In this document: positions 1-57,355 of the stretch, piece after piece
Layout: the number at the start of each line of letters is the position of its first letter
How positions within the stretch are numbered: the stretch's first letter is position 1
Assembly: GCA_027307325.1 (NCBI GenBank)
Contig: DAHUXE010000147.1
Span: 1-57,355 of the forward strand
Direction of reading: 5' to 3'
DNA from: Gammaproteobacteria bacterium
GTDB taxonomy: Bacteria > Pseudomonadota > Gammaproteobacteria > Steroidobacterales > Steroidobacteraceae
DNA: 57,355 nt
Made by a program: the position numbers and the translations under genes
The notes under the pieces: model-generated
Told to the model about the DNA's origin: nothing
Database searches by the model: none
Seen by the model: only the letters and a program-made list of their open reading frames with translations

Positions 1-282
1 GGTGGCGCGCGCCAGATCGATCTGGCGCTCGATGTGCGCGCCGCCGTCGTAGACGTTGAGCGCCGAGCCCGTGATCGCCACTCCGTCATAGGCGGCGAGG
101 CCCGTCGCGTGCGGCAGCCGCACTTCGCCGTCCGCGGGACGTACGATGTCACAGTGGACCGCGGCCAGGCTCTCGAGCGTGCGTGCGTAGGCCTCCCCGC
201 TCGGCGACCCGCCCGCCGCCACCTGCTGCTCGCGGACCGCAGCGCGATTTCCGTCGATGACGAGGACGGCCGGCTGACTCAT
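1..282 (-). CDS. Class-I glutamine amidotransferase, N-terminal part (cut by window edge)
   Basis: The reading frame starts at an ATG and runs open off the left edge, giving 94 codons. It begins MSQPAVLVIDGN and contains AYDGVAITGSALNVYD, which resembles the start of GMP-synthase-like type 1 glutamine amidotransferases. The catalytic Cys-His-Glu would lie in the missing part, so activity cannot be judged. The start is 2 nt after the stop of the glycerophosphodiesterase gene on the same strand, so the two are probably co-transcribed. Family members of this kind often sit near polyamine transport genes, and a polyamine-type ABC operon diverges next door; a role in gamma-glutamylated amine metabolism is inference only. 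Confidence 0.75.
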   Translation of the reverse strand, partial: MSQPAVLVIDGNRAAVREQQVAAGGSPSGEAYARTLESLAAVHCDIVRPADGEVRLPHATGLAAYDGVAITGSALNVYDGGAHIERQIDLARAT

Positions 283-284
283 CT

Positions 285-1232
285 TTATACGACCTTCGGC
301 TGGGAATGTACGACCTCCGCCCGGGGAGGCGGGACCGGAAGGCCCTTGCTCTCGAGGAGCTCGCGCAGCACGTCCGGCCGGTCGCTCGTCATGCCGTCGA
401 CGCCGAGCTCGAGCAGCCGCTCCATGTCCGCCGTGGCATTGACCGTCCAGGGCACGACGCGCAGTCCCAGCGCGCGCGCCTCGGCAATGCGCAGCGCATC
501 GAGATCCTGGTAATCCGGGCCCCAGGTGCCGGCACCGCTCGCCTTGACGAGGCGCACGACCGAGTTGCCGAAGCGCGCTGGATCGAGGCCGCCGAGCCAG
601 GGCGAGGGGCGTGGCGCGCCGATGCGCACCGTATCGTCCGCGCCCTGCTGCTCGGTGAGCGCCACCGTAGGGACTTCAGGCATCAAGCGCTGCACGGCGG
701 CGAGCACGCGCCAGTCGAAAGCCATGATGCTCACGAGCGCCAGCGTACCGGTCGCCTCCACATCCCGCTGGATCGCCGCGGCGAAGACCTCGGGCGTAGC
801 CGTACGCTCTGGCTCCTCGGGAAAGGTCTTGACCTCGATCGCCACGCGCACCCGGCCGTTGCTGCGCGTGCGCACGAGTGCGAGCACATCGGCGAGGCGC
901 GGAATGCGCTCGCCATCGGCCGGCTGCTGCTCGGGGAAGCGCGCTGCGTAGGCGCAGCCGGGCTTCGCCCGCCCGACGTCGTAGGATTCGAGCTCTCTGA
1001 AGGTCAGATCGAAGATGCGCGCACCGCTAGCGGCGAGAAAGCGCCCGCCCGCGTCGCGCGTCAGGTCGGGGTTCAGCTCCGGGTCGTGAGTAACGACCGC
1101 CACGCCGTCCCGCGTAACGCCGCAGTCGAGCTCGACGGCGCTCACCCCGAGCCCGAGCGCCCCGGCAAAAGCTGCGAGCGTATTCTCCGGCCACAGACCG
1201 CGCGCGCCGCGGTGGCCCTGTATTTCAAGCAC
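285..1232 (-). CDS. ugpQ: Glycerophosphodiester phosphodiesterase
   Basis: The 315-aa protein should hydrolyse glycerophosphodiesters to sn-glycerol 3-phosphate and an alcohol. It has the GDPD TIM-barrel signature: HRGARG with His7 and Arg8, ENT at 16-18, the metal ligands Glu34 and Asp36 in VELDCGVTRDG, and His49-Asp50 in VTHDPEL. The C-terminal part has VVPWTVN and DGMTSDRPD, also typical. There is no signal peptide, so it is cytoplasmic as in UgpQ. The start is GTG with a GGGAG site about 6 nt upstream. It lies divergent to the ABC operon, and a glycerol kinase is about 16 kb away. The symbol is by family resemblance only. Confidence 0.88.
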   Translation of the reverse strand: MLEIQGHRGARGLWPENTLAAFAGALGLGVSAVELDCGVTRDGVAVVTHDPELNPDLTRDAGGRFLAASGARIFDLTFRELESYDVGRAKPGCAYAARFPEQQPADGERIPRLADVLALVRTRSNGRVRVAIEVKTFPEEPERTATPEVFAAAIQRDVEATGTLALVSIMAFDWRVLAAVQRLMPEVPTVALTEQQGADDTVRIGAPRPSPWLGGLDPARFGNSVVRLVKASGAGTWGPDYQDLDALRIAEARALGLRVVPWTVNATADMERLLELGVDGMTSDRPDVLRELLESKGLPVPPPRAEVVHSQPKVV

Positions 1233-1374
1233 GGCGGCTCCCGGGAGCGGCGCTCACACGACAAGCGGTGGGGGCGATGTTATATTTCCAGGTGTCCGAG
1301 CCCGATCAGACTATCTCGCCAAAAACTTGCCTGTCAACGCGACGGCACCAGGTCCGGGAGGGGCTTTAGACCCT

Positions 1375-2451
1375 ATGAACTCCGAGCGTGCGTGGCGCGC
1401 CTTCTGCGCGGTTCTGATCCTCGCGCTCGGGGCCGTGTGGCCAGCCGCCGCGGACGACTCCAGGGTGCTGCGCATCATCACCTGGGCGAGCTACGTGCCG
1501 TCCGAGGTCGTCGCGCAGTTCAGGAAGGAGACCGGCATCGAGGTGCAGGTCACGCTCTCGAACAACGAGGAGATGATCTCGAAGCTGCGCGCCACCGGCG
1601 GCGCGGGCTTCGATCTGGCGCAGCCGTCGCAGGACCGGATCTTCGGCGCACAGCAGGAGTTCCGCATCTACAAGCCCATCGACACGAGCAGGGTCAGGCT
1701 GGACGAGTTCGTGCCGGAGCTGGTCGATGCGGTGAGGAAGAACGCCACCGTCGACGGCAAGCTCTATGGCCTTCCCTACGTCTGGGGCACCGAGGGACTG
1801 AGTTACAATTCCAGCCGCACCAAGATCGCCGATTACACCGATCTGTGTAGACTTGAGCTCAAGGGCCGCACCGCGGTGCGCCTGAAGCGCCCGACCCTCA
1901 TGGCGTTCGCGCTCGCCTCGGGCCACGATCCGTTCGCGCTCTATCACGATACCAGGGCGTACACCGCCCTCATGCAGCAGGTCGGCAAGACCCTCGCAGC
2001 CTGCAAGGCGAATTTCCGCTTCTTCTACGACAACAAGGACCAGCTGCTGAACGGGGTGCGTTCGGGGGAAATCTGGGCGGCGATGATGTGGGACTCGGGC
2101 GGCTGGCTGCTCAACAGGGAGAATCCCGCCATCAAGTTCATCAATCCGCTCTCGGGGGCGATCGCCTGGATGGATACCTTCGCGCTCCCCGCCCGTGGCC
2201 GCAACGACGCCGCCGCCTATGCCTGGATCAACTTCGTGATGCTACCTAAGGTCGCGGCGCTCGTCGGCAGATCGATCGGCAATTTCACCGCTTCCAGGGG
2301 AGCCGACAAGCTCATGGATCCGCGCATCCGCGCCCAGTTCGCCGAGACGTTCCCGGACGGCCTCAAGAACATCAAGTGGTACCCGGCCATACCTGCGGGT
2401 CTCGAGGAGATCGAGGGCGAGGTGCTCGATCGAGTGAAGGCGGCCGATTGA
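1375..2451 (+). CDS. potD: Spermidine/putrescine-type ABC transporter, periplasmic binding protein
   Basis: The 358-aa protein opens with a signal peptide ending near WPAAADD and continues LRIITWASYVPSEVVAQF, the start of PotD/PotF-like binding proteins. NNEEMISKLRATGGAGFDLAQPSQD and GLPYVWGTEGLSYN follow in the expected order. It captures a polyamine or similar cation in the periplasm for the permeases encoded downstream. An in-frame TTG lies 48 nt upstream, but the ATG used here is preceded by GGGAGGGG and directly begins the signal peptide. Its stop overlaps the TTG start of the ATPase gene. The exact ligand cannot be read from the sequence. Confidence 0.87.
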   Translation: MNSERAWRAFCAVLILALGAVWPAAADDSRVLRIITWASYVPSEVVAQFRKETGIEVQVTLSNNEEMISKLRATGGAGFDLAQPSQDRIFGAQQEFRIYKPIDTSRVRLDEFVPELVDAVRKNATVDGKLYGLPYVWGTEGLSYNSSRTKIADYTDLCRLELKGRTAVRLKRPTLMAFALASGHDPFALYHDTRAYTALMQQVGKTLAACKANFRFFYDNKDQLLNGVRSGEIWAAMMWDSGGWLLNRENPAIKFINPLSGAIAWMDTFALPARGRNDAAAYAWINFVMLPKVAALVGRSIGNFTASRGADKLMDPRIRAQFAETFPDGLKNIKWYPAIPAGLEEIEGEVLDRVKAAD

Positions 2452-3563
2452 GCACCGGCGCCGCCGCCGCGCCCGATCTCGAGGTCAGCGCGGTCACCAA
2501 GCGCTTTGCCGCCCACGTGGCGGTGAACGAGGTGTCGTTCAGCGTCGCGCGCGGCAGCTTCTTCTCGATCCTGGGTCCCTCGGGCTGCGGCAAGACCACT
2601 CTGCTGCGCATGATCGCCGGATTCATACAACCCGATGGCGGCGGCATCGCGATCGGCGGACGCGACATGAGGAACGTTCCGCCGAACAAGCGCCCGGTCA
2701 ACATGGTGTTTCAGCACCTGGCTCTTTTTCCGATGATGTCGGTGGGCGAGAACGTCGCCTTCGGGCTCGCCCGGCGCGGGGTCGGGCGTGCCGAGCGGAC
2801 CCGGCGTGCCGAGGCGATGCTCGAGCGGGTGGGACTCGCGGGCGCCGCTTCGAAGCGCACCGACGAGCTCTCCGGCGGGCAGCGGCAGCGCGTCGCGATC
2901 GCGCGCAGCCTGGTGCTCGAGCCCACTCTGCTCCTCCTCGACGAGCCGCTCGGCGCACTCGACCTTAAGCTCCGCGAGCACATGAAGGTCGAGCTCAAGC
3001 AGCTGCAGAGCGCCTTCGGGACCACCTTCGTGTACATCACCCACGACCAGTCCGAGGCCCTCGTGCTCTCGGACCGGGTGGGCGTCATGAATCACGGCCG
3101 CTTCGAGCAGCTCGGCAGCCCGCAGGAGCTCTACTACTCACCGGCAACGTCGTTCGTCGCCGGCTTCGTCGGCGCCAACAACCGCCTGACCGGCACGGTG
3201 CTCGCTCAGGACGGCGCGCTGGTCGAGTTCGACGCCGGCGGGGGACTGCATCTGCGCGTGCGCGCGAACGCGGCGTTCACCCGGGGCGCCGCCGTGGATG
3301 CCTTCATCCGCCCAGAAGCCATGACGCTCGCCCGAACGCCGGCCGAGCTCCCGCCGGGCCAGAGCGCGCTCAGCGGCGAGGTCACCGACATGCTGTTCGA
3401 CGGTGCGAACTCGGTCGTGCTGCTGCGCGAAGCGCACAGCCGCCGGGAGCTGCGTATCGCGCTGCCGCAGACCGGCGCCTTCGCGGACTTGAGGGCCGGC
3501 GCGCGCATCTGCTTCGGGTTCGACCCCGGCCGGGCGATCTGCTTCCCGGGCACTCATGGCTGA
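2448..3563 (+). CDS. potA: Spermidine/putrescine-type ABC transporter, ATP-binding subunit
   Basis: The 371-aa protein energises polyamine uptake. It has the Walker A motif GPSGCGKTT, a Q-loop (MVFQHLALFP), the signature LSGGQRQRVAIARSL, Walker B LLLLDEPLGALD and switch His in YITHDQSEA. A C-terminal TOBE-like region follows (about residues 245-370). I chose the TTG that overlaps the preceding stop (TTGA) because it has GAAGG 8 nt upstream and begins just before the first beta strand LEVSAVTKRF. Upstream in-frame codons lie wholly inside the binding-protein gene. The stop overlaps the next ATG (ATGGCTGA). Confidence 0.9.
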   Translation: MSTGAAAAPDLEVSAVTKRFAAHVAVNEVSFSVARGSFFSILGPSGCGKTTLLRMIAGFIQPDGGGIAIGGRDMRNVPPNKRPVNMVFQHLALFPMMSVGENVAFGLARRGVGRAERTRRAEAMLERVGLAGAASKRTDELSGGQRQRVAIARSLVLEPTLLLLDEPLGALDLKLREHMKVELKQLQSAFGTTFVYITHDQSEALVLSDRVGVMNHGRFEQLGSPQELYYSPATSFVAGFVGANNRLTGTVLAQDGALVEFDAGGGLHLRVRANAAFTRGAAVDAFIRPEAMTLARTPAELPPGQSALSGEVTDMLFDGANSVVLLREAHSRRELRIALPQTGAFADLRAGARICFGFDPGRAICFPGTHG

Positions 3564-4440
3564 GACCGCGGCAGGAGCGCTCTGGTACCGCAGACTGGTG
3601 CTCGCGCTGCTGCTCGCGCCCGCGCTGCTGTGGCTGCTGGCGCTCATCGTCCTGCCGCACTTCGATCTTGCGCTGCTCTCGTTTCGCGCGCGCGTCGCCC
3701 CGCGCGAGTACGTCGCGAGCCTCGCCCAGTACCGCAGCTTCTTCGGTGAGCCGCTCTACTGGCATGTGTTCGTGCGCACCGCGCTGCTTTCGGCGTTCGC
3801 CACCGCGCTCACGCTCCTGGTTGCTTTTCCGATAGCCTGGATCATCGCCAAGCTGGCCCGTGGCCGCATGAGCGCGCTGCTATTCGTCGTCTGCCTGATT
3901 CCCTTCTGGGTGAGCGAGACGGTGCGGACGCTGGGGTGGATGATCCTGCTGCGCGAGTCGGGCGTGCTGCCGGCGCTGCTCGTGCACCTCGGCATCACCG
4001 CACAGCCGGTCGAGCTGCTCTACCACGACGCGACGATCCTCGTCGGCCTGGTCTATACATCGCTCCTCTTCATGGTCGTGCCGCTGGTCGGGAGCCTCGA
4101 GAGTCTCGACAACTCCCTCATCGAGGCCGCCTACGATCTGGGCGGCAAGGGGTGGCCGATCCTGCGCACGATCGTCATCCCGCATGCCGCGCCCGGCATC
4201 ACCGCCGGCTGCATCGTGGTGTTCATGCTGACGCTCGGTAACTACCTGACGCCGACGCTGCTCGGCGGCAAGAACTCCCTGTGGTTCACCGAGCAGATCT
4301 ATGCGCAGTTCATTACACGCTTCAACTGGGAGCAGGGCGCGGCCTTCGGCTTCCTGCTGCTCGCGCTCTCCACCGCGATGGTGTGGCTCGGACTCAAGGC
4401 CTCCGGGCAGCGGTTCAGCGACGTCATGCGGCGGGTATGA
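3556..4440 (+). CDS. potB: Spermidine/putrescine-type ABC transporter permease 1
   Basis: The 294-aa inner-membrane protein has about six hydrophobic segments and the EAA loop EAAYDLGGKGWPILRTIVIP, which contacts the ATPase. Order and length fit PotB/PotH. The start ATG overlaps the ATPase stop by 8 nt and the stop overlaps the next ATG as ATGA, so translation is probably coupled along the operon. Confidence 0.9.
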   Translation: MAETAAGALWYRRLVLALLLAPALLWLLALIVLPHFDLALLSFRARVAPREYVASLAQYRSFFGEPLYWHVFVRTALLSAFATALTLLVAFPIAWIIAKLARGRMSALLFVVCLIPFWVSETVRTLGWMILLRESGVLPALLVHLGITAQPVELLYHDATILVGLVYTSLLFMVVPLVGSLESLDNSLIEAAYDLGGKGWPILRTIVIPHAAPGITAGCIVVFMLTLGNYLTPTLLGGKNSLWFTEQIYAQFITRFNWEQGAAFGFLLLALSTAMVWLGLKASGQRFSDVMRRV

Positions 4441-5297
4441 TTCCGAGCCTGCCGCGCCCCGCCTGGCTGCGCGCCGCGACCGCGCTCTACGTGGGCGCCT
4501 TTCTCCTCTTTCTCTTCCTGCCGCTCGCGATAGTGGCGGTGTTCGCCTTCAACAACGCGCCCTACCCCGCTCCCCCCTGGCACGGCTTCACGCTCGACTG
4601 GTTCCTCGGCAACGAGGCCGAGGGGCGTATCGGGCTGTTCCGCGACTCCGAGCTCCTCGGAAGCATCTGGACGAGCTGTAGCGTTGCGCTCTGGGTCACC
4701 GGACTCTCGGTCGCGGTCGGCACGGCGAATGCCTTCCTCATGGAGCGCGAGCAGTTTCCCGGCAAGGGGATCCTCTCGATGCTGATGCTGACGCCGCTGG
4801 TCATCCCTGGCGTGATCCTCGGCATCTCGATCCTCGCGTTCGCGAGCCGCCTCGCGGACCTGTGCACCGAGCTGTTCGGCATCGAGGCGGACTTTCTGCG
4901 CCCGGGGCTGCCGCTGGTGGTGCTCGGCCAGTTCTCCTACATCGCCGCGATCGCGACGCTGACCATCAGCGCGCGCCTGAAGCGCTTCGACCGCAGCCTC
5001 GAGGATGCGGCATTGAATCTCGGCGCCTCGCACGCCGCGGTGCTGTGGCACATCACGCTGCCGTACCTGCGCCCGGCCATCATCGGCTCGGCCGCGATCG
5101 CCTTCCTCATGTCCTTCGAGAACTTCAACACCACGCTGATGCTGGTGGGGTCGGATGCGCCGCTCACGATCATGATGTACGGGCGCATGCGCGAGGGCGC
5201 GACGCCGGTGTTGAATGCGGTGAGCCTGTTCCTCATGACGGCTTCGGCGGTTCTGGCACTCACTCTCATGCGTCGGGGAAAGCGCCAGCAGTCCTGA
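4437..5297 (+). CDS. potC: Spermidine/putrescine-type ABC transporter permease 2
   Basis: The 286-aa inner-membrane protein has N-terminal hydrophobic segment LYVGAFLLFLFLPLAIVAVFAF, followed by NNAPYPAPPWHGFTLDWF, typical of PotC/PotI, and the EAA loop EDAALNLGASHAAVLWHIT. The ATG overlaps the previous stop (ATGA). It is the last gene of the four-gene operon; no clear intrinsic terminator follows, and the tandem repeat array begins 32 nt after the stop. Confidence 0.9.
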   Translation: MIPSLPRPAWLRAATALYVGAFLLFLFLPLAIVAVFAFNNAPYPAPPWHGFTLDWFLGNEAEGRIGLFRDSELLGSIWTSCSVALWVTGLSVAVGTANAFLMEREQFPGKGILSMLMLTPLVIPGVILGISILAFASRLADLCTELFGIEADFLRPGLPLVVLGQFSYIAAIATLTISARLKRFDRSLEDAALNLGASHAAVLWHITLPYLRPAIIGSAAIAFLMSFENFNTTLMLVGSDAPLTIMMYGRMREGATPVLNAVSLFLMTASAVLALTLMRRGKRQQS

Positions 5298-5329
5298 GTT
5301 GGGCGCCGTCTGTGGGGTCTCGATTCGGG

Positions 5330-5483
5330 CATGTTCTATGGTTATCGAAGTTGAGCCGCTTGGGTGCCTCTCCGGGGCCTCCAGCGAGGCATGTTCGATG
5401 GCCATCGAACTTCAGCCACTTGGATGGCGCTGCAAGGCCACAACTCAGGCATCTTCGATGGTCATCGAACTTGAGCTGATGGG
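5330..5483. repeat. 60-bp tandem repeat array with internal palindromes
   Basis: Three units start at 5330, 5390 and 5450 with an exact 60-bp period; the third is cut short by the 3' end of the next gene. Each unit begins CATnTTCnATGG and carries a 16-bp palindrome at 5334-5349, 5394-5409 and 5454-5469. The middle copy TTCGATGGCCATCGAA is perfect; the others have one or two changes. A degraded partial unit may precede the first. The array lies between the convergent ABC operon and sulfotransferase gene. It could hold protein-binding sites or be a dispersed palindromic element. A CRISPR is excluded because there are no unique spacers of constant length between identical repeats. Confidence 0.8.
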
Positions 5484-7559
5484 CTACCCTGCATCGCCGC
5501 CGAGGGCCTCCTGCAGCGGCCCGAGGTGGCGCTCATAGCGGCGCCACCGCCCGATCGAGCCCTTGCCGATGGGCTGGCGCACCTGCCAATTGCTCGCGGT
5601 CAGCACCGCTCGCTCGGTGCGGTAGAACTCGAGACAGCGCGGGTCCCACGGCAAGCCGATATGCGCGAGCATCCGGCGACTCCAGTGCTCGGGGTCGTCG
5701 ACCAGGGCCTCGTAGGGGACCTCGAGCAAGACTTGTGCTGGCAGCGTCGCGCGCCAATGCGCCATCAGGCGGCGGTACTCGAGGTAGTAGTGCGCCAGGT
5801 CGCCGAGATCGCTCGCGTAGGCATGCGCGGCCGTGAACCCCTGGAAGTAGATCGAAAGGCAGGTGTCGAGCGGGTGGCGCTCGAGGTGGATGAAGCGCGC
5901 GCCGGGCAGTGCCGCATGGATCAGCCCGAGGTTCCTGAAATTGCTCGGCAGTTTGTCGATGACGCGCGCTGCCGTCGCCGGAAGCGTTTCGAGCAGCGCC
6001 ACATACTCGCGGCCGAGCGAGGCAATCGTCGCCGCACGCTGCTCAGGCTGCGCGGCCAGCTCGGCGTCGGCCGCGAACTGCCAGAAGAGCACCTCGCCCG
6101 CTCCGTGGACCTGGCGGTGCGAGGCGAGTATCTGCTCGGCGAGCGTAGTGCCCGAGCGTGGCATTCCGAAGACGAAGACGGGGCGCCCGCAAGGGACTCC
6201 GGCTGGCCGCAGATCCTCGAGCGCGCGCCGGTCGAATACAGCGAGCGTGCGCGTCACCCGCGCGGTCGTGGCCGCGCGGTCGTAGGGCGGCCGGCTGCGA
6301 CGGGCGAGCTCATGGCCGCGACGGTGGTGCTCGAATGCCCCATCGTCCTCGCCGAGCTCATCGCAGTACTTGCCGAGCGCGTGGTGAAGACCGATGGCGT
6401 GCGCGACCGGCGGGCCCCGCGCCAGGGCGCGCTCGGCGGCCTCCCGCCAGGGCGCATCGGCGGCGGTCATCTTGCGCACTGCCGTAAGGCCAATCAGTGC
6501 CTCCGGCAGGTCGGGGCTCATTGCCAGCGCCTTCCTGAGCAGCGCCTCCGCCTCGTCGAACCGGCCCCGGTCGAGCGCGAGACTGCCGAGCAGCGTGACC
6601 GCGTCGGCAGCGTCGGGCCTGATGGCGAGCGCCCGGCGGACGCTCGCCGCGGCATCATAGACCCGGCCGAGCGCCCGCTCGGCCATCGCGTGTGCGGTAT
6701 GGAGCGGCGCATGGTCCGGTGCGGCTTCGAGCCCGGCGCGGTAGGCCGCCTCGGCCGCGTGCATCTCGTTGATCGCGAGCAGCGCGTTGCCGAGATGCAG
6801 ATACGCTTCCGGCAGCCCGGCATCGAGCTCGATGGCGCGCCGCGAATGATCGATGGCGGCGCCGTGATCGCCGCGGCAGTGGAGCACGTAGCCGAGGTTG
6901 GCGTGCAGCCGTGCGTCCAATGGTGCGCGGGCCAGCGCCTCGCGAAAGCAGCCGGCCGCCGCCTCGAAGCGCCCGAGGCCGGTGAGCAGCGTGCCCAGGT
7001 CGTTGAGCGTTTCCGGGCGGCGGTCGTGCGCGAGCAGCCGCTGGTAGTAAGGGAGCGCCTCCAGGGTGCGGCCGCGAACAGCCAGCGCGCGCGCGAGCTG
7101 CGTGACCGCGGCCGCCAAATGCGGCCGCAGCTCCAGCGCACGCCGCAGCGCCTCGATTCCGGCATCGGTCTCGCCGCTCTCGATGAGCGCACTGCCGAGA
7201 TTGTGGTGGGCCTCGGCCAGAGCGGGCTCGAGCGCAATGACCCGGCGGTACCCCTCGATTGCCGGCGCGAGCGCGCCGCGTGCGCGGTCGGCGTTGGCGA
7301 GGTTGCCGAGCGCCGCCACGAAGCCCGGACGGAGCTCGAGCGCGCGACGGCAGCTGGCGATCGCGGCGTCGACGCGCCCGAGCGCCAGCAGCAGGCGTCC
7401 GAGATCGTTGTGCGCGTCGGCGAAGCCGGGGTGCAGCGCCGTCGCCCGGGCCAGGACTTCGGCCGCCCGCTCGAGCTGCCCCTGCTCCTCGAGCGCCTGC
7501 GCGCGCAGGTAGTGCGCCTCGGCGTCGTCCGGAGGGCGGGAATCATTGGCGGGGGACAT
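5484..7559 (-). CDS. TPR-repeat sulfotransferase (ST1)
   Basis: This 691-aa protein has about ten TPR units over residues 10-350 (for example AEAHHNLGSALIESGETDAG) and a C-terminal sulfotransferase domain from about 440. The PAPS-binding loop is FGMPRSGTTLAEQILASH, and the second nucleotide motif is FIHLERHPLDTCLSIYFQ. The end, ASNWQVRQPIGKGSIGRW, is shared with ST2. It should transfer sulfate from PAPS to an unknown acceptor, with the TPR part binding a partner. The RSGTTL loop resembles tyrosylprotein sulfotransferases. I chose ATG over a TTG 9 nt upstream; neither has a good Shine-Dalgarno. A terminator ends only 7 nt before this ATG. Confidence 0.85.
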   Translation of the reverse strand: MSPANDSRPPDDAEAHYLRAQALEEQGQLERAAEVLARATALHPGFADAHNDLGRLLLALGRVDAAIASCRRALELRPGFVAALGNLANADRARGALAPAIEGYRRVIALEPALAEAHHNLGSALIESGETDAGIEALRRALELRPHLAAAVTQLARALAVRGRTLEALPYYQRLLAHDRRPETLNDLGTLLTGLGRFEAAAGCFREALARAPLDARLHANLGYVLHCRGDHGAAIDHSRRAIELDAGLPEAYLHLGNALLAINEMHAAEAAYRAGLEAAPDHAPLHTAHAMAERALGRVYDAAASVRRALAIRPDAADAVTLLGSLALDRGRFDEAEALLRKALAMSPDLPEALIGLTAVRKMTAADAPWREAAERALARGPPVAHAIGLHHALGKYCDELGEDDGAFEHHRRGHELARRSRPPYDRAATTARVTRTLAVFDRRALEDLRPAGVPCGRPVFVFGMPRSGTTLAEQILASHRQVHGAGEVLFWQFAADAELAAQPEQRAATIASLGREYVALLETLPATAARVIDKLPSNFRNLGLIHAALPGARFIHLERHPLDTCLSIYFQGFTAAHAYASDLGDLAHYYLEYRRLMAHWRATLPAQVLLEVPYEALVDDPEHWSRRMLAHIGLPWDPRCLEFYRTERAVLTASNWQVRQPIGKGSIGRWRRYERHLGPLQEALGGDAG

Positions 7560-7566
7560 GGACCCC

Positions 7567-7597
7567 AAAAAAGAAGGCGGGCATGGCGCCCGCCTTC
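7567..7597 (-). terminator. Intrinsic terminator after TonB receptor 1
   Basis: On the minus strand a 10-bp perfect stem (GAAGGCGGGC paired with GCCCGCCTTC, 5-nt loop) is followed by six U. It lies 26 nt after the receptor stop and 7 nt before the ATG of ST1, so it should limit read-through into that gene. Confidence 0.88.
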
Positions 7598-7622
7598 GAG
7601 TCTAACGCAACCGCCGCAAGGC

Positions 7623-10346
7623 TCAGAACTTCATGCCGATCGTCACGCCGAGCACCCGCGGCCGCAGGGGCACCTGAGCCTCGATGAACTGCCCGGACGA
7701 GGTGAATTGACTCGCACTCGAGTTGCCGAGGTTCTCGCCGTATATCTCGACGCTCCAGCGGTCCTTGCTGATGCCGGCCTGGGCGTCGTAGACGGTGTAC
7801 GCCGGCTGGTTGTACAGCAGCCACGTCGTGGTCGGGACGGTGCCGGGCACGCCGGGGGTGAAGCTGCTCGGCTCGTTGTTCATGTCGCCCGTATGGCTCG
7901 CGCCGACCGTGAAGAACATCCTGTAGTCGTTCGCCTCCCAGTCATAGCGTGCGTGCAGGTTGTACTGGATCGTCGGCGAGAAGGCCGGCGTGGCACCTAC
8001 GGCGCCGAGCGGATTGAGCAGCGGGACGTTCATATGCAGAGTCGAGCTCCACACCTGCGTTATGCAGCTGCCGGCCGGCGTGGGGTTGCCGGTGATTCCG
8101 CTCGCAGCGCCCGCTCCACCCACCGATTGGATGCAGGGTGAGTTCGTCTCGGACGCGTTGTTGTGAGAGAGCGCGCCCTGCAGCGTCAGCCCCTCGGTGG
8201 CCCGCCACACGACCTGCAGCTCGACGCCCTTGATCCGGTAATCCGGACCCTGCACGCCGAAGGTCGTGTTGCCGTACACCGGCGGGTTGTAGATCAGCGT
8301 CTGCACGTCCTTCCAGTCCATGACGTAAGCCGAGCCGTTCACCAGCAGCCGGTGGTTGAGCCACTCGGTTTTCCAGCCGATCTCGTTGTTGGTCAGCGTG
8401 TCGGGCGGGTAGGTGTAGGGCTTACGGAACTGCTTGACGAGCGTCGGGCTCGGATCGACACCGACGACCGGGACTCCCCCTTTGGCGTCGATCTCGACCT
8501 CGGCGCTGTTCTTGCGGTTACCGGCACCGGGGCGGAAGCCCTGCGAGAAGGTGTAGTAAGCCATCACATCGGGCGTGATGTGCCAGGTGAGGTTGCCGCG
8601 GCTCTTGAAGCCACTGTAGTCCGCCGCGTGCGTCGCTGCCGTCAGGTTGGAGCCGACGCAGGTGCCGTTCGGAATACCCGCGCAGCCGGTGCTGGTCGAG
8701 TACTGCGTGCCGTGCATGAACTCGGTGTACTTGTAGTAGCGGGTCCCGCCGGTCAGCGTCAGTACCTTCGGAATCAGGTCGAAGTCGATGGACGTGAAGA
8801 GCGCCCACTGCCGGTAGCCGCGCGCGAGGTCCTCACCGAACGCCGTATTGTCGTCGCGCGCCGTGGGATCGACGACCGCCGTGCCGGGAGGCGGGATGAC
8901 ATTGCCGACGCAGACCTGGCTGCCGGCCTGAAACAGCAACAGGTTGGCCGGCGTGCAGGACGGAATCGACTTGTAGCGGAAGTTCATGTCGTCCTTGATT
9001 TCCAGGTCCTCCCAGAACGCGCCGAACAGCCCGCGCACCCGCCCATCGTCCGGCGTGCTGAAGCGCAGCTCGTGGCTCTGGTGGGTTGTCTGGACGTAAT
9101 CGTTCCAGGACAGCACCGGCGAGTAGCAGGTGAGCGGGCCGACCCCCGCGCCGATCACGCCGGTACCGGCCCGGCCGCCGGCGCAGGTGTAGTAGAACCC
9201 GCCCCCTGAGCGCGAGTAGTTCGAGTAATCGACGCTGTTGTCGATGGTGCGCGACAGGTAGGCGCCGGTGTACACCGCCCTGATGTCACCGATCTTGCCG
9301 TTCAGCGTCCACGCGGTGTTCTCCCACTTGTCCTTGTACCACTGCGGCACGAAGGAGGTTTCCTGCCAGGCGCCGAGCGGCTGGCCATCGCTGCCGATCG
9401 GGTACTGCTGGAACGAGCCGTCGGCCTCCATGTTCTGGTAGGTCTGCGCGATCAGCAGGCTCCAGTCCGGATCGATTTGCCACAGCGCCTGCACGCGCAG
9501 GCCGTTGTAGCTGACAGGGTTCTGCGCGTTCTGTGCGAGGTTGAAGTTGTTCGCGACCGCCACGTTCGCCGGGTAGGTGAGCCCGAAGGAAGCGGGCCCC
9601 GGGTCCGTCGAGGTCGGCGAGCGCGTAAACGTACTCGGCACGTTGTCGATGTAGCCGCCGCGGTGGTCCGTATAGACGACCGCGCGGACCGCGAGCGTAT
9701 CCGCGAGGACCGGGACGTTGATCACCGCAATCGCCGAGGAGTTGGGATCGCCGTGGGCCGTCGTGCCGTAGGAGGCCAAGATATTGCCCTCGGTCACGTT
9801 CAGTTTCGGCTTGTTGGTGATGTAACGCACCGCGCCGGCCTCGGCGCCGCCGCCGAACAGAGTGCCCTGCGGGCCTTCGAGGACCTCGACGCGCTCGAGA
9901 TCCGCCATGTAGACGTCGACGTTACGCGCCGGGAAAGTCATCGACTGGTCGTCGAGGTAGAGCTCCACGTTCGGAAACGGGTTGATGGCCGCAGTCGACT
10001 GGTTGCCGGCGAAGCCCGCGCTCAGGCCGCGCATGTACATGTTGCCCTGGCCCGGGCCATTCGGGCTGAAGGTCACGTTCGGCAGGTATTTGAGGACGTC
10101 ATCGAAGGTCTGAACCTGCATCTGCGCGAGCTGCGCGCCGGTTATTGCCTGGATGGTGATCGGGACGTTCTGCACCGTCTCGGTGCGGCGCTCGGCGGTC
10201 ACGACCACTTCCGTGAGCCCGCCCGCCTCGGCGGTTGACGTCGCCTGGTCCGCCGGCGCCGTCAGATCCGATGGCGCCGCCAGCACGAACGCGGGCGCAC
10301 TCAGGACGGCGGCCACGGCCGCCGAGATCTTAGGATTCAGCTTCAT
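7623..10346 (-). CDS. TonB-dependent outer-membrane receptor 1
   Basis: The 907-aa protein has a signal peptide (MKLNPKISAAVAAVLSAPAFVLA), a TonB-box-like segment LTEVVVTAERR, a plug domain (VPITIQAITGAQL, then VEVLEGPQGTLFGGGAEAGAVRYI) and a beta-barrel ending in Phe (GVTIGMKF), the outer-membrane targeting residue. It should import a ligand across the outer membrane using TonB energy. There is no SusD-like partner. Two Cys flank a loop near 790-820 (NSPCIQSVGG and PAGSCITQVW) that is also present in the paralogue. The ATG chosen has GGGGAG 7 nt upstream and starts the signal peptide; an earlier in-frame start would add a non-conserved leader. Confidence 0.9.
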   Translation of the reverse strand: MKLNPKISAAVAAVLSAPAFVLAAPSDLTAPADQATSTAEAGGLTEVVVTAERRTETVQNVPITIQAITGAQLAQMQVQTFDDVLKYLPNVTFSPNGPGQGNMYMRGLSAGFAGNQSTAAINPFPNVELYLDDQSMTFPARNVDVYMADLERVEVLEGPQGTLFGGGAEAGAVRYITNKPKLNVTEGNILASYGTTAHGDPNSSAIAVINVPVLADTLAVRAVVYTDHRGGYIDNVPSTFTRSPTSTDPGPASFGLTYPANVAVANNFNLAQNAQNPVSYNGLRVQALWQIDPDWSLLIAQTYQNMEADGSFQQYPIGSDGQPLGAWQETSFVPQWYKDKWENTAWTLNGKIGDIRAVYTGAYLSRTIDNSVDYSNYSRSGGGFYYTCAGGRAGTGVIGAGVGPLTCYSPVLSWNDYVQTTHQSHELRFSTPDDGRVRGLFGAFWEDLEIKDDMNFRYKSIPSCTPANLLLFQAGSQVCVGNVIPPPGTAVVDPTARDDNTAFGEDLARGYRQWALFTSIDFDLIPKVLTLTGGTRYYKYTEFMHGTQYSTSTGCAGIPNGTCVGSNLTAATHAADYSGFKSRGNLTWHITPDVMAYYTFSQGFRPGAGNRKNSAEVEIDAKGGVPVVGVDPSPTLVKQFRKPYTYPPDTLTNNEIGWKTEWLNHRLLVNGSAYVMDWKDVQTLIYNPPVYGNTTFGVQGPDYRIKGVELQVVWRATEGLTLQGALSHNNASETNSPCIQSVGGAGAASGITGNPTPAGSCITQVWSSTLHMNVPLLNPLGAVGATPAFSPTIQYNLHARYDWEANDYRMFFTVGASHTGDMNNEPSSFTPGVPGTVPTTTWLLYNQPAYTVYDAQAGISKDRWSVEIYGENLGNSSASQFTSSGQFIEAQVPLRPRVLGVTIGMKF

Positions 10347-10426
10347 TGCGTTGCTCCCCGGGGATCCAGTTGTGTATTCCCCACACGCGTTTGCAGCCAC
10401 CCTCCCGGGTGGTTCTTATGGTGACG

Positions 10427-10456
10427 TTTATACCATTCGCTCGACAGGCGCTAGAA
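10427..10456 (-). promoter_or_regulatory. Predicted promoter of TonB receptor 1
   Basis: On the minus strand TTCTAG and TATAAA are separated by 18 nt, and the sequence CGAATGGTATAAA containing the -10 box is identical to the one upstream of the paralogous receptor. The -10 box is about 80 nt from the start codon. Conservation of this block between otherwise diverged leaders is the main support. Confidence 0.5.
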
Positions 10457-10487
10457 CAAACCCGTCATCGCAGCGCCATCTGTCCCT

Positions 10488-10528
10488 AGCTTTCCACACC
10501 ATTGTGACAGTGAGGATACCGGAAATCG
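10488..10528. promoter_or_regulatory. Conserved upstream block shared by both receptor genes (copy 1)
   Basis: The block AGC-TTTC(C)ACACC, then GTGACA, then CC-GAAATCG recurs upstream of both receptor genes (see copy 2). It contains an imperfect inverted repeat CACA/TGTG. It may bind a common regulator; no regulator is identified. Confidence 0.35.
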
Positions 10529-10629
10529 CGCGCGGCGCCCGAACTGAGAAGCGTTATAGCCTACTGAGCGCTTGAACTCGGCGATGGAATTGTTGCGCGC
10601 CGGCATCGGTGCATGGACGGCCCCGAGCG

Positions 10630-12471
10630 TCACGTCAGATTCACCAGGTGCGCAATGGGCCGAAGGTGTTTCTCATAGTTGCGCCAGCGCCCGGCCGACG
10701 CGCCGTTGATCTTCTGACGCACCTGCCAGCGGCTCGCCGTGATGACGACGCGCTCGGTATTCTGAAAGTCGAGGCACCCCGGATCCCACGGCAGACCGAC
10801 GAACTCGAGCATCCGCCGTGTCCAGCTCTCCTGATCGCCGATCAGCGCCTCATACGGGACCTCGAGCAGCGCCGTCGGGGGAAGCACCGTACGCCAGTGC
10901 CTCATCACGCGGAGGTACTGCGTGTAGTAATGCGCCAGACCCTCCAGATCGTTCGCGTACGAGCCCATCCTGAAGAAATTCTGGGAGTAGATCAACAGGC
11001 AGGTGTCGAGCGGATGGCGCTGCATGTGGATGATGCGCGCTCGCGGCAGCGCCGCGTGGATCAAGCCGGCGTAGAGAAAATTGGCGGGCATCTTGTCGAT
11101 GATGCGCGAGGCGCTGCCAGACAGGGCCCGCATCCGCTCGAGGTAGTCCCGGGCGAACTGCGGCAGGACTTCGGCGGCGCTCACGCCCGCTGCCATTTCC
11201 GCCTCGAAGATGCCGAAGGCGCCCTCCCAGAACCGCAATTCTCCTCCGCCAAACACCCCGGGATGTGAGGCGAGAATCTGCTCGGCGAGCGAAGTGCCGG
11301 ATCGCGGCATGCCGATGATCAGGACGGGCAGCTCCGCGGGCGAGCCTGCGGCGCGTCGCTCGCCCAGGAACCTCGCATCAAAGGTGCCGATAATCCGCTC
11401 GACACGCTGCTCGAATCTATCCCGGTTGTACTGCGCCTTGTGACGCCGCGCGAGCTCGTTCGCACGCCGGTAACTTGCGAACGCCTCATCGTAGCGGCCG
11501 AGGTCGTCGAAGTACTTGCCGAGCGCAAACCGCAGATCGATCTCGTGTCCGTGCGGCAGCGGCTTCGACAGCAGCTCTTCGACCTGCTGCTGCCAGAAGC
11601 CGTCGGCGCCGGTCATTCTCCGGCTGCCTGCCAGGCTGCTGTACACGGACGGCAAAGCCGGATTGATGGCGAGCGCACGCTCCAGCTGCTCCCGCCCTTC
11701 ATCGAACTGTCCGCGGTCGGCGTACAGCTCGCCGAGGAGCGACAGCCCCTCGACATTGTCGGGCTCGAGCGCGAGTGCAGCGCGGCAGATCTCTTCCGCC
11801 TCCGCAGCGCGTCCTCGCATGCGCATCGTCCCGGCCAGGCCGAGAAGAGCCCGCCGGTCATCCGCATGCAGCGCCAGGGCGGCGCGGAAAGCCGCGGCAG
11901 CTTCATCCAGCCGCCGCAGATCGAAGAGCACGCTGCCGAGGTTATTGTGGTGCTCGGCGCGCTGCGGCTCGAGCTCGACGGCCCTGCGACGCACCACGAG
12001 CGCCTCCTCGCCCTCGCCGAGCTCACGGAGCACGTCGCCGAGATGGCTCAGTCCCTCGATGCTGGCGGGATTCAACGCCAGTGCCCGCCGGTAGCTCGTC
12101 ACGGCCTCGGCGCGCGCGCCGGCAGTGGCCAGCGCAACGCCGAGGTTCAGATGCGTCTCGGCATCGTGCGGCAGGAGCTCGACCGCCCGGCGCAATGCCG
12201 GCACCGCGTCCCTCCCCTGCCGCAGCAACGCCACACTCAGGATCTTCCACAGCATGCCGTCCTGCGGATGGGCTCCGAGCAGCACACGGCAGCGTTGCTC
12301 GACTTCGGCGAGAGCCCCGGCGTGCAGTTTCGTTACGAGTTCGGTCAGCTCGTGTTCGTGTGCGGGGGCGGCCGCCAGCTTACCGTCCGGCACCCCATGG
12401 CAGTGCTTGTACTTCCTGCCGCTGCCGCACGGGCACGGGTCGTTGCGACCCGGTTTGATGGTCGTGTTCAC
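10630..12471 (-). CDS. SEC-C/TPR-repeat sulfotransferase (ST2)
   Basis: The 613-aa protein starts at a GTG that overlaps the ST3 stop (GTGA). Residues 7-25 form a SEC-C zinc motif, GRNDPCPCGSGRKYKHCHG, as found at the tails of SecA and other proteins. About nine TPRs follow (roughly 40-340), then a sulfotransferase domain with PAPS loop IGMPRSGTSLAEQILASH and second motif IIHMQRHPLDTCLLIYSQ. The C-terminal WQVRQKINGASAGRW matches ST1. A longer in-frame upstream extension lies inside ST3 and was rejected. The zinc motif ahead of TPRs suggests a protein partner or protein substrate; that is inference. Confidence 0.82.
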   Translation of the reverse strand: MNTTIKPGRNDPCPCGSGRKYKHCHGVPDGKLAAAPAHEHELTELVTKLHAGALAEVEQRCRVLLGAHPQDGMLWKILSVALLRQGRDAVPALRRAVELLPHDAETHLNLGVALATAGARAEAVTSYRRALALNPASIEGLSHLGDVLRELGEGEEALVVRRRAVELEPQRAEHHNNLGSVLFDLRRLDEAAAAFRAALALHADDRRALLGLAGTMRMRGRAAEAEEICRAALALEPDNVEGLSLLGELYADRGQFDEGREQLERALAINPALPSVYSSLAGSRRMTGADGFWQQQVEELLSKPLPHGHEIDLRFALGKYFDDLGRYDEAFASYRRANELARRHKAQYNRDRFEQRVERIIGTFDARFLGERRAAGSPAELPVLIIGMPRSGTSLAEQILASHPGVFGGGELRFWEGAFGIFEAEMAAGVSAAEVLPQFARDYLERMRALSGSASRIIDKMPANFLYAGLIHAALPRARIIHMQRHPLDTCLLIYSQNFFRMGSYANDLEGLAHYYTQYLRVMRHWRTVLPPTALLEVPYEALIGDQESWTRRMLEFVGLPWDPGCLDFQNTERVVITASRWQVRQKINGASAGRWRNYEKHLRPIAHLVNLT

Positions 12472-14483
12472 TGCTCCCGATAGCGCGTCAGCGCATCGCC
12501 CAGCGCATCCTTCAGCGGCCCGAGCCACGGCTCGAAGTGCTTCCACTGATCGAGACCCTCCCGATAGATGGCCTGGCGCACCTGCTCCGAGCTCGCCGTG
12601 CGCACGCTGCGCTGCGTCTCGTGAAAGACCAGGCATTGGGGCTCGAACGGCAACCCGCAGAAGTCCAGCATGCGGCGCACATTCCCTTCGAGATCTCCGA
12701 CCACGTCCTCGTGGTACACGCGCAGGATGCGCCCTGGCAGGACGCGATCCCAGTGCTGCATCAGCTCGAGATAGGTGCGGTAATAGCGCGCGATCTCCTC
12801 CGTGCCGTAGGTGAACTCCTGGCCGTTGGCGAACAGCTGCTTGAGGTTACTGAAGCAGCACGCCATCGGCTCGCGGCGCGCGTCGATGATGCGCGCGTTG
12901 GGCAGCATGAGGTGAACGAGCCCGAGGTGGCGGAAGTTGTTCGGATTCTTGTCGATGAAAAACGGCTTGCCGGTGCGGTACACGCGCGTATCGGCGAGGT
13001 ACTTCGCGCCGAGCTGCCGGAAATCCTCCGCACTCAGGCGCTCGAGGATATGCGGATAGCGGGGCTCCGCCTGCTCGGCCTCGCGGCCACGCAGGGCGGT
13101 CACGATCTGCTGCACGTGAGGCAGCTCCTGAGTGCCCTCGACCTGCGAGTGCGACGCGAGGATCTGCTCGAGCAGGGTCGAGCCCGAGCGCGGCAGCCCC
13201 ACGATGAAGATGGGATCGGGCTCGGGCGTGCCCCAGCCGTCGCGGCTGGCAAAAAACCCCGCGGTGCAGACCTTGATCTGCCCCCGGGTGTTGCTCTCGG
13301 TGAGGGCGGGCCGGTAGCGGATTTCGGCATGCTTCAGGCGATTGCCGAGCTCGTAGTAGCGAAAGGATTCGGCGTACTCGCCCCGGTCCTCGAGCGCCTT
13401 GGCGAGCGCAAAGCACAGGTGATAGCGATCGACCGTGCCGGTGGCCGGCGCCTCGAGCGCCGCGCGCATCTGTCGCAGCTCCTCGTCCGGGAAGCGGTAG
13501 GTCTTGAGATTGGCGAGACTCCAGTAGGCATCGCCGAAATCCGGCCGCAGGCTCGCCGCTTTGCGGTAGGCGACGATCGCCTCCGGCGTCTGTCCAAGAG
13601 TCTTGAGCGCATGGGCCATCGACAGGTGCACGTCGGCGTCGGCGGCAGTACCGAGCAGCAAGCCGCGGTAGATTTCGATCGCCCGCCGGTGCTCGCCGAG
13701 GCCGACCAGAGCGGCGGCATCGAGCATGCGCAACGCGCGGTTACCGGGCTCGTCCTTGAGAAGCTCGCCGATGTGGCGCCGCGCGTCCGCATGGCGATGC
13801 AGCTCGATGAGCACGCTGGCGTATTCCTGGCGCGCAGCGCGATAGTCCGGCGCCCGCTCGAGAACCGCCGCCAGCAGCAGCTCCGGATCGTCGTAGACCT
13901 TGCGCGCGATGCCGATGCGGGCGAGGAGGCGCATCGCTTCGATGTGATCGCCATTCTTCAGCAGCCACGCCCGGATCAGCGGCTCGGCGGCATCCAGGTC
14001 GCCGTCCATGAAGAGGCTCGTGGCAGCGACGATCTCCGGCGGGAGGTTCCTGAGCGTCGCCACGTGGCTGCCCGCCATGGCGGCGTTCTCCGCTTCCCCG
14101 GTCATGCGGTAGAGCCCTTCGAGCATGCTCCAGCTGCCGGGCAGGGCGTGATTGAGGTTCACGGCCGTGAGAAACGCCTCGATCGCCTGCGGCGCCTGCC
14201 GCAGGACGACGAAGCAGCGGCCGCGCTCCTCATAAAGGCGACTGAAGCGCGGATGCTGCTGCTCGAGCGTGGCCAGCGTGTTGAGTGCCTCGGAAATCCG
14301 ATGGAGCCTGCGCTCGGCCACGGCGGCGAACAGCCGCGCATCCCGATGGTGGGGTTGAGCCGCGAGCAGACCCTCCGCCGCCGCGAGCGCAGCAGAAAAA
14401 TTCTGCTCCTTCAGCAGCGCATGAACTCGCGCCAATTCGGCGGGGGCCGCGGCTGCAGCCGGTCGGGCGTCGCTTGGGTCCAT
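12468..14483 (-). CDS. TPR-repeat sulfotransferase (ST3)
   Basis: The 671-aa protein has an N-terminal TPR solenoid (about 20-360) and a C-terminal sulfotransferase domain. The PAPS loop is VGLPRSGSTLLEQILASH and the second motif is RIIDARREPMACCFSNLKQ. The latter has REP rather than the RHP of ST1 and ST2, so this copy is the most diverged. The tail ASSEQVRQAIYREGLDQW still aligns with the other two. The ATG lacks a visible Shine-Dalgarno and sits just after the terminator of TonB receptor 2. Translation of ST2 is probably coupled through the GTGA overlap. Confidence 0.83.
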   Translation of the reverse strand: MDPSDARPAAAAAPAELARVHALLKEQNFSAALAAAEGLLAAQPHHRDARLFAAVAERRLHRISEALNTLATLEQQHPRFSRLYEERGRCFVVLRQAPQAIEAFLTAVNLNHALPGSWSMLEGLYRMTGEAENAAMAGSHVATLRNLPPEIVAATSLFMDGDLDAAEPLIRAWLLKNGDHIEAMRLLARIGIARKVYDDPELLLAAVLERAPDYRAARQEYASVLIELHRHADARRHIGELLKDEPGNRALRMLDAAALVGLGEHRRAIEIYRGLLLGTAADADVHLSMAHALKTLGQTPEAIVAYRKAASLRPDFGDAYWSLANLKTYRFPDEELRQMRAALEAPATGTVDRYHLCFALAKALEDRGEYAESFRYYELGNRLKHAEIRYRPALTESNTRGQIKVCTAGFFASRDGWGTPEPDPIFIVGLPRSGSTLLEQILASHSQVEGTQELPHVQQIVTALRGREAEQAEPRYPHILERLSAEDFRQLGAKYLADTRVYRTGKPFFIDKNPNNFRHLGLVHLMLPNARIIDARREPMACCFSNLKQLFANGQEFTYGTEEIARYYRTYLELMQHWDRVLPGRILRVYHEDVVGDLEGNVRRMLDFCGLPFEPQCLVFHETQRSVRTASSEQVRQAIYREGLDQWKHFEPWLGPLKDALGDALTRYREQ

Positions 14484-14491
14484 CAGGGCTC

Positions 14492-14523
14492 GAAAGAAAA
14501 AGGGCGGACCGAAGGTCCGCCCT
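14492..14523 (-). terminator. Intrinsic terminator after TonB receptor 2
   Basis: On the minus strand AGGGCGGACC pairs perfectly with GGTCCGCCCT around a UUC loop (CUUCGG when closed), followed by UUUUCUUUC. It lies 48 nt after the receptor stop and about 9 nt before the ST3 ATG, the same arrangement as for receptor 1. Confidence 0.9.
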
Positions 14524-14570
14524 GCATTGTACCCAACCGGCCGCTTAGCGGCCGGAAGCGCCCGCCGCCC

Positions 14571-17345
14571 TCAGAACCTGTAGGACATCAGCAGGTTCAG
14601 CGTGCGCGGCCGCAGCGGGACCTCGGCCTTGATGAATTGGCCGGAGGTCACGTTCGTCGGCCCGAATTCATTCGACAGATTGGCGCCATTGAGCTGCACG
14701 GTCCAGTTGTCCTTGCTGACGCCGATGGCGGCGTCATAGGTCGTGTAGCTCGGGATGTCATACAGCAGCAGCGTCGTGACCGGGGGGTTCGCAAACGCCG
14801 GATCGTTGCCGGAATGGTAGTTCCGCGGCTCGTTGGTCATCGGACCGACATGACTCGCGCCGGCCCACATGAAGGGGTGGTAGCCCGCCCCCGTTGCCCA
14901 GTCGTAGCGCGCGCGCAGATTGAACATGAACGGCGGGGAGAACGCGGGCGCCGTGCCCTGCGCGCCGAGCGCGTTCGGGATGACGTTGCCCTTGTCCAGC
15001 GTGATGCACTGTCCGACCGGGGTGGGATTGTTGGCGGTCTTGGCGTTATTCGGATCCACGCCCACCGACTCGAGACACGGCGAGTTCGTCTGCGTCGACT
15101 GGTTGACCGAGGCCGATCCCTGGAGACTGAGCCCCTCGGTGAGGCGCGCATTGAACTGCAGCTCGAAGCCCTTGATGGTGAAGTTCGGTCCCTGGACGTT
15201 GAACGTCGTATTGCCGAAGAACGCCGGCTCGAACAGCGACAGCTGCTCGTCGTTCCACTTCATGTAGTACGCCGAGGCGTCGATCAGCAGGCGGTGCTCG
15301 AAGAACTCGCTCTTGAAGCCGATCTCGTTGTTGATGAGGTTGTCGGAGTTGACGCCCGCCGGTTTCTCGTACTGGTTCGTGGTCTTGCAGCTCGCCCCGC
15401 TGGCGGTCGTGCCCACGCAGGCCGGAATCTCGGACGCCAGGAACACCTTGCCGTTGGCGGAATTGGTGCGATTGAAGCTGCCGGGCCGGAATCCCTGCGA
15501 GAAGGTGTAGTAGGTCATGATGTCCGGCGTGATGTGCCAGGTCAGGTTCAGGCGCCAGCGCGAGCCCTGCTCGCTCTTGTCGAGGTTGATGGGAAAGCCG
15601 CAGTACCCCGGCGTGTTGACGCACGCGCCGTTGATGTGGTCGAGAATCAGGCCGGTTCCCGGGGCGATGCCCTTCGCCGACGCTCCCGAGGTGCTCTCGC
15701 TGTACCACTCCGAGCCGTGCTCGAACTCGTCGTAATGGTAGAGACGCCCGCCGGCCGTGGCCGTCAGCACCTTCGGAATCAGGTCGAAATCGACCGACGC
15801 GAAGAACGCGCGCTGCTTGTAGCCACGCTGATCGTCCTCGCCGAAGGCGTTGTTCATGTTGGTACGCAGGCTCGGATCGCTCGCAAACGTGCCTGGAACC
15901 GGGCCAACCGCCGAGAAACAGTCCGGTCCCGTCCCCGCGAGACCCGCCGCGGCCTGCGCCGCCGTGTTGCACTGAGGGATTCCCAGGTAGTTGAAGTTCA
16001 TCTGGTCGTCGATGACGAACTTCTCCCAGTAGAACCCCGCGAGCCCGCGCAGGCGCTGCTCCGGATCGGTGCTGACGCGCAGCTCGTGACTCTGGTGCGA
16101 GTTGTGGACGATGTCGCGCCACGCGCCGACGGGCGGATAGCACTGCAGCTTGTGGGTCGCCAGGGCGGGGAAGTTACTGGCGTTGAAGTATCCGGCTCCC
16201 GGACCGACGCAGCCGTAATACGAGCCCGTCGTGCTGCGCATGTAGTTCGAGTAGTCCTGCTGCCCGTCGATGTTGCGCGACATGTAGCTGCCGGTGTAGA
16301 CGAGGCTCATGTTGCCCGGCAGCTTGCCGTTCAGCGTCCAGGCCGTGCTCTCGTATTTGTCCTTGTTCCAGGCCGGCGTGAAAGCGGTGATCTGGTAGGG
16401 CGCGAGCGCCGTGCCGTTCGAGTTGGCCGGATAGGAGTAGAAATAGCCCGGGGCGTTCAGATTCTGGTAGTTCTGCTGCACCAGCAGATTCCAGTCGTCA
16501 TTCATCTTCCAGAGCATCGACAGCCGCAAGCCCTGGTAGTCGACCGAGTTGGTATTGTTCTCGAGCAGACTCGCGTTGTTGCCCGAGACCCCCGTCGAGG
16601 CGGCGACCGAGCCCGGCTGGTAGGAAATGGTCGAGGCCACGTTCGAGATGTAGCCGCCCTGATGCTCGGTGAAGATCACCGCGCGCAGCCCCAGGGTGCC
16701 TTCGATGAGCGGCAGGTTGAGCACCGCGTTCAGCTTGCTGTTCGGATCGCCGCCCGCGGTCACGCCGTAGCCGGCATTGAATTCGGCCGAGGTCGAGTTC
16801 AGGTTCGGCTTGTTCGTGATGTAACGGACGACGCCCGCCTGGGCGCCACCGCCGAACAGGGTGCCCTGTGGACCCTCGAGCACCTCGATGCGCTCCATGT
16901 CGACCACGTAGACGTCGTTGTTGCGCGCCGGGAATGTCATCGACTGGTCATCGAGGTAGAGCGCGACGTTCGGGAACGCGGCGGTGGTCGACTGCGACTG
17001 GTTGCCGGAGCCGATGCCGCCGAGGCCGCGGATGAAGATGTTGCCGGTGCCGGGTCCGTTACCGCTGAAGGTCACGTTCGGCGTGTACTTCATCAGGTCG
17101 TTGAAGGAGGTCACGTTCAGCTGCGTCAGCTGCTCGCCCGTGATCGCCTGCACGGTGATCGGTACGTCCTGCAGTCGCTCGTTGCGGCGCTGCGCCGTGA
17201 CGACTACCTCGGCCAGCCCTATGTTCTCGGTCGTTGCTGTCGACTGGTCTGCGGCTGCGGTCAGGTCGGACGGCGCCGCCAGTACGAACGCCGGCGCACC
17301 CAGGACTGCCGCCACGGCCGCAGAAATCTTCGGATTGACCTTCAT
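14571..17345 (-). CDS. TonB-dependent outer-membrane receptor 2
   Basis: The 924-aa protein is a paralogue of receptor 1. The signal peptides are nearly identical (MKVNPKISAAVAAVLGAPAFVLA), and it has the TonB-box-like LAEVVVTAQRR, plug motifs VPITVQAITGEQL and IEVLEGPQGTLFGGGAQAG, and a barrel ending in Phe (LLMSYRF). The paired-Cys loop is kept (NSPCLESVGV and PVGQCITLDKG). Ligand is unknown. The ATG has GGGGGAG about 7 nt upstream. An in-frame start 39 nt earlier has no conserved sequence and was not used. Confidence 0.9.
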   Translation of the reverse strand: MKVNPKISAAVAAVLGAPAFVLAAPSDLTAAADQSTATTENIGLAEVVVTAQRRNERLQDVPITVQAITGEQLTQLNVTSFNDLMKYTPNVTFSGNGPGTGNIFIRGLGGIGSGNQSQSTTAAFPNVALYLDDQSMTFPARNNDVYVVDMERIEVLEGPQGTLFGGGAQAGVVRYITNKPNLNSTSAEFNAGYGVTAGGDPNSKLNAVLNLPLIEGTLGLRAVIFTEHQGGYISNVASTISYQPGSVAASTGVSGNNASLLENNTNSVDYQGLRLSMLWKMNDDWNLLVQQNYQNLNAPGYFYSYPANSNGTALAPYQITAFTPAWNKDKYESTAWTLNGKLPGNMSLVYTGSYMSRNIDGQQDYSNYMRSTTGSYYGCVGPGAGYFNASNFPALATHKLQCYPPVGAWRDIVHNSHQSHELRVSTDPEQRLRGLAGFYWEKFVIDDQMNFNYLGIPQCNTAAQAAAGLAGTGPDCFSAVGPVPGTFASDPSLRTNMNNAFGEDDQRGYKQRAFFASVDFDLIPKVLTATAGGRLYHYDEFEHGSEWYSESTSGASAKGIAPGTGLILDHINGACVNTPGYCGFPINLDKSEQGSRWRLNLTWHITPDIMTYYTFSQGFRPGSFNRTNSANGKVFLASEIPACVGTTASGASCKTTNQYEKPAGVNSDNLINNEIGFKSEFFEHRLLIDASAYYMKWNDEQLSLFEPAFFGNTTFNVQGPNFTIKGFELQFNARLTEGLSLQGSASVNQSTQTNSPCLESVGVDPNNAKTANNPTPVGQCITLDKGNVIPNALGAQGTAPAFSPPFMFNLRARYDWATGAGYHPFMWAGASHVGPMTNEPRNYHSGNDPAFANPPVTTLLLYDIPSYTTYDAAIGVSKDNWTVQLNGANLSNEFGPTNVTSGQFIKAEVPLRPRTLNLLMSYRF

Positions 17346-17426
17346 CGCCTTGCTCCCCCGAGAGTCTGGTTGGTTATTCCCCACGCGAACGCCGGTGCGC
17401 CATTCCAGGCGACTGCCCAGATGAGA

Positions 17427-17457
17427 TTTATACCATTCGTCCCCCGCGGCGCTTGAA
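17427..17457 (-). promoter_or_regulatory. Predicted promoter of TonB receptor 2
   Basis: On the minus strand TTCAAG and TATAAA are separated by 19 nt, and the -10 context CGAATGGTATAAA is identical to that of receptor 1 and at a similar distance from the start codon. Confidence 0.5.
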
Positions 17458-17541
17458 TAAACGCGCCATCAGGCATGATCCGCGCGCTGTCCGTGTCTGC
17501 CCCCAAAGGTACGCCGCAAGGGCCGCCGCCTTGGAATCTCC

Positions 17542-17583
17542 AGCCTTTCACACCTGCGTGACACTAATAAAGACCAGAAATCG
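17542..17583. promoter_or_regulatory. Conserved upstream block shared by both receptor genes (copy 2)
   Basis: This is the counterpart of the block upstream of receptor 1: AGCCTTTCACACC, GTGACA, GACCAGAAATCG. It lies about 55 nt further from the -10 box than copy 1, so it may be an activator or unrelated conserved DNA. Confidence 0.35.
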
Positions 17584-17741
17584 GATAGCAGTATCTCAAA
17601 AGTCTATTGAGGCGCCGTGGTAGCGGCAATCGGAGGTCAGCCGGAGCAGTGGCTAGGCACGGAACGGGGTCGCCGGAATCAGCTGTTGCGTCAAGGCATC
17701 AGCTGGGCTGGCGCAAGCTCGCGTGCCGATCCTGCGGGACA

Positions 17742-19253
17742 ATGGCACCCATGCCCAAGCCCTTCCATGTCCTCGCGATCGACCAGGGTACGACCTCCAC
17801 GCGCGCCATCGTCTTCGACGCGCAGGCGCGCGCCGTGGCGCTGGCCCGGCGGGAGCATCGACAGCACTTCCCCGCGCCCGCCTGGGTCGAGCACGACCCG
17901 GAGGACATCTGGCGCGATACGCTCGCGGTCGTCGGCGAGGCGCTCGGCCGCTGCGGCGGGAGCGAGGCGATCGCCGCGCTCGGCATCACCAATCAGCGCG
18001 AGACCACCGTGGTGTGGGAGCGCACGGGCGGGCGGCCCGTTCACCGCGCGATCGTGTGGCAGGACCGCCGTACGACGGAGGAATGTGCCCGGCTCAAAGC
18101 TGCGGGCGCCGAGGCGCTGGTGCGCGCACGCACAGGGCTGCTCCTCGACCCGTACTTCTCGGCCACCAAAGTCGCGTGGATTCTCGATCGGGTGCCGGGC
18201 GCGCGGCAGCGTGCCGAGCGCGGCGAGCTCGCCTTCGGCACCATCGACACGTATCTCCTCTGGCGCCTGACGGGCGGGCGGGTGCACGCCACCGACGTCA
18301 CCAACGCCTCGCGGACGCTGCTCTTCGACATTCACCGGCAATGCTGGGACGAGGAGCTGCTCGGGCTGCTGCGCGTGCCGCGCGCGCTGCTGCCGGAGGT
18401 GCGCGACAGCAGCACGCTCTACGGTGCGACGGAGACCGCGCTCTTCGGCCGCGCGCTGCCGATCTGCGGAATCGCCGGCGACCAGCAGGCGGCGCTCGTC
18501 GGGCAAGCCTGCTTCGCGCCCGGCATGGCGAAGTCCACCTACGGCACGGGCTGTTTCCTGCTCCTCAATACCGGAGACACCGCGGTCGACTCCGCCAACC
18601 GCATGCTCACCACCGCGGCGTACCGCATCGGCGGACGCATGACCTACGCGATGGAAGGCTCGATCTTCGCCGCTGGCGCGGCGGTCAAGTGGCTGCGGGA
18701 CGGGCTCAAGGTGATCGACAGCGCCGCCGCGACCGCGGAGCTCGCCGCGCGTGTCCCCGACGACCATGGCGTCTACCTGGTTCCCGCCTTCGTGGGCCTC
18801 GGAGCCCCGTACTGGCAGCCCAATGCGCGCGGCGTCATCTGCGGATTGACGCTCGATGCCTCGCCGGCCCACCTGGCGCGCGCCGCGCTCGAGTCGGTAG
18901 CCTTCCAGACGCTCGACCTTACGAGCGCCATGGCGCGCGATGGTGCGCGCCGCGCCGAGGCGATCCGCGTCGACGGGGGCATGGCCGCCAACGACTGGTT
19001 CTGCCAGTTTCTCGCCGACATTCTCGACGCGCGGGTCGAGCGTCCGGCGGAGCTCGAGACCACGGCGCTCGGCGCCGCGTTCCTCGCCGGGCTCGCGGCC
19101 GGGGTCTGGAAAGATCTCGAGTCGCTCGCGGCCACCTGGCACCGGGCGGCGGAATTTTCCCCGTCGATGCCCGCCGCCCGCCGCGCAGGCTTGATCGCCG
19201 GCTGGCGGCAGGCGATCGAACGGACGCTGCTGGCCGCCGCGGTGCCTCGGTGA
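17742..19253 (+). CDS. glpK: Glycerol kinase
   Basis: The 503-aa FGGY-family kinase should phosphorylate glycerol to sn-glycerol 3-phosphate. It begins with the phosphate-binding loop [17 protein letters not shown], keeps [10 protein letters not shown] and ITNQRET, and has the C-terminal signatures [21 protein letters not shown] and [15 protein letters not shown]. Length matches E. coli GlpK (502). An ATG 9 nt downstream (MPKPFHV) is an equally good start because neither has a strong ribosome site. No glpF or glpD is adjacent; the genes downstream point to a broader polyol or sugar pathway, so another polyol substrate is possible. Confidence 0.88.
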
Positions 19254-19344
19254 GAGACGATCACTCTTTTAGATGGGGCTATTCCTTTTCTCGGCTTGAC
19301 CCCCGCGGCGGCTGTGGAAGCTTATTCGGCGGAGCACCTTTCCC

Positions 19345-20862
19345 ATGAGCGCCTCAAGCTTGCAGCGCGACCGCCCGAACTGGGAGCGCCTGGCCGCCAC
19401 CCTCAAGCCCGAGGGCCGCGCCTTCATCGGCGGCCGCCTGGTCGGCGCACTCGACGGCGGCGTCTTCGAGGACGTGAGCCCGATCGACGGCCAGGTGATC
19501 GCGCAGGTGGCGCGCGGCCGCGCCGCGGACGTCGATGCTGCGGTTCGGTGCGCGCGCACGAGCTTCGAGAGCGGGCCGTGGCGGCGCATGGAGCCGAGGG
19601 ACCGCAAGAAGATCCTGCGGCGCTTCGCGGAGCTGATCCGCGCCGACGTCGACCGCCTCGCGCTCCTCGAGACGCGCGACGTGGGCAAGCCGATCAGCAA
19701 CTCGGTGGCCGTCGATGTCGCCAACTGCGCCGACTGCATCGAGTACTACGCCGAGCTCGCCGACAAGCTCTACGACGAGGTGGCGCCCACCGGTCCCGAT
19801 GACCTGGCGCTGATCCGGCGCGAGCCCTTAGGCGTGGTGGCGGCGATCGTGCCGTGGAACTACCCGCTCATCATCAGCTGCTGGAAAGTGGGGCCGGCGC
19901 TGCTCGCCGGCAACTCCGTGGTCTTGAAGCCCGCCGAGCAATCGCCCCTCTCCGCAATCCGTCTTGCCGAGCTCGCCGCCGAGGCGGGCGTGCCGCCCGG
20001 CACCTTCAACGTCGTGCCGGGCTTCGGCGAGGAAGCCGGCAAGGCGCTCGCGCTCCACCCGGAGGTCGATCTCATCGCCTTCACCGGCTCGACCGAGGTG
20101 GGGCGTCTCATGCTGCGCTACGCGGCGGAGTCGAACCTGAAGCGCGTGGCGCTCGAGCTCGGTGGCAAGACCCCCCAGGTCGTGTTCGCGGATGCCGATC
20201 TCACCGAGGCCGCCGCCGGCATCGCCTGGGGAATCTACTACAACAGCGGCCAGACCTGTCACGCGGGCTCGCGGCTCATCGTGCACCGCTCGGTGAAGGA
20301 CAAGCTCCTCGCCGCGATCGAGAAGGTCGCGGGCACCATCACGCTCGGGCATCCGCTCGAGCCGACCACGCAGATGGGGGCGCTCATCGACCGCGGCCAC
20401 ATGCAGCGGGTGCTCGGCTACATCGACTCGGGGGTCGCGGACGGCGCCCGCATCGCGCTCGGCGGCCACCAGGCGCTGAAGGAAAGCGGCGGCTTCTACG
20501 TCGAGGCGACGGTGCTCGATGACGCGCGCAACGACATGAAGGTGGCGCGCGAGGAGATCTTCGGTCCGGTGCTGTCCATCATGACCTTCCTCGAGGAGGC
20601 CGAAGCGCTGCGCATCGCCAACGACACCCCCTACGGGCTCGCAGCCGCGGTGTGGACCGCCGACATCGAGCGTGCGCACCGGCTCTCGAGCGCGCTGCGC
20701 GGCGGCACGGTCTGGGTGAACGCCTTCGACCGCTCGACCATGGCGACCCCGTTCGGCGGCTTCAAGCTCTCGGGCTTTGGCCGCGACCGCTCGCCGCATG
20801 CCATCGACAAGTACTGCGACCTCAAGACCATCTGGACCGCCTATCGCCGAGGCTCACCTTGA
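19345..20862 (+). CDS. Aldehyde dehydrogenase, PuuC-like
   Basis: The 505-aa NAD(P)-dependent enzyme oxidises an aldehyde to the acid. It has the NAD-binding PWNYPLIISCWKVGPALLAGN, FTGSTEVG, general-base Glu in LELGGKTPQ and catalytic Cys in GQTCHAGSR. Overall it closely resembles gamma-glutamyl-gamma-aminobutyraldehyde dehydrogenase PuuC. Polyamine catabolism would fit the Pot transporter, but the direct neighbours are glycerol kinase and a sugar-acid dehydratase, so an aldose or glyceraldehyde-type substrate is equally possible. The ATG has GGAG 10 nt upstream. The stop overlaps the next TTG start. Confidence 0.88.
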   Translation: MSASSLQRDRPNWERLAATLKPEGRAFIGGRLVGALDGGVFEDVSPIDGQVIAQVARGRAADVDAAVRCARTSFESGPWRRMEPRDRKKILRRFAELIRADVDRLALLETRDVGKPISNSVAVDVANCADCIEYYAELADKLYDEVAPTGPDDLALIRREPLGVVAAIVPWNYPLIISCWKVGPALLAGNSVVLKPAEQSPLSAIRLAELAAEAGVPPGTFNVVPGFGEEAGKALALHPEVDLIAFTGSTEVGRLMLRYAAESNLKRVALELGGKTPQVVFADADLTEAAAGIAWGIYYNSGQTCHAGSRLIVHRSVKDKLLAAIEKVAGTITLGHPLEPTTQMGALIDRGHMQRVLGYIDSGVADGARIALGGHQALKESGGFYVEATVLDDARNDMKVAREEIFGPVLSIMTFLEEAEALRIANDTPYGLAAAVWTADIERAHRLSSALRGGTVWVNAFDRSTMATPFGGFKLSGFGRDRSPHAIDKYCDLKTIWTAYRRGSP

Positions 20863-22049
20863 AGCTCACCGACATCAGGACGTTCGTCGTGGCCAACCCG
20901 CCGCCCCACAACGGCGGGCCGTACTTCGTGTTCGTGCAGCTCACCACCGACGGCAACGTGCACGGGGTCGGCGAGGCCTATTGCCTGCCGTTCGACCCCG
21001 CGATCGTGGCGCGCATGCTGGTGGATGTCTTCGAGCGCTACCTCGCGGGCGAGGACCCGCACAATATCGAGACGATCTGGCGGCGCGTGTACTCCGCCGG
21101 CTACACCCAGCACGCGGACCTCGCGCTCATGGGAGTGCTGTCGGCGCTCGAGATGGCCTGCTGGGACATCATCGGCAAGGAGGCCAACCAGCCCGTATAC
21201 AACCTGCTCGGCGGCCGGGTGCACGAGCGGCTGCGCAGCTATACCTATATCTATGCGCGCCCCGGGGACAAGACCGACGTGTACCAGGACCCCGAGCTCT
21301 CCGCCGAGCGCGCCGCGGAGTATCTGGCGCAGGGCTTCACCGCCATCAAGTTCGACCCCGCGGGCCCCTACTCGGCATTCGACGGCCGCCAGCTCTCGCT
21401 CCCGGCGCTCGAGCTGTGCGAGCGCTTCATGAAGCTGCTGCGCGCGGCGGTGGGAAGTAAGGCGGACCTGCTCTTCGGCACTCACGGCCAGATGACGGCC
21501 GCGGGGGCGCTGCGCCTCGCGCGGCGGCTCGAGCCCTACGACCCGCTGTGGTTCGAGGAACCGGTGCCGCCCGATGCGCCCGAGGAGATGGCGCGCGTGG
21601 CACGCGGCACGCGCATACCGATCGCCGCCGGCGAGCGGCTCGCGACCAAGTACGAATTCGCGCGCCTGTTGCGCACCGGTGCAGCCGCGATCCTGCAGAT
21701 GAACCTCGGGAGGGTCGGCGGCATTCTCGAGGCCAAGAAGATCGCGGCGATGGCCGAGGTGCAGCACGTGCAGATCGCGCCCCATCTGTACTGCGGTCCG
21801 GTGGTCGGAGCCGCCAATATCCAGCTCTCGACCTGCAGCCCGAACTTCCTCATCCTCGAGAGCATCGAGCGCTGGCAGGGCTTCCATGCCGAGGTGCTGA
21901 AGAAGCCGATCCGCTGGGAGGCGGGTTACGTCATTCCACCGGGCGAGCCGGGTCTGGGCATCGAGCTCGACGAGGAAGTCATCGCGCGGCATCCCTATCG
22001 CGGGAAAGCGCTGCATCTCGAGATGGCGCGCAACCCGGTCGTCGGCTGA
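20859..22049 (+). CDS. Enolase-superfamily sugar-acid dehydratase (mandelate racemase/muconate lactonizing type)
   Basis: The 396-aa protein belongs to the mandelate racemase subgroup, like galactonate and related dehydratases. It has an N-terminal capping domain, AIKFDPAGPY on the barrel (KxD acid/base site), a metal-binding Glu in LWFEEPVPPD, GERLATKYEF, and a His-containing QIAPHLYCGPV. The reaction would be dehydration of an aldonic or uronic acid to a 2-keto-3-deoxy acid; the exact substrate is unknown. The start is the TTG that overlaps the aldehyde dehydrogenase stop (TTGA); longer in-frame starts lie deep inside that gene. Confidence 0.85.
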   Translation: MKLTDIRTFVVANPPPHNGGPYFVFVQLTTDGNVHGVGEAYCLPFDPAIVARMLVDVFERYLAGEDPHNIETIWRRVYSAGYTQHADLALMGVLSALEMACWDIIGKEANQPVYNLLGGRVHERLRSYTYIYARPGDKTDVYQDPELSAERAAEYLAQGFTAIKFDPAGPYSAFDGRQLSLPALELCERFMKLLRAAVGSKADLLFGTHGQMTAAGALRLARRLEPYDPLWFEEPVPPDAPEEMARVARGTRIPIAAGERLATKYEFARLLRTGAAAILQMNLGRVGGILEAKKIAAMAEVQHVQIAPHLYCGPVVGAANIQLSTCSPNFLILESIERWQGFHAEVLKKPIRWEAGYVIPPGEPGLGIELDEEVIARHPYRGKALHLEMARNPVVG

Positions 22050-22053
22050 GGCG

Positions 22054-23694
22054 ATGTCCGAGTCCGAGTACGACTACATCGTGATCGGCGCCGGGACCGC
22101 CGGCTGCGTGCTCGCCAACCGCCTGACCGCGAGCGGCACGGAGCGGCTGCTGCTGCTCGAGGCTGGCGGGGGGGACCGCTCACCCTGGATCCAGGTGCCG
22201 ATCGGCTACGGCCGCACTTTCAACGATCCGCGTTTCAACTGGCTGTACCAGGCCGAGCCCGACCCGACGCTCGACAACCGCAGCCAGTTCTGGCCGCGCG
22301 GCAAGGTGCTCGGAGGCTCGAGCTCGATCAACGCCATGGTGTACGTGCGCGGGCAGCCGGGGGACTTCGACGACTGGGCCGCGGCCGGCAACCCCGGCTG
22401 GTCGTACCGGGAGGTGCTGCCCTACTTCAGAAAGCTCGAGGACCACCCGTTCGGCGAAGCGGAATTCCACGGCGTCGGCGGGCCGGTCGGCGTTAGCGAC
22501 GTCGCGGCGCGGGTACACCCCTTGTGCCACTCCTTTCTACAGGCGTGCGACACCTTAGGGGTGGCACGCACCCGCGACTTCAACGGTGCACAGTCGGAGG
22601 GCTCGGGGTTGTGGGAGGTGACGATCAGGGACGGCGTGCGGGTGTCGTCTGCCAGCGCGTACCTGCAACCCGTGCGTCACCGTGCCAATCTCGAGATCCG
22701 CCTGCGCGCCCAGGCGACCCGGGTGCTGTTCGACGGCCGGCGCGCGACGGGTGTGGAGTTCATCGAGTCGGGCAGCAGGCAGGTCGTGAAGACACGGCGC
22801 GAGGTGATCCTCGCCGGCGGCGCCATCAACTCGCCGCAGCTTCTCGAGCTCTCCGGGGTCGGCGACGGCGAGATTCTGCGCCGCTGCGGTATTCCCCTGA
22901 TCCTCGACTCGCCCGCCGTCGGCCGCGGCCTGCAGGACCACCTCGCCGTCAACTATTACTACCGCTCGCGCGTGCGCACCTTGAACAACGAGCTCGCCCC
23001 GTTCCTCGGCAAGGTGCGCGCGGCACTGAGGTACGCGCTCGGCGGACGTACCGGGCCGCTCGCGATGAGCGTCAATCAGGCGGGCGCATTCCTGCGCAGC
23101 CGCCCCGGCCTCACGCGCCCCAACATGCACATCTATTTCAATCCGGCGAGCTACTCCACCACCACCCTCGGCTCGACCCGCCGCCTGATGAAGCCGGATC
23201 CCTATCCCGGGTTCCTGATGTCCTTCAACACCTGCCGCCCGGTGAGCCGCGGCAGCATCCACATCCGCTCGCCCGATCCGCTCACGAGCCCGGCCATCCG
23301 GCCGAACGCCCTGGCCGCGCCCGAGGACGTCCGCGACGTGTGCGAAGGCTCGCAGCTCGTGCGGCGAATCGCGGCAGCCGCGCCGCTCGCCGGCCTCGTC
23401 GAGGCCGAGCGGGAGCCCGGCAGCACCGTGGTGAGCGACGAGCAGATCCTCGCCGATTTCCGCGCCCGCTCGGGCTCGGTATTCCACGCCTGCGGGACCT
23501 GCGCGATGGGCTCCGACGCGCGCACCACGGTGCTGGATCCGCGGCTGCGCGTACGCGGCGTGACGGCGCTGCGGGTCGTCGACGCCTCGGCATTCCCCAA
23601 TGTCACTTCGGGCAACACCAACGCACCGGTCCTGATGCTCGCCGAGAAAGCGGCGGACTTCATTCTGGAAGACAAGCGCGCGCCGCAGGCGTAA
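22054..23694 (+). CDS. GMC-family FAD oxidoreductase (choline-dehydrogenase-like)
   Basis: The 546-aa protein starts with the FAD fold DYIVIGAGTAGCVLANRL and has WPRGKVLGGSSSINAMVYVRG, the GMC signature GGAINSPQLLELSGVG, and the catalytic His region FHACGTCAMG followed by GNTNAPVLMLAEKAAD. It should oxidise a primary alcohol or polyol to the aldehyde, feeding the adjacent aldehyde dehydrogenase. The ATG follows the dehydratase stop by 4 nt with a GAGG site. No signal peptide is seen. Confidence 0.9.
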   Translation: MSESEYDYIVIGAGTAGCVLANRLTASGTERLLLLEAGGGDRSPWIQVPIGYGRTFNDPRFNWLYQAEPDPTLDNRSQFWPRGKVLGGSSSINAMVYVRGQPGDFDDWAAAGNPGWSYREVLPYFRKLEDHPFGEAEFHGVGGPVGVSDVAARVHPLCHSFLQACDTLGVARTRDFNGAQSEGSGLWEVTIRDGVRVSSASAYLQPVRHRANLEIRLRAQATRVLFDGRRATGVEFIESGSRQVVKTRREVILAGGAINSPQLLELSGVGDGEILRRCGIPLILDSPAVGRGLQDHLAVNYYYRSRVRTLNNELAPFLGKVRAALRYALGGRTGPLAMSVNQAGAFLRSRPGLTRPNMHIYFNPASYSTTTLGSTRRLMKPDPYPGFLMSFNTCRPVSRGSIHIRSPDPLTSPAIRPNALAAPEDVRDVCEGSQLVRRIAAAAPLAGLVEAEREPGSTVVSDEQILADFRARSGSVFHACGTCAMGSDARTTVLDPRLRVRGVTALRVVDASAFPNVTSGNTNAPVLMLAEKAADFILEDKRAPQA

Positions 23695-23726
23695 CCTGCC
23701 GGGCGTCACATGCGCAACGCGACTCC

Positions 23727-25052
23727 ATGAGCGACTCGAGCGTCGCCGCGGACAACTCGGCCCTCCGCCTGGCCGAGCGGGAGTCCCCCTCCCTGATCGA
23801 GCGCTGGTACGTCCTCATCATGATGTGCCTCGTGTACACGCTCAGCATCGCCGACCGCTACGTCGTCTCGACGGTGCTCGATCCCATCAAGAACGACCTG
23901 CACCTGACGAACCTCGGCGTGTCGCTGCTCACCGGCATGGCCTTCGGGGTGTTCTACATCATCCTCGGCTTCCCGCTTTCCTGGCTCATCGATCGCTACA
24001 ACCGCCGCAAGATCGTCGCCGTGTGCCTGGTATTGTGGTCGGTGATGACGGCGGTCTGCGGGCTGGCGCGCACCTCGTTCGAGTTCTTCCTGGCGCGCGT
24101 CGGAGTCACCGTTGGCGAGGCCGGCGGCACGCCCGGCGCCAACTCGCTCCTGTCCGACTACTTCCCGGCGACGCGTCGCGCCATGGCGCTCACCGTGTTC
24201 TCGCTCGGTGCGCCGATCGGTGCATACCTCGGCTACAACGTCGCCGGTGCGATCGCCGATCAGTACGGCTGGCGCGCCGTGTTCTACGCGCTCGGGGTGC
24301 CGGGGGTGCTGGCGGGCTTCGCCGTCTGGGTCACGGTGCGCGAGCCCACGCGCGGCTGCCTCGACAGCGGCAAGGACGGTCTCGCGCCCTCGGTCGAAGC
24401 CACGCTGCGCTTCATGTGGGAGCAGCGCTCTGCGGTGCACACCATGATGGGGACGGCGGTGTGCGCGCTGTGGGGCTGGGGACTGATGTTCTGGACGCCG
24501 ACGTTCCTGCAGCGCACCTACCACATGAGCGTCGGCGAGGCGGCGCTGGTCACGCAGAACATGCATCTGTGGGGCGGGGGTCTCGCCACCGTCGCGACCG
24601 GCTGGCTGATGGCCCGCGGCGCCATGATCGATGCGCGGCACATCGTGTGGCTGCTGGCCGCCGGCATCGGCATCGCCACCATCGCCTCGGGAGTCTTCTA
24701 CTACACCCGCGATCTCAGCCTCGGCAGGGCAATGCTGTGGATCTTCATTCCCTCGATCTACTTCTACATCGGTCCGGGCTTCGGACTCCTCAACAACCTC
24801 GCTCCCTGCCGCATGCGCGCCATGTTCTGCGCCATGGTGCTGTTCCTCGCCAACCTCGGCAATCTGGTCATCACGCCGAACGTGATAGGCGCGCTCGACG
24901 ACTGGTTCCTGCGCTATCGGCTCTCGGAAGCCGATGCCTTGCGCCTCGCGATGCTGTGCATCGTGCCGACGGGACTCTGGGCTACGGCGCACCTCTACCT
25001 CGCGGCGCGCGACATCCTCAAGGACCAGGAACGCGCGCGGCAATTTCCCTAG
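23727..25052 (+). CDS. MFS transporter, spinster-like
   Basis: The 441-aa inner-membrane protein has 12 predicted helices and the MFS motifs DRYVVSTVLDPIKNDLHLTN in helix 1 and LIDRYNRRKIV in the 2-3 loop. GVTVGEAGGTPGANSLLSDYF is typical of spinster-like carriers. It is the last gene on this strand of the catabolic cluster, so it probably moves the pathway substrate or a product. Confidence 0.85.
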   Translation: MSDSSVAADNSALRLAERESPSLIERWYVLIMMCLVYTLSIADRYVVSTVLDPIKNDLHLTNLGVSLLTGMAFGVFYIILGFPLSWLIDRYNRRKIVAVCLVLWSVMTAVCGLARTSFEFFLARVGVTVGEAGGTPGANSLLSDYFPATRRAMALTVFSLGAPIGAYLGYNVAGAIADQYGWRAVFYALGVPGVLAGFAVWVTVREPTRGCLDSGKDGLAPSVEATLRFMWEQRSAVHTMMGTAVCALWGWGLMFWTPTFLQRTYHMSVGEAALVTQNMHLWGGGLATVATGWLMARGAMIDARHIVWLLAAGIGIATIASGVFYYTRDLSLGRAMLWIFIPSIYFYIGPGFGLLNNLAPCRMRAMFCAMVLFLANLGNLVITPNVIGALDDWFLRYRLSEADALRLAMLCIVPTGLWATAHLYLAARDILKDQERARQFP

Positions 25053-25083
25053 CCGCCGCCGCAGCCTTCGGACAGCGGCAGGA

Positions 25084-26322
25084 TTAACTCCAGTCCACCG
25101 GCTCCACCGGCGGCACCACGACGAGCCAGGCGAGGATCCCGAGCAGCGCAACGGCGCCCGTGACCCACAGCGCCACCGTGTAGCGGCCACCGTTGTGCTC
25201 GATCAGAAAGCCGCTCACGCTCGGCGCGAGGATGCCCGCGGTATTGCTGACCGCATTCTGCGTCCCCATCCAGCGCCCGGTGGCGAGCGGACCGGCGAAG
25301 CGCTGCGTCAGCGCACCGACCGAAGGCGAGTTGAGACCGTCAGCCAGGCCGGTCGCGAGCAGCAGCGCTGCTCCCGCCGCCGCGCCGGCGCCGCTCAGGG
25401 ACAGCAGGCACAGGCCGACTCCCGCGGCGCTCAAGCACAGTGCGGTCTTGTAGGCGAGACTCGCCGTCGCGCCGCGGCGGATCCACCAGTCGATCAGCCA
25501 CCCCGCCGCCAGAATGCTCAGCGCATCCATCACCCAGATGAGGCCCTGCACTCGGGTCATGACGGCGAGCGACAGGCCGCGCTCCTCCACCAGATAGAGC
25601 GGTACCCAGGTAAACACGAAGTAAAAAGCGTAGTTCGAGCAGAAGTTGCCGAACACCGTGCCCCACAGCGCCCGCTGGCGCACGATGTCGCTCCACCGGG
25701 GTGCCGGGGCACCAGCGTCGGCCGGCTCGGGGCGCGGCGGCGTCCGCAGCTGCGCAACCCACGGAAGCAGCCACAAAAGCGATGCCAGGCCGAGCGCGAT
25801 GAACATCGTGCGCCAGCCATAGCGGATCATGATGGCGCCGCCGAGGAAGGTCCCGAGCGCAGGTCCCACGACGCTCCCTACCTGCATGATCGCAGTGGCG
25901 CGCGCGCGGTGCTGATCCCGCACGCGCTGCGCGATCAGGGCGAATCCGCTCGGGTAGCACACCGACTCGCCCGCGCCCATCACCAGACGCAGCGCCACGA
26001 GACCGAGGACGCTGCCCGTGAGCCCCGCGAGAAAGGTTCCGACCGACCAGACCGTGAAGCCTGCCGCCAGCACGCGCGCCGCGCCGAGACGGTCGACGAG
26101 AACGCCCATGAGCGGCTGCGACAGGACGTAGGTGGTGAAGAACGCGGATAGCAGCAGCCCCATCTGCTCCGCATCGAGGTGGAACTCGCTCTTGATGAGG
26201 GGCGAGGCGGTCGAGATGGTGCCGCGGTCGACGTAGTTGATGAGCAGCGCCGCGCCGAGCAGCGCCGCGAGAGCGAGAGGGAACCTCGAGGGTGCCGCGC
26301 CGCTGCGCTCCGCGGAGCGCAC
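25084..26322 (-). CDS. MFS transporter, ACS-like (sugar-acid type)
   Basis: The 412-aa inner-membrane protein has 12 helices, NYVDRGTISTASPLIKSEF in helix 1 and LVDRLGAARVLAAG in the 2-3 loop, like the anion:cation symporters for glucarate, galactonate or hexuronates. It is convergent with the preceding MFS gene. Together with the sugar-acid dehydratase this supports uptake of an aldonic or uronic acid; that link is inference. The start is GTG; no better in-frame start precedes helix 1. Confidence 0.83.
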   Translation of the reverse strand: MRSAERSGAAPSRFPLALAALLGAALLINYVDRGTISTASPLIKSEFHLDAEQMGLLLSAFFTTYVLSQPLMGVLVDRLGAARVLAAGFTVWSVGTFLAGLTGSVLGLVALRLVMGAGESVCYPSGFALIAQRVRDQHRARATAIMQVGSVVGPALGTFLGGAIMIRYGWRTMFIALGLASLLWLLPWVAQLRTPPRPEPADAGAPAPRWSDIVRQRALWGTVFGNFCSNYAFYFVFTWVPLYLVEERGLSLAVMTRVQGLIWVMDALSILAAGWLIDWWIRRGATASLAYKTALCLSAAGVGLCLLSLSGAGAAAGAALLLATGLADGLNSPSVGALTQRFAGPLATGRWMGTQNAVSNTAGILAPSVSGFLIEHNGGRYTVALWVTGAVALLGILAWLVVVPPVEPVDWS

Positions 26323-26383
26323 CTATCCCAATCCGCCCGGCCGACTCATGCGCCCGCCCCCCACGGCTTCGCCCGTTGACAGG

Positions 26384-26974
26384 TTATTTCGCGGCGGGCG
26401 TCTTGTCACCCTTCGGATCCGGGAACAGCAGATCGGCGGAGAGGTGCGTGCCGAGATAGGCCTGGTGGGGCACACAATTCGAGGCGAAATCCACGTTGCG
26501 CGTCGTGAACAGCGGCAGGATCTTCTGCTTGATCTGCTCCAGGAGCTCGCAGTCCGAGGCCTCCCAGACCGGGTCCCTGTCGAGGTGCAGATCCACCCGC
26601 CGCCAGTGCGCCGCGACCGCCTCGGCGCTCTGGTCGTTCGCGCCCGCCGGCTGCAGCACGTTCATCCGGATCCGAACGCCGGGGAAGGGATCCGGCTTGC
26701 CGAAGGGACTGGAGCAACCGGAGTAGTCCACCTCGAAACCGGTGCGCGCTCCCAGCTCGCCGAGCACGTGCCGGATCTTGTCCCGCAGCCCGTCGCAGGA
26801 GTAATGGGCAGTGAAGCCCATGAACACGAAGTGGAGTTCCTTCGGCGCCCACACGGCGGGCTGGGCATCGGCGGACGGGGTCGGAGTCTCCGCTCCGCCC
26901 GCCCATGCGGGGAGAGAGAGCGCGAGGGCGGCCAGCGCGGCCTGCCTTGCCACCTTGAGACTCGGAATCCGCAT
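26384..26974 (-). CDS. Secreted protein of unknown function
   Basis: The 196-aa product has a signal peptide (MRIPSLKVARQAALAALALSLPAWAGG) and a mature part with four Cys (YSCDG, YSGCSS, SDCEL, SNCVP) that could form disulfides in the periplasm. No known domain was recognised. The ATG has AGAGG 7 nt upstream. It is divergent from the sensor kinase gene, sharing a 170-nt region. Confidence 0.75.
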   Translation of the reverse strand: MRIPSLKVARQAALAALALSLPAWAGGAETPTPSADAQPAVWAPKELHFVFMGFTAHYSCDGLRDKIRHVLGELGARTGFEVDYSGCSSPFGKPDPFPGVRIRMNVLQPAGANDQSAEAVAAHWRRVDLHLDRDPVWEASDCELLEQIKQKILPLFTTRNVDFASNCVPHQAYLGTHLSADLLFPDPKGDKTPAAK

Positions 26975-27145
26975 GTGGTGACCTCTCGGGCGCACTCGCT
27001 CTATTAGACTCCGTTTGACCCCGTACGTTCGAGCCCGTCTGCTGCGCCTTAACGGGGCGACCGTTCCCCGTTGACTCCGGGGGCATGGCCTCCGGGCGCG
27101 CTTTGGCGCAAACTGACCTGCAGAAGAACTACCGCGGCCCTGTGA

Positions 27146-30100
27146 ATGGATCAGGGGGTACGCCTGGCCGGGGAACAAGAGGTTCCTGCGAAATCCCGAC
27201 CCGGATCGAGCGCCGGGGACGCCTCGCTGTTACTTCCTTCCAGCCTGAGCTGGACGCTGTTGCTCTACGCGGCGCTGGTGCTCGCGACCGGCTGGGCGTA
27301 TTCCGCACAACGCATCCGCACCGACCGTGAGCAGACCTACCGGTCGGAGAGCAATCGGCTGCGCGCCCTGGCCGTGGCGCTCGAGCAGAGCGCGTTTGCG
27401 ATGATCAGCGACGGCGTCGGGTCGGCGGTCACTCGCGCCCATCAGATCGAGGCCGCTGGCGGCCTGAGCGCCGTGTCGGAGCGCGACCTGAGTCCCGCTC
27501 TCGGCCAGTCGATGAGCGGCGGGCAGTACGTGCGCTCGGTGTTCGTCGCGGACGCCGCGCGCTTCGCGCGTGCCGGCCGGTCGGGGTCCTTCGACGTGAG
27601 CGGCGTGCCGCCCTCCTGGTTCACCGTGTCGGCAGCTCCCAACGACGTGTGGATCGGAAGCCCCGTCCCCGACCCGGACCGGCCTGTCAGCAGCACCGAC
27701 CACAGCCAACTCGTGCCCATCGCCCGCCGCGTGCTTTCGCCGGCCGATTCGAACCTCTGGGCCGGCGCCCTCTTCGACTTCCAGCCGTTCGAGGCGCTGC
27801 GCACCCAGCTCGGCGGCCCCGGTGGAGTCATATTCCTGGTCGCGACCGACGGCACGCTGCTCGCTGCGATGGAGGATGCGCCCGGTCACGGCGTGGTCGG
27901 ACAGAACTACTCCTCGACTCCCATCTTCCAGGAGGGAAGGCGTCATCTGGCCGGCGGCTGGGACTCCGGGATCGTCGAGGGCTATGCGCCGGCATTCGGC
28001 CGCCGCATGGTGTTCGCGTTCGCACAGCTGCGCCAGTACCCGGCCATCATCGCCACCGCCCGGCCGCTCGATGCGATTCTTGCCCCATGGCACGAACGCA
28101 CCGTCACCACGCTGGTCGTGACCGGGGCGTTCTCGGCGCTGGTGCTCGCCATGACTTTCCTCCTGAGTCACTCGCTGCGCGCACTGCGTAACCGTGAGAT
28201 GCACTATCGCACGCTCTTCAACAACACCGCCTTCAGCGTGTTTCTCGGGGAAGGCGATCGGTTCATCACCGCCAACGATACCGCGCTGCGCATGTTCGGG
28301 CTGCCGGACCAGGAAGCGCTGCGCGCCCTCACGCCCGAGCAGATGTCGCCGCCCCAGCAGCCGGACGGCCAGCCCTCCGCCCTCGCGCGCCGCAAGCGCA
28401 TCGAGCAGGCCATGCGCCACGGCAACGCCACGTTCGAATGGCTGCACAGGCGGGTCGACACCGGCGCAACCTTTCCCGCCGAGGTGGACCTGAGCATCCT
28501 CAGGGGCGGCAAGACCGTCATGACCCTCGCGGTGGTGCACGATCTCACCGAGGCCAAGCGCGCGGAGGAGCAGCGGCGCGAGAGCGAGGGTCGCTATCGC
28601 GCGCTGGTCGATGCCTTGCCCGAGGCGGTGCTGGTACACCGCGGGAACGAGCTCCTGTTCGGTAACGCAGCCGCGCGAACCCTGGTCGGTGCCAAGCCCG
28701 ACGAGATGCTGAGCGGCATCTCGGTCATGTCCTTTGCGCTCGAGTCCGATCGCAAGGTGCTCGCCGAACGCACCCGACGGATCCTCGAGCATGGCGAGGC
28801 CGCGGAGCCGCGCCAGGCGCGTATCCGCCGGCTCGATGGCAGCCTCATCTGGGTGGAGGTGCAGGGCGTGCGCATCGCGTACGGCGGGGCACCCGCCGTG
28901 CAGACGGTCATGCGGGACATCACCGCCCGCAAGCAGCAGGAAGACGCGGAGGCGGCACGCACCGTGCGCATGCAGCGCCAGTCGGACATGCTGCTGCGCG
29001 TGGCGAGCCATGGCACCGGCAACGGCTGGACCGGATTGCGGGTGGCCCTCGAGGGCATCTGCGCCGACACCGCCGAGGTCATGGGGGCCGACCGGGTGAC
29101 GATCTGGCTGGTAGAGGACGAGGGCGCGACACTCAGCTGCACCGCGTTCTATGAGCGGGCGAGCGGTGTGCTCGCGGGCCCGCTGCCGAAGCTCCCGGCG
29201 AGCCGCGCGCTGCATCTGCCCGCGCTGCGCAACGAGCGCGTGATCGATGCCGGAGCGATCTTCGACACGGAGCTGCGGCTTCGCGAGTTGCGGGAAGCGA
29301 CGCCCAGCGTCAGCAACCCCTCGCGAGCGCTCCTGGCCGCGGCGATTCGCCGCTCGGGCGGGCTCATCGGTACACTGACGATCGGACAGCTCGAGAGCGC
29401 GCGTGCCTGGCATCCGGACGAGATGAACTTCGCCGGCGCGGTCGCCGACCAGGTGGCGCAGGTGCTGCTCGATTTCGAGCGCGAGCAGGTCCTGGCGGAC
29501 CTGCAGGTGCTCGCCGGCGAGCTGACGCGCATCCAGAACGAGGAGCGCCGCCGCATCGGCCGCGAGCTGCACGACTCCACCGGTCAGACGCTCGCCGCGC
29601 TCGAGCTCGACCTGGCGCGCCTCTCCGAGGCCGCCCGCTCGCTCGCCGCCAAGCCGCGGGAGCTGCTCGACAATGCGGTGCGCCTCGCGCGGCAATGCTC
29701 CACGGAGATCCGCACCGCCTCCTACCTGCTGCATCCGCCGCTCCTCGACGAGCTCGGCCTGGTGAGCGCGCTGCGCTGGCTGGCCGACGGGCTAAAGGAG
29801 CGCAGCGGTATCGAGGTGCACCTCGAGCTCCCGGAATCCATGCCGCGCCTCTCGACCGCCAATGAGCTCACCCTGTTCCGCGTCGCTCAGGAGGCGCTCA
29901 CCAACGCCCAGCGGCACTCGGCGAGCCCGTGGGTGGCGCTGCGCCTCGAGGCACGGGCCGACTCGGTGAGCCTGGAAGTCGAGGATGCCGGGCGCGGCAT
30001 CGCCCGCCCCGACCAGCTCGCGCGCGGCGCACCGGGCGTCCCGACTCTCGGCGTGGGGCTCGCCGGCATGCGCGAGCGCATTCGCCAGGTGGGCGGGACC

Positions 30101-30184
30101 TTTGCAGTGGAATCAGCGGGTGCCGGAACGCGCATCCGCGCGACCGTGCCGCTGCAGACGCTGTCCGAGGCGCGCAGTGCCTGA
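27146..30184 (+). CDS. Sensor histidine kinase, NarL/DesK type, with PAS and GAF domains
   Basis: The 1012-aa inner-membrane protein has a first helix near 34-54, a periplasmic Cache-like region to about 317, a second helix near 318-338, a PAS domain (346-450), a second PAS (473-590), a GAF-like domain (615-770), then HisKA_3 and HATPase. The phospho-acceptor His is in EERRRIGRELHDSTGQTLAA (about residue 808). ATP-binding motifs are ALTNAQRHS and DAGRGI. It autophosphorylates and passes the phosphate to the regulator encoded by the overlapping gene. The ligand is unknown. Confidence 0.88.
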   Translation: MDQGVRLAGEQEVPAKSRPGSSAGDASLLLPSSLSWTLLLYAALVLATGWAYSAQRIRTDREQTYRSESNRLRALAVALEQSAFAMISDGVGSAVTRAHQIEAAGGLSAVSERDLSPALGQSMSGGQYVRSVFVADAARFARAGRSGSFDVSGVPPSWFTVSAAPNDVWIGSPVPDPDRPVSSTDHSQLVPIARRVLSPADSNLWAGALFDFQPFEALRTQLGGPGGVIFLVATDGTLLAAMEDAPGHGVVGQNYSSTPIFQEGRRHLAGGWDSGIVEGYAPAFGRRMVFAFAQLRQYPAIIATARPLDAILAPWHERTVTTLVVTGAFSALVLAMTFLLSHSLRALRNREMHYRTLFNNTAFSVFLGEGDRFITANDTALRMFGLPDQEALRALTPEQMSPPQQPDGQPSALARRKRIEQAMRHGNATFEWLHRRVDTGATFPAEVDLSILRGGKTVMTLAVVHDLTEAKRAEEQRRESEGRYRALVDALPEAVLVHRGNELLFGNAAARTLVGAKPDEMLSGISVMSFALESDRKVLAERTRRILEHGEAAEPRQARIRRLDGSLIWVEVQGVRIAYGGAPAVQTVMRDITARKQQEDAEAARTVRMQRQSDMLLRVASHGTGNGWTGLRVALEGICADTAEVMGADRVTIWLVEDEGATLSCTAFYERASGVLAGPLPKLPASRALHLPALRNERVIDAGAIFDTELRLRELREATPSVSNPSRALLAAAIRRSGGLIGTLTIGQLESARAWHPDEMNFAGAVADQVAQVLLDFEREQVLADLQVLAGELTRIQNEERRRIGRELHDSTGQTLAALELDLARLSEAARSLAAKPRELLDNAVRLARQCSTEIRTASYLLHPPLLDELGLVSALRWLADGLKERSGIEVHLELPESMPRLSTANELTLFRVAQEALTNAQRHSASPWVALRLEARADSVSLEVEDAGRGIARPDQLARGAPGVPTLGVGLAGMRERIRQVGGTFAVESAGAGTRIRATVPLQTLSEARSA

Positions 30185-30839
30185 GCCGGACGGAGCGGTC
30201 CGCATCGTCATCGCCGACGACCACGAGATGGTGCGCCGCGGACTCGTCGCGACGCTCGCCGACGTTCAGGGCTGGACGGTGGTGGCGCAGGCCGACAACG
30301 GCCGCGACGCCGCCCAGCTCGTCGCAACGCACCGACCCGATATCGCCATCCTCGACCTCAGCATGCCGGAGCTCAACGGGCTCGACGCGACGCGCCGCAT
30401 CCTCGCCGCGCGCCCCGAGACCCGCGTGCTCATCCTCACCGCGCACGAGTCCGAGCAGCTGGTGCGCGAGGTGCTCGCCGCCGGAGCGCGCGGCTATGTG
30501 CTGAAATCCGACGCCGGCCGCATCCTGGTGCGCGCGGTCGAGGCGCTGCTCGAGGGGCAGACGTTCTTCACCTCCAAGGTGGCGCGGCTGGTGCTCGAGG
30601 GCTACCTGCGAACCGCTGGCGCCGAGGCGCAGGTGGCGGCGCAGACTCTCTCGGTACGCGAGCGCGAGATCGTGCAGCTGCTCGCCGAGGGCGCGAGCAA
30701 CAAGGACGTGGCTCGCGCCCTCGGCATCAGCGTCAAGACCGCCGAGACCCATCGAGGCAACATAATGCGCAAGATGCAGTTCGCCTCGCTGTCGGATCTG
30801 GTCAAATACGCCGTGCGCAACAAGATCATCGAGATCTGA
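30177..30839 (+). CDS. Response regulator, NarL/LuxR family
   Basis: The 220-aa protein has a receiver domain with acidic pocket Asp14/Asp15, phospho-acceptor Asp60 in IAILDLSMPELNG and Lys in GYVLKSD, then a LuxR-type HTH (LSVREREIVQLLAEGASNKDVA). The GTG start overlaps the kinase stop by 8 nt, so the two are a cognate pair. Target genes are not known; the divergent secreted protein is a candidate. Confidence 0.9.
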   Translation: MPEPDGAVRIVIADDHEMVRRGLVATLADVQGWTVVAQADNGRDAAQLVATHRPDIAILDLSMPELNGLDATRRILAARPETRVLILTAHESEQLVREVLAAGARGYVLKSDAGRILVRAVEALLEGQTFFTSKVARLVLEGYLRTAGAEAQVAAQTLSVREREIVQLLAEGASNKDVARALGISVKTAETHRGNIMRKMQFASLSDLVKYAVRNKIIEI

Positions 30840-30872
30840 GCCGGCGCCAGCGAAATTTGCGCTAGCGCCGGC
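30840..30872 (+). terminator. Stem-loop after response regulator gene
   Basis: GCCGGCGC pairs with GCGCCGGC around a 17-nt loop starting directly after the stop codon. No U-tract follows, so it may be a weak or Rho-assisted terminator or a 3'-end stabiliser. Confidence 0.4.
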
Positions 30873-31007
30873 CGCCAATCCGGGGCGGAACGCCCCCCTA
30901 CAGAACTTCCCCCGGACCGGTACGCAATCATTGCAATTTGTTGGCCGCGGCGATCCGCCTACCTTGTGCGTCATGGAAGGCGTTGACAACCATGGACGGT
31001 AAGCGGC

Positions 31008-33131
31008 GTGACGGTTGACGGGTGGCTCGCAGTGCTGGCGGCAGGGATCGCCCTGGCTGCTTCCCAGACCACATTGGATGTGACCACACGCCTGTCGGCC
31101 TCTTCGCGCCGGCGCGTGCTGTGCAGGACTGTGTCCGGCGCACTCGCGCTCGGTGCGGGGCTGTGGTGCCTCGATCTGGTGGGCCTGCTCGCCCTCGGGA
31201 CGCAGAGCTGGGCTGACACCGACATCACTATTCTCGTTGCAGCGTTCGCGGTCGCCGTGCTCGACCTCATGGGGATGCTCGCGGTGTTCGCAGGAAGCGA
31301 GCCAAGCACCTCGAGAATTCTGGCCGGGAGCACGGCGGCCGCGGCAGGGGTCTCGGCCACCTATTGGACTACGGTTGCCGCGCTCGGTCCGGGTCGGCCT
31401 GCCGCCGGGATCGTCCGCCCGCTCCTGCTCTCGCTGACTCTGGCCTTCGCGGCCTTTACCAGCGCCTTCCTGCTCCGCTACCGGGTCGGGCCGAAGCCTC
31501 CCTGGACCGGCCTCGCGGTCAAGGCGACCGCTGCGCTCCTCGGCGCGGCGGCGCTGCTGCTGATGCCGCTCGGAGCCTGGCAGGGCGCAGCGTTCGACTT
31601 CACCACTTCGGCCTCCGGTCCCGGCGCCGCGCGGGAGCTGGTGGGCGCCGGCGCCGGCGCGGCCGGGCTCGCGATCCTCGCCATCACCCGGGTCGCCATC
31701 TTCTACGAGCGGCGCCTCGCCGACCGCACCGCGCAGTGCGCCCGCGACCTCGAGGAGGTGCACACGCGGCTGCAGTACCTCGCGACTCACGACTCGCTCA
31801 CCGGGCTGCCGAACTGGCTGCTCTTCAAGGAACGTCTCGCTCAGGCGCTCGCCGATACCGGGCGCCCGGAGCGCGCCATGGCCGTCGCGGTGCTCGATCT
31901 CGATCACTTCAGCTCGCTCAATCACTCCCTCGGTCATGGCGCCGGCGACTGGCTGCTCTCCGAGGTCGCGCGCCGGGTCGGCTCGGTGCTGCGTCCCGGC
32001 GATCTGCTGGCGCGCCTCGGGAGCGATGAGTTCGTGCTCCTGATCGACAGCCTCGCGGCACGCGTCGATGCCGAGACGATCACCCGCAACATCCTTGCCG
32101 AGCTCCGCGAGCCGTTCTCCATCAACGGCTCCGACGTGACCGTGCGCCCGAGCATCGGCGTCAGCGTCTGGCCCGACGACGGCCGCCGCGTCGACGACCT
32201 GCTGGCCCACGCCGAGGTCGCGATGGCGCTCGCCAAGGAATGCGGCGGCACGGTGCAGTTCTTCCAGCGCGGCATGACCGACTCCATGCACGAGCGCCTG
32301 GCGCTCGAGAACGACCTGCGTCGCGGCATGGTGGCCGGCGAGTTCGAGCTGTCCTTCCAGCCCGTGCTGTGCGCCACGACCGGCCGGATCATCACCGCCG
32401 AGGCGCTGCTGCGCTGGCGCCATCCGCGGCGCGGCGTGATCGGGCCCTCCTCCTTCGTTCCGCTCGCCGAGGACACCGGCCTCATGATTCCGCTCGGCGA
32501 GTGGGTGATCCGCGAGTCGTGCCGCTACGGCGCCGCGTGGAAGCTCGGCCACGGCGCGGAGATCCGCATCGCGGTGAATCTGTCCGCGACCCAGTTCCGC
32601 CATCAGAACCTGGTCGAGGTCATCCGTTCTGCGCTCGCCGCCGAAAACCTCGATGCCCGCTGCCTGGAGATCGAGCTGACCGAGAGCGCGGTCATGACCA
32701 ACCCCGAGGAGTCGGTAGGGGTGCTGAAGCAGCTGCGCAAGATGGGCGTCACCGTGGCGGTCGACGACTTCGGCACCGGCTACTCGAGCCTGAGCTATCT
32801 GCGCCGCTTCCCGATCGACAAGCTGAAGATCGATCGCAGCTTCGTGCGCGACCTCACCACGAGCCGTACCGACGAATCGATCGTGCGGGCTATCATTTCC
32901 CTTGCCCACAGCGTCGGGCTGCAGGTGGTGGCCGAGGGAGTCGAGACCGAGGAGCAATTGCACTGCGTGCGCGCGCTCGGCTGCGATCACTGGCAGGGCT
33001 ACTACTGCTGCGAGCCACAGCCCGCGGAAGCTTTCGGCGCGATGCTGCGCGAGCAGCTCACCGGCCGCAGCGCCTCCGGCGACGGCGCCCTCCGGGCGGC
33101 ACGCGGCGCCGGCGCCGCGACCGCCACCTGA
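31008..33131 (+). CDS. Membrane-bound GGDEF/EAL cyclic-di-GMP protein
   Basis: The 707-aa protein has about seven N-terminal hydrophobic segments (1-235), a GGDEF domain (about 255-410) and an EAL domain (about 430-680). The cyclase signature is LGSDEF, a changed second Gly that is sometimes tolerated. The phosphodiesterase part looks complete: EALLRWRHP, NLSATQFR, ELTES, DDFGTGYSSL, KIDRSFV and AEGVETEEQ. Net c-di-GMP hydrolysis is the safer guess. The GTG follows GGTAAG; an ATG 16 nt upstream leads to a very short frame. Confidence 0.87.
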   Translation: MTVDGWLAVLAAGIALAASQTTLDVTTRLSASSRRRVLCRTVSGALALGAGLWCLDLVGLLALGTQSWADTDITILVAAFAVAVLDLMGMLAVFAGSEPSTSRILAGSTAAAAGVSATYWTTVAALGPGRPAAGIVRPLLLSLTLAFAAFTSAFLLRYRVGPKPPWTGLAVKATAALLGAAALLLMPLGAWQGAAFDFTTSASGPGAARELVGAGAGAAGLAILAITRVAIFYERRLADRTAQCARDLEEVHTRLQYLATHDSLTGLPNWLLFKERLAQALADTGRPERAMAVAVLDLDHFSSLNHSLGHGAGDWLLSEVARRVGSVLRPGDLLARLGSDEFVLLIDSLAARVDAETITRNILAELREPFSINGSDVTVRPSIGVSVWPDDGRRVDDLLAHAEVAMALAKECGGTVQFFQRGMTDSMHERLALENDLRRGMVAGEFELSFQPVLCATTGRIITAEALLRWRHPRRGVIGPSSFVPLAEDTGLMIPLGEWVIRESCRYGAAWKLGHGAEIRIAVNLSATQFRHQNLVEVIRSALAAENLDARCLEIELTESAVMTNPEESVGVLKQLRKMGVTVAVDDFGTGYSSLSYLRRFPIDKLKIDRSFVRDLTTSRTDESIVRAIISLAHSVGLQVVAEGVETEEQLHCVRALGCDHWQGYYCCEPQPAEAFGAMLREQLTGRSASGDGALRAARGAGAATAT

Positions 33132-33218
33132 GCGGTCCGACCCGCGCCCGCGCGGGCTCGGGCAGCGCAGGTGACGGGGCCAGGCTGAAGCGACACAATA
33201 CGGTCGAGGATCGGCCGC

Positions 33219-33782
33219 GTGAGCCTGCGCAAATGCCCTGATTGTGGCCTGGACGTCTCGTCCGCGGCGCTCGCCTGCCCGCATTGCGGCCGGCCGAACC
33301 GCCGCAGCTCCTCCGCGCTCGGGCTTTCCGGGATTGTCGTCGCCGCCGCCGCGTGCGCCGCCGCACTGGTCTGGGGGCTGAGCTCGCGGTCCGGGGCGCC
33401 GGACGAGCCCGTCCGCGCGATTCCCCCGCAGACCACGATCGCGCAGCCCACCCGCGGCGACTCCGGGCTCGTCGCGACCGTCGGCTACAACCACAGGCTG
33501 CGGGTGCTGCGCGTGCAGAACGGCGACTCGTTTGCGTGGAGCAACTGCGAGTTGAGCATCAACGCGCAGGGGATCTCCTCGGGCTACACGCGGGCGGTCG
33601 AGACCATCCGGCCCGGGATCACCGCGGCGGCACTGCTCGCGAGCACCGAGTTCGTCGACGGCGAGGGGCGCAGGTTCGATCCCGCGACACAGCAGGTGGC
33701 GACGCTCGACCTCGCATGCGAGACCCCGCAAGGACACCGCTCCTACGCAGGCAGGTTCGAGCCGCAGCGCGCGAGTCCGTGA
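33219..33782 (+). CDS. Zinc-ribbon membrane protein of unknown function
   Basis: The 187-aa protein opens with a double-CxxC zinc ribbon (CPDCGLDVSSAALACPHCGRP), then one membrane helix (about 33-53), and an extracytoplasmic part with one Cys pair (NCEL, DLACET). The function is not known. Its stop overlaps the GTG of the metallophosphatase gene (GTGA), which suggests co-translation. Confidence 0.75.
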   Translation: MSLRKCPDCGLDVSSAALACPHCGRPNRRSSSALGLSGIVVAAAACAAALVWGLSSRSGAPDEPVRAIPPQTTIAQPTRGDSGLVATVGYNHRLRVLRVQNGDSFAWSNCELSINAQGISSGYTRAVETIRPGITAAALLASTEFVDGEGRRFDPATQQVATLDLACETPQGHRSYAGRFEPQRASP

Positions 33783-34756
33783 AGCGGCACGAAGCCCCGT
33801 GGTTGCGCCGCGCGCTGCTCGGCAGCCTGCTCGCCGCGCAGTGCGCCCAGGCCTCTGCAACCGCAGGGCCGCCGCGCTTGCGGGTCGCCGCGCCGGCGGG
33901 CACGGCGACGTTCGTCGTGTACGGCGATACGCGCTTCACCAGGCGCGAGCAGGTGGCGAACCCGCTCGCGCGCCGCGCGCTGGTCGCGGGCATTGCGGCC
34001 GAGAATCCGGCGGCGATCTTCGTCGGCGGCGACCTCGTCTACGCAGGCGACGATCCCGAGGACTACGCGACGTTCCGCAGCGAGACGGCGCAGTGGACGC
34101 GGCGGGAGATTCCCGTGTTCCCGGCCCTCGGCAACCACGAGTTCCACAATTGCCGCACCCGCCGCGACACGAGTCCCTGTCTCGAGAACTGGTGGCGCGC
34201 GTTCGCGGCACTGCCGCTGCGTCCCTACCGCTGGTACTCGGTAGCCCTGGGCGACTCATTGCTGGCGCTCGTGCTCGACTCCGATTCATCTCTCAAGCCG
34301 GGAAGCGGGCAACGCGTCTGGCTCGAACAGCAGCTGAGCGAGGCGAACTCCGACACGCGCGTCGGCTTCATCCTCATACTGCTGCACTATCCCCCGGTGC
34401 GCGACCCGATCTTTCCGCGCGGCAAGGACGAAGAGCAGGTGCAGCGCTGCCTAGCGGATCTTGCGCCAAAGCTCCGCGCCCGGGTGATCGTCGTCGGCAG
34501 TCACGTGCATAACTACGAGCGCTTCGAGCGCGACGGCGTCGTGTACCTCGTGAGCGGGGGCGGCGGCGCCAAACCGCTGCCGGTGCTGCGGATGGCGGGC
34601 GAGCTCTCGAGGCTGGCGACGACGGTGAACTTCCACTACCTGCGCTTCGCGCTGCAGGGCGAGCGGCTCACGGGCACGATGGTCCGTTTCGACGCCGACG
34701 GGACGGCTGCCAACCCCTGGAGCGAGCCGGATCGATTCGAGATCAGCGCGAGATAG
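33779..34756 (+). CDS. Secreted calcineurin-like metallophosphoesterase
   Basis: The 325-aa protein has an N-terminal export signal (about residues 1-26) and the metallophosphoesterase motifs in order: VVYGDTRF, VGGDLVYAGDD, ALGNHEFHN, LLHYPPV and VGSHVHNYER. These give the Asp, His and Asn ligands of a dinuclear centre, as in purple-acid-phosphatase-like enzymes. A periplasmic phosphatase or phosphodiesterase role is expected; the substrate is unknown. The GTG start overlaps the preceding stop. Its 3' end overlaps a gene relic on the other strand by 14 nt. Confidence 0.85.
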   Translation: MKRHEAPWLRRALLGSLLAAQCAQASATAGPPRLRVAAPAGTATFVVYGDTRFTRREQVANPLARRALVAGIAAENPAAIFVGGDLVYAGDDPEDYATFRSETAQWTRREIPVFPALGNHEFHNCRTRRDTSPCLENWWRAFAALPLRPYRWYSVALGDSLLALVLDSDSSLKPGSGQRVWLEQQLSEANSDTRVGFILILLHYPPVRDPIFPRGKDEEQVQRCLADLAPKLRARVIVVGSHVHNYERFERDGVVYLVSGGGGAKPLPVLRMAGELSRLATTVNFHYLRFALQGERLTGTMVRFDADGTAANPWSEPDRFEISAR

Positions 34757-34905
34757 CGGACGCGAGCAGCGCGCGGGCGCGCGGCGCCATCTCGGGAGCT
34801 TCCTCCGCGGAGACGATGACGCGGTTGCGTCCCGCCTGCGGTCAAGCTACGGACATCGTCGTCGACGGCAAGAACGCTTGTCTCCTCCGGTCCGGAACTC
34901 ATCAT
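34743..34905 (-). pseudogene. Relic of a receiver-GGDEF response regulator (internal deletion)
   Basis: An ATG with a GGGGAGAG site starts MMSSGPEETSVLAVDDDVRSL, which reads as the first strand of a receiver domain. After about 22 codons the frame shifts into QAGRNRVIVSAEEAPEM and a stop 25 codons on. AGRNRV is the usual C-terminal end of GGDEF domains. The middle of the gene is missing, joined near 34838-34850. Both halves are short, so the identification is moderate. Confidence 0.5.
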
Positions 34906-35121
34906 CTCTCCCCTGGAGTGCCACCGCGAATTATCGGTCACCACAGTTCTGTAGAGAACCCGCGACGAAGAATAAACACGTGTGTGGCGGCCCCACGCCC
35001 GCTCGGAGGCGCCGTGCCTGTAGGCGTGCACCGAGAGCTCTGTAGGAAACCGTTGACAGCGGCAAGCGCAGTCTGGCAGAACTGAGGTGCGACCCTCGGC
35101 GGTGTATCGTCCGGAGCGAAC

Positions 35122-35787
35122 ATGTGCGGGAGAACCTTGGCGGGATGCGCGGTGCTGCTGCTCGTGGCGGGCTGCGTGCAGCCGCACTCCGTCCAGGAGT
35201 CCGGCGGTGCGACGACGAGCGGGGTACAGCCGTCGCCCGCTGCTCCCAGCACAACGTCAGCGGCAACCAGCGTGCCGTCTCCCGCGAACGCAGCCCCGGG
35301 TCCCATCGTGCAGGCGCCCCCGGATCAGCCGGCAGAGAAGCCAGCCCGCGTGCCCGCGCCAGCGCCTGCCAGCAGGGCCGCACCTGTGACCAGCACCTCG
35401 CCGGGCGGTGCATCCCCCGCAAAGAGCGCGGCCAGGCCGCCGACACCGGCCGCAGCCGCGCAGCCCGCGCAGCCCGCCGTGCCCGCGCAGCCCGCCCTCG
35501 ATCTCAGGTCACTGGAGCAGCGGCTCCGGGACACGCATGCGATCGGCGTGTTCACCAAGCTCTCCCTCAAGAACCAGGTCGACGATCTTCTGGAGCAGTT
35601 CAGAGCCTTCCACCACGGACAGTCCACGATCGCCCTGGCGATGCTGCGACAGCACTTCGAGTTGCTGTTGCTCAAGGTCGTCAGCCTGCTTCAGGGCGGC
35701 GATGCGCAGCTCGCTGCGGCCATATCCTCTTCCCGGGACGCCCTCTGGACCGTGCTGGTCGATCCCACGAAGTTCGCCCAACTCTGA
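35122..35787 (+). CDS. Pro/Ala-rich lipoprotein of unknown function
   Basis: The 221-aa product has a lipoprotein signal (AVLLLVAGC, lipid Cys near 18), a long Pro/Ala/Ser-rich linker (about 25-125), and a C-terminal helical part (LRSLEQRLRDTHAIGVFTK onward) that looks folded. The linker would let the helical head reach away from the membrane. No family was recognised. Confidence 0.7.
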   Translation: MCGRTLAGCAVLLLVAGCVQPHSVQESGGATTSGVQPSPAAPSTTSAATSVPSPANAAPGPIVQAPPDQPAEKPARVPAPAPASRAAPVTSTSPGGASPAKSAARPPTPAAAAQPAQPAVPAQPALDLRSLEQRLRDTHAIGVFTKLSLKNQVDDLLEQFRAFHHGQSTIALAMLRQHFELLLLKVVSLLQGGDAQLAAAISSSRDALWTVLVDPTKFAQL

Positions 35788-35807
35788 CCTCACGAACAGG
35801 AGCAACG

Positions 35808-36059
35808 ATGCGCCCACGTGCATACGCCCTTGCGGTCTTCGCGGCCGTCATGGGAACCACCGCGACCCGCCTGCCCGCCGCCGAGGACCCCGCCTTCAAG
35901 GACCTCACCGCCACCATCGTGCTGCAGGGGTTGCCGTGCGACAAAGTGGTCTCGGCCACGCGTAACAGCGACAGTGATTACACGGCCACCTGTCAGGACG
36001 GCAACCGCTACCACGTGTTCGTCGACGCGACCGGCCGAGTGGTCGTGAAGAAGCTCTGA
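35808..36059 (+). CDS. Small exported protein of unknown function
   Basis: The 83-aa product has a signal peptide (cleavage likely after LPAAE) and a short mature domain with two Cys (LPCDK, TATCQDG) that may pair. AGGAG lies 7 nt before the ATG. It follows the lipoprotein gene by 20 nt and precedes another lipoprotein gene, so the three may form an operon. Confidence 0.7.
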   Translation: MRPRAYALAVFAAVMGTTATRLPAAEDPAFKDLTATIVLQGLPCDKVVSATRNSDSDYTATCQDGNRYHVFVDATGRVVVKKL

Positions 36060-36076
36060 GCAGCGAGGTTGGCCCG

Positions 36077-36838
36077 ATGGGCGTCAGGCGGGCTCATTGT
36101 TGCACGATCGCAGTCCTTTGCCTGGCCGCGTGCGCGCCTGGCCGCGCCTCATCCGACACTGCCGTCGAATGGTTTCGGTCGACTACGCAGGCCCTGTACG
36201 ACGCGGTGGCGGCCGGCGATACCGCGGTCTGGGATCGGGTGCTGGCTGAGAATTGCATGATCACGACCGAGGACGGAGAAGTCCTCGGCAAGCCCGCCTT
36301 CCTCAAGCAGATGCGGCCGCTGCCGCCGGGCTTTTCCGGACGCATCAGGGTGCGCGACCTCACCGTGCGGCGCGCCGGACCCGCCGCGATCGTCCACTAC
36401 TGGCTCGATGAGACCGAGAGCATCTTCGATCAGCGACTGAAGACGGTGTACGTGGAGACGGACGTCTATCGACGCTCGGCCGGCGGCTGGAAGATGCTGG
36501 CCGCCCAGCTGACCGTCGTGCCGCGCGACCTCGAGCCGATCGAAGTCGACTCAGGGCTCTGGCCGGATCTCGAAGGAGAGTATCGCCTGAATGACAAGGC
36601 CACCTCGCGTTATCAGGTATTCGTTCGCGACGGCGTGCTCTATGGGGGCGCTGAGCGGGCAACGGCGACCAGGCTCATTCCGCTCGCTCCACTCGTCTTC
36701 TTTCAGGAAGGCAGCATTCACACCATGATCTTCGTGCGCGACCGCAGCGGTGCCGTCTCCGAGGTGCGTGAGCTGCACAAGTACAATGAGGTACGGCTGA
36801 AGCGCGTAGCCGGACCGGCGGAGCGGCAAGCCCCGTAA
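36077..36838 (+). CDS. Lipoprotein with NTF2/SnoaL-like (DUF4440-type) domain
   Basis: The 253-aa product has a lipoprotein signal (VLCLAAC). A domain with YDAVAAGDTAVWDRVLAENC and DVYRRSAGGWKMLAAQLTV then fits the DUF4440/SnoaL-like cone fold (about 30-155). A second, unassigned domain follows (LWPDLEGEYRLNDKATSRYQ onward). The role is unknown. Confidence 0.75.
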   Translation: MGVRRAHCCTIAVLCLAACAPGRASSDTAVEWFRSTTQALYDAVAAGDTAVWDRVLAENCMITTEDGEVLGKPAFLKQMRPLPPGFSGRIRVRDLTVRRAGPAAIVHYWLDETESIFDQRLKTVYVETDVYRRSAGGWKMLAAQLTVVPRDLEPIEVDSGLWPDLEGEYRLNDKATSRYQVFVRDGVLYGGAERATATRLIPLAPLVFFQEGSIHTMIFVRDRSGAVSEVRELHKYNEVRLKRVAGPAERQAP

Positions 36839-36920
36839 CGCCACGCGAGTCTCCTGAAGCCGATGTCGAAAATCGGCGGGCTGCTTCGTCATTGCAGTCA
36901 GAAGCACCCTGAAGGAGACC

Positions 36921-37139
36921 ATGATGGCCGCGCTCGCCGAATTCATCGCCCGCCTGATCGCTGCGCGCGCCCGGCTTGCCGTTGGTCTCCCCGGCCCGGC
37001 CGGGCGTGTCGCGGCGCTGCTGCGGGGGCTCGGTCCCTATGCGGCCATCGAATTGCTACTGCCGGGTGGATCGCTGCTCGCGCTGCTCCTGTGGCTGTGG
37101 CGGCGTCGCCGCGCCGCTTGCGCCGCGCTCGGTACGTAG
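36921..37139 (+). CDS. Small membrane protein
   Basis: The 72-aa product has AAGGAG 3-4 nt before the ATG, an amphipathic N-terminal part, one membrane helix (AAIELLLPGGSLLALLLWLW) and an Arg-rich tail, giving a single-span topology. No family recognised. Support is the ribosome site plus the hydrophobic segment. Confidence 0.55.
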   Translation: MMAALAEFIARLIAARARLAVGLPGPAGRVAALLRGLGPYAAIELLLPGGSLLALLLWLWRRRRAACAALGT

Positions 37140-37177
37140 CACCCGCAATTGCTGGCGAGAAGGTCGCAGGGTGTGGC

Positions 37178-38077
37178 TCAGCGCGGCGCGCGCCGGTCGG
37201 CGGATGCCCGCGCGAGCAGCAGTGCCCCCTCGAGCCCGGGATCCGCGAGCTCGGCAGGCACGCAGAAATCGGGCGCGGTCGCAGCCTCACCCACTCCGTA
37301 GCCCGCCAGGGCCGCGGACAGCGCGCTGCGCAACAGCCCGAGGAGATGCGGGGTTGCCATGACGCCCCCGCCCCAGACGATCCGCTCGGGCGACCAGCAG
37401 AGCACCAGTGCCGCGGCGAGATCGCCGAGGTAAGCGGCCACGAGCGCCCGCACCGACGGCTCATCGGCAAGCACCCGATCTCCTCCCAGCCGGCGCGCAA
37501 TCGCCGGTCCCGCGGCGAGCCCTTCAGCGCAGTTCTCGTGGAACGGGCACCCACTCTGCACCCGATCGCGCTCCCGGCGCGCCAGCCTGATGTGGCCGAT
37601 CTCCGGGTGCAGCGCTCCCGGGAGCGGACGACCATCCACCACGAGTCCGCCGCCGATACCGGTGCCCACCGTGACATAGGCGAGACACCGGACTCCCCGT
37701 CCCGCGCCGCGCTGCCACTCGGCACACGCGGCCGCATTGACATCGGTGTCGATCACGACCGGCACACCGAGCCTGGCGCCCAGTGCGGCGCGCAGATTCG
37801 AGCCACTCCAACCGGGTTTGGGAGTGCTGAGCACCCGACCGTAATCGCGGGCGAGCTGGTCGCGTACCAGCGGTCCGAAGGCGGCGATGCCGATACCGCC
37901 GAGCGCCCGGCCGGCCGCTACCGACGTGCCAAGAAACCGGACCAGCTCCTCGAGCGCCGCCTCCGGGGTCGTCGTAGGCCAACGGCCGTCGGCGAGGACG
38001 CGCTCGTCCTCGTCAACGATCCGCGCGAGGATCTTGGTGCCTCCGGTCTCGACCCCCGCGAACACCAGCTCGCTCAT
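37178..38077 (-). CDS. ROK-family sugar kinase (fructokinase-like)
   Basis: The 299-aa protein has the ROK ATP loop VETGGTK, a sugar-binding IDTDVNAAACAEW, GTGIGGGLVVDG, and the zinc/sugar motif HPEIGHI with CPFHENCAEG, which resembles ScrK-type fructokinases. It phosphorylates a hexose in the cytoplasm. There is no adjacent sugar transporter or regulator. The start is ATG. Confidence 0.85.
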   Translation of the reverse strand: MSELVFAGVETGGTKILARIVDEDERVLADGRWPTTTPEAALEELVRFLGTSVAAGRALGGIGIAAFGPLVRDQLARDYGRVLSTPKPGWSGSNLRAALGARLGVPVVIDTDVNAAACAEWQRGAGRGVRCLAYVTVGTGIGGGLVVDGRPLPGALHPEIGHIRLARRERDRVQSGCPFHENCAEGLAAGPAIARRLGGDRVLADEPSVRALVAAYLGDLAAALVLCWSPERIVWGGGVMATPHLLGLLRSALSAALAGYGVGEAATAPDFCVPAELADPGLEGALLLARASADRRAPR

Positions 38078-38098
38078 GTGAGCACGGCCAACCCCGTA

Positions 38099-38344
38099 TC
38101 AATGCAACGCGAGCGTATCACGCCGCCAGGCCGCGTCCTGCCAGCGACCGAAGTCCGCGAGCAGCTCCGGCGTGCTGGCCTGGCGAACGAGCGCGAGATC
38201 ATCGAGTCGCAGCTCCTCGAGACGGCGACGGAAGTGCCCGCGCTCCTTCACCTCGCGCGCCACCAGCAGCCGGCGCGTGCCGGGCGCGAAATGCTGACGG
38301 AAAGTGGCGGGACGCCGGACCCGTGTTGCTCGCCGGTGCACCAC
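38099..38344 (-). CDS. Possible small protein of unknown function
   Basis: The 81-aa frame from a GTG contains RPATFRQHFAPGTRRLLVAR and ends QDAAWRRDTLALH. Its amino-acid mix and high third-position GC look coding, and it fills a gap between the ROK kinase and TetR genes. The opposite strand also has a high-GC frame here, so strand is uncertain. It could be a truncated remnant. Confidence 0.3.
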   Translation of the reverse strand: MVHRRATRVRRPATFRQHFAPGTRRLLVAREVKERGHFRRRLEELRLDDLALVRQASTPELLADFGRWQDAAWRRDTLALH

Positions 38345-38522
38345 GGCCGTGCGCGCCTGCCTCTCCCTGCACCCGGAGCGTGCGCCTCGACAGCCGTCCC
38401 CGCCGCGGCACGCGCTGCGGCCGCAGGCACGCGTGTTGCATCGCTTCCCGCACAGACCAGGGGCGGGAGACGCAGTGCAATCGGTCCCCCTCCGAGCGTG
38501 GTGTCTCCCGCTTCTGGTCACT

Positions 38523-39128
38523 TCAGCGGACGATCTTGAGAGCCAGCTCGACGACGCCACGCGTGAGACGGCGATCCACCCGGGCATGTCCGAACAGGGT
38601 GCGGAAATAGAACGGCGCGGCGAGCAGGTCCAGCAGCAGCTCGATGTCTGCGCCGCCACGCGCCTCGCCGCGCGCCCGCGCTCTCTCCAGCGCCGCGCGC
38701 ATCGACTGGCGCCGCGGCACGAGTACCTGGCGCCTCACCGCCTGCGCGAGCTTCGGGTCGTGCGCCATGTCCGCCACCAGGCCCGGCAGCGCCTGCCGCA
38801 ACGGCCCGGAGAGCGCGCGCTGGAAGGTGCCGACGGCCGCAAGCAGATCACTGCGCAGGTCCCCGGTGTCGGGAGCAGGCCGCGCGCCCATCGTGCTGAC
38901 GAGACAGTCGGCTACCAGATAGGGCTTGCTCGGCCAGCGACGGTAGATGCTCGCGCGCGCGCGCTTCGCCTTGCGCGCGATTCCGACCATGGTAACCGCC
39001 CGGTAGCCGCGGGTCCTCAGCACCTCGAGCACGGCCGCGACCACGGCCCGATCGATGTCTTCGTTGCGCGGACGGCCGCGCGGCGGGCGCCGTCCGCTGC
39101 CGGGAAGCCGCGATTTGAGGGGTGTCAA
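38523..39128 (-). CDS. TetR/AcrR-family transcriptional regulator
   Basis: The 201-aa protein has an Arg/Pro-rich N-terminus, a TetR-type HTH (AVVAAVLEVLRTRGYRAVTM, then ASIYRRWPSKPYLV) and a ligand-binding C-terminal domain. The TTG start overlaps the stop of the ClC gene (TTGA), so it is probably the last gene of that operon. The 21-bp palindrome at the operon head is a likely operator, implying autoregulation; this is inference. Confidence 0.85.
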   Translation of the reverse strand: MTPLKSRLPGSGRRPPRGRPRNEDIDRAVVAAVLEVLRTRGYRAVTMVGIARKAKRARASIYRRWPSKPYLVADCLVSTMGARPAPDTGDLRSDLLAAVGTFQRALSGPLRQALPGLVADMAHDPKLAQAVRRQVLVPRRQSMRAALERARARGEARGGADIELLLDLLAAPFYFRTLFGHARVDRRLTRGVVELALKIVR

Positions 39129-40948
39129 CGTGTGCCCTCTTTCCCGCTCTCCTCACGGGGCGCACCCATGACGCGGAACACCCGCTCGCGCAGCGACTCC
39201 TCCTCGTGCTGTGCGCGCATGGGCTTCAGGAGATCGCTGCGGCTCACGATCCCGACCAGGCGCTGCGAGACCGGATCATCCACGACCGGCAGCCGCTCCT
39301 GTCCCATCGCCGCGAGCCGCTGCGCAACCGCGCGGCAGGTCTCGCCCGGCAGGGCGTATTCCGGTGTGGGCGAGGCGGCGAGCAACTCGCCGATCGCCCG
39401 CAGAGCATCGCCCGGCGCCCAGCGGGTCACGGCCTCGCGGTCGACCATCCCGAGGAGCCGTCCGTCGTCGACGACGGGGTAGGCGCGATGATGCTGCCGG
39501 CTGCCGAAGTATGTGCCGCGTGCCTCGGCAACGCCGAGAACCGCCGGGATACTCACGACTGCGCGCGTCATGACTTCGTCGACGAGGTGCCGCTCGAGCG
39601 CATCGACGCCGTACTCGCGAAATACGTGGCGGCCGCGGCGCGCGATCTTCTCGGTGAGGATGGAGCGTGGCATCGCGATCACCGTGAAGCCATACGCGGT
39701 CGCGCAGCCGAGAATCGTCGGCAGGAAGGCGTTGACGTCCTGCGTCAGGCCGAAGGCGAACACCACGGCGGTCAGCGGCGCGCGCATGGTCCCCGCCAGG
39801 AGCGCGGCCATGCACACCAGCGCCCAGAGCTGCGGGCTGCCGCCCGGCAACCAGGCGCTCAACACCGAACCGAGCCCCGCGCCGATCATCAGCAGCGGCG
39901 CCAGCACGCCGCCCGAGGTTCCCGAGCCGAGCGCCACGACCCAGATGACGAACTTCACCAGCAGCAGCGACAGCGCCGCCGTGGTCACGAGGTCGTGCGC
40001 GAGCAGATCGCCGATCACGTCGTAGCCGACGCCGAGCGCGCGCGGCGCCATCACGCCGCCTGCGCCCACGACGATCCCTGCGAGCGCCGGCCACCACATC
40101 CAGTGGACCGGCAGCCGGCCGAAGAAATCCTCCACGCGATAGAGCGTCGCCGTCATGGCCGAGGCGACCAGGCCGCAGATGAGGCCCGCGGCACAGCAGG
40201 AGAGCAACGCGCCGGAGGTCGGCAACGGCGTCGCCAGCGGAAACAGCGGCCCGGCACTTGCCCACAGGGGCCGAAGGAAGCCCGCGACGGCGCAGCTCAG
40301 CGCGACCGGCAGCAGGCTGCGCGGGCGCAGCTCGAACAAGAGCAGCTCGACCGCCAGCAGGATGGCGGCGAGCGGTGTGCCGAAGACCGCAGTCATGCCC
40401 GCACAGGCGCCGGCTACCAGCAGCGCCTTGCGCTCGGCTGCCGTCAGATGAAAAGCCTGCGCGAGCAGCGATGCTACGGCGCCACCCGTCACGATGATCG
40501 GGCCCTCCGCTCCGAACGGGCCGCCGCTGCCGATGACGATCCCCGAAGAGAGGGGCTTCAGGATCGCGACCTTGGGCGACATGCGGCTCTTGCCGTAGAG
40601 AATCGTCTCGATCGCCTCGGGAATCCCGTGACCACGGATCTTCTCGGTCCCAAAGCGCGCGATGAGCCCGACGATGAACCCGCCGACGACGGGTACCGCG
40701 ATCACCGCGAGGCCGAGGTGGTGCTCGGCCGGCGAGCGGGCGGCGAACGACAGCGTCTGGAAGAAGAACAGGTTGGTGAAAAAGCGGATCGCACCGAGCA
40801 GCACCACCGCGCCGAGCGTGCTCAGCACGCCGATCACGATGGCGAACGCCGAGAGCAGGATGAGCCGGGTATTGGGCGCGAAGTCGCCGGCGCGCGCTAC
40901 GCGCCCGGAATGAGCGCCTCCGGATCCCCTCCGCTCCACCCCGGGCAT
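39125..40948 (-). CDS. ClC-type chloride channel/transporter with CBS domains
   Basis: The 607-aa inner-membrane protein has ClC helices with GHGIPEA, the gating-Glu motif SGGPFGAEGP and the anion-binding loop GSGTSGGVLAP. A C-terminal CBS pair follows (DEVMTRAVVSIP and LPVVDDPVSQRLVGIVSRSD). It exchanges or conducts chloride. The ATG has no ribosome site of its own and lies 4 nt after the stop of an upstream relic ORF, so translation is probably coupled to it. Confidence 0.87.
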   Translation of the reverse strand: MPGVERRGSGGAHSGRVARAGDFAPNTRLILLSAFAIVIGVLSTLGAVVLLGAIRFFTNLFFFQTLSFAARSPAEHHLGLAVIAVPVVGGFIVGLIARFGTEKIRGHGIPEAIETILYGKSRMSPKVAILKPLSSGIVIGSGGPFGAEGPIIVTGGAVASLLAQAFHLTAAERKALLVAGACAGMTAVFGTPLAAILLAVELLLFELRPRSLLPVALSCAVAGFLRPLWASAGPLFPLATPLPTSGALLSCCAAGLICGLVASAMTATLYRVEDFFGRLPVHWMWWPALAGIVVGAGGVMAPRALGVGYDVIGDLLAHDLVTTAALSLLLVKFVIWVVALGSGTSGGVLAPLLMIGAGLGSVLSAWLPGGSPQLWALVCMAALLAGTMRAPLTAVVFAFGLTQDVNAFLPTILGCATAYGFTVIAMPRSILTEKIARRGRHVFREYGVDALERHLVDEVMTRAVVSIPAVLGVAEARGTYFGSRQHHRAYPVVDDGRLLGMVDREAVTRWAPGDALRAIGELLAASPTPEYALPGETCRAVAQRLAAMGQERLPVVDDPVSQRLVGIVSRSDLLKPMRAQHEEESLRERVFRVMGAPREESGKEGTR

Positions 40949-40952
40949 GGCG

Positions 40953-41102
40953 TCAGAAGCCGAACAGGACTACCGCCTCTTGCGCCGCGGCCGTCCGCTG
41001 CTGCGCGCAGGGCGGAACCAGCCAGCGGCTATAGCCGGCGGCGACGATGATGCGTTCCCGATCGAGGAATCCCGCGCGAGCCATGACATTGGCGGCGGAC
41101 AT
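40953..41102 (-). pseudogene. N-terminal relic of an OFA-type MFS transporter, now a 49-codon leader ORF
   Basis: The ATG has AGGAG 7 nt upstream. The product starts MSAANVMARAGFLDRERII and has YSRWLVPPC, which matches the start of oxalate/formate-antiporter-like MFS proteins, where AALAIHL would follow. Homology stops there; 17 unrelated residues and a stop follow, just before the ClC ATG. It may now act mainly as a translated leader for the ClC gene. Confidence 0.5.
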
Positions 41103-41192
41103 CGGAGACTCCTGTTGGGTGTTTGTCGGAGCGCGCTTACTGCCGCGCATTCTAGAGAGCCGGCGGCGAATGTCACGCCGCCTGCCGTCCTT

Positions 41193-41213
41193 TACGAGAC
41201 AGTCTGTCTCGTA
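41193..41213. promoter_or_regulatory. 21-bp perfect palindrome, probable TetR-family operator
   Basis: Arms TACGAGACAG and CTGTCTCGTA flank a single central base. It lies about 90 nt upstream of the leader ORF of the ClC/TetR operon. Length and symmetry fit TetR-family operators, and the operon encodes such a regulator. Confidence 0.6.
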
Positions 41214-41242
41214 TAGGCTGAAGGTGAACCGTTCGCGGAGAC

Positions 41243-41292
41243 CGGGGGCGGAAGATCGGCGCCCACCCCTCCGGGCGCTCCTTCCGCCCCCG
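41243..41292 (-). terminator. Long double stem-loop after OsmC gene
   Basis: CGGGGGCGGAAG pairs perfectly with CTTCCGCCCCCG, and an inner GCGCCC/GGGCGC stem sits within. It starts 6 nt after the OsmC stop. There is no U-tract, so it may act as a Rho-assisted terminator or mRNA end cap separating the two operons. Confidence 0.5.
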
Positions 41293-41298
41293 ATCCCT

Positions 41299-41730
41299 TC
41301 AAGTCCCGAGCCGGACGGTCCAGGTGACCGGAATGTCGGCGAGCAGTGACGAGCGCACGCTGCAGTACCTGGTCACCGCGAGCTCGACCGCCCGCTCGGC
41401 TTTTGCCTGCGTGGCGCCGGGTGCCGTCACCGAGAAATGCAGTATCGCGGAGGCCAGGCGCCGCGGCGTCGCCTCCACCCGCTGCGCCTCGACCGCCACG
41501 CGCAGCGCCCGAACCGGCGTGCGCTGCTTGGCGAGAATCGAGACGACGTCGGTCGCCGCGCAGGTCGCGATGGCGGCGAGCAGCGTGTCGAAGGGGCTCG
41601 GGGCCGACTTCGAATCGCCGTCGATGCGGAGCCTGGGTCCGCCCGCGCGGTGCGCCTCGAACTCACTCGCACCGACCCAGTCGACCTCTATGTGCGGATG
41701 CGGCAGGAGCTTTGCGTCAGCGTTCGGCAT
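41299..41730 (-). CDS. OsmC/Ohr-family protein
   Basis: The 143-aa protein has PSPFDTLLAAIATCAATDVV, the OsmC-type helix with a Cys, and a C-terminal VTRYCSVRSSLLADIPVTW with the second Cys. This pair normally reduces organic peroxides using a thiol. The ATG lies inside the end of the HDOD gene (14-nt overlap), so the two are co-transcribed. Confidence 0.8.
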   Translation of the reverse strand: MPNADAKLLPHPHIEVDWVGASEFEAHRAGGPRLRIDGDSKSAPSPFDTLLAAIATCAATDVVSILAKQRTPVRALRVAVEAQRVEATPRRLASAILHFSVTAPGATQAKAERAVELAVTRYCSVRSSLLADIPVTWTVRLGT

Positions 41731-42826
41731 GCGTTTCGGCCTTTGCGGGCGGCTCGGCGCTGGCCAGCTGCCGCGCCAACCGCGCCCAGATCCGCTCGCA
41801 GCCCGGGCCGGCGAATCCGTGGGCGGCCAGGGCGGCCTTGCCGGCGTCATCGTCGAGCAATCCGGCGCGGCGCAGAACCGCTACCGCACCGCAATAACGG
41901 CCGAAGCGCAGCGATTTCCCGAGAGCCGTGGCGTTGCCCGGCGACATGTAATCGGACTGGTCCTCGAGTGCCGTGAGGATGCGGCTCGAGAGCTCCCAGT
42001 CGTGCGCGACGCGGTCCGCGACGTGCGCGGCATGACGCTCGACGAGCGTCGCCACCGTGGCCGCATCGGGAGGGACCGCATGCCGGGCGTACTCGTCCAT
42101 CGCGGCGCGGAACACCAGAATGGTGCCGAGGCCGTGGAGCAGCACCAGCAGCTGCGCGGCGAACGGGTCCTCATCGGCGAGGATCGCTGCGTAGGCTTCC
42201 GCGGCATTCGCCGCGTATTGCGTGTGCTCCCAGGTGATATCCGGAAAGCGCTGGAACTGTCCCGAAGCGGTTCTGAACACCGGCTGCAGGAGCGCTGCGG
42301 CCATCAGCGAGCGAATGCCGGAGGTCCCGAGAAGGGTCACCGCGCGATCGATACTCTCGACCGGCTGGGAGTTGATGCGATAGAAGGCGCTGTTGGCGAG
42401 CCGCAGCAGGTTCCCGGCCAGCGCCGGGTCCTGGGCAATGAGCACCGCGAGCTCGCGCTGCGAGACATTCTCGTCGTTCACCGCCTGCATGAGCTTCGGC
42501 AGATGCAGCGGGCGCCGCGGCGCGTATTCGGCCTTGAGGACCGGCCCGGACAGGAGCAGATCCACCGCCGCCGCCACTTCCCGGTGTGCCGGCTCGTCCG
42601 CCGGCGGCCGCAGTGGCACCCCGAAAGCAAGCTCGTGCAGTTGCGCCGCGATCTCGGGGGCCGGCTGTGATGCAGGCGGCGGGCTGGCGCGCTCCGCCGC
42701 GGGCGCGGGGGTGCGCGGCGCATCCTCGGGATGCGTGCCGCGCCGGCGCCGGCCCGAGAAAGCCAGGGCGCCGAGCGCCACGGAGAGCGCGAGCAGCGCC
42801 GCCACGAACAGGATGAATTTCAACAT
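41717..42826 (-). CDS. HDOD-domain protein with N-terminal membrane anchor
   Basis: The 369-aa protein has one N-terminal helix (MLKFILFVAALLALSVALGA), a Pro/Ala-rich linker, and an HDOD domain (about 100-300; LPKLMQAVNDENVSQRELAV and DPALAGNLLRLANSAFY). HDOD proteins act in signal networks without the catalytic HD pair. A GTG 12 nt upstream is an alternative start. Confidence 0.8.
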   Translation of the reverse strand: MLKFILFVAALLALSVALGALAFSGRRRRGTHPEDAPRTPAPAAERASPPPASQPAPEIAAQLHELAFGVPLRPPADEPAHREVAAAVDLLLSGPVLKAEYAPRRPLHLPKLMQAVNDENVSQRELAVLIAQDPALAGNLLRLANSAFYRINSQPVESIDRAVTLLGTSGIRSLMAAALLQPVFRTASGQFQRFPDITWEHTQYAANAAEAYAAILADEDPFAAQLLVLLHGLGTILVFRAAMDEYARHAVPPDAATVATLVERHAAHVADRVAHDWELSSRILTALEDQSDYMSPGNATALGKSLRFGRYCGAVAVLRRAGLLDDDAGKAALAAHGFAGPGCERIWARLARQLASAEPPAKAETHAER

Positions 42827-42985
42827 CGCCCCGCGCACGACCCCTCACCCCCAACTGTAGCGGAATCTCTCTCCAATTGAGGAGGTCCGCTCCTTTCTAA
42901 TTCCCCCGCCGCGCTACCTCGGCGGGAGGCCGACTCCGCGGACGTCAAACACTAGAGTGGCTGCCCGTGCTGGCGGAGGTGGTCC

Positions 42986-43195
42986 GTGCAATTCCTCCTC
43001 TTCGATATCGGCGTTACCCTGGTGTTTCTCGGCGGTTACCGGACGGTCGACATGCTGCAGCGGCGGCGGGCGCTCGCGGTGCCGAGGGCCGCGAGCCGCA
43101 CGCCCGGCCGGGAACCGCGACCTGCGCCTGGCAGCGAGGGCCCGGCGACCCGGGCGCCGCGCCGGGAGTGGCCGCGGCTCAGCTATCCGAGGTAG
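42986..43195 (+). CDS. Small membrane protein
   Basis: The 69-aa product starts at GTG with GGAGG 6 nt upstream, has one N-terminal helix (QFLLFDIGVTLVFLGGY) and a long Arg/Pro-rich cytoplasmic tail. It ends 10 nt before the exonuclease gene. No family recognised. Confidence 0.55.
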   Translation: MQFLLFDIGVTLVFLGGYRTVDMLQRRRALAVPRAASRTPGREPRPAPGSEGPATRAPRREWPRLSYPR

Positions 43196-43205
43196 CCTCC
43201 GGCGG

Positions 43206-44051
43206 GTGATCGTCCATCTCATCGACGGCACCTACGAGCTGTTTCGTCACTTCTACGGGCTGCGGCGCTTTGCAAAGGGCGAGGACGCTGCCTTCGGCGC
43301 CGCCGTCGGGGTACTCAACACCGTTCTCAAGATGATCGAGGAAGGCGCAACCCACCTCGGCGTTGCGACCGACCACGTCATCGAGTCCTTCCGCAACCGC
43401 CTGTGGCCGGCATACAAGACCGGCGACGGTGTCGAGCCGGCACTGCTGCGGCAGTTCCAGCCGCTCGAGGATGCGCTCGCCGCCATGGGCGTCGCCGTCT
43501 GGCCGATGGTGGAGCTCGAGGCGGACGACGCCCTCGGCTCGGCGGCGCGCATCGCAGCCGGGGATGCCTCCGTCGAGAAGGTCTCGATCTGGAGCCCGGA
43601 CAAGGACCTCGCGCAATGCGTCAGCGGCGACCGGGTGGTTCAGGTCGACCGCAGGACCAGGGAGATCCGCAACGCCGCCGCAGTGCGCGCGAAATTCGGG
43701 GTGGATCCGGAACGGATCCCGGACTTCCTCGCGCTCGTCGGCGACAGCGCCGACGGCTATCCGGGAATGGCCGGCATCGGGCCGGTGAGCGCGGCGCGTC
43801 TCATCGGCAGGTACGGCCCGCTCGAGAGCTTCCCGCCTGAGGTCCTCGGCGCGCGTCGCGACCTCGCCCTGCTCTTCAAGCAGCTCGCGACCCTGAGGAC
43901 CGATGCCGAGCTGTTCTCGGACGCCGAGGCCCTCCGCTGGCGCGGGCCGAGCGCAGAGTTCGCGGCGTGGACGGAGGAATTCGCGAGCCCCCGGCTGCTC
44001 GAGCGCAGCCGCAAGGCCGCCGCCGGCCTCGCGGCCACAGCCTCGGAATGA
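43206..44051 (+). CDS. 5'-3' exonuclease / flap endonuclease family protein
   Basis: The 281-aa protein begins IVHLIDGTYELFRHFY (metal-binding Asp) and has ELEADDALGSAARIAA, SPDKDLAQCV, and the helix-hairpin-helix region DFLALVGDSADGYPGMAGIG. It matches free-standing 5' nucleases related to the N-terminal domain of DNA polymerase I. The start is GTG. Its stop overlaps the next ATG. Confidence 0.85.
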   Translation: MIVHLIDGTYELFRHFYGLRRFAKGEDAAFGAAVGVLNTVLKMIEEGATHLGVATDHVIESFRNRLWPAYKTGDGVEPALLRQFQPLEDALAAMGVAVWPMVELEADDALGSAARIAAGDASVEKVSIWSPDKDLAQCVSGDRVVQVDRRTREIRNAAAVRAKFGVDPERIPDFLALVGDSADGYPGMAGIGPVSAARLIGRYGPLESFPPEVLGARRDLALLFKQLATLRTDAELFSDAEALRWRGPSAEFAAWTEEFASPRLLERSRKAAAGLAATASE

Positions 44052-44896
44052 AGCGCGCCGCCGCGGCTGCCGGGTTCGCGCTGCTGTGTTTTGCAGCCAA
44101 CTCGGTGCTGTGCCGCATGGCACTGCGCAGCGCGCATATCGATCCGGCGAGCTTCACCGCCATTCGCCTGGTCTCGGGCGCCGTGACACTATGGCTCCTC
44201 GTGCAACTTGGCCGCCGGCGACCGAGCCCGGGCGGCAGCTGGTGGTCGGCGCTCGCGCTCCTTGCATACGCCATCCCGTTCTCCTTCGCCTACGTGGGGC
44301 TCACGACCGGTACGGGCGCGCTGTTGCTCTTCGGCGCCGTGCAGGTGGTGATGCTCGCCGCAGGATTTCATTCCGGCGAGCGTATCGATCGCCTCCTCGT
44401 CCTCGGCTGGCTCACGGCGGTCGCGGGGCTGATCCTACTGCTCCTTCCGGGCATCGCCGCGCCGCCGAGCAGAGAGGCATGCTTCATGCTGGTCGCGGGC
44501 GTCGCCTGGGCGGTCTACTCGCTCCACGGCCGGCGCTCGACGGATGCGCTCGGCGACACGGCGGGCAACTTCGTGCGCTCGGCTCCGGGCGCGCTGCTCG
44601 TCGGCGCGCTGCTCTTCAAGCGCGGCTCCACGGACCCGGCCGGGGTCCTGCTCGCGGCGCTTTCCGGTGCCGTCGCCTCCGGTCTCGGCTACGCCGCCTG
44701 GTACACGGCGCTGCCGAGGCTCGGGGCGATCGCCGCGGCGAATGCGCAGCTTTCCGTTCCGGTGGTCGCCGCGCTCGCCGGCGTCGCTCTGTTCGACGAG
44801 CCGATCACGGGGCGGCTGGTTGCCGCGGCGGTGCTGGTGCTCGGTGGCACCGCGCTCGCCGTGCGGCGCAGCCTCGCGCTGCGTCCGGCCCGCTGA
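44048..44896 (+). CDS. EamA/DMT-family permease
   Basis: The 282-aa protein has ten hydrophobic segments in two EamA repeats. The first contains ANSVLCRMALRSAHIDPASF; the second ends with FDEPITGRLVAAAVLVLGGTALAV, typical of drug/metabolite transporters. The ATG overlaps the exonuclease stop (ATGA). The substrate is unknown. Confidence 0.83.
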   Translation: MKRAAAAAGFALLCFAANSVLCRMALRSAHIDPASFTAIRLVSGAVTLWLLVQLGRRRPSPGGSWWSALALLAYAIPFSFAYVGLTTGTGALLLFGAVQVVMLAAGFHSGERIDRLLVLGWLTAVAGLILLLLPGIAAPPSREACFMLVAGVAWAVYSLHGRRSTDALGDTAGNFVRSAPGALLVGALLFKRGSTDPAGVLLAALSGAVASGLGYAAWYTALPRLGAIAAANAQLSVPVVAALAGVALFDEPITGRLVAAAVLVLGGTALAVRRSLALRPAR

Positions 44897-44980
44897 AGCC
44901 TGCGCGCACAGGCGCGCGGTCGCCGAGGACCACGCGGTGCGCCAGACACCGCGCGGGCCTGGGCGAGCGCAACTCCATCC

Positions 44981-45547
44981 TCAGGCCTTCGGCGTGTAGC
45001 TGAACTTCTGCCCCGCTACCGTCGCCTGGTACATCGCCCCTCCCTTGACGATGGTGAAGACCGCCAGTCCCTTGTAGTACCGGCCGGCGGTCAGGGCGTC
45101 CTTCTTGCCGCCGCTCGCTTCGGCGCTGGCCCCGGTCGTGCCGATGCTGCCGCCCGCGGCGGCCGTGATCGCCACGGCATTGACGTCGGCGCCGAACTCG
45201 AAATTACCCTTGGCGAATTCGTCGAACGCGCGCCGATCCTCGAAGAAGACGATCTGGCTGTAAGCCTGGCCGCCAGCCTGAAAGCCCGCGCTCAGCTGAT
45301 TCACCGTGGTATTGCCCACGTAGACGCCGTGCACGTACACCCGCCCGCTGCCGTGGGCGCCGCCGACCACCAGGCCGGCCTTGCCGATGGTGGGAAACAC
45401 CGCGTACCCGTAGCAGTTGTCGAAGAACCGGGCGCTCTCGCCGGCGTTCCTGAAGAGGCTGACCGTATCCGTGTACGGGTTGGCCCAGAGTGCCGGCGCC
45501 CACAAGAGCAGCGCAGCCGCCAGCAATTTCGTGAAATGGTGTCGCAT
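44981..45547 (-). CDS. Exported SYLF (lipid-binding) domain protein
   Basis: The 188-aa protein has a signal peptide ending ALWA and a SYLF/DUF500 domain: YGYAVFPTIGKAGLVVGGAHGSGRVY, then QAGGQAYSQIVFFEDRRAF and a Gly-rich repeat. Related domains bind phosphoinositides in eukaryotes; in bacteria the role is unknown and periplasmic. The ATG has AGGAGGTG 5 nt upstream. Confidence 0.83.
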   Translation of the reverse strand: MRHHFTKLLAAALLLWAPALWANPYTDTVSLFRNAGESARFFDNCYGYAVFPTIGKAGLVVGGAHGSGRVYVHGVYVGNTTVNQLSAGFQAGGQAYSQIVFFEDRRAFDEFAKGNFEFGADVNAVAITAAAGGSIGTTGASAEASGGKKDALTAGRYYKGLAVFTIVKGGAMYQATVAGQKFSYTPKA

Positions 45548-45743
45548 GATCCACCTCCTGTGCGCGTTGATTACGGGCCTAGGTTGGCACCCCGGAATTA
45601 ACCCAGGCTGAACAGCAAGCCAACGCTGGACTGCCGCGGGTCCCCGTGTAGGATTCCGCCTGGCGGGCCTCACCAAAGGGTACACACTCGGCCGGCGAGC
45701 GGAGACAGCGCGCCCCCGGGTCCGCGCGGAGGGAAGCTTCTGC

Positions 45744-46196
45744 ATGGCGAGCGTACTCATTGCCGACGATCACGCGATGGTGCGTGCCGGTTTGCGGCGC
45801 TGGCTGGAGCAGGACCCGGCGGTCGACACCATCGGCGAGGCCGTGAGCGGCACCGAGACTCTCGAGCGGCTGCGCGACAGCCCCTGGGACGTGGTGGTCC
45901 TCGACATCAACATGCCGGACCGCAGCGGCATCGACATCCTGGTGCACATCCGAACCGGCTATCCTCAGACGCGCGTTCTGGTCATCAGCGCCTTCTCGGA
46001 GAAGCAGTACGCCATCTACGCGCTGCGCGCAGGGGCCGCCGGCTATCTCGCCAAGGATCAGGCTCCGGAGGACTTCATGCGCGCCATCCATAGTCTGCTC
46101 GCCGGCCGGCGCTTCGTGAGCGCAACGCTCGCCGACATGCTGGTGGGCGCGCTCGATGTGCCGGCGGACCAGTCAACCGCCAGGAGACGACGATGA
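45744..46196 (+). CDS. Response regulator, receiver domain without output domain
   Basis: The 150-aa protein has a complete NarL-type receiver (Asp8/Asp9, Asp54 in VVVLDINMPDRSG, Lys in GYLAKDQ), then only about 30 residues ending in Arg. The LuxR HTH expected in this subfamily is missing. It may act through protein contacts or be a truncated regulator. Its stop overlaps the next ATG, and no kinase is adjacent. Confidence 0.82.
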   Translation: MASVLIADDHAMVRAGLRRWLEQDPAVDTIGEAVSGTETLERLRDSPWDVVVLDINMPDRSGIDILVHIRTGYPQTRVLVISAFSEKQYAIYALRAGAAGYLAKDQAPEDFMRAIHSLLAGRRFVSATLADMLVGALDVPADQSTARRRR

Positions 46197-46489
46197 TGAC
46201 GATCGAGCGGCCGAAGGGGCCATCTGGCTCTCCCGATCCGGGCGTTGTGCGGGGATCGGACGAGGCGCGTTACCTGCGCTGGGTAGCGGAGAGGGTTCGC
46301 GGCGAGGATTTCTGGATGGCCGTGAAAGAGGACATCCTCGAAGACTTCGCGAACCTGCTGAACCGCGAGCTTCCCGACGAGCTGTGGCACGCGGCTTACG
46401 CGCAGCGCGACGGCAGGGACTACCGCATCGCGTTCGAGGCGGTGCTCGAGTGTCTCAAGGAGTATTGCGAGCGGACCCGGCGCGGTTGA
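46193..46489 (+). CDS. Hypothetical protein linked to receiver gene
   Basis: The 98-aa product starts at an ATG overlapping the receiver stop, with AGGAG upstream. It is soluble and helical, with WMAVKEDILEDFANLLNREL and FEAVLECLKEYC. It may be the partner of the output-less regulator; no family recognised. Confidence 0.65.
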   Translation: MMTIERPKGPSGSPDPGVVRGSDEARYLRWVAERVRGEDFWMAVKEDILEDFANLLNRELPDELWHAAYAQRDGRDYRIAFEAVLECLKEYCERTRRG

Positions 46490-46540
46490 GTTGCCGCAGG
46501 TGCGGGTGCGGGGCGCGGCGCTTCCACGCTAACATCGCGC

Positions 46541-47245
46541 ATGCATTACTTTCCGCTGGCCACGCCGGCGCTGCTCGGGCTCGCGATGCTGTTCGCGATC
46601 GTCGCCGCATTCGTCGCGGCGCGGGTTCTCAGCTTCGCTTCCGCCAGCATGGGACTCGCCCCGACCACGATGATGGGAGTGCTGCTCGCATCGCTCCTCG
46701 GCAGCTACGTCAATATCCCGATCGCCTACCTGCCCGAACAGCACATGATCACCCGGGCCGCGGTGACCTACTTCGGTATCCCCTATGTCGTCCCGGTGAT
46801 GCGCTCCGCGCCGGCGACCGTGCTGGCGATCAACGTGGGCGGCGCGCTGATCCCCATCTGCATGTCGCTGTATCTGATGCTGCGCAATCAGCTCTACACG
46901 CTCAGTCTCTGGGGCATCGCCGTCGTGGCGCTCGCCTGTCACCTGCTCGCGACTCCGGTCCCCGGCATCGGCATCGCCGAACCGATCTTCGTTCCGTGCG
47001 TGGTCACGACCGTCATGGCGCTGATCCTGTCGCGGCGCCATGCGGGGGCCCTCGCCTATATCTGCGGGAGCCTTGGCACGCTGATCGGCGCAGATCTCAC
47101 CAACCTCGGCAAGATTCGCGGGCTGGGCGCGCCGGTTGCGTCCATCGGTGGCGCAGGCACCTTCGACGGCATCTTCGTCATCGGACTATTGTCCGTCGTG
47201 TACGCAGGCTGGTTCGCCGCCAGGGAAGCGCGGCGCGCCCGCTAG
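46541..47245 (+). CDS. DUF1614-family membrane protein
   Basis: The 234-aa protein has about seven helices and the conserved RSAPATVLAINVGGALIP and ICGSLGTLIGADLTNLGKI, ending GGAGTFDGIFVIGL, as in DUF1614 proteins. The function is unknown. Its last 60 nt overlap the 3' end of the hydrolase gene on the other strand. Confidence 0.8.
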   Translation: MHYFPLATPALLGLAMLFAIVAAFVAARVLSFASASMGLAPTTMMGVLLASLLGSYVNIPIAYLPEQHMITRAAVTYFGIPYVVPVMRSAPATVLAINVGGALIPICMSLYLMLRNQLYTLSLWGIAVVALACHLLATPVPGIGIAEPIFVPCVVTTVMALILSRRHAGALAYICGSLGTLIGADLTNLGKIRGLGAPVASIGGAGTFDGIFVIGLLSVVYAGWFAAREARRAR

Positions 47246-47998
47246 CACGAAATCACCGATGGCACCGGCCACCTCCTGCGGGCAGTCGCTGGGGGTGAAA
47301 TGGCCTCCCGGGAGAATCACGAGCGGAGCACCGAGCAGCTGCGCGAGCGGACGCGCCACTGTGTCAATGTCGAGGTAACGGTCGTCCCGGCCCCAGAGCA
47401 CCAGCGAGCGAACCTGAGCGGCGCGCAACGATTCGCCGAGCGATGTGGTCTGAGCGGGATCGAGATCGCGGGCGGCACGGATCAACCGCTCGCCTCCCCC
47501 CGTACCCGCCCAGGCGGCAAGCATCGCCCGCAGGTGCAGCGACTTTCCCAGCCGCCGCGTCAGCACTGGAAGCAGCCGCGCCGCTGCCGCGACATCCCAG
47601 GCACGAATGCTGCCGATCGCGTCCATGGCCCACTCGGTCTCATATACGCCGTCGAGAATCACGAGTCCCCGTACGCGCCGCGGCGCTGCGACGACCATCA
47701 ACTGGGCGGCGGCCGACCCTACGTCATGCGCAACGATGAAGGTGCGCTCGATCTTCAGCCGGTCGAGCAGCTCCCACATCCACCGTGCCTGACTCGCCAT
47801 ATCGACACTCGCGCCAGGCCCTGTCGTGGAGGAGCCGTACCCGATGAGATCCGGCGCAACGACGCGATGTCCCTGCGCAACCAGCACCGGCATGACCTGA
47901 CTCCACAGGTATCGGGTGGCGGGAAAGCCGTGCAGCAGCAGAATGGGAACACCGTCGCCGAGATCGTCGAATTCCACCTCGGAGTCGCTCAGCTGCAT
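47186..47998 (-). CDS. Alpha/beta-fold hydrolase
   Basis: The 270-aa protein has the oxyanion segment LLLHGFPATRYLW and the nucleophile region VAHDVGSAAAQLMV, where the nucleophile is Asp, as in haloalkane dehalogenase and epoxide hydrolase relatives. The acid residue is near LWGRDDRYLD and the His is in GGHFTPSDCP. The start codon lies 12 nt after the cupin stop on the same strand. The substrate is unknown. Confidence 0.82.
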   Translation of the reverse strand: MQLSDSEVEFDDLGDGVPILLLHGFPATRYLWSQVMPVLVAQGHRVVAPDLIGYGSSTTGPGASVDMASQARWMWELLDRLKIERTFIVAHDVGSAAAQLMVVAAPRRVRGLVILDGVYETEWAMDAIGSIRAWDVAAAARLLPVLTRRLGKSLHLRAMLAAWAGTGGGERLIRAARDLDPAQTTSLGESLRAAQVRSLVLWGRDDRYLDIDTVARPLAQLLGAPLVILPGGHFTPSDCPQEVAGAIGDFVLAGAPRFPGGEPACVHDGQ

Positions 47999-48009
47999 CC
48001 TGGCGGGAC

Positions 48010-48471
48010 CTACTTGTGCAGATCGTCGACCCAGCGAATGAGCTCGGGAACCTCGACCGGGGTGATGTCGAGGTTGATAACGAGCCCCTGTTGCCCGCTG
48101 CGGGCAATCACGCAGTGCAGCTCGAGCTCCTCGCTCGCATTGATCTCCTGGTGGGGAACGAAGGGAGGGACGTAGATGAAATCCCCCGGTCCCGCTTCGG
48201 CGATGAACTCCAGCCGCTCGCCCCAGCGCATGCGGGCGACACCGTTGACCACATAGATGACGCTCTCGAGGTCGCCGTGATGGTGGGCTCCGGTCTTCGC
48301 CCTGGCATCGATGGTGACGGTCCCGGCCCACAGCTTCGTCGCTCCGGTCTTCTGCGTGGTCACCGCCGCGCGCCGCCGCATGCCGAGAGTCTGGGCGGTC
48401 GCATCATCGAGCTCGCCCGAGCGGATGATGCGCACGCCATCGGTGCGCCAGCGCCTCGAAGTGCTGCTCAT
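48010..48471 (-). CDS. Cupin-domain protein
   Basis: The 153-aa single-domain cupin has the metal motif HHHGDLESVIYVVNGVARMRWG and, later, GDFIYVPPFVPHQE, giving the His/Glu ligands. It may be a dioxygenase-like or isomerase-like enzyme or a sensor; the substrate is unknown. It pairs with the hydrolase gene downstream. Confidence 0.8.
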   Translation of the reverse strand: MSSTSRRWRTDGVRIIRSGELDDATAQTLGMRRRAAVTTQKTGATKLWAGTVTIDARAKTGAHHHGDLESVIYVVNGVARMRWGERLEFIAEAGPGDFIYVPPFVPHQEINASEELELHCVIARSGQQGLVINLDITPVEVPELIRWVDDLHK

Positions 48472-48597
48472 GGCCGCATGTTACGCCCGCAGCAGGCTGA
48501 TCGGGGGCGCGAGTGCTCCTAAAGAGAGAGGCGGTGACCGAGCCGAGCGACTAAGGTCCACCCGGATGCGAGCGGGCACGCGAAGGAGACTGGGCTC

Positions 48598-49374
48598 GTG
48601 AAGACCACGGACAACACGATTCTGGTGACCGGCGGCGGATCGGGTATCGGACTCGCGCTCGCCGAGGAATTCTCCAGGCTCGGCAATAAAGTGATCGTCG
48701 CCGCCCGGTCGGCACGCCGGCTCGAGGCCGCTGCGCACCACGGGTTCGAACGGCTCAGCGTCGACATGTCCGACGCGCACAGCATCGAGAAGCTGGCGCG
48801 CGCCGCCGCCGAGAAGTTCCCGGCTCTCAACGTCGTCATTCACAACGCGGGCGTCATGAAGAATGAGAACCTGCGGACCACGAATACCGCGGCCATCGCG
48901 CTCGAGACGGTCGCGACCAATCTCACCGGCCCGATGCTGCTGACGAACGCCCTGCTGCCACATCTGCTGAAGCAGCCGCAGGCGACCATCATGACGGTCT
49001 CGTCCGGGCTGGCCTTCGTGCCGCTGGCGATGACTCCGAGCTACTCCGCGAGCAAGGCGGCCATCCACTCCTACACGCAGAGTCTGCGCTATCAGCTGCG
49101 CGGGACGCGCGTCGCGGTCATCGAGCTCGTACCCCCGTACGTGCAGACGGGGCTCATGGGCAGCCGCCAGGCGAACGATCCGGCTGCCATGCCGCTGCGC
49201 GAGTTCATCGCGGAGGTGATGGCCATTCTCGACAGCCAGCCGGACGTAGCCGAGATCCTGGTGCAGAGGGTTCACGCCCTGCGCTTCGCCGCGAGCGAGG
49301 GGCCCGCGAAGTACGAGACCTTCTGGCGGGAACTGAACGATCGCATCAGCGCCGCCCGGGCGCAGGAGTTCTGA
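48598..49374 (+). CDS. Short-chain dehydrogenase/reductase, DltE-like
   Basis: The 258-aa SDR has the NAD(P) motif VTGGGSGIGLALA, NAG in VVIHNAGVM, catalytic Ser in TVSSG and YSASK. The order fits classical SDRs and sequence detail fits DltE-like members. The GTG start has AAGGAG 9 nt upstream. Confidence 0.85.
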   Translation: MKTTDNTILVTGGGSGIGLALAEEFSRLGNKVIVAARSARRLEAAAHHGFERLSVDMSDAHSIEKLARAAAEKFPALNVVIHNAGVMKNENLRTTNTAAIALETVATNLTGPMLLTNALLPHLLKQPQATIMTVSSGLAFVPLAMTPSYSASKAAIHSYTQSLRYQLRGTRVAVIELVPPYVQTGLMGSRQANDPAAMPLREFIAEVMAILDSQPDVAEILVQRVHALRFAASEGPAKYETFWRELNDRISAARAQEF

Positions 49375-49397
49375 CGTGCCGCTGGCTCCCTGCGCGA

Positions 49398-50720
49398 TCA
49401 GGCAGCCAACGGCTCGAAATCGCGCCGCAGCCGCCGCGCCGCCGCCAGGAACAATCCGGCGGCGAGAACATAGAACACCGTGCCCCCGAGGATCGCATAG
49501 CGCAGCGAGCTGCTGCCGAACCTTGCGGCCAGCTGATCCGAGGCGAACCCGATGATCAGGGCGCCGAGCCCCAGCCCGAGCAGATTGTTGATGAAGAGGA
49601 AGGTGGCGGAGGCCAGCGAGCGCATGGCCGGCGGCACCAGCTGTTGAATGGCCGTGATCACCGGGCCCAGCCATACGAGCTGCAGTGCCGCCGGCACCAG
49701 GAAGCACACAAACGCGGCCGGTCCCATCGGCAGCGTGGTGCCGAGCGCGTAGCAGGGAAGAATGCCCAGGAACGCCAGCGCCGGCACCAGGGCGTAGGCG
49801 CGCCGATCGCGCACGCTCAAGCGGTCGGCGAGGTAGCTGCCGAGAAGAATACCCGGCACGCCACCGCAGAGCAGCAGCGCGCCGAGCAGCCGCGACACCG
49901 CGAGCACACTCATGCCTTCGCTGCGCATGAAGAACGAAGGCAGCCAGAAGAGCAGCCCGTACCCCATGAGCGAGCCGCAACCGGCTCCCAGAGACAACAG
50001 CCAGAAGGCCGGTTTGCCCGCGAGGGTGAGCCAAACCTGCCTGAGCGGCGGCGCGGCGCGAGCGGCCGCCGCCGCATCGAATCTTCCCCGTTCGGGCTCC
50101 CGGACCGTCAGCAGGAACAGCGGCCCAATCAATAACCCCGCGCCGCCGAGCCACAGGAAGGCCGCCCGCCATGTGTACGCGGTGATCAGATAGCCGCCGA
50201 GCAGGTAGCCGAGCGCGCTGCCGAGCGGAATGCCGAGCGAGAACACGCCGAGGGCCCGCGCCCGCCAGCCGGACCGGAAGTAGTCCGCGATCAGCGCATA
50301 CGCGGGGGCCGCTCCGCCCGCCTCCCCCACCCCGACACCGAGCCGCGCAAGAAACAAGGTGACGAAGCTGTGGGCAGACCCGGTGAGCGCCGTGAACAGG
50401 CTCCAGCAGACGAGCGCCGCGGTCATGATGCGCACGCGACTCGCGCGATCGGCCCACCATCCGACCGGGATGCCGAGGGCCGTGTAGAAGAGCGCGAAGG
50501 CAGTACCCCCGATCAGCCCGAGCTGGACGTCGCTCAGGTGCAGCTCCGACTTGATCGGTACGACCAGGATGCCGAGCACGATACGATCGACGAAGTTCGT
50601 GATATAGACGAGAGTGAGGACTGTCAGCACGTAGAACGAATAGCGCGCACCGGCGGCGGCGCGCGAGTGCTGGATGCCGTGGGGCGCAGCCTTCGCCGGC
50701 GAGGGAGAGGAGTCGAGCAT
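49398..50720 (-). CDS. MFS transporter, spinster-like
   Basis: The 440-aa inner-membrane protein has 12 helices, VDRIVLGILVVPIKSELHLS in helix 1, WADRASRVRI in the 2-3 loop and GVGVGEAGGAAPAYALIADYF. It resembles the carrier in the catabolic cluster but is a distinct paralogue. The small cupin lies upstream on the same strand and the SDR is convergent. Confidence 0.85.
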   Translation of the reverse strand: MLDSSPSPAKAAPHGIQHSRAAAGARYSFYVLTVLTLVYITNFVDRIVLGILVVPIKSELHLSDVQLGLIGGTAFALFYTALGIPVGWWADRASRVRIMTAALVCWSLFTALTGSAHSFVTLFLARLGVGVGEAGGAAPAYALIADYFRSGWRARALGVFSLGIPLGSALGYLLGGYLITAYTWRAAFLWLGGAGLLIGPLFLLTVREPERGRFDAAAAARAAPPLRQVWLTLAGKPAFWLLSLGAGCGSLMGYGLLFWLPSFFMRSEGMSVLAVSRLLGALLLCGGVPGILLGSYLADRLSVRDRRAYALVPALAFLGILPCYALGTTLPMGPAAFVCFLVPAALQLVWLGPVITAIQQLVPPAMRSLASATFLFINNLLGLGLGALIIGFASDQLAARFGSSSLRYAILGGTVFYVLAAGLFLAAARRLRRDFEPLAA

Positions 50721-50750
50721 GGCGCCTGGGAGGTGGAACCGGTGGCCTAT

Positions 50751-51035
50751 TTAGGTATGTGTGAGGATCTCAATCTCCAGAAACCGGAACTCGAAGGCAT
50801 TGGGGTTGAGCACGTTGTGCGCTACACCCTGCCTGCGGGCATACGCAACGCCACTGGTCAGCTGCACCTCGCTCGCAGTCGCGCCGTCCTCGAGGCGCAG
50901 CTTCCCGGTGGTCAGGGGCACCACTACGTAATCGCAAGCGTGAACGTGATGGCCGGTCTCCGCGCCGGGCGCAAATCGCCACTCGGTCACCTTCACCCAT
51001 TCATTCTCGACCTGAACGTGTGCCGTCGCTCTCAC
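50751..51035 (-). CDS. Small cupin-domain protein
   Basis: The 94-aa single-domain cupin has HHVHACDYVVVPLTTGKLRL and GVAHNVLNP. The GTG has AGGAG 6 nt upstream. It is probably co-transcribed with the MFS gene downstream and is divergent from the M20 peptidase. Confidence 0.75.
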   Translation of the reverse strand: MRATAHVQVENEWVKVTEWRFAPGAETGHHVHACDYVVVPLTTGKLRLEDGATASEVQLTSGVAYARRQGVAHNVLNPNAFEFRFLEIEILTHT

Positions 51036-51075
51036 CGATCACTCCTGCATCAGCACGGATGAAAGTCTCTTAAGT

Positions 51076-52620
51076 ATGCCCCGAAGACCTGGCTCGCTGG
51101 TATCTGGCGCCGCTGCGATGATCTCGCTGGCGCTGTCGGTTTCGTCCGCTCAGGCCGCCGACCTCAGGAACACGGTGCGCGCCTGGCGCAGCGCCCACGA
51201 GCGGACCATCGTCACCGAATTCGTGACGCTGCTCTCCCTGCCGAACGTGGCGACCAACATAGCGGACGTGGACAGGAACGCGCTCTACATCGAGGACCAA
51301 CTGAGAGCGCGCGGCCTTGAAACTCGGTTGCTGAGAGCCGCGCCCGGTACGCCCGCCGCGGTGTTCGGCGCGAGGAAGGTCCCGGGAGCCAGACGAACGG
51401 TGATCTTCTACGCCCACTACGACGGACAGCCGGTCGGACAGAAGGGCTGGATCAGCAGCCCGTTTCAGCCGTCGATGCGCAGCGCTCTTCCCGAAGCGAA
51501 GCCGATCGACTGGCAAGGCGGCGCGAGTCCGCTCGATCCTGACTGGAGACTGTTCGCCCGCTCGGCGGGGGACGACAAGGCATCGATTCAGGCCATGCTC
51601 TCAGCGCTCGACGCACTGCAAGCCGCGCACGTCGAGCCGACAGTGAATATCAAGCTGCTCTATGAAGGCGAGGAAGAACAGGGCTCGCCGCACTTCGCCG
51701 CACTGGTGGCCCGCAACCTCGACCTGCTGCACGGCGACCTTCTGATCATGGGTGACGGGCCAATGCATCAGAGCGGCAAGCAGATGGTCAACTTCGGCAA
51801 TCGCGGTATAGCGAGCTTCACACTCACCGTCTACGGAGCGACCAGGCCCCTTCACGACGGCCATTACGGGAGTTGGGCCCCCAGTCCCGCGGTGATGATG
51901 GCCCATCTCATCGCCGGCCTTCGCGATGAGGATGGTCACATCCTGATCCCGCATTTCTACGACGATGTTGCGCCGGTCAGCCCGGCGGACCAGGCGGCGC
52001 TGGCGGCCATGCCGCCGGTCGAGGACGACCTGAAGCGTGCGCTCGGGCTCGGGCGCACCGTCGGCCCCGCGCGCCTCGCCAACGGATATCTCGAGCCCAC
52101 ACTGAACGTGCGCGCCATCCATGTGGGGGACGACGAGGGCCCGTCCGCCGCCAATGCCCTGGCGACTCAGGCCGACGCTTCCCTCGATTTTCGCCTGGCG
52201 CCAGGCGAGACACCCGCGCATACGCGCGAGCTGCTCGAGACTTACCTCGCTCAACAGGGCTGGCTCATCGTGCGGGAAGACCCGGACCTCAAGATCCGCC
52301 TCTCGCACCCCAGGATCGTCAAGGTCATCTGGGACGAAGGCGGCTCGATCGCCACCAAGACGGCCCTGGACCTGCCGGCCTCCAGGGCGGTGGTCGCCTC
52401 GATCGGCCGCACGGTGGGGTATCAGCCGATTACCCTGCCGATCGTGGGAGCAAGCTCCGGCATGGCCGACATCGTGAATCAACTCCACATTCCGATGGCT
52501 GGCGTCAGTATCGCCAACTATGACGACAACCAGCACGCGCAGAACGAGAACCTGCGGCTCGGGAATCTGTGGGACGGGATCGAGGTCTATGCGGGCCTGC
52601 TGGCGGACCTGAGCTGGTGA
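51076..52620 (+). CDS. Exported M20-family metallopeptidase
   Basis: The 514-aa protein has a signal peptide (cleavage after AQAA) and M20 zinc motifs: FYAHYDGQPVG, SAGDDKASIQ, LYEGEEEQGS and a C-terminal NENLRL region. A lid domain lies between. Periplasmic dipeptidase, aminoacylase or carboxypeptidase activity is expected. The small cupin is divergent upstream. Confidence 0.87.
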   Translation: MPRRPGSLVSGAAAMISLALSVSSAQAADLRNTVRAWRSAHERTIVTEFVTLLSLPNVATNIADVDRNALYIEDQLRARGLETRLLRAAPGTPAAVFGARKVPGARRTVIFYAHYDGQPVGQKGWISSPFQPSMRSALPEAKPIDWQGGASPLDPDWRLFARSAGDDKASIQAMLSALDALQAAHVEPTVNIKLLYEGEEEQGSPHFAALVARNLDLLHGDLLIMGDGPMHQSGKQMVNFGNRGIASFTLTVYGATRPLHDGHYGSWAPSPAVMMAHLIAGLRDEDGHILIPHFYDDVAPVSPADQAALAAMPPVEDDLKRALGLGRTVGPARLANGYLEPTLNVRAIHVGDDEGPSAANALATQADASLDFRLAPGETPAHTRELLETYLAQQGWLIVREDPDLKIRLSHPRIVKVIWDEGGSIATKTALDLPASRAVVASIGRTVGYQPITLPIVGASSGMADIVNQLHIPMAGVSIANYDDNQHAQNENLRLGNLWDGIEVYAGLLADLSW

Positions 52621-52650
52621 GCCGCTGGTCGTCGCAACGCTCGCTCCGTC

Positions 52651-54690
52651 TCAATGCTCGCGGTCCGGGCCCCAGGGATTGTGGCGCTTGATGCGCCAGA
52701 GCCCATTGGCGACGAACACCTTGTCGGCGCCCATCGTCCCGCTGACAGCCAGGGTGTGCCCGACTGCGCCGGTGTCGGAACTGGCCGATGGCACCACTTT
52801 CGAGACGTCGACCGTCAGGCGCGAGCCGTTGCGCAGCTCCAGCTCGACACGGCGCTCCTCGACCTTGCGGATCGTCCCCCAGTAGAGAGGCCCGGACGCC
52901 GGAATGAGGGATGCCGCGGGTGCGGGCGGATGGGCCCTGTGCTCCTCGGGGTGCCCGTGCGGGTGCTCATGGTCGAGCAGTCCGAAGATCTGCAGCTCCC
53001 GGTAGCTCGCCACGTAGACGCGCCCGTTGGCGACCATCGGCACGATATTCGCATTGCCGCCGTTGTTGGGCCAGCTTCCGGCTTCTCCGGCCCAAAGCGC
53101 CGGGAGCGCGCCTGCCGCTGCCTTCGCATCGAAGGCGTACAACTGCAGGTGGCTGTCGTTGCCGATAGCGTGGCTGACGGCCCAGATGATCGCGGAATCG
53201 TTGTGTGTCCCATTTGACGACACGGAAGTCAGGAAGCCCCCGTCCTGGCCGGCATCGATTGCAGCGGCCCCTTCCTGAGAGAGTGCCGGTGAAGCTGCCG
53301 TGTTCACCTTCCACACGCGTACCTGGTTGCCGCCGCTGGAAACGACGCGACCGGCGCCGTCATGGCCTTCGAAGTACGAGGGCCCGCACCAGCATTCGTC
53401 GACCGGGACGCTGAGTGATTTGTTCGGGCTGTTGAAGCCGCCCATCTTGCCGGTGTCGCGGTTCATGATGAAGAGGTTGCCCTCCTTGCCCGCGGCGACG
53501 ACCAGGTGCGGCATCGGCCCCGGCTGGTCGGGAAGCACGAGCGCACCGCCCGAGCCGAAGTCCGTGTCTCCTCCATCGAGTCCATTCTCATCGGCCGGCG
53601 TGAAGAAATCGTCGACCTTGTCGAGCTGAGCGGAGAGCTTGATGACGCTCTCCGCGAGGTTCCACGTGCTGTCGTAGATCCCCGGTGTCGTGTTGCCGGT
53701 CGTCAAGTAGATATGACCCTTTTCATCCGACGCGAGTCCGAAGCCCGACATCCAGATCGAGCTCAGGTAACACGGATGATTGCTCGTCCACGGCGAGTGG
53801 TGATAGCAGTCGAAGGTGGAGGACGGAGCCAGGACCTTGTCCGGCAGCTCGCTGTGGACGAGAGCCTTCAGAGTCGCCTGCCTCCAGCCGAGCACCCAGC
53901 CGCGCGATTGCGCGGCCTTGAAGTCGCAGAACGAGCCAAAGCCGGCGTATATATTGCCGTTGGCCTGCAACAGGGCGGGACGCTGACGCTGCACGCTGGA
54001 ATCGAAGCCATAGCTCGATCCATTCTTCAGAGTGTTCGTCGCGGTGACCTGGATCGGCGAGTGCGGCTTGTCGTTCAGGGTCGAAAGGTCGAGTGCATGA
54101 AGCTCGTGCACTGGCGAGGAGCCGGACATCCTGTAGGCGATGAGATACAGGGTACGGGTCGCCACGTCGATCGTCGGCGTGCCGTTGATTCCGACGACGT
54201 TGCCATTGTTCTCGCAGTTCAAGGGACGCGGCACGGGTGTGCCGAGGTGACGGCTCTTGAGCACGGCGCCGGATTCGGCGTCGATCGCATATACCGTGTC
54301 GTTCTCCGTGACTACATAAACCACGTCGTGCCGGTGGTGGTCGATCTCGACATCGTCGACCAGCAGCGGCTCGGCGTCGACCTGGTCCTCCGGATCGGCG
54401 AGCACGACGCTCTTTAGCCAACCGAAACTCGTCTGGTTGACCGTGTGCGGCGACAGTATGTGCTCGTGCCGGTTCCAGCCGGTACGACGAGCGTCGTTGT
54501 GATAGGTGACGACTCGGGCGCGCCCGTGGTCGTCGCGGTCGCCGTGATCGCGGTCGCCCCCCCGGTCGTGGTCTCCACCGCGGTCCTGTTCCTGAGCGGC
54601 AGAGGATGCATACAGAACGGTTGCTCCGCAGAGCACTGAGCACATTGCAGTCGCCGCAATGGCACGCCAACCTCGTCCGCTCAAGATCAT
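52651..54690 (-). CDS. Exported PQQ-like beta-propeller protein with His/Asp-rich tails
   Basis: The 679-aa protein has an export signal, then an Asp/His/Gly/Arg-rich stretch (about 36-57), and repeated propeller blades (DTVYAIDAESGAVL, VVAAGKEGNLFIMNRDTGK, NGRVYVASYRELQIFGL). A His-rich linker (EHPHGHPEEHRAHPP) leads to a small C-terminal beta domain. PQQ-enzyme catalytic residues were not seen, so it may be structural or bind metal. GGAGGGG precedes the ATG. Confidence 0.8.
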   Translation of the reverse strand: MILSGRGWRAIAATAMCSVLCGATVLYASSAAQEQDRGGDHDRGGDRDHGDRDDHGRARVVTYHNDARRTGWNRHEHILSPHTVNQTSFGWLKSVVLADPEDQVDAEPLLVDDVEIDHHRHDVVYVVTENDTVYAIDAESGAVLKSRHLGTPVPRPLNCENNGNVVGINGTPTIDVATRTLYLIAYRMSGSSPVHELHALDLSTLNDKPHSPIQVTATNTLKNGSSYGFDSSVQRQRPALLQANGNIYAGFGSFCDFKAAQSRGWVLGWRQATLKALVHSELPDKVLAPSSTFDCYHHSPWTSNHPCYLSSIWMSGFGLASDEKGHIYLTTGNTTPGIYDSTWNLAESVIKLSAQLDKVDDFFTPADENGLDGGDTDFGSGGALVLPDQPGPMPHLVVAAGKEGNLFIMNRDTGKMGGFNSPNKSLSVPVDECWCGPSYFEGHDGAGRVVSSGGNQVRVWKVNTAASPALSQEGAAAIDAGQDGGFLTSVSSNGTHNDSAIIWAVSHAIGNDSHLQLYAFDAKAAAGALPALWAGEAGSWPNNGGNANIVPMVANGRVYVASYRELQIFGLLDHEHPHGHPEEHRAHPPAPAASLIPASGPLYWGTIRKVEERRVELELRNGSRLTVDVSKVVPSASSDTGAVGHTLAVSGTMGADKVFVANGLWRIKRHNPWGPDREH

Positions 54691-54995
54691 GACGCCCCCC
54701 CTCCGACCCCTAACTCAGCAGATCCAGCGCACCCGCATCAGGGCTTACGTATTCTTCTGTCTGCTCGGACGAAAAAATCTCAGCGCGGGCGAGAGACGGA
54801 AGTCAAGCGGGAACTACTGCTATGCAACAGCCTGGCGTACCTGCGCGCCGCGAGCTGCGTTGACCCATAGGGCCCCGGTCATCTTGGCGTGATCGTATGG
54901 CATAGCCATTCAGCCCGAGCTTTCTGCGTAGACATCCTTGAACGCCAGCGGCCTGGACTTACTTTCGTCCAGGGGGACGACCCTTCTTCAGATGA
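54691..54995. other. Intergenic region upstream of the propeller gene
   Basis: Apart from the propeller ribosome site and an inverted repeat CCTGGAC/GTCCAGG (54952-54973, 8-nt loop, no U-tract) after the next gene on the minus strand, I see no ORF or RNA gene here. Confidence 0.5.
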
Positions 54996-55367
54996 TCACA
55001 GTTCCTCGGGGATGACACGCGCCACGGCATCGCCAATGTTGGTTCGCGTTCCAACGCCCACCTCCCCCAGGCGCATGTATTCGTCGAAGATCTGATAGTG
55101 GACGACGTCGCGAAACCTCAACTGCCGCTCCACCGGCCAGTCGGTGAAGCTCTCCTCGGCGCGCCTGACGATTTCAGCCGCTCTGATGGCCGGCTCAGGG
55201 CCCAGACGACGAGCGATTACTGCTTCGTACAAGGCCCGCCCTTTCAGCTCTGGGTGCTCTCGCTGCTCACGCCGGTATAGGTTCAGCAGTTGCTCGCTTG
55301 CTTCTCTGGCGTAACGCCGTTCGGAATGGGCGGCGAGCACGCCGATATTGCGCGAGAGCCAACGCAC
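54996..55367 (-). CDS. Hypothetical helical protein
   Basis: The 123-aa product starts at GTG and is soluble, charged and largely helical, with REASEQLLNLYRREQREHPE and RAEESFTDWPVERQLRF. No domain recognised. Confidence 0.6.
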   Translation of the reverse strand: MRWLSRNIGVLAAHSERRYAREASEQLLNLYRREQREHPELKGRALYEAVIARRLGPEPAIRAAEIVRRAEESFTDWPVERQLRFRDVVHYQIFDEYMRLGEVGVGTRTNIGDAVARVIPEEL

Positions 55368-55601
55368 CGTGACCTTCCCCCTAGCACTTCTCGACGAGAC
55401 CGGTGCCGCATTTTAACGACACCCCCGGCCGATACCTGAACGGTGCCTGAACGGCTGGCGTTCCCAAATTGCGCTGTGACGCCAAGTGAAGACAGGTGGC
55501 GCTAGGTAGCGGGGCGGGTGTCAGATGGTGCGATGCGCAAATGCGCGCGGCGCCAGCACGCAGTAGCCGCTGACGCCAACCCAACAATGGAGGGAGCGAC
55601 C

Positions 55602-57053
55602 ATGTTCAGGATCAGGGGATTTCTCGTAGCTGCCGCAATTGGAGTCTTGGCCGTCGCGTGTGGCGGGAGCGGCTCGTCCAACATGAGCTCTTCCCCGACG
55701 GGGATGAGCGGGGTCATGGCAAGCGGGACCATCACCGGCTTCGGCAGCATCTTCGTGAACGGAACTGAGTTCCAGACCACGAATGCCATCATTCGCAAGA
55801 ACGGACAGACCGTCGCCCAATCACAGCTCGCGGTCGGTGAAGTCGCGCGCATCAAGGGTCAGAAGGACGGCGCCAACGGCCAGGGAACCGCCGAGGAGGT
55901 CGACGTCGACGACGCCGTCGCCGGCCCCATCAGCGCGATCGATACCACCAACAATGTGGTCACCGTGCTCGCGCAAATGGTGAAGATCAACGCGGGCACC
56001 TCCTTCAGCAAGGACATCCAGCCCGCTGACATCACGGGCCTCAAGGTGGGCGACACGATCCGTGTCGACGGATTCACCGACTCGAGCGGCGACATCGTCG
56101 CCACACGCATTGAGCTCGGCAGCTCGAGCTCACCGCTGCAGGTGATGGGCACCGTGATGAATCTCAACTCGATGAGCCACACGTTCATGATCAATGCCCT
56201 TAACGTCGACTATTCGAGCGCCAACCTCAGCGGCTTCTCGAGCGGTGCGCCGAGCAATGGCGATGTGGTGGAGGTTCAGGGCATGACCTTCGACATCACG
56301 AGCACGACGCTCATGGCTCAGAGCGTCGCTCGGAAAATGACCGACCAGGAAGAAGCTGGCGGCGACGACATGGAGCGTGAGGGCCTCATTACCCGCTTCG
56401 CCTCGGCCACGGATTTCGATGTCGCCGGCAAGCCGGTCACGACGACCAGCTCCACAGTCTATCGCAACGGCACCGCCGCCGACCTCGCCCTCAACGTCAA
56501 GGTCGAGGTCGAGGGCATGCTCAACAGCTCGAGCGTCCTGCTCGCATCGACCGTCAGCTTCGAGCACAACGGTGCCATCGAGCTGGAGGCCCAGGCGTCG
56601 GCGGTTGATGCAACCACCGGCACGGTCACTTTGCTGGGCGTGCAAGTGACGGTCAATTCGATGACGCGTTTCGAGGATGAGAGCTCCGCTCAGGTGCAGA
56701 GCTTCAACCTGACGAACGTGAGCGTCGGCGACACCCTACGGGTGCGCGGCTACCAGAGCCCTGCCGGCAGCAACATGGTCACGGCCACACAGCTTGAGCG
56801 TGTGGCACCGACCACCACGGTCATCGTGGAGGGGCCTTTCGTGGCGGCCACTTCGCCTGACTTTACGATCCTCGGGATTACGATCGACGCTTCGTCGGCA
56901 ACCATTAGTGCCGGTTGGGATATGACCCTGACCCTCGCGCAGTTCCTGACCCAGGCAGTCGGTCAAGGGGTGAAGGCCGAGGGAACCCTCTCTGGATCGG
57001 TCGTGACGGCGAGCACCATTCGTATCGATAACGAGAGTGGCGACGAGGACTAG
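55602..57053 (+). CDS. DUF5666-domain lipoprotein
   Basis: The 483-aa product has a lipoprotein signal (VLAVACGGSG, lipid Cys at 20) and several tandem beta domains. Each has a GTITGFGSIFVNG-like start and a VGDTIRVDGF-like turn, as in DUF5666 proteins. It is likely anchored in the outer or inner membrane facing the periplasm; the role is unknown. AGGGAG precedes the ATG by 7 nt. An ATG 84 nt upstream has no signal sequence and was rejected. Confidence 0.82.
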   Translation: MFRIRGFLVAAAIGVLAVACGGSGSSNMSSSPTGMSGVMASGTITGFGSIFVNGTEFQTTNAIIRKNGQTVAQSQLAVGEVARIKGQKDGANGQGTAEEVDVDDAVAGPISAIDTTNNVVTVLAQMVKINAGTSFSKDIQPADITGLKVGDTIRVDGFTDSSGDIVATRIELGSSSSPLQVMGTVMNLNSMSHTFMINALNVDYSSANLSGFSSGAPSNGDVVEVQGMTFDITSTTLMAQSVARKMTDQEEAGGDDMEREGLITRFASATDFDVAGKPVTTTSSTVYRNGTAADLALNVKVEVEGMLNSSSVLLASTVSFEHNGAIELEAQASAVDATTGTVTLLGVQVTVNSMTRFEDESSAQVQSFNLTNVSVGDTLRVRGYQSPAGSNMVTATQLERVAPTTTVIVEGPFVAATSPDFTILGITIDASSATISAGWDMTLTLAQFLTQAVGQGVKAEGTLSGSVVTASTIRIDNESGDED

Positions 57054-57224
57054 AGCCTCGGCGGCGGTCGTGCCTGCGCATGACCGCCGCCGCAGTTGGC
57101 GATCTGGCTTGCGCACCGAACATGTCGGCGCAAGTGCCGACGAATTGAAATGTCCGGTCGTGGCTGTCGTGTCACGGATGGTGACTAGCGGACACAGCCA
57201 GTTCCATTGATGCTCGTAAGCTAT
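57054..57224. other. Intergenic region before tRNA fragment
   Basis: I see no gene or clear terminator between the DUF5666 gene and the tRNA fragment. A GGCGGCGGTC/GACCGCCGCC inverted repeat just after the stop may act as a weak terminator. Confidence 0.5.
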
Positions 57225-57269
57225 TGGTCGGAGCGCCGAGATTTGAACTCGGGACCCCTTGCACCCCAT
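57225..57269 (-). tRNA. 3' half of tRNA-Pro(GGG), probable att site
   Basis: On the minus strand the sequence ATGGGGTGCAAGGGG, then a T-arm CCGAG-TTCAAAT-CTCGG, then CGCTCCGACCA, forms the anticodon-loop 3' half, T-arm and acceptor 3' strand with CCA. A matching 5' half (CGGAGCG, D-arm) is absent; homology ends inside the anticodon loop. A tRNA 3' end alone is the usual remnant of site-specific integration. Confidence 0.65.
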
Positions 57270-57287
57270 TTAGTCGCATTTGACGCT

Positions 57288-57302
57288 TAACGTTAAACGT
57301 TA
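57288..57302. promoter_or_regulatory. 15-bp inverted repeat before toxin gene, operator-like
   Basis: Arms TAACGTT and AACGTTA flank a single A. It lies between a TTGACG box and TATACC, 13 nt before the toxin start. This placement suits a toxin-antitoxin autorepression site. Confidence 0.45.
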
Positions 57303-57314
57303 TACCGTTCCACG

Positions 57315-57355
57315 GTGATCAAGAGCTTCAAGTGCTCCGACACCCGCAAGCTCTT
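57315..57355 (+). CDS. higB: HigB/RelE-type toxin, first 13 codons (cut by window edge)
   Basis: A GTG starts IKSFKCSDTRKLF, which matches the beginning of HigB-family RelE toxins (MIKSF-C-DT--LF). These are ribosome-dependent mRNA endonucleases whose antitoxin gene normally follows. Only the start is visible, so the call rests on 13 residues plus the palindrome and tRNA-end context. Confidence 0.55.
   Translation, partial: MIKSFKCSDTRKL

Follow-up and report, generated by a model that had tools for sequence, protein, structure and literature searches.

A pair of genes, encoding a TonB-dependent receptor and a TPR-fronted sulfotransferase whose catalytic domain best resembles that of tyrosylprotein sulfotransferases, was found twice within a five-gene block of a gammaproteobacterial genome. 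The same adjacency occurs in other genomes of Gamma- and Alphaproteobacteria at frequencies far above chance, and the receptor and the sulfotransferase almost certainly constitute a true functional module. In the reading preferred here, which is given a probability of about 0.4, the enzyme would be a cytoplasmic tyrosine sulfotransferase that modifies its own receptor before export.

Organization of the Block and Its Flanking Genes

The window, i.e., the whole stretch of DNA analysed (57,355 nucleotides), corresponds to contig C41 of a genome that measures 2.98 Mb and is 97.9% complete. Gene calling placed five genes on the minus strand, in the order receptor A, ST3, ST2, receptor B, and ST1 (Table 1), and no further genes were called within positions 5484-17345. 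A first-pass annotation had described this region as a same-strand block without other genes, in which each receptor was directly followed by a sulfotransferase. Both descriptions held, since ST3 follows receptor A and ST1 follows receptor B, and the coordinates were retained with improved gene starts. TPRs were present in the three sulfotransferases according to Pfam, and ST2, which starts with GTG and overlaps the end of ST3 by 4 nt, additionally carries a SEC-C motif near its N terminus.

Plug and β-barrel domains scored above the Pfam cut-off in both receptors, and the best 50 PDB matches of the AlphaFold model of receptor A (pLDDT 84.3) were all TonB-dependent receptors, with FyuA (4epa) in first place and TM scores by target of 0.64-0.85. 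By their domains, receptors A and B are assigned to the TonB-dependent receptors, for which ligand import is predicted.

One flank of the block harbors, on the plus strand, an ABC transporter of the polyamine/aminoethylphosphonate type (Pot/Phn), whose ATPase had PhnT2 and PotA as best models, neither reaching the cut-off, and, on the minus strand, a glycerophosphodiesterase-like gene. The other flank comprises, on the plus strand, genes for a glycerol kinase, an aldehyde dehydrogenase, a galactonate-dehydratase-like protein, a choline-dehydrogenase-like GMC oxidoreductase, and an MFS transporter. No RNA elements at Rfam gathering scores and no tRNAs by ARAGORN were found in the window, and its intergenic gaps contain short ORFs with lengths from 12 to about 68 aa.

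Table 1. Features of the receptor-sulfotransferase block, with positions given in the window.
Feature	Position	Strand	Description or evidence
Receptor A, TonB-dependent receptor, 924 aa	17345-14571	-	Plug 3.8e-19, TonB_dep_Rec barrel 3.9e-26 (Pfam)
Receptor A residues 364-402, D-Y-S-N-Y ... Y-Y-x-C ... C	16140..16256	-	Predicted extracellular loop 4
TACAAT box just before the junction hairpin	14526..14531	-	Sequence
Junction hairpin and T tract, receptor A/ST3	14501..14523	-	Terminator-like; gap RNA fold z -3.78
ST3, TPR sulfotransferase, 671 aa; type that follows receptors	14483-12468	-	Sulfotransfer_3 2.8e-53
ST2, SEC-C, TPR and sulfotransferase, 613 aa	12471-10630	-	SEC-C 3.4e-10, Sulfotransfer_3 2.2e-40
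Gap before receptor B	10347..10629	-	GAATGGTATAAA in common with 17346-17750 before receptor A (by eye)
Receptor B, TonB-dependent receptor, 907 aa	10346-7623	-	Plug 3.9e-17, barrel 1.3e-25
Receptor B loop signature, D-Y-S-N-Y ... Y-Y-T-C ... C, from residue 373	9126..9230	-	Alignment
TAGACT box at the receptor B/ST1 hairpin	7599-7604	-	Sequence
Junction hairpin and T tract, receptor B/ST1	7573..7597	-	Terminator-like; gap RNA fold z -2.20
ST1, TPR sulfotransferase, 691 aa	7559-5484	-	Sulfotransfer_3 8.5e-45

It had been proposed in the first-pass annotation that the whole unit was duplicated, and this candidate history was rejected as unsupported in view of the sequence identities and the nearest relatives. 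The two receptors are 54% identical, and ST1 is nearer to ST2 (45%) than to ST3, to which each of the two is only 28% identical. The nearest relatives disagree as well: receptor B has its closest counterpart in the receptor of locus L062 (distance 0.28), and ST1 in the second enzyme encoded there, L062 being arranged as receptor, ST3-type gene, ST1-type gene. Since both receptor B and ST1 are nearest to their L062 counterparts, the window is better described as two related units composed of a receptor, an ST3-type, and an ST1/2-type enzyme, of which the second looks, judging from these sequence relationships, to have lost its ST3-type gene.

Adjacency of Receptors and Sulfotransferases in Other Genomes

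In the genome that contains the window, 10 Sulfotransfer_3 matches and 27 Plug matches (26 above cut-off) were recognized, and seven of the 10 sulfotransferases lie immediately beside a receptor encoded on the same strand (three on C41, and one each on C112, C85, C133, and C31), for which the binomial chance is ~1e-12 if about 2800 genes are assumed. The three sulfotransferases lacking such a neighbour lie on C54, C174, and C131, and those on C54 and C131 are placed at contig ends, with one side unseen.

The pair was then sought in 78 loci from other, named genomes, selected by similarity to ST3, two of which (L100 and L103) had no called sulfotransferase. Of the 94 sulfotransferases of at least 400 aa in these loci, 73 were directly downstream of a same-strand receptor, 14 followed another sulfotransferase, three were at a contig end, and four were in neither situation. 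Because these loci had been chosen by their similarity to ST3, a less selective sample was drawn from seven relatives. Here, 35 sulfotransferases of at least 560 aa comprised 18 with a same-strand receptor neighbour, two with an opposite-strand one, three beside another sulfotransferase, and 12 with none, and a same-strand receptor accompanied 3/16 of the enzymes of 440-560 aa and 0/13 of the shorter ones. The 60 regions taken covered, among the matches listed, 16/20 sulfotransferases of G001, 13/13 of G002, 10/10 of G018, 10/12 of G006, 8/9 of G003, 4/7 of G016, 1/1 of G013, and 5/5 of G019, a choice that favoured well-assembled genomes and partly overlapped the 78 loci (e.g., L036 and L109); three G016 loci were left out of the adjacency counts.

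A search starting from the receptor led to the same result. Among 114 genomes of the class, such receptors (E 1e-60 or better) were found in three, all of which had sulfotransferases. As sulfotransferases occur in at least 58 of the 114 genomes, this co-occurrence alone proves little; by coordinates, at least five of six receptor matches outside the own genome stood beside a sulfotransferase, none being seen on G037:C36 among the matches listed. The adjacency that the first-pass annotation had suggested searching for is conserved far above chance and supports the functional pair that had been postulated.

Two gene orders were observed, A, in which the receptor precedes the enzyme as in the window, and B, in which the enzyme comes first. 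Most A and B members fell into one clade of 112 in the catalytic-domain tree, which holds 85 A, 10 B, six enzymes beside another enzyme, two opposite, eight with no such neighbour, and one at a contig end; a second clade, of 18, holds ST1 and ST2. The persistence of the pair in two gene orders argues against the possibility that receptor and enzyme are held together by shared regulation or joint transfer alone, with the loop tyrosines discussed below being unmodified and serving ligand binding or folding. Of the four two-pair loci outside the window, L052, L066, and L093 contain two pairs with different nearest relatives, which also speaks against mere linkage, and L108 does not. A correlation between receptor and enzyme distances is confounded by species kinship, a point in favour of linkage alone.

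Smaller enzymes were encountered in other arrangements: in L117 and L150, sulfotransferases of 476-490 aa are transcribed convergently to receptors of 831-851 aa in which the loop signature is missing, and L159 contains a similar pair with one gene between.

The Catalytic Domain and the Supply of PAPS

The catalytic domains of the enzymes matched tyrosylprotein sulfotransferases best, with 18-20% identity to human TPST1, human TPST2, and tick TPST, and the second-best sequence match of ST3 was the polyketide sulfotransferase CurM. The catalytic domain has the TPST fold, and its structure resembles protein-tyrosine sulfotransferases more closely than it does the two polyketide-type enzymes compared. 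The best 50 Foldseek matches of ST3 were TPR-type proteins with no sulfotransferase among them, and the TPST matches came from a second comparison. The PAPS-site residues were kept in most of the 156 sulfotransferases (Arg432 in 154, Arg537 in 156, and Ser545 in 126), so that, as far as residues can tell, a loss of PAPS binding, which would have contradicted the first-pass annotation, is not indicated. The 5′-site Arg and the 3′-site Arg and Ser are complete in ST1 and ST3, and in ST2 a Leu replaces the 3′-site Ser, leaving its PAPS site incomplete. Glu453, which aligns with a residue that we take to be the catalytic Glu99 of TPST2, was kept in 151/156 enzymes, including ST1, ST2, and ST3. One sequence comparison omitted L107, which has a stop codon, and L058. 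From these features, the enzymes are predicted to be protein-tyrosine type sulfotransferases with activity on tyrosine.

Regarding the donor, no APS kinase above cut-off was found in the own genome assembly (best 20.1 bits). Among 21 genomes, a strong APS kinase match (E 1e-59 or better) was obtained in 17, a fragment in G009, weak matches only in G000 and G008, and none in G017, which among the matches listed has neither APS kinase nor sulfotransferase; in G004, which is 65% complete, an APS kinase was present and no sulfotransferase was seen among the matches listed. In locus L164 of G013, one strand carries in positions 3610-9759 a receptor cut by the contig end, an ST3-type enzyme, a cysD-like gene, and a cysNC gene whose product includes an APS-kinase domain, so that PAPS synthesis stands beside its likely consumer. 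The CysH of the own genome (C123, L174) displays cysteines in the arrangement CC...CxxC...CGLH. This is presumably the APS-reductase type, in which case sulfate assimilation in this genome may not need PAPS.

A Tyrosine Signature in the Receptor Loop

Both receptors of the window share a tyrosine- and cysteine-containing signature (Table 1), which in the model of receptor A sits between the strands 346-364 and 408-425 and is predicted to form the fourth extracellular loop, counting strands from the plug. In 68/68 aligned paired receptors, Y365, Y368, Y377, C379, and C402 were identical, with D or E at 364, and many further positions were equally conserved in this paired-receptor subfamily. The acidic-Tyr-x-x-Tyr portion was kept even by two type-B receptors of the own genome with 29-31% identity.

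By alignment count, acidic-Tyr-x-x-Tyr was present in 25/31 receptors adjacent to a sulfotransferase on the same strand, in comparison with 4/22 non-adjacent and 1/5 opposite-strand receptors; the first figure joins type A (11/15) and type B (12/14) with both window receptors, added by hand, and the adjacency class of L176, L177, L179, L181, and L183, which came from the class-wide search, was taken from coordinates instead of gene calls. The contrast between adjacent and non-adjacent receptors gave a P of 1.3e-5 without correction for kinship, a value to be used as a guide only, since the motif was first seen in the paired set and counted afterwards. With the strict [DE]Y.[ND]Y pattern the contrast was weaker (20/31, here including five opposite-strand neighbours, versus 4/22; P 0.0017). 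The six same-strand adjacent receptors without the aligned signature were those of C31, L136, L139, L145, L167, and L177, of which L139 matched the strict pattern elsewhere in its alignment and L177 had both tyrosines and no acid.

The pattern is suggestive of the receptor being the sulfation substrate. On the other hand, the signature also marks a receptor lineage and tracks kinship: three of the four non-adjacent receptors that bear it (C27, C179, and L118) are unpaired members of the paired-receptor subfamily, the other being L161 of genome G016, which was kept among the 22. These unpaired bearers are what would be expected if the pair were maintained by linkage only, an explanation that, considering the two gene orders described above, we regard as quite unlikely. 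A single acidic residue beside a tyrosine, as in the type-A loops, is a weak context for sulfation.

The Receptor-to-Enzyme Junction

Both receptor-sulfotransferase gaps of the window contain a terminator-like hairpin accompanied by a TA-type box. A G+C-rich hairpin with a T tract was found in 43/70 receptor-to-enzyme gaps of 30-260 nt versus 4/179 other same-strand gaps, with 1/106 in control gaps of 50-160 nt and 1.3% in shuffles. A TACAAT-type box precedes 29 of the 43 junction hairpins, and 31 of the 37 sites in the scanned loci that combine a TA-type box with the hairpin are at a receptor-to-sulfotransferase junction, a few contigs being counted twice. The combination of box, hairpin, and T tract is thus nearly specific to this junction. 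The hairpin is read as a partial terminator that holds the enzyme below the receptor; it could alternatively be a processing site or, together with the box, a promoter with a 5′ hairpin.

Upstream of receptor B, a TATAAA-type box also seen by eye upstream of receptor A makes it possible, on sequence grounds, that this receptor has its own promoter in the preceding gap, in which a consensus sigma-70 scan returned no site. The hairpins in both receptor-sulfotransferase gaps and the boxed gap before receptor B make a single simple operon doubtful.

The junction also bears on the idea that the enzyme acts on a different substrate, either some other exported protein or a small peptide, which the receptor would import, export, or sense, thus being the partner of the enzyme and not its target. 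RaxST acts on a small peptide according to the account in PMC6637879, and the TPST-like fold of the enzyme would suit such a substrate. However, the receptor-sulfotransferase gap usually measures ~90 nt, the hairpin occupies 43/70 of such gaps, and no small gene was called beside the window pair, whose gaps do contain the short ORFs mentioned above. This explanation is considered unlikely.

Phosphonate, Choline, and Sarcosine Genes in the Neighbourhood

Neighbours in the 78 loci, which include groups of related strains (Dyella, Rhodanobacter), were clustered, and one representative per cluster was checked. Strains with the pair include Dyella japonica DSM 16301 (L076) and Rhodanobacter sp. 7MK24 (L055). 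PhnX, PhnM, PhnA, PhnW, a TIGR03364 oxidoreductase, PhnG, PhnH, PhnI, PhnJ, and a phosphonate-binding protein were identified, together with a Phn-HD protein that, at 211.1 bits, remained below its cut-off of 214.6. At least one phosphonate-catabolism gene was present in 38/78 loci, and 51/78 were reached when choline ABC and sarcosine oxidase genes were counted. In 81 comparison loci, mostly of 14 kb and some holding the pair, phosphonate profiles matched L147 only, itself a pair locus, and choline/sarcosine profiles matched 10 loci. The 15 order-A comparison loci, window included, had phosphonate profiles in one (L147) and phosphonate or choline/sarcosine profiles in five, and the other 66 had phosphonate profiles in none and any such profile in five. 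The phosphonate link is therefore strong in the set selected with ST3, is not general, and is absent in the window.

Such frequent linkage to small-molecule catabolism favours the reading, proposed for the ligand in the first-pass annotation, in which cytoplasmic sulfation targets the imported small molecule or an intermediate of its breakdown. The catabolic partners, however, vary among C-P lyase genes, PhnX, PhnA, sarcosine oxidase, and choline ABC genes, and the enzyme stays with the receptor as the neighbouring chemistry changes. Moreover, the catalytic domain is nearer to TPSTs than to the two polyketide-type sulfotransferases, and a long TPR front would be typical of protein-binding enzymes such as OGT. 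The varying partners and the TPST-nearest domain make the receptor or another exported protein a likelier substrate than the ligand, and sulfation of the imported ligand, in contrast to the functional pairing itself, is less favoured and rather improbable. Many bacterial sulfotransferases act on saccharides, and the partner receptor lies at the surface, which would fit an enzyme with a glycan or lipid of the cell surface (lipopolysaccharide, capsule) as acceptor, sulfation of which would alter ligand access or phage sensitivity. Nevertheless, no glycan-synthesis genes were recognized among the neighbour clusters, part of which were searched against families, and this substrate is judged very unlikely.

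Other genes were noticed around the pairs. A DUF5690 protein (L061:5519-6835 and 17 more) occurs in 18/78 loci, 15 of them with phosphonate genes, and is a candidate phosphonate transporter. An aromatic amino acid lyase-like protein of 594 aa (L075:5970-7754) is near the pair in eight loci. In L014, from C31 of the own genome, a same-strand run at 7294-14960 includes a receptor, a TPR sulfotransferase, a TPR-Asp/Asn-hydroxylase, and a second hydroxylase-like gene, and this receptor is a candidate for being accompanied by two kinds of protein-modifying enzymes.

Comparison with Known Systems and Proposed Mechanism

PMC9372746 describes protein-tyrosine sulfotransferases as scarce among bacteria, the RaxX peptide system being the chief known example. 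RaxST is presented as a cytoplasmic, TPST-like tyrosine sulfotransferase that acts before export (PMC9372746, PMC6637879), and the RaxST/RaxX system of Xanthomonas accordingly offers both a bacterial TPST-like enzyme and a precedent for sulfation prior to export. Nevertheless, RaxST is encoded together with a type I secretion system and a peptide of 60 residues, whereas the enzymes of the window have a TonB receptor as partner and a TPR front, and no type I secretion genes were found beside them, the flanks being occupied by the Pot/Phn-type ABC transporter and the glycerol kinase. TPST1, TPST2, and tick TPST differ from the low-identity enzymes of the window, which are fused to a long TPR array, and visual inspection of the ST3 N terminus revealed no signal peptide or membrane anchor. 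OGT, in turn, differs from them in both its catalytic domain and its donor.

The carbohydrate-utilisation (CUT) loci of Xanthomonas are TonB-receptor uptake loci, as outlined in PMC1790865. The present loci resemble them in the placement of the receptor near inner-membrane transporters and catabolic genes and differ in that the partners in many loci are phosphonate or amine genes, plus the sulfotransferase. No glycan-degrading enzymes were found in 5484-17345 or among the window genes scanned, which were part of the total. In the open-access papers searched, judged mostly by titles and the starts of abstracts, no description of the receptor-TPR-sulfotransferase pair was found, and PMC10040529 does no more than list both families in one table.

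The reading that we prefer views the block as a co-inherited uptake module present in two related copies and made up of a TonB-dependent receptor and a TPR-fronted sulfotransferase of the protein-tyrosine type. The receptor would import scarce nutrients, often of phosphonate or amine type, and the neighbouring enzyme, using PAPS as donor, would sulfate the loop-4 tyrosines ([DE]-Y-x-x-Y) of the receptor. Sulfation would take place in the cytoplasm, on a receptor chain that has yet to fold and is held by the TPR superhelix as in OGT, and the sulfated receptor would subsequently be exported by Sec and folded. Once at the surface, the sulfotyrosines may contribute to the binding of ligands that are cationic or zwitterionic. 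The junction hairpin would keep the enzyme scarcer than its abundant substrate, the receptor, and the SEC-C motif of ST2 could tie the enzyme to the export path, by an analogy with SecA that we assume. The most extended form of this proposal, in which a widespread receptor family is tyrosine-sulfated before Sec export by a dedicated TPST-like enzyme and the sulfotyrosines contribute to a site for cationic or zwitterionic phosphonates and amines, is tentative and somewhat less probable than the cytoplasmic modification of the receptor as such.

The receptor/TPST-like combination is present in many environmental bacteria, and its sequence pattern suggests that the importer itself may be decorated by the enzyme. 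If this is true, many candidate sulfoproteins would exist in Gamma- and Alphaproteobacteria, and a new layer of control over outer-membrane passage would be added, in which receptor specificity is tuned post-translationally in bacteria. It would also provide a genetic handle on the outer-membrane step in the uptake of phosphonate and choline-type nutrients.
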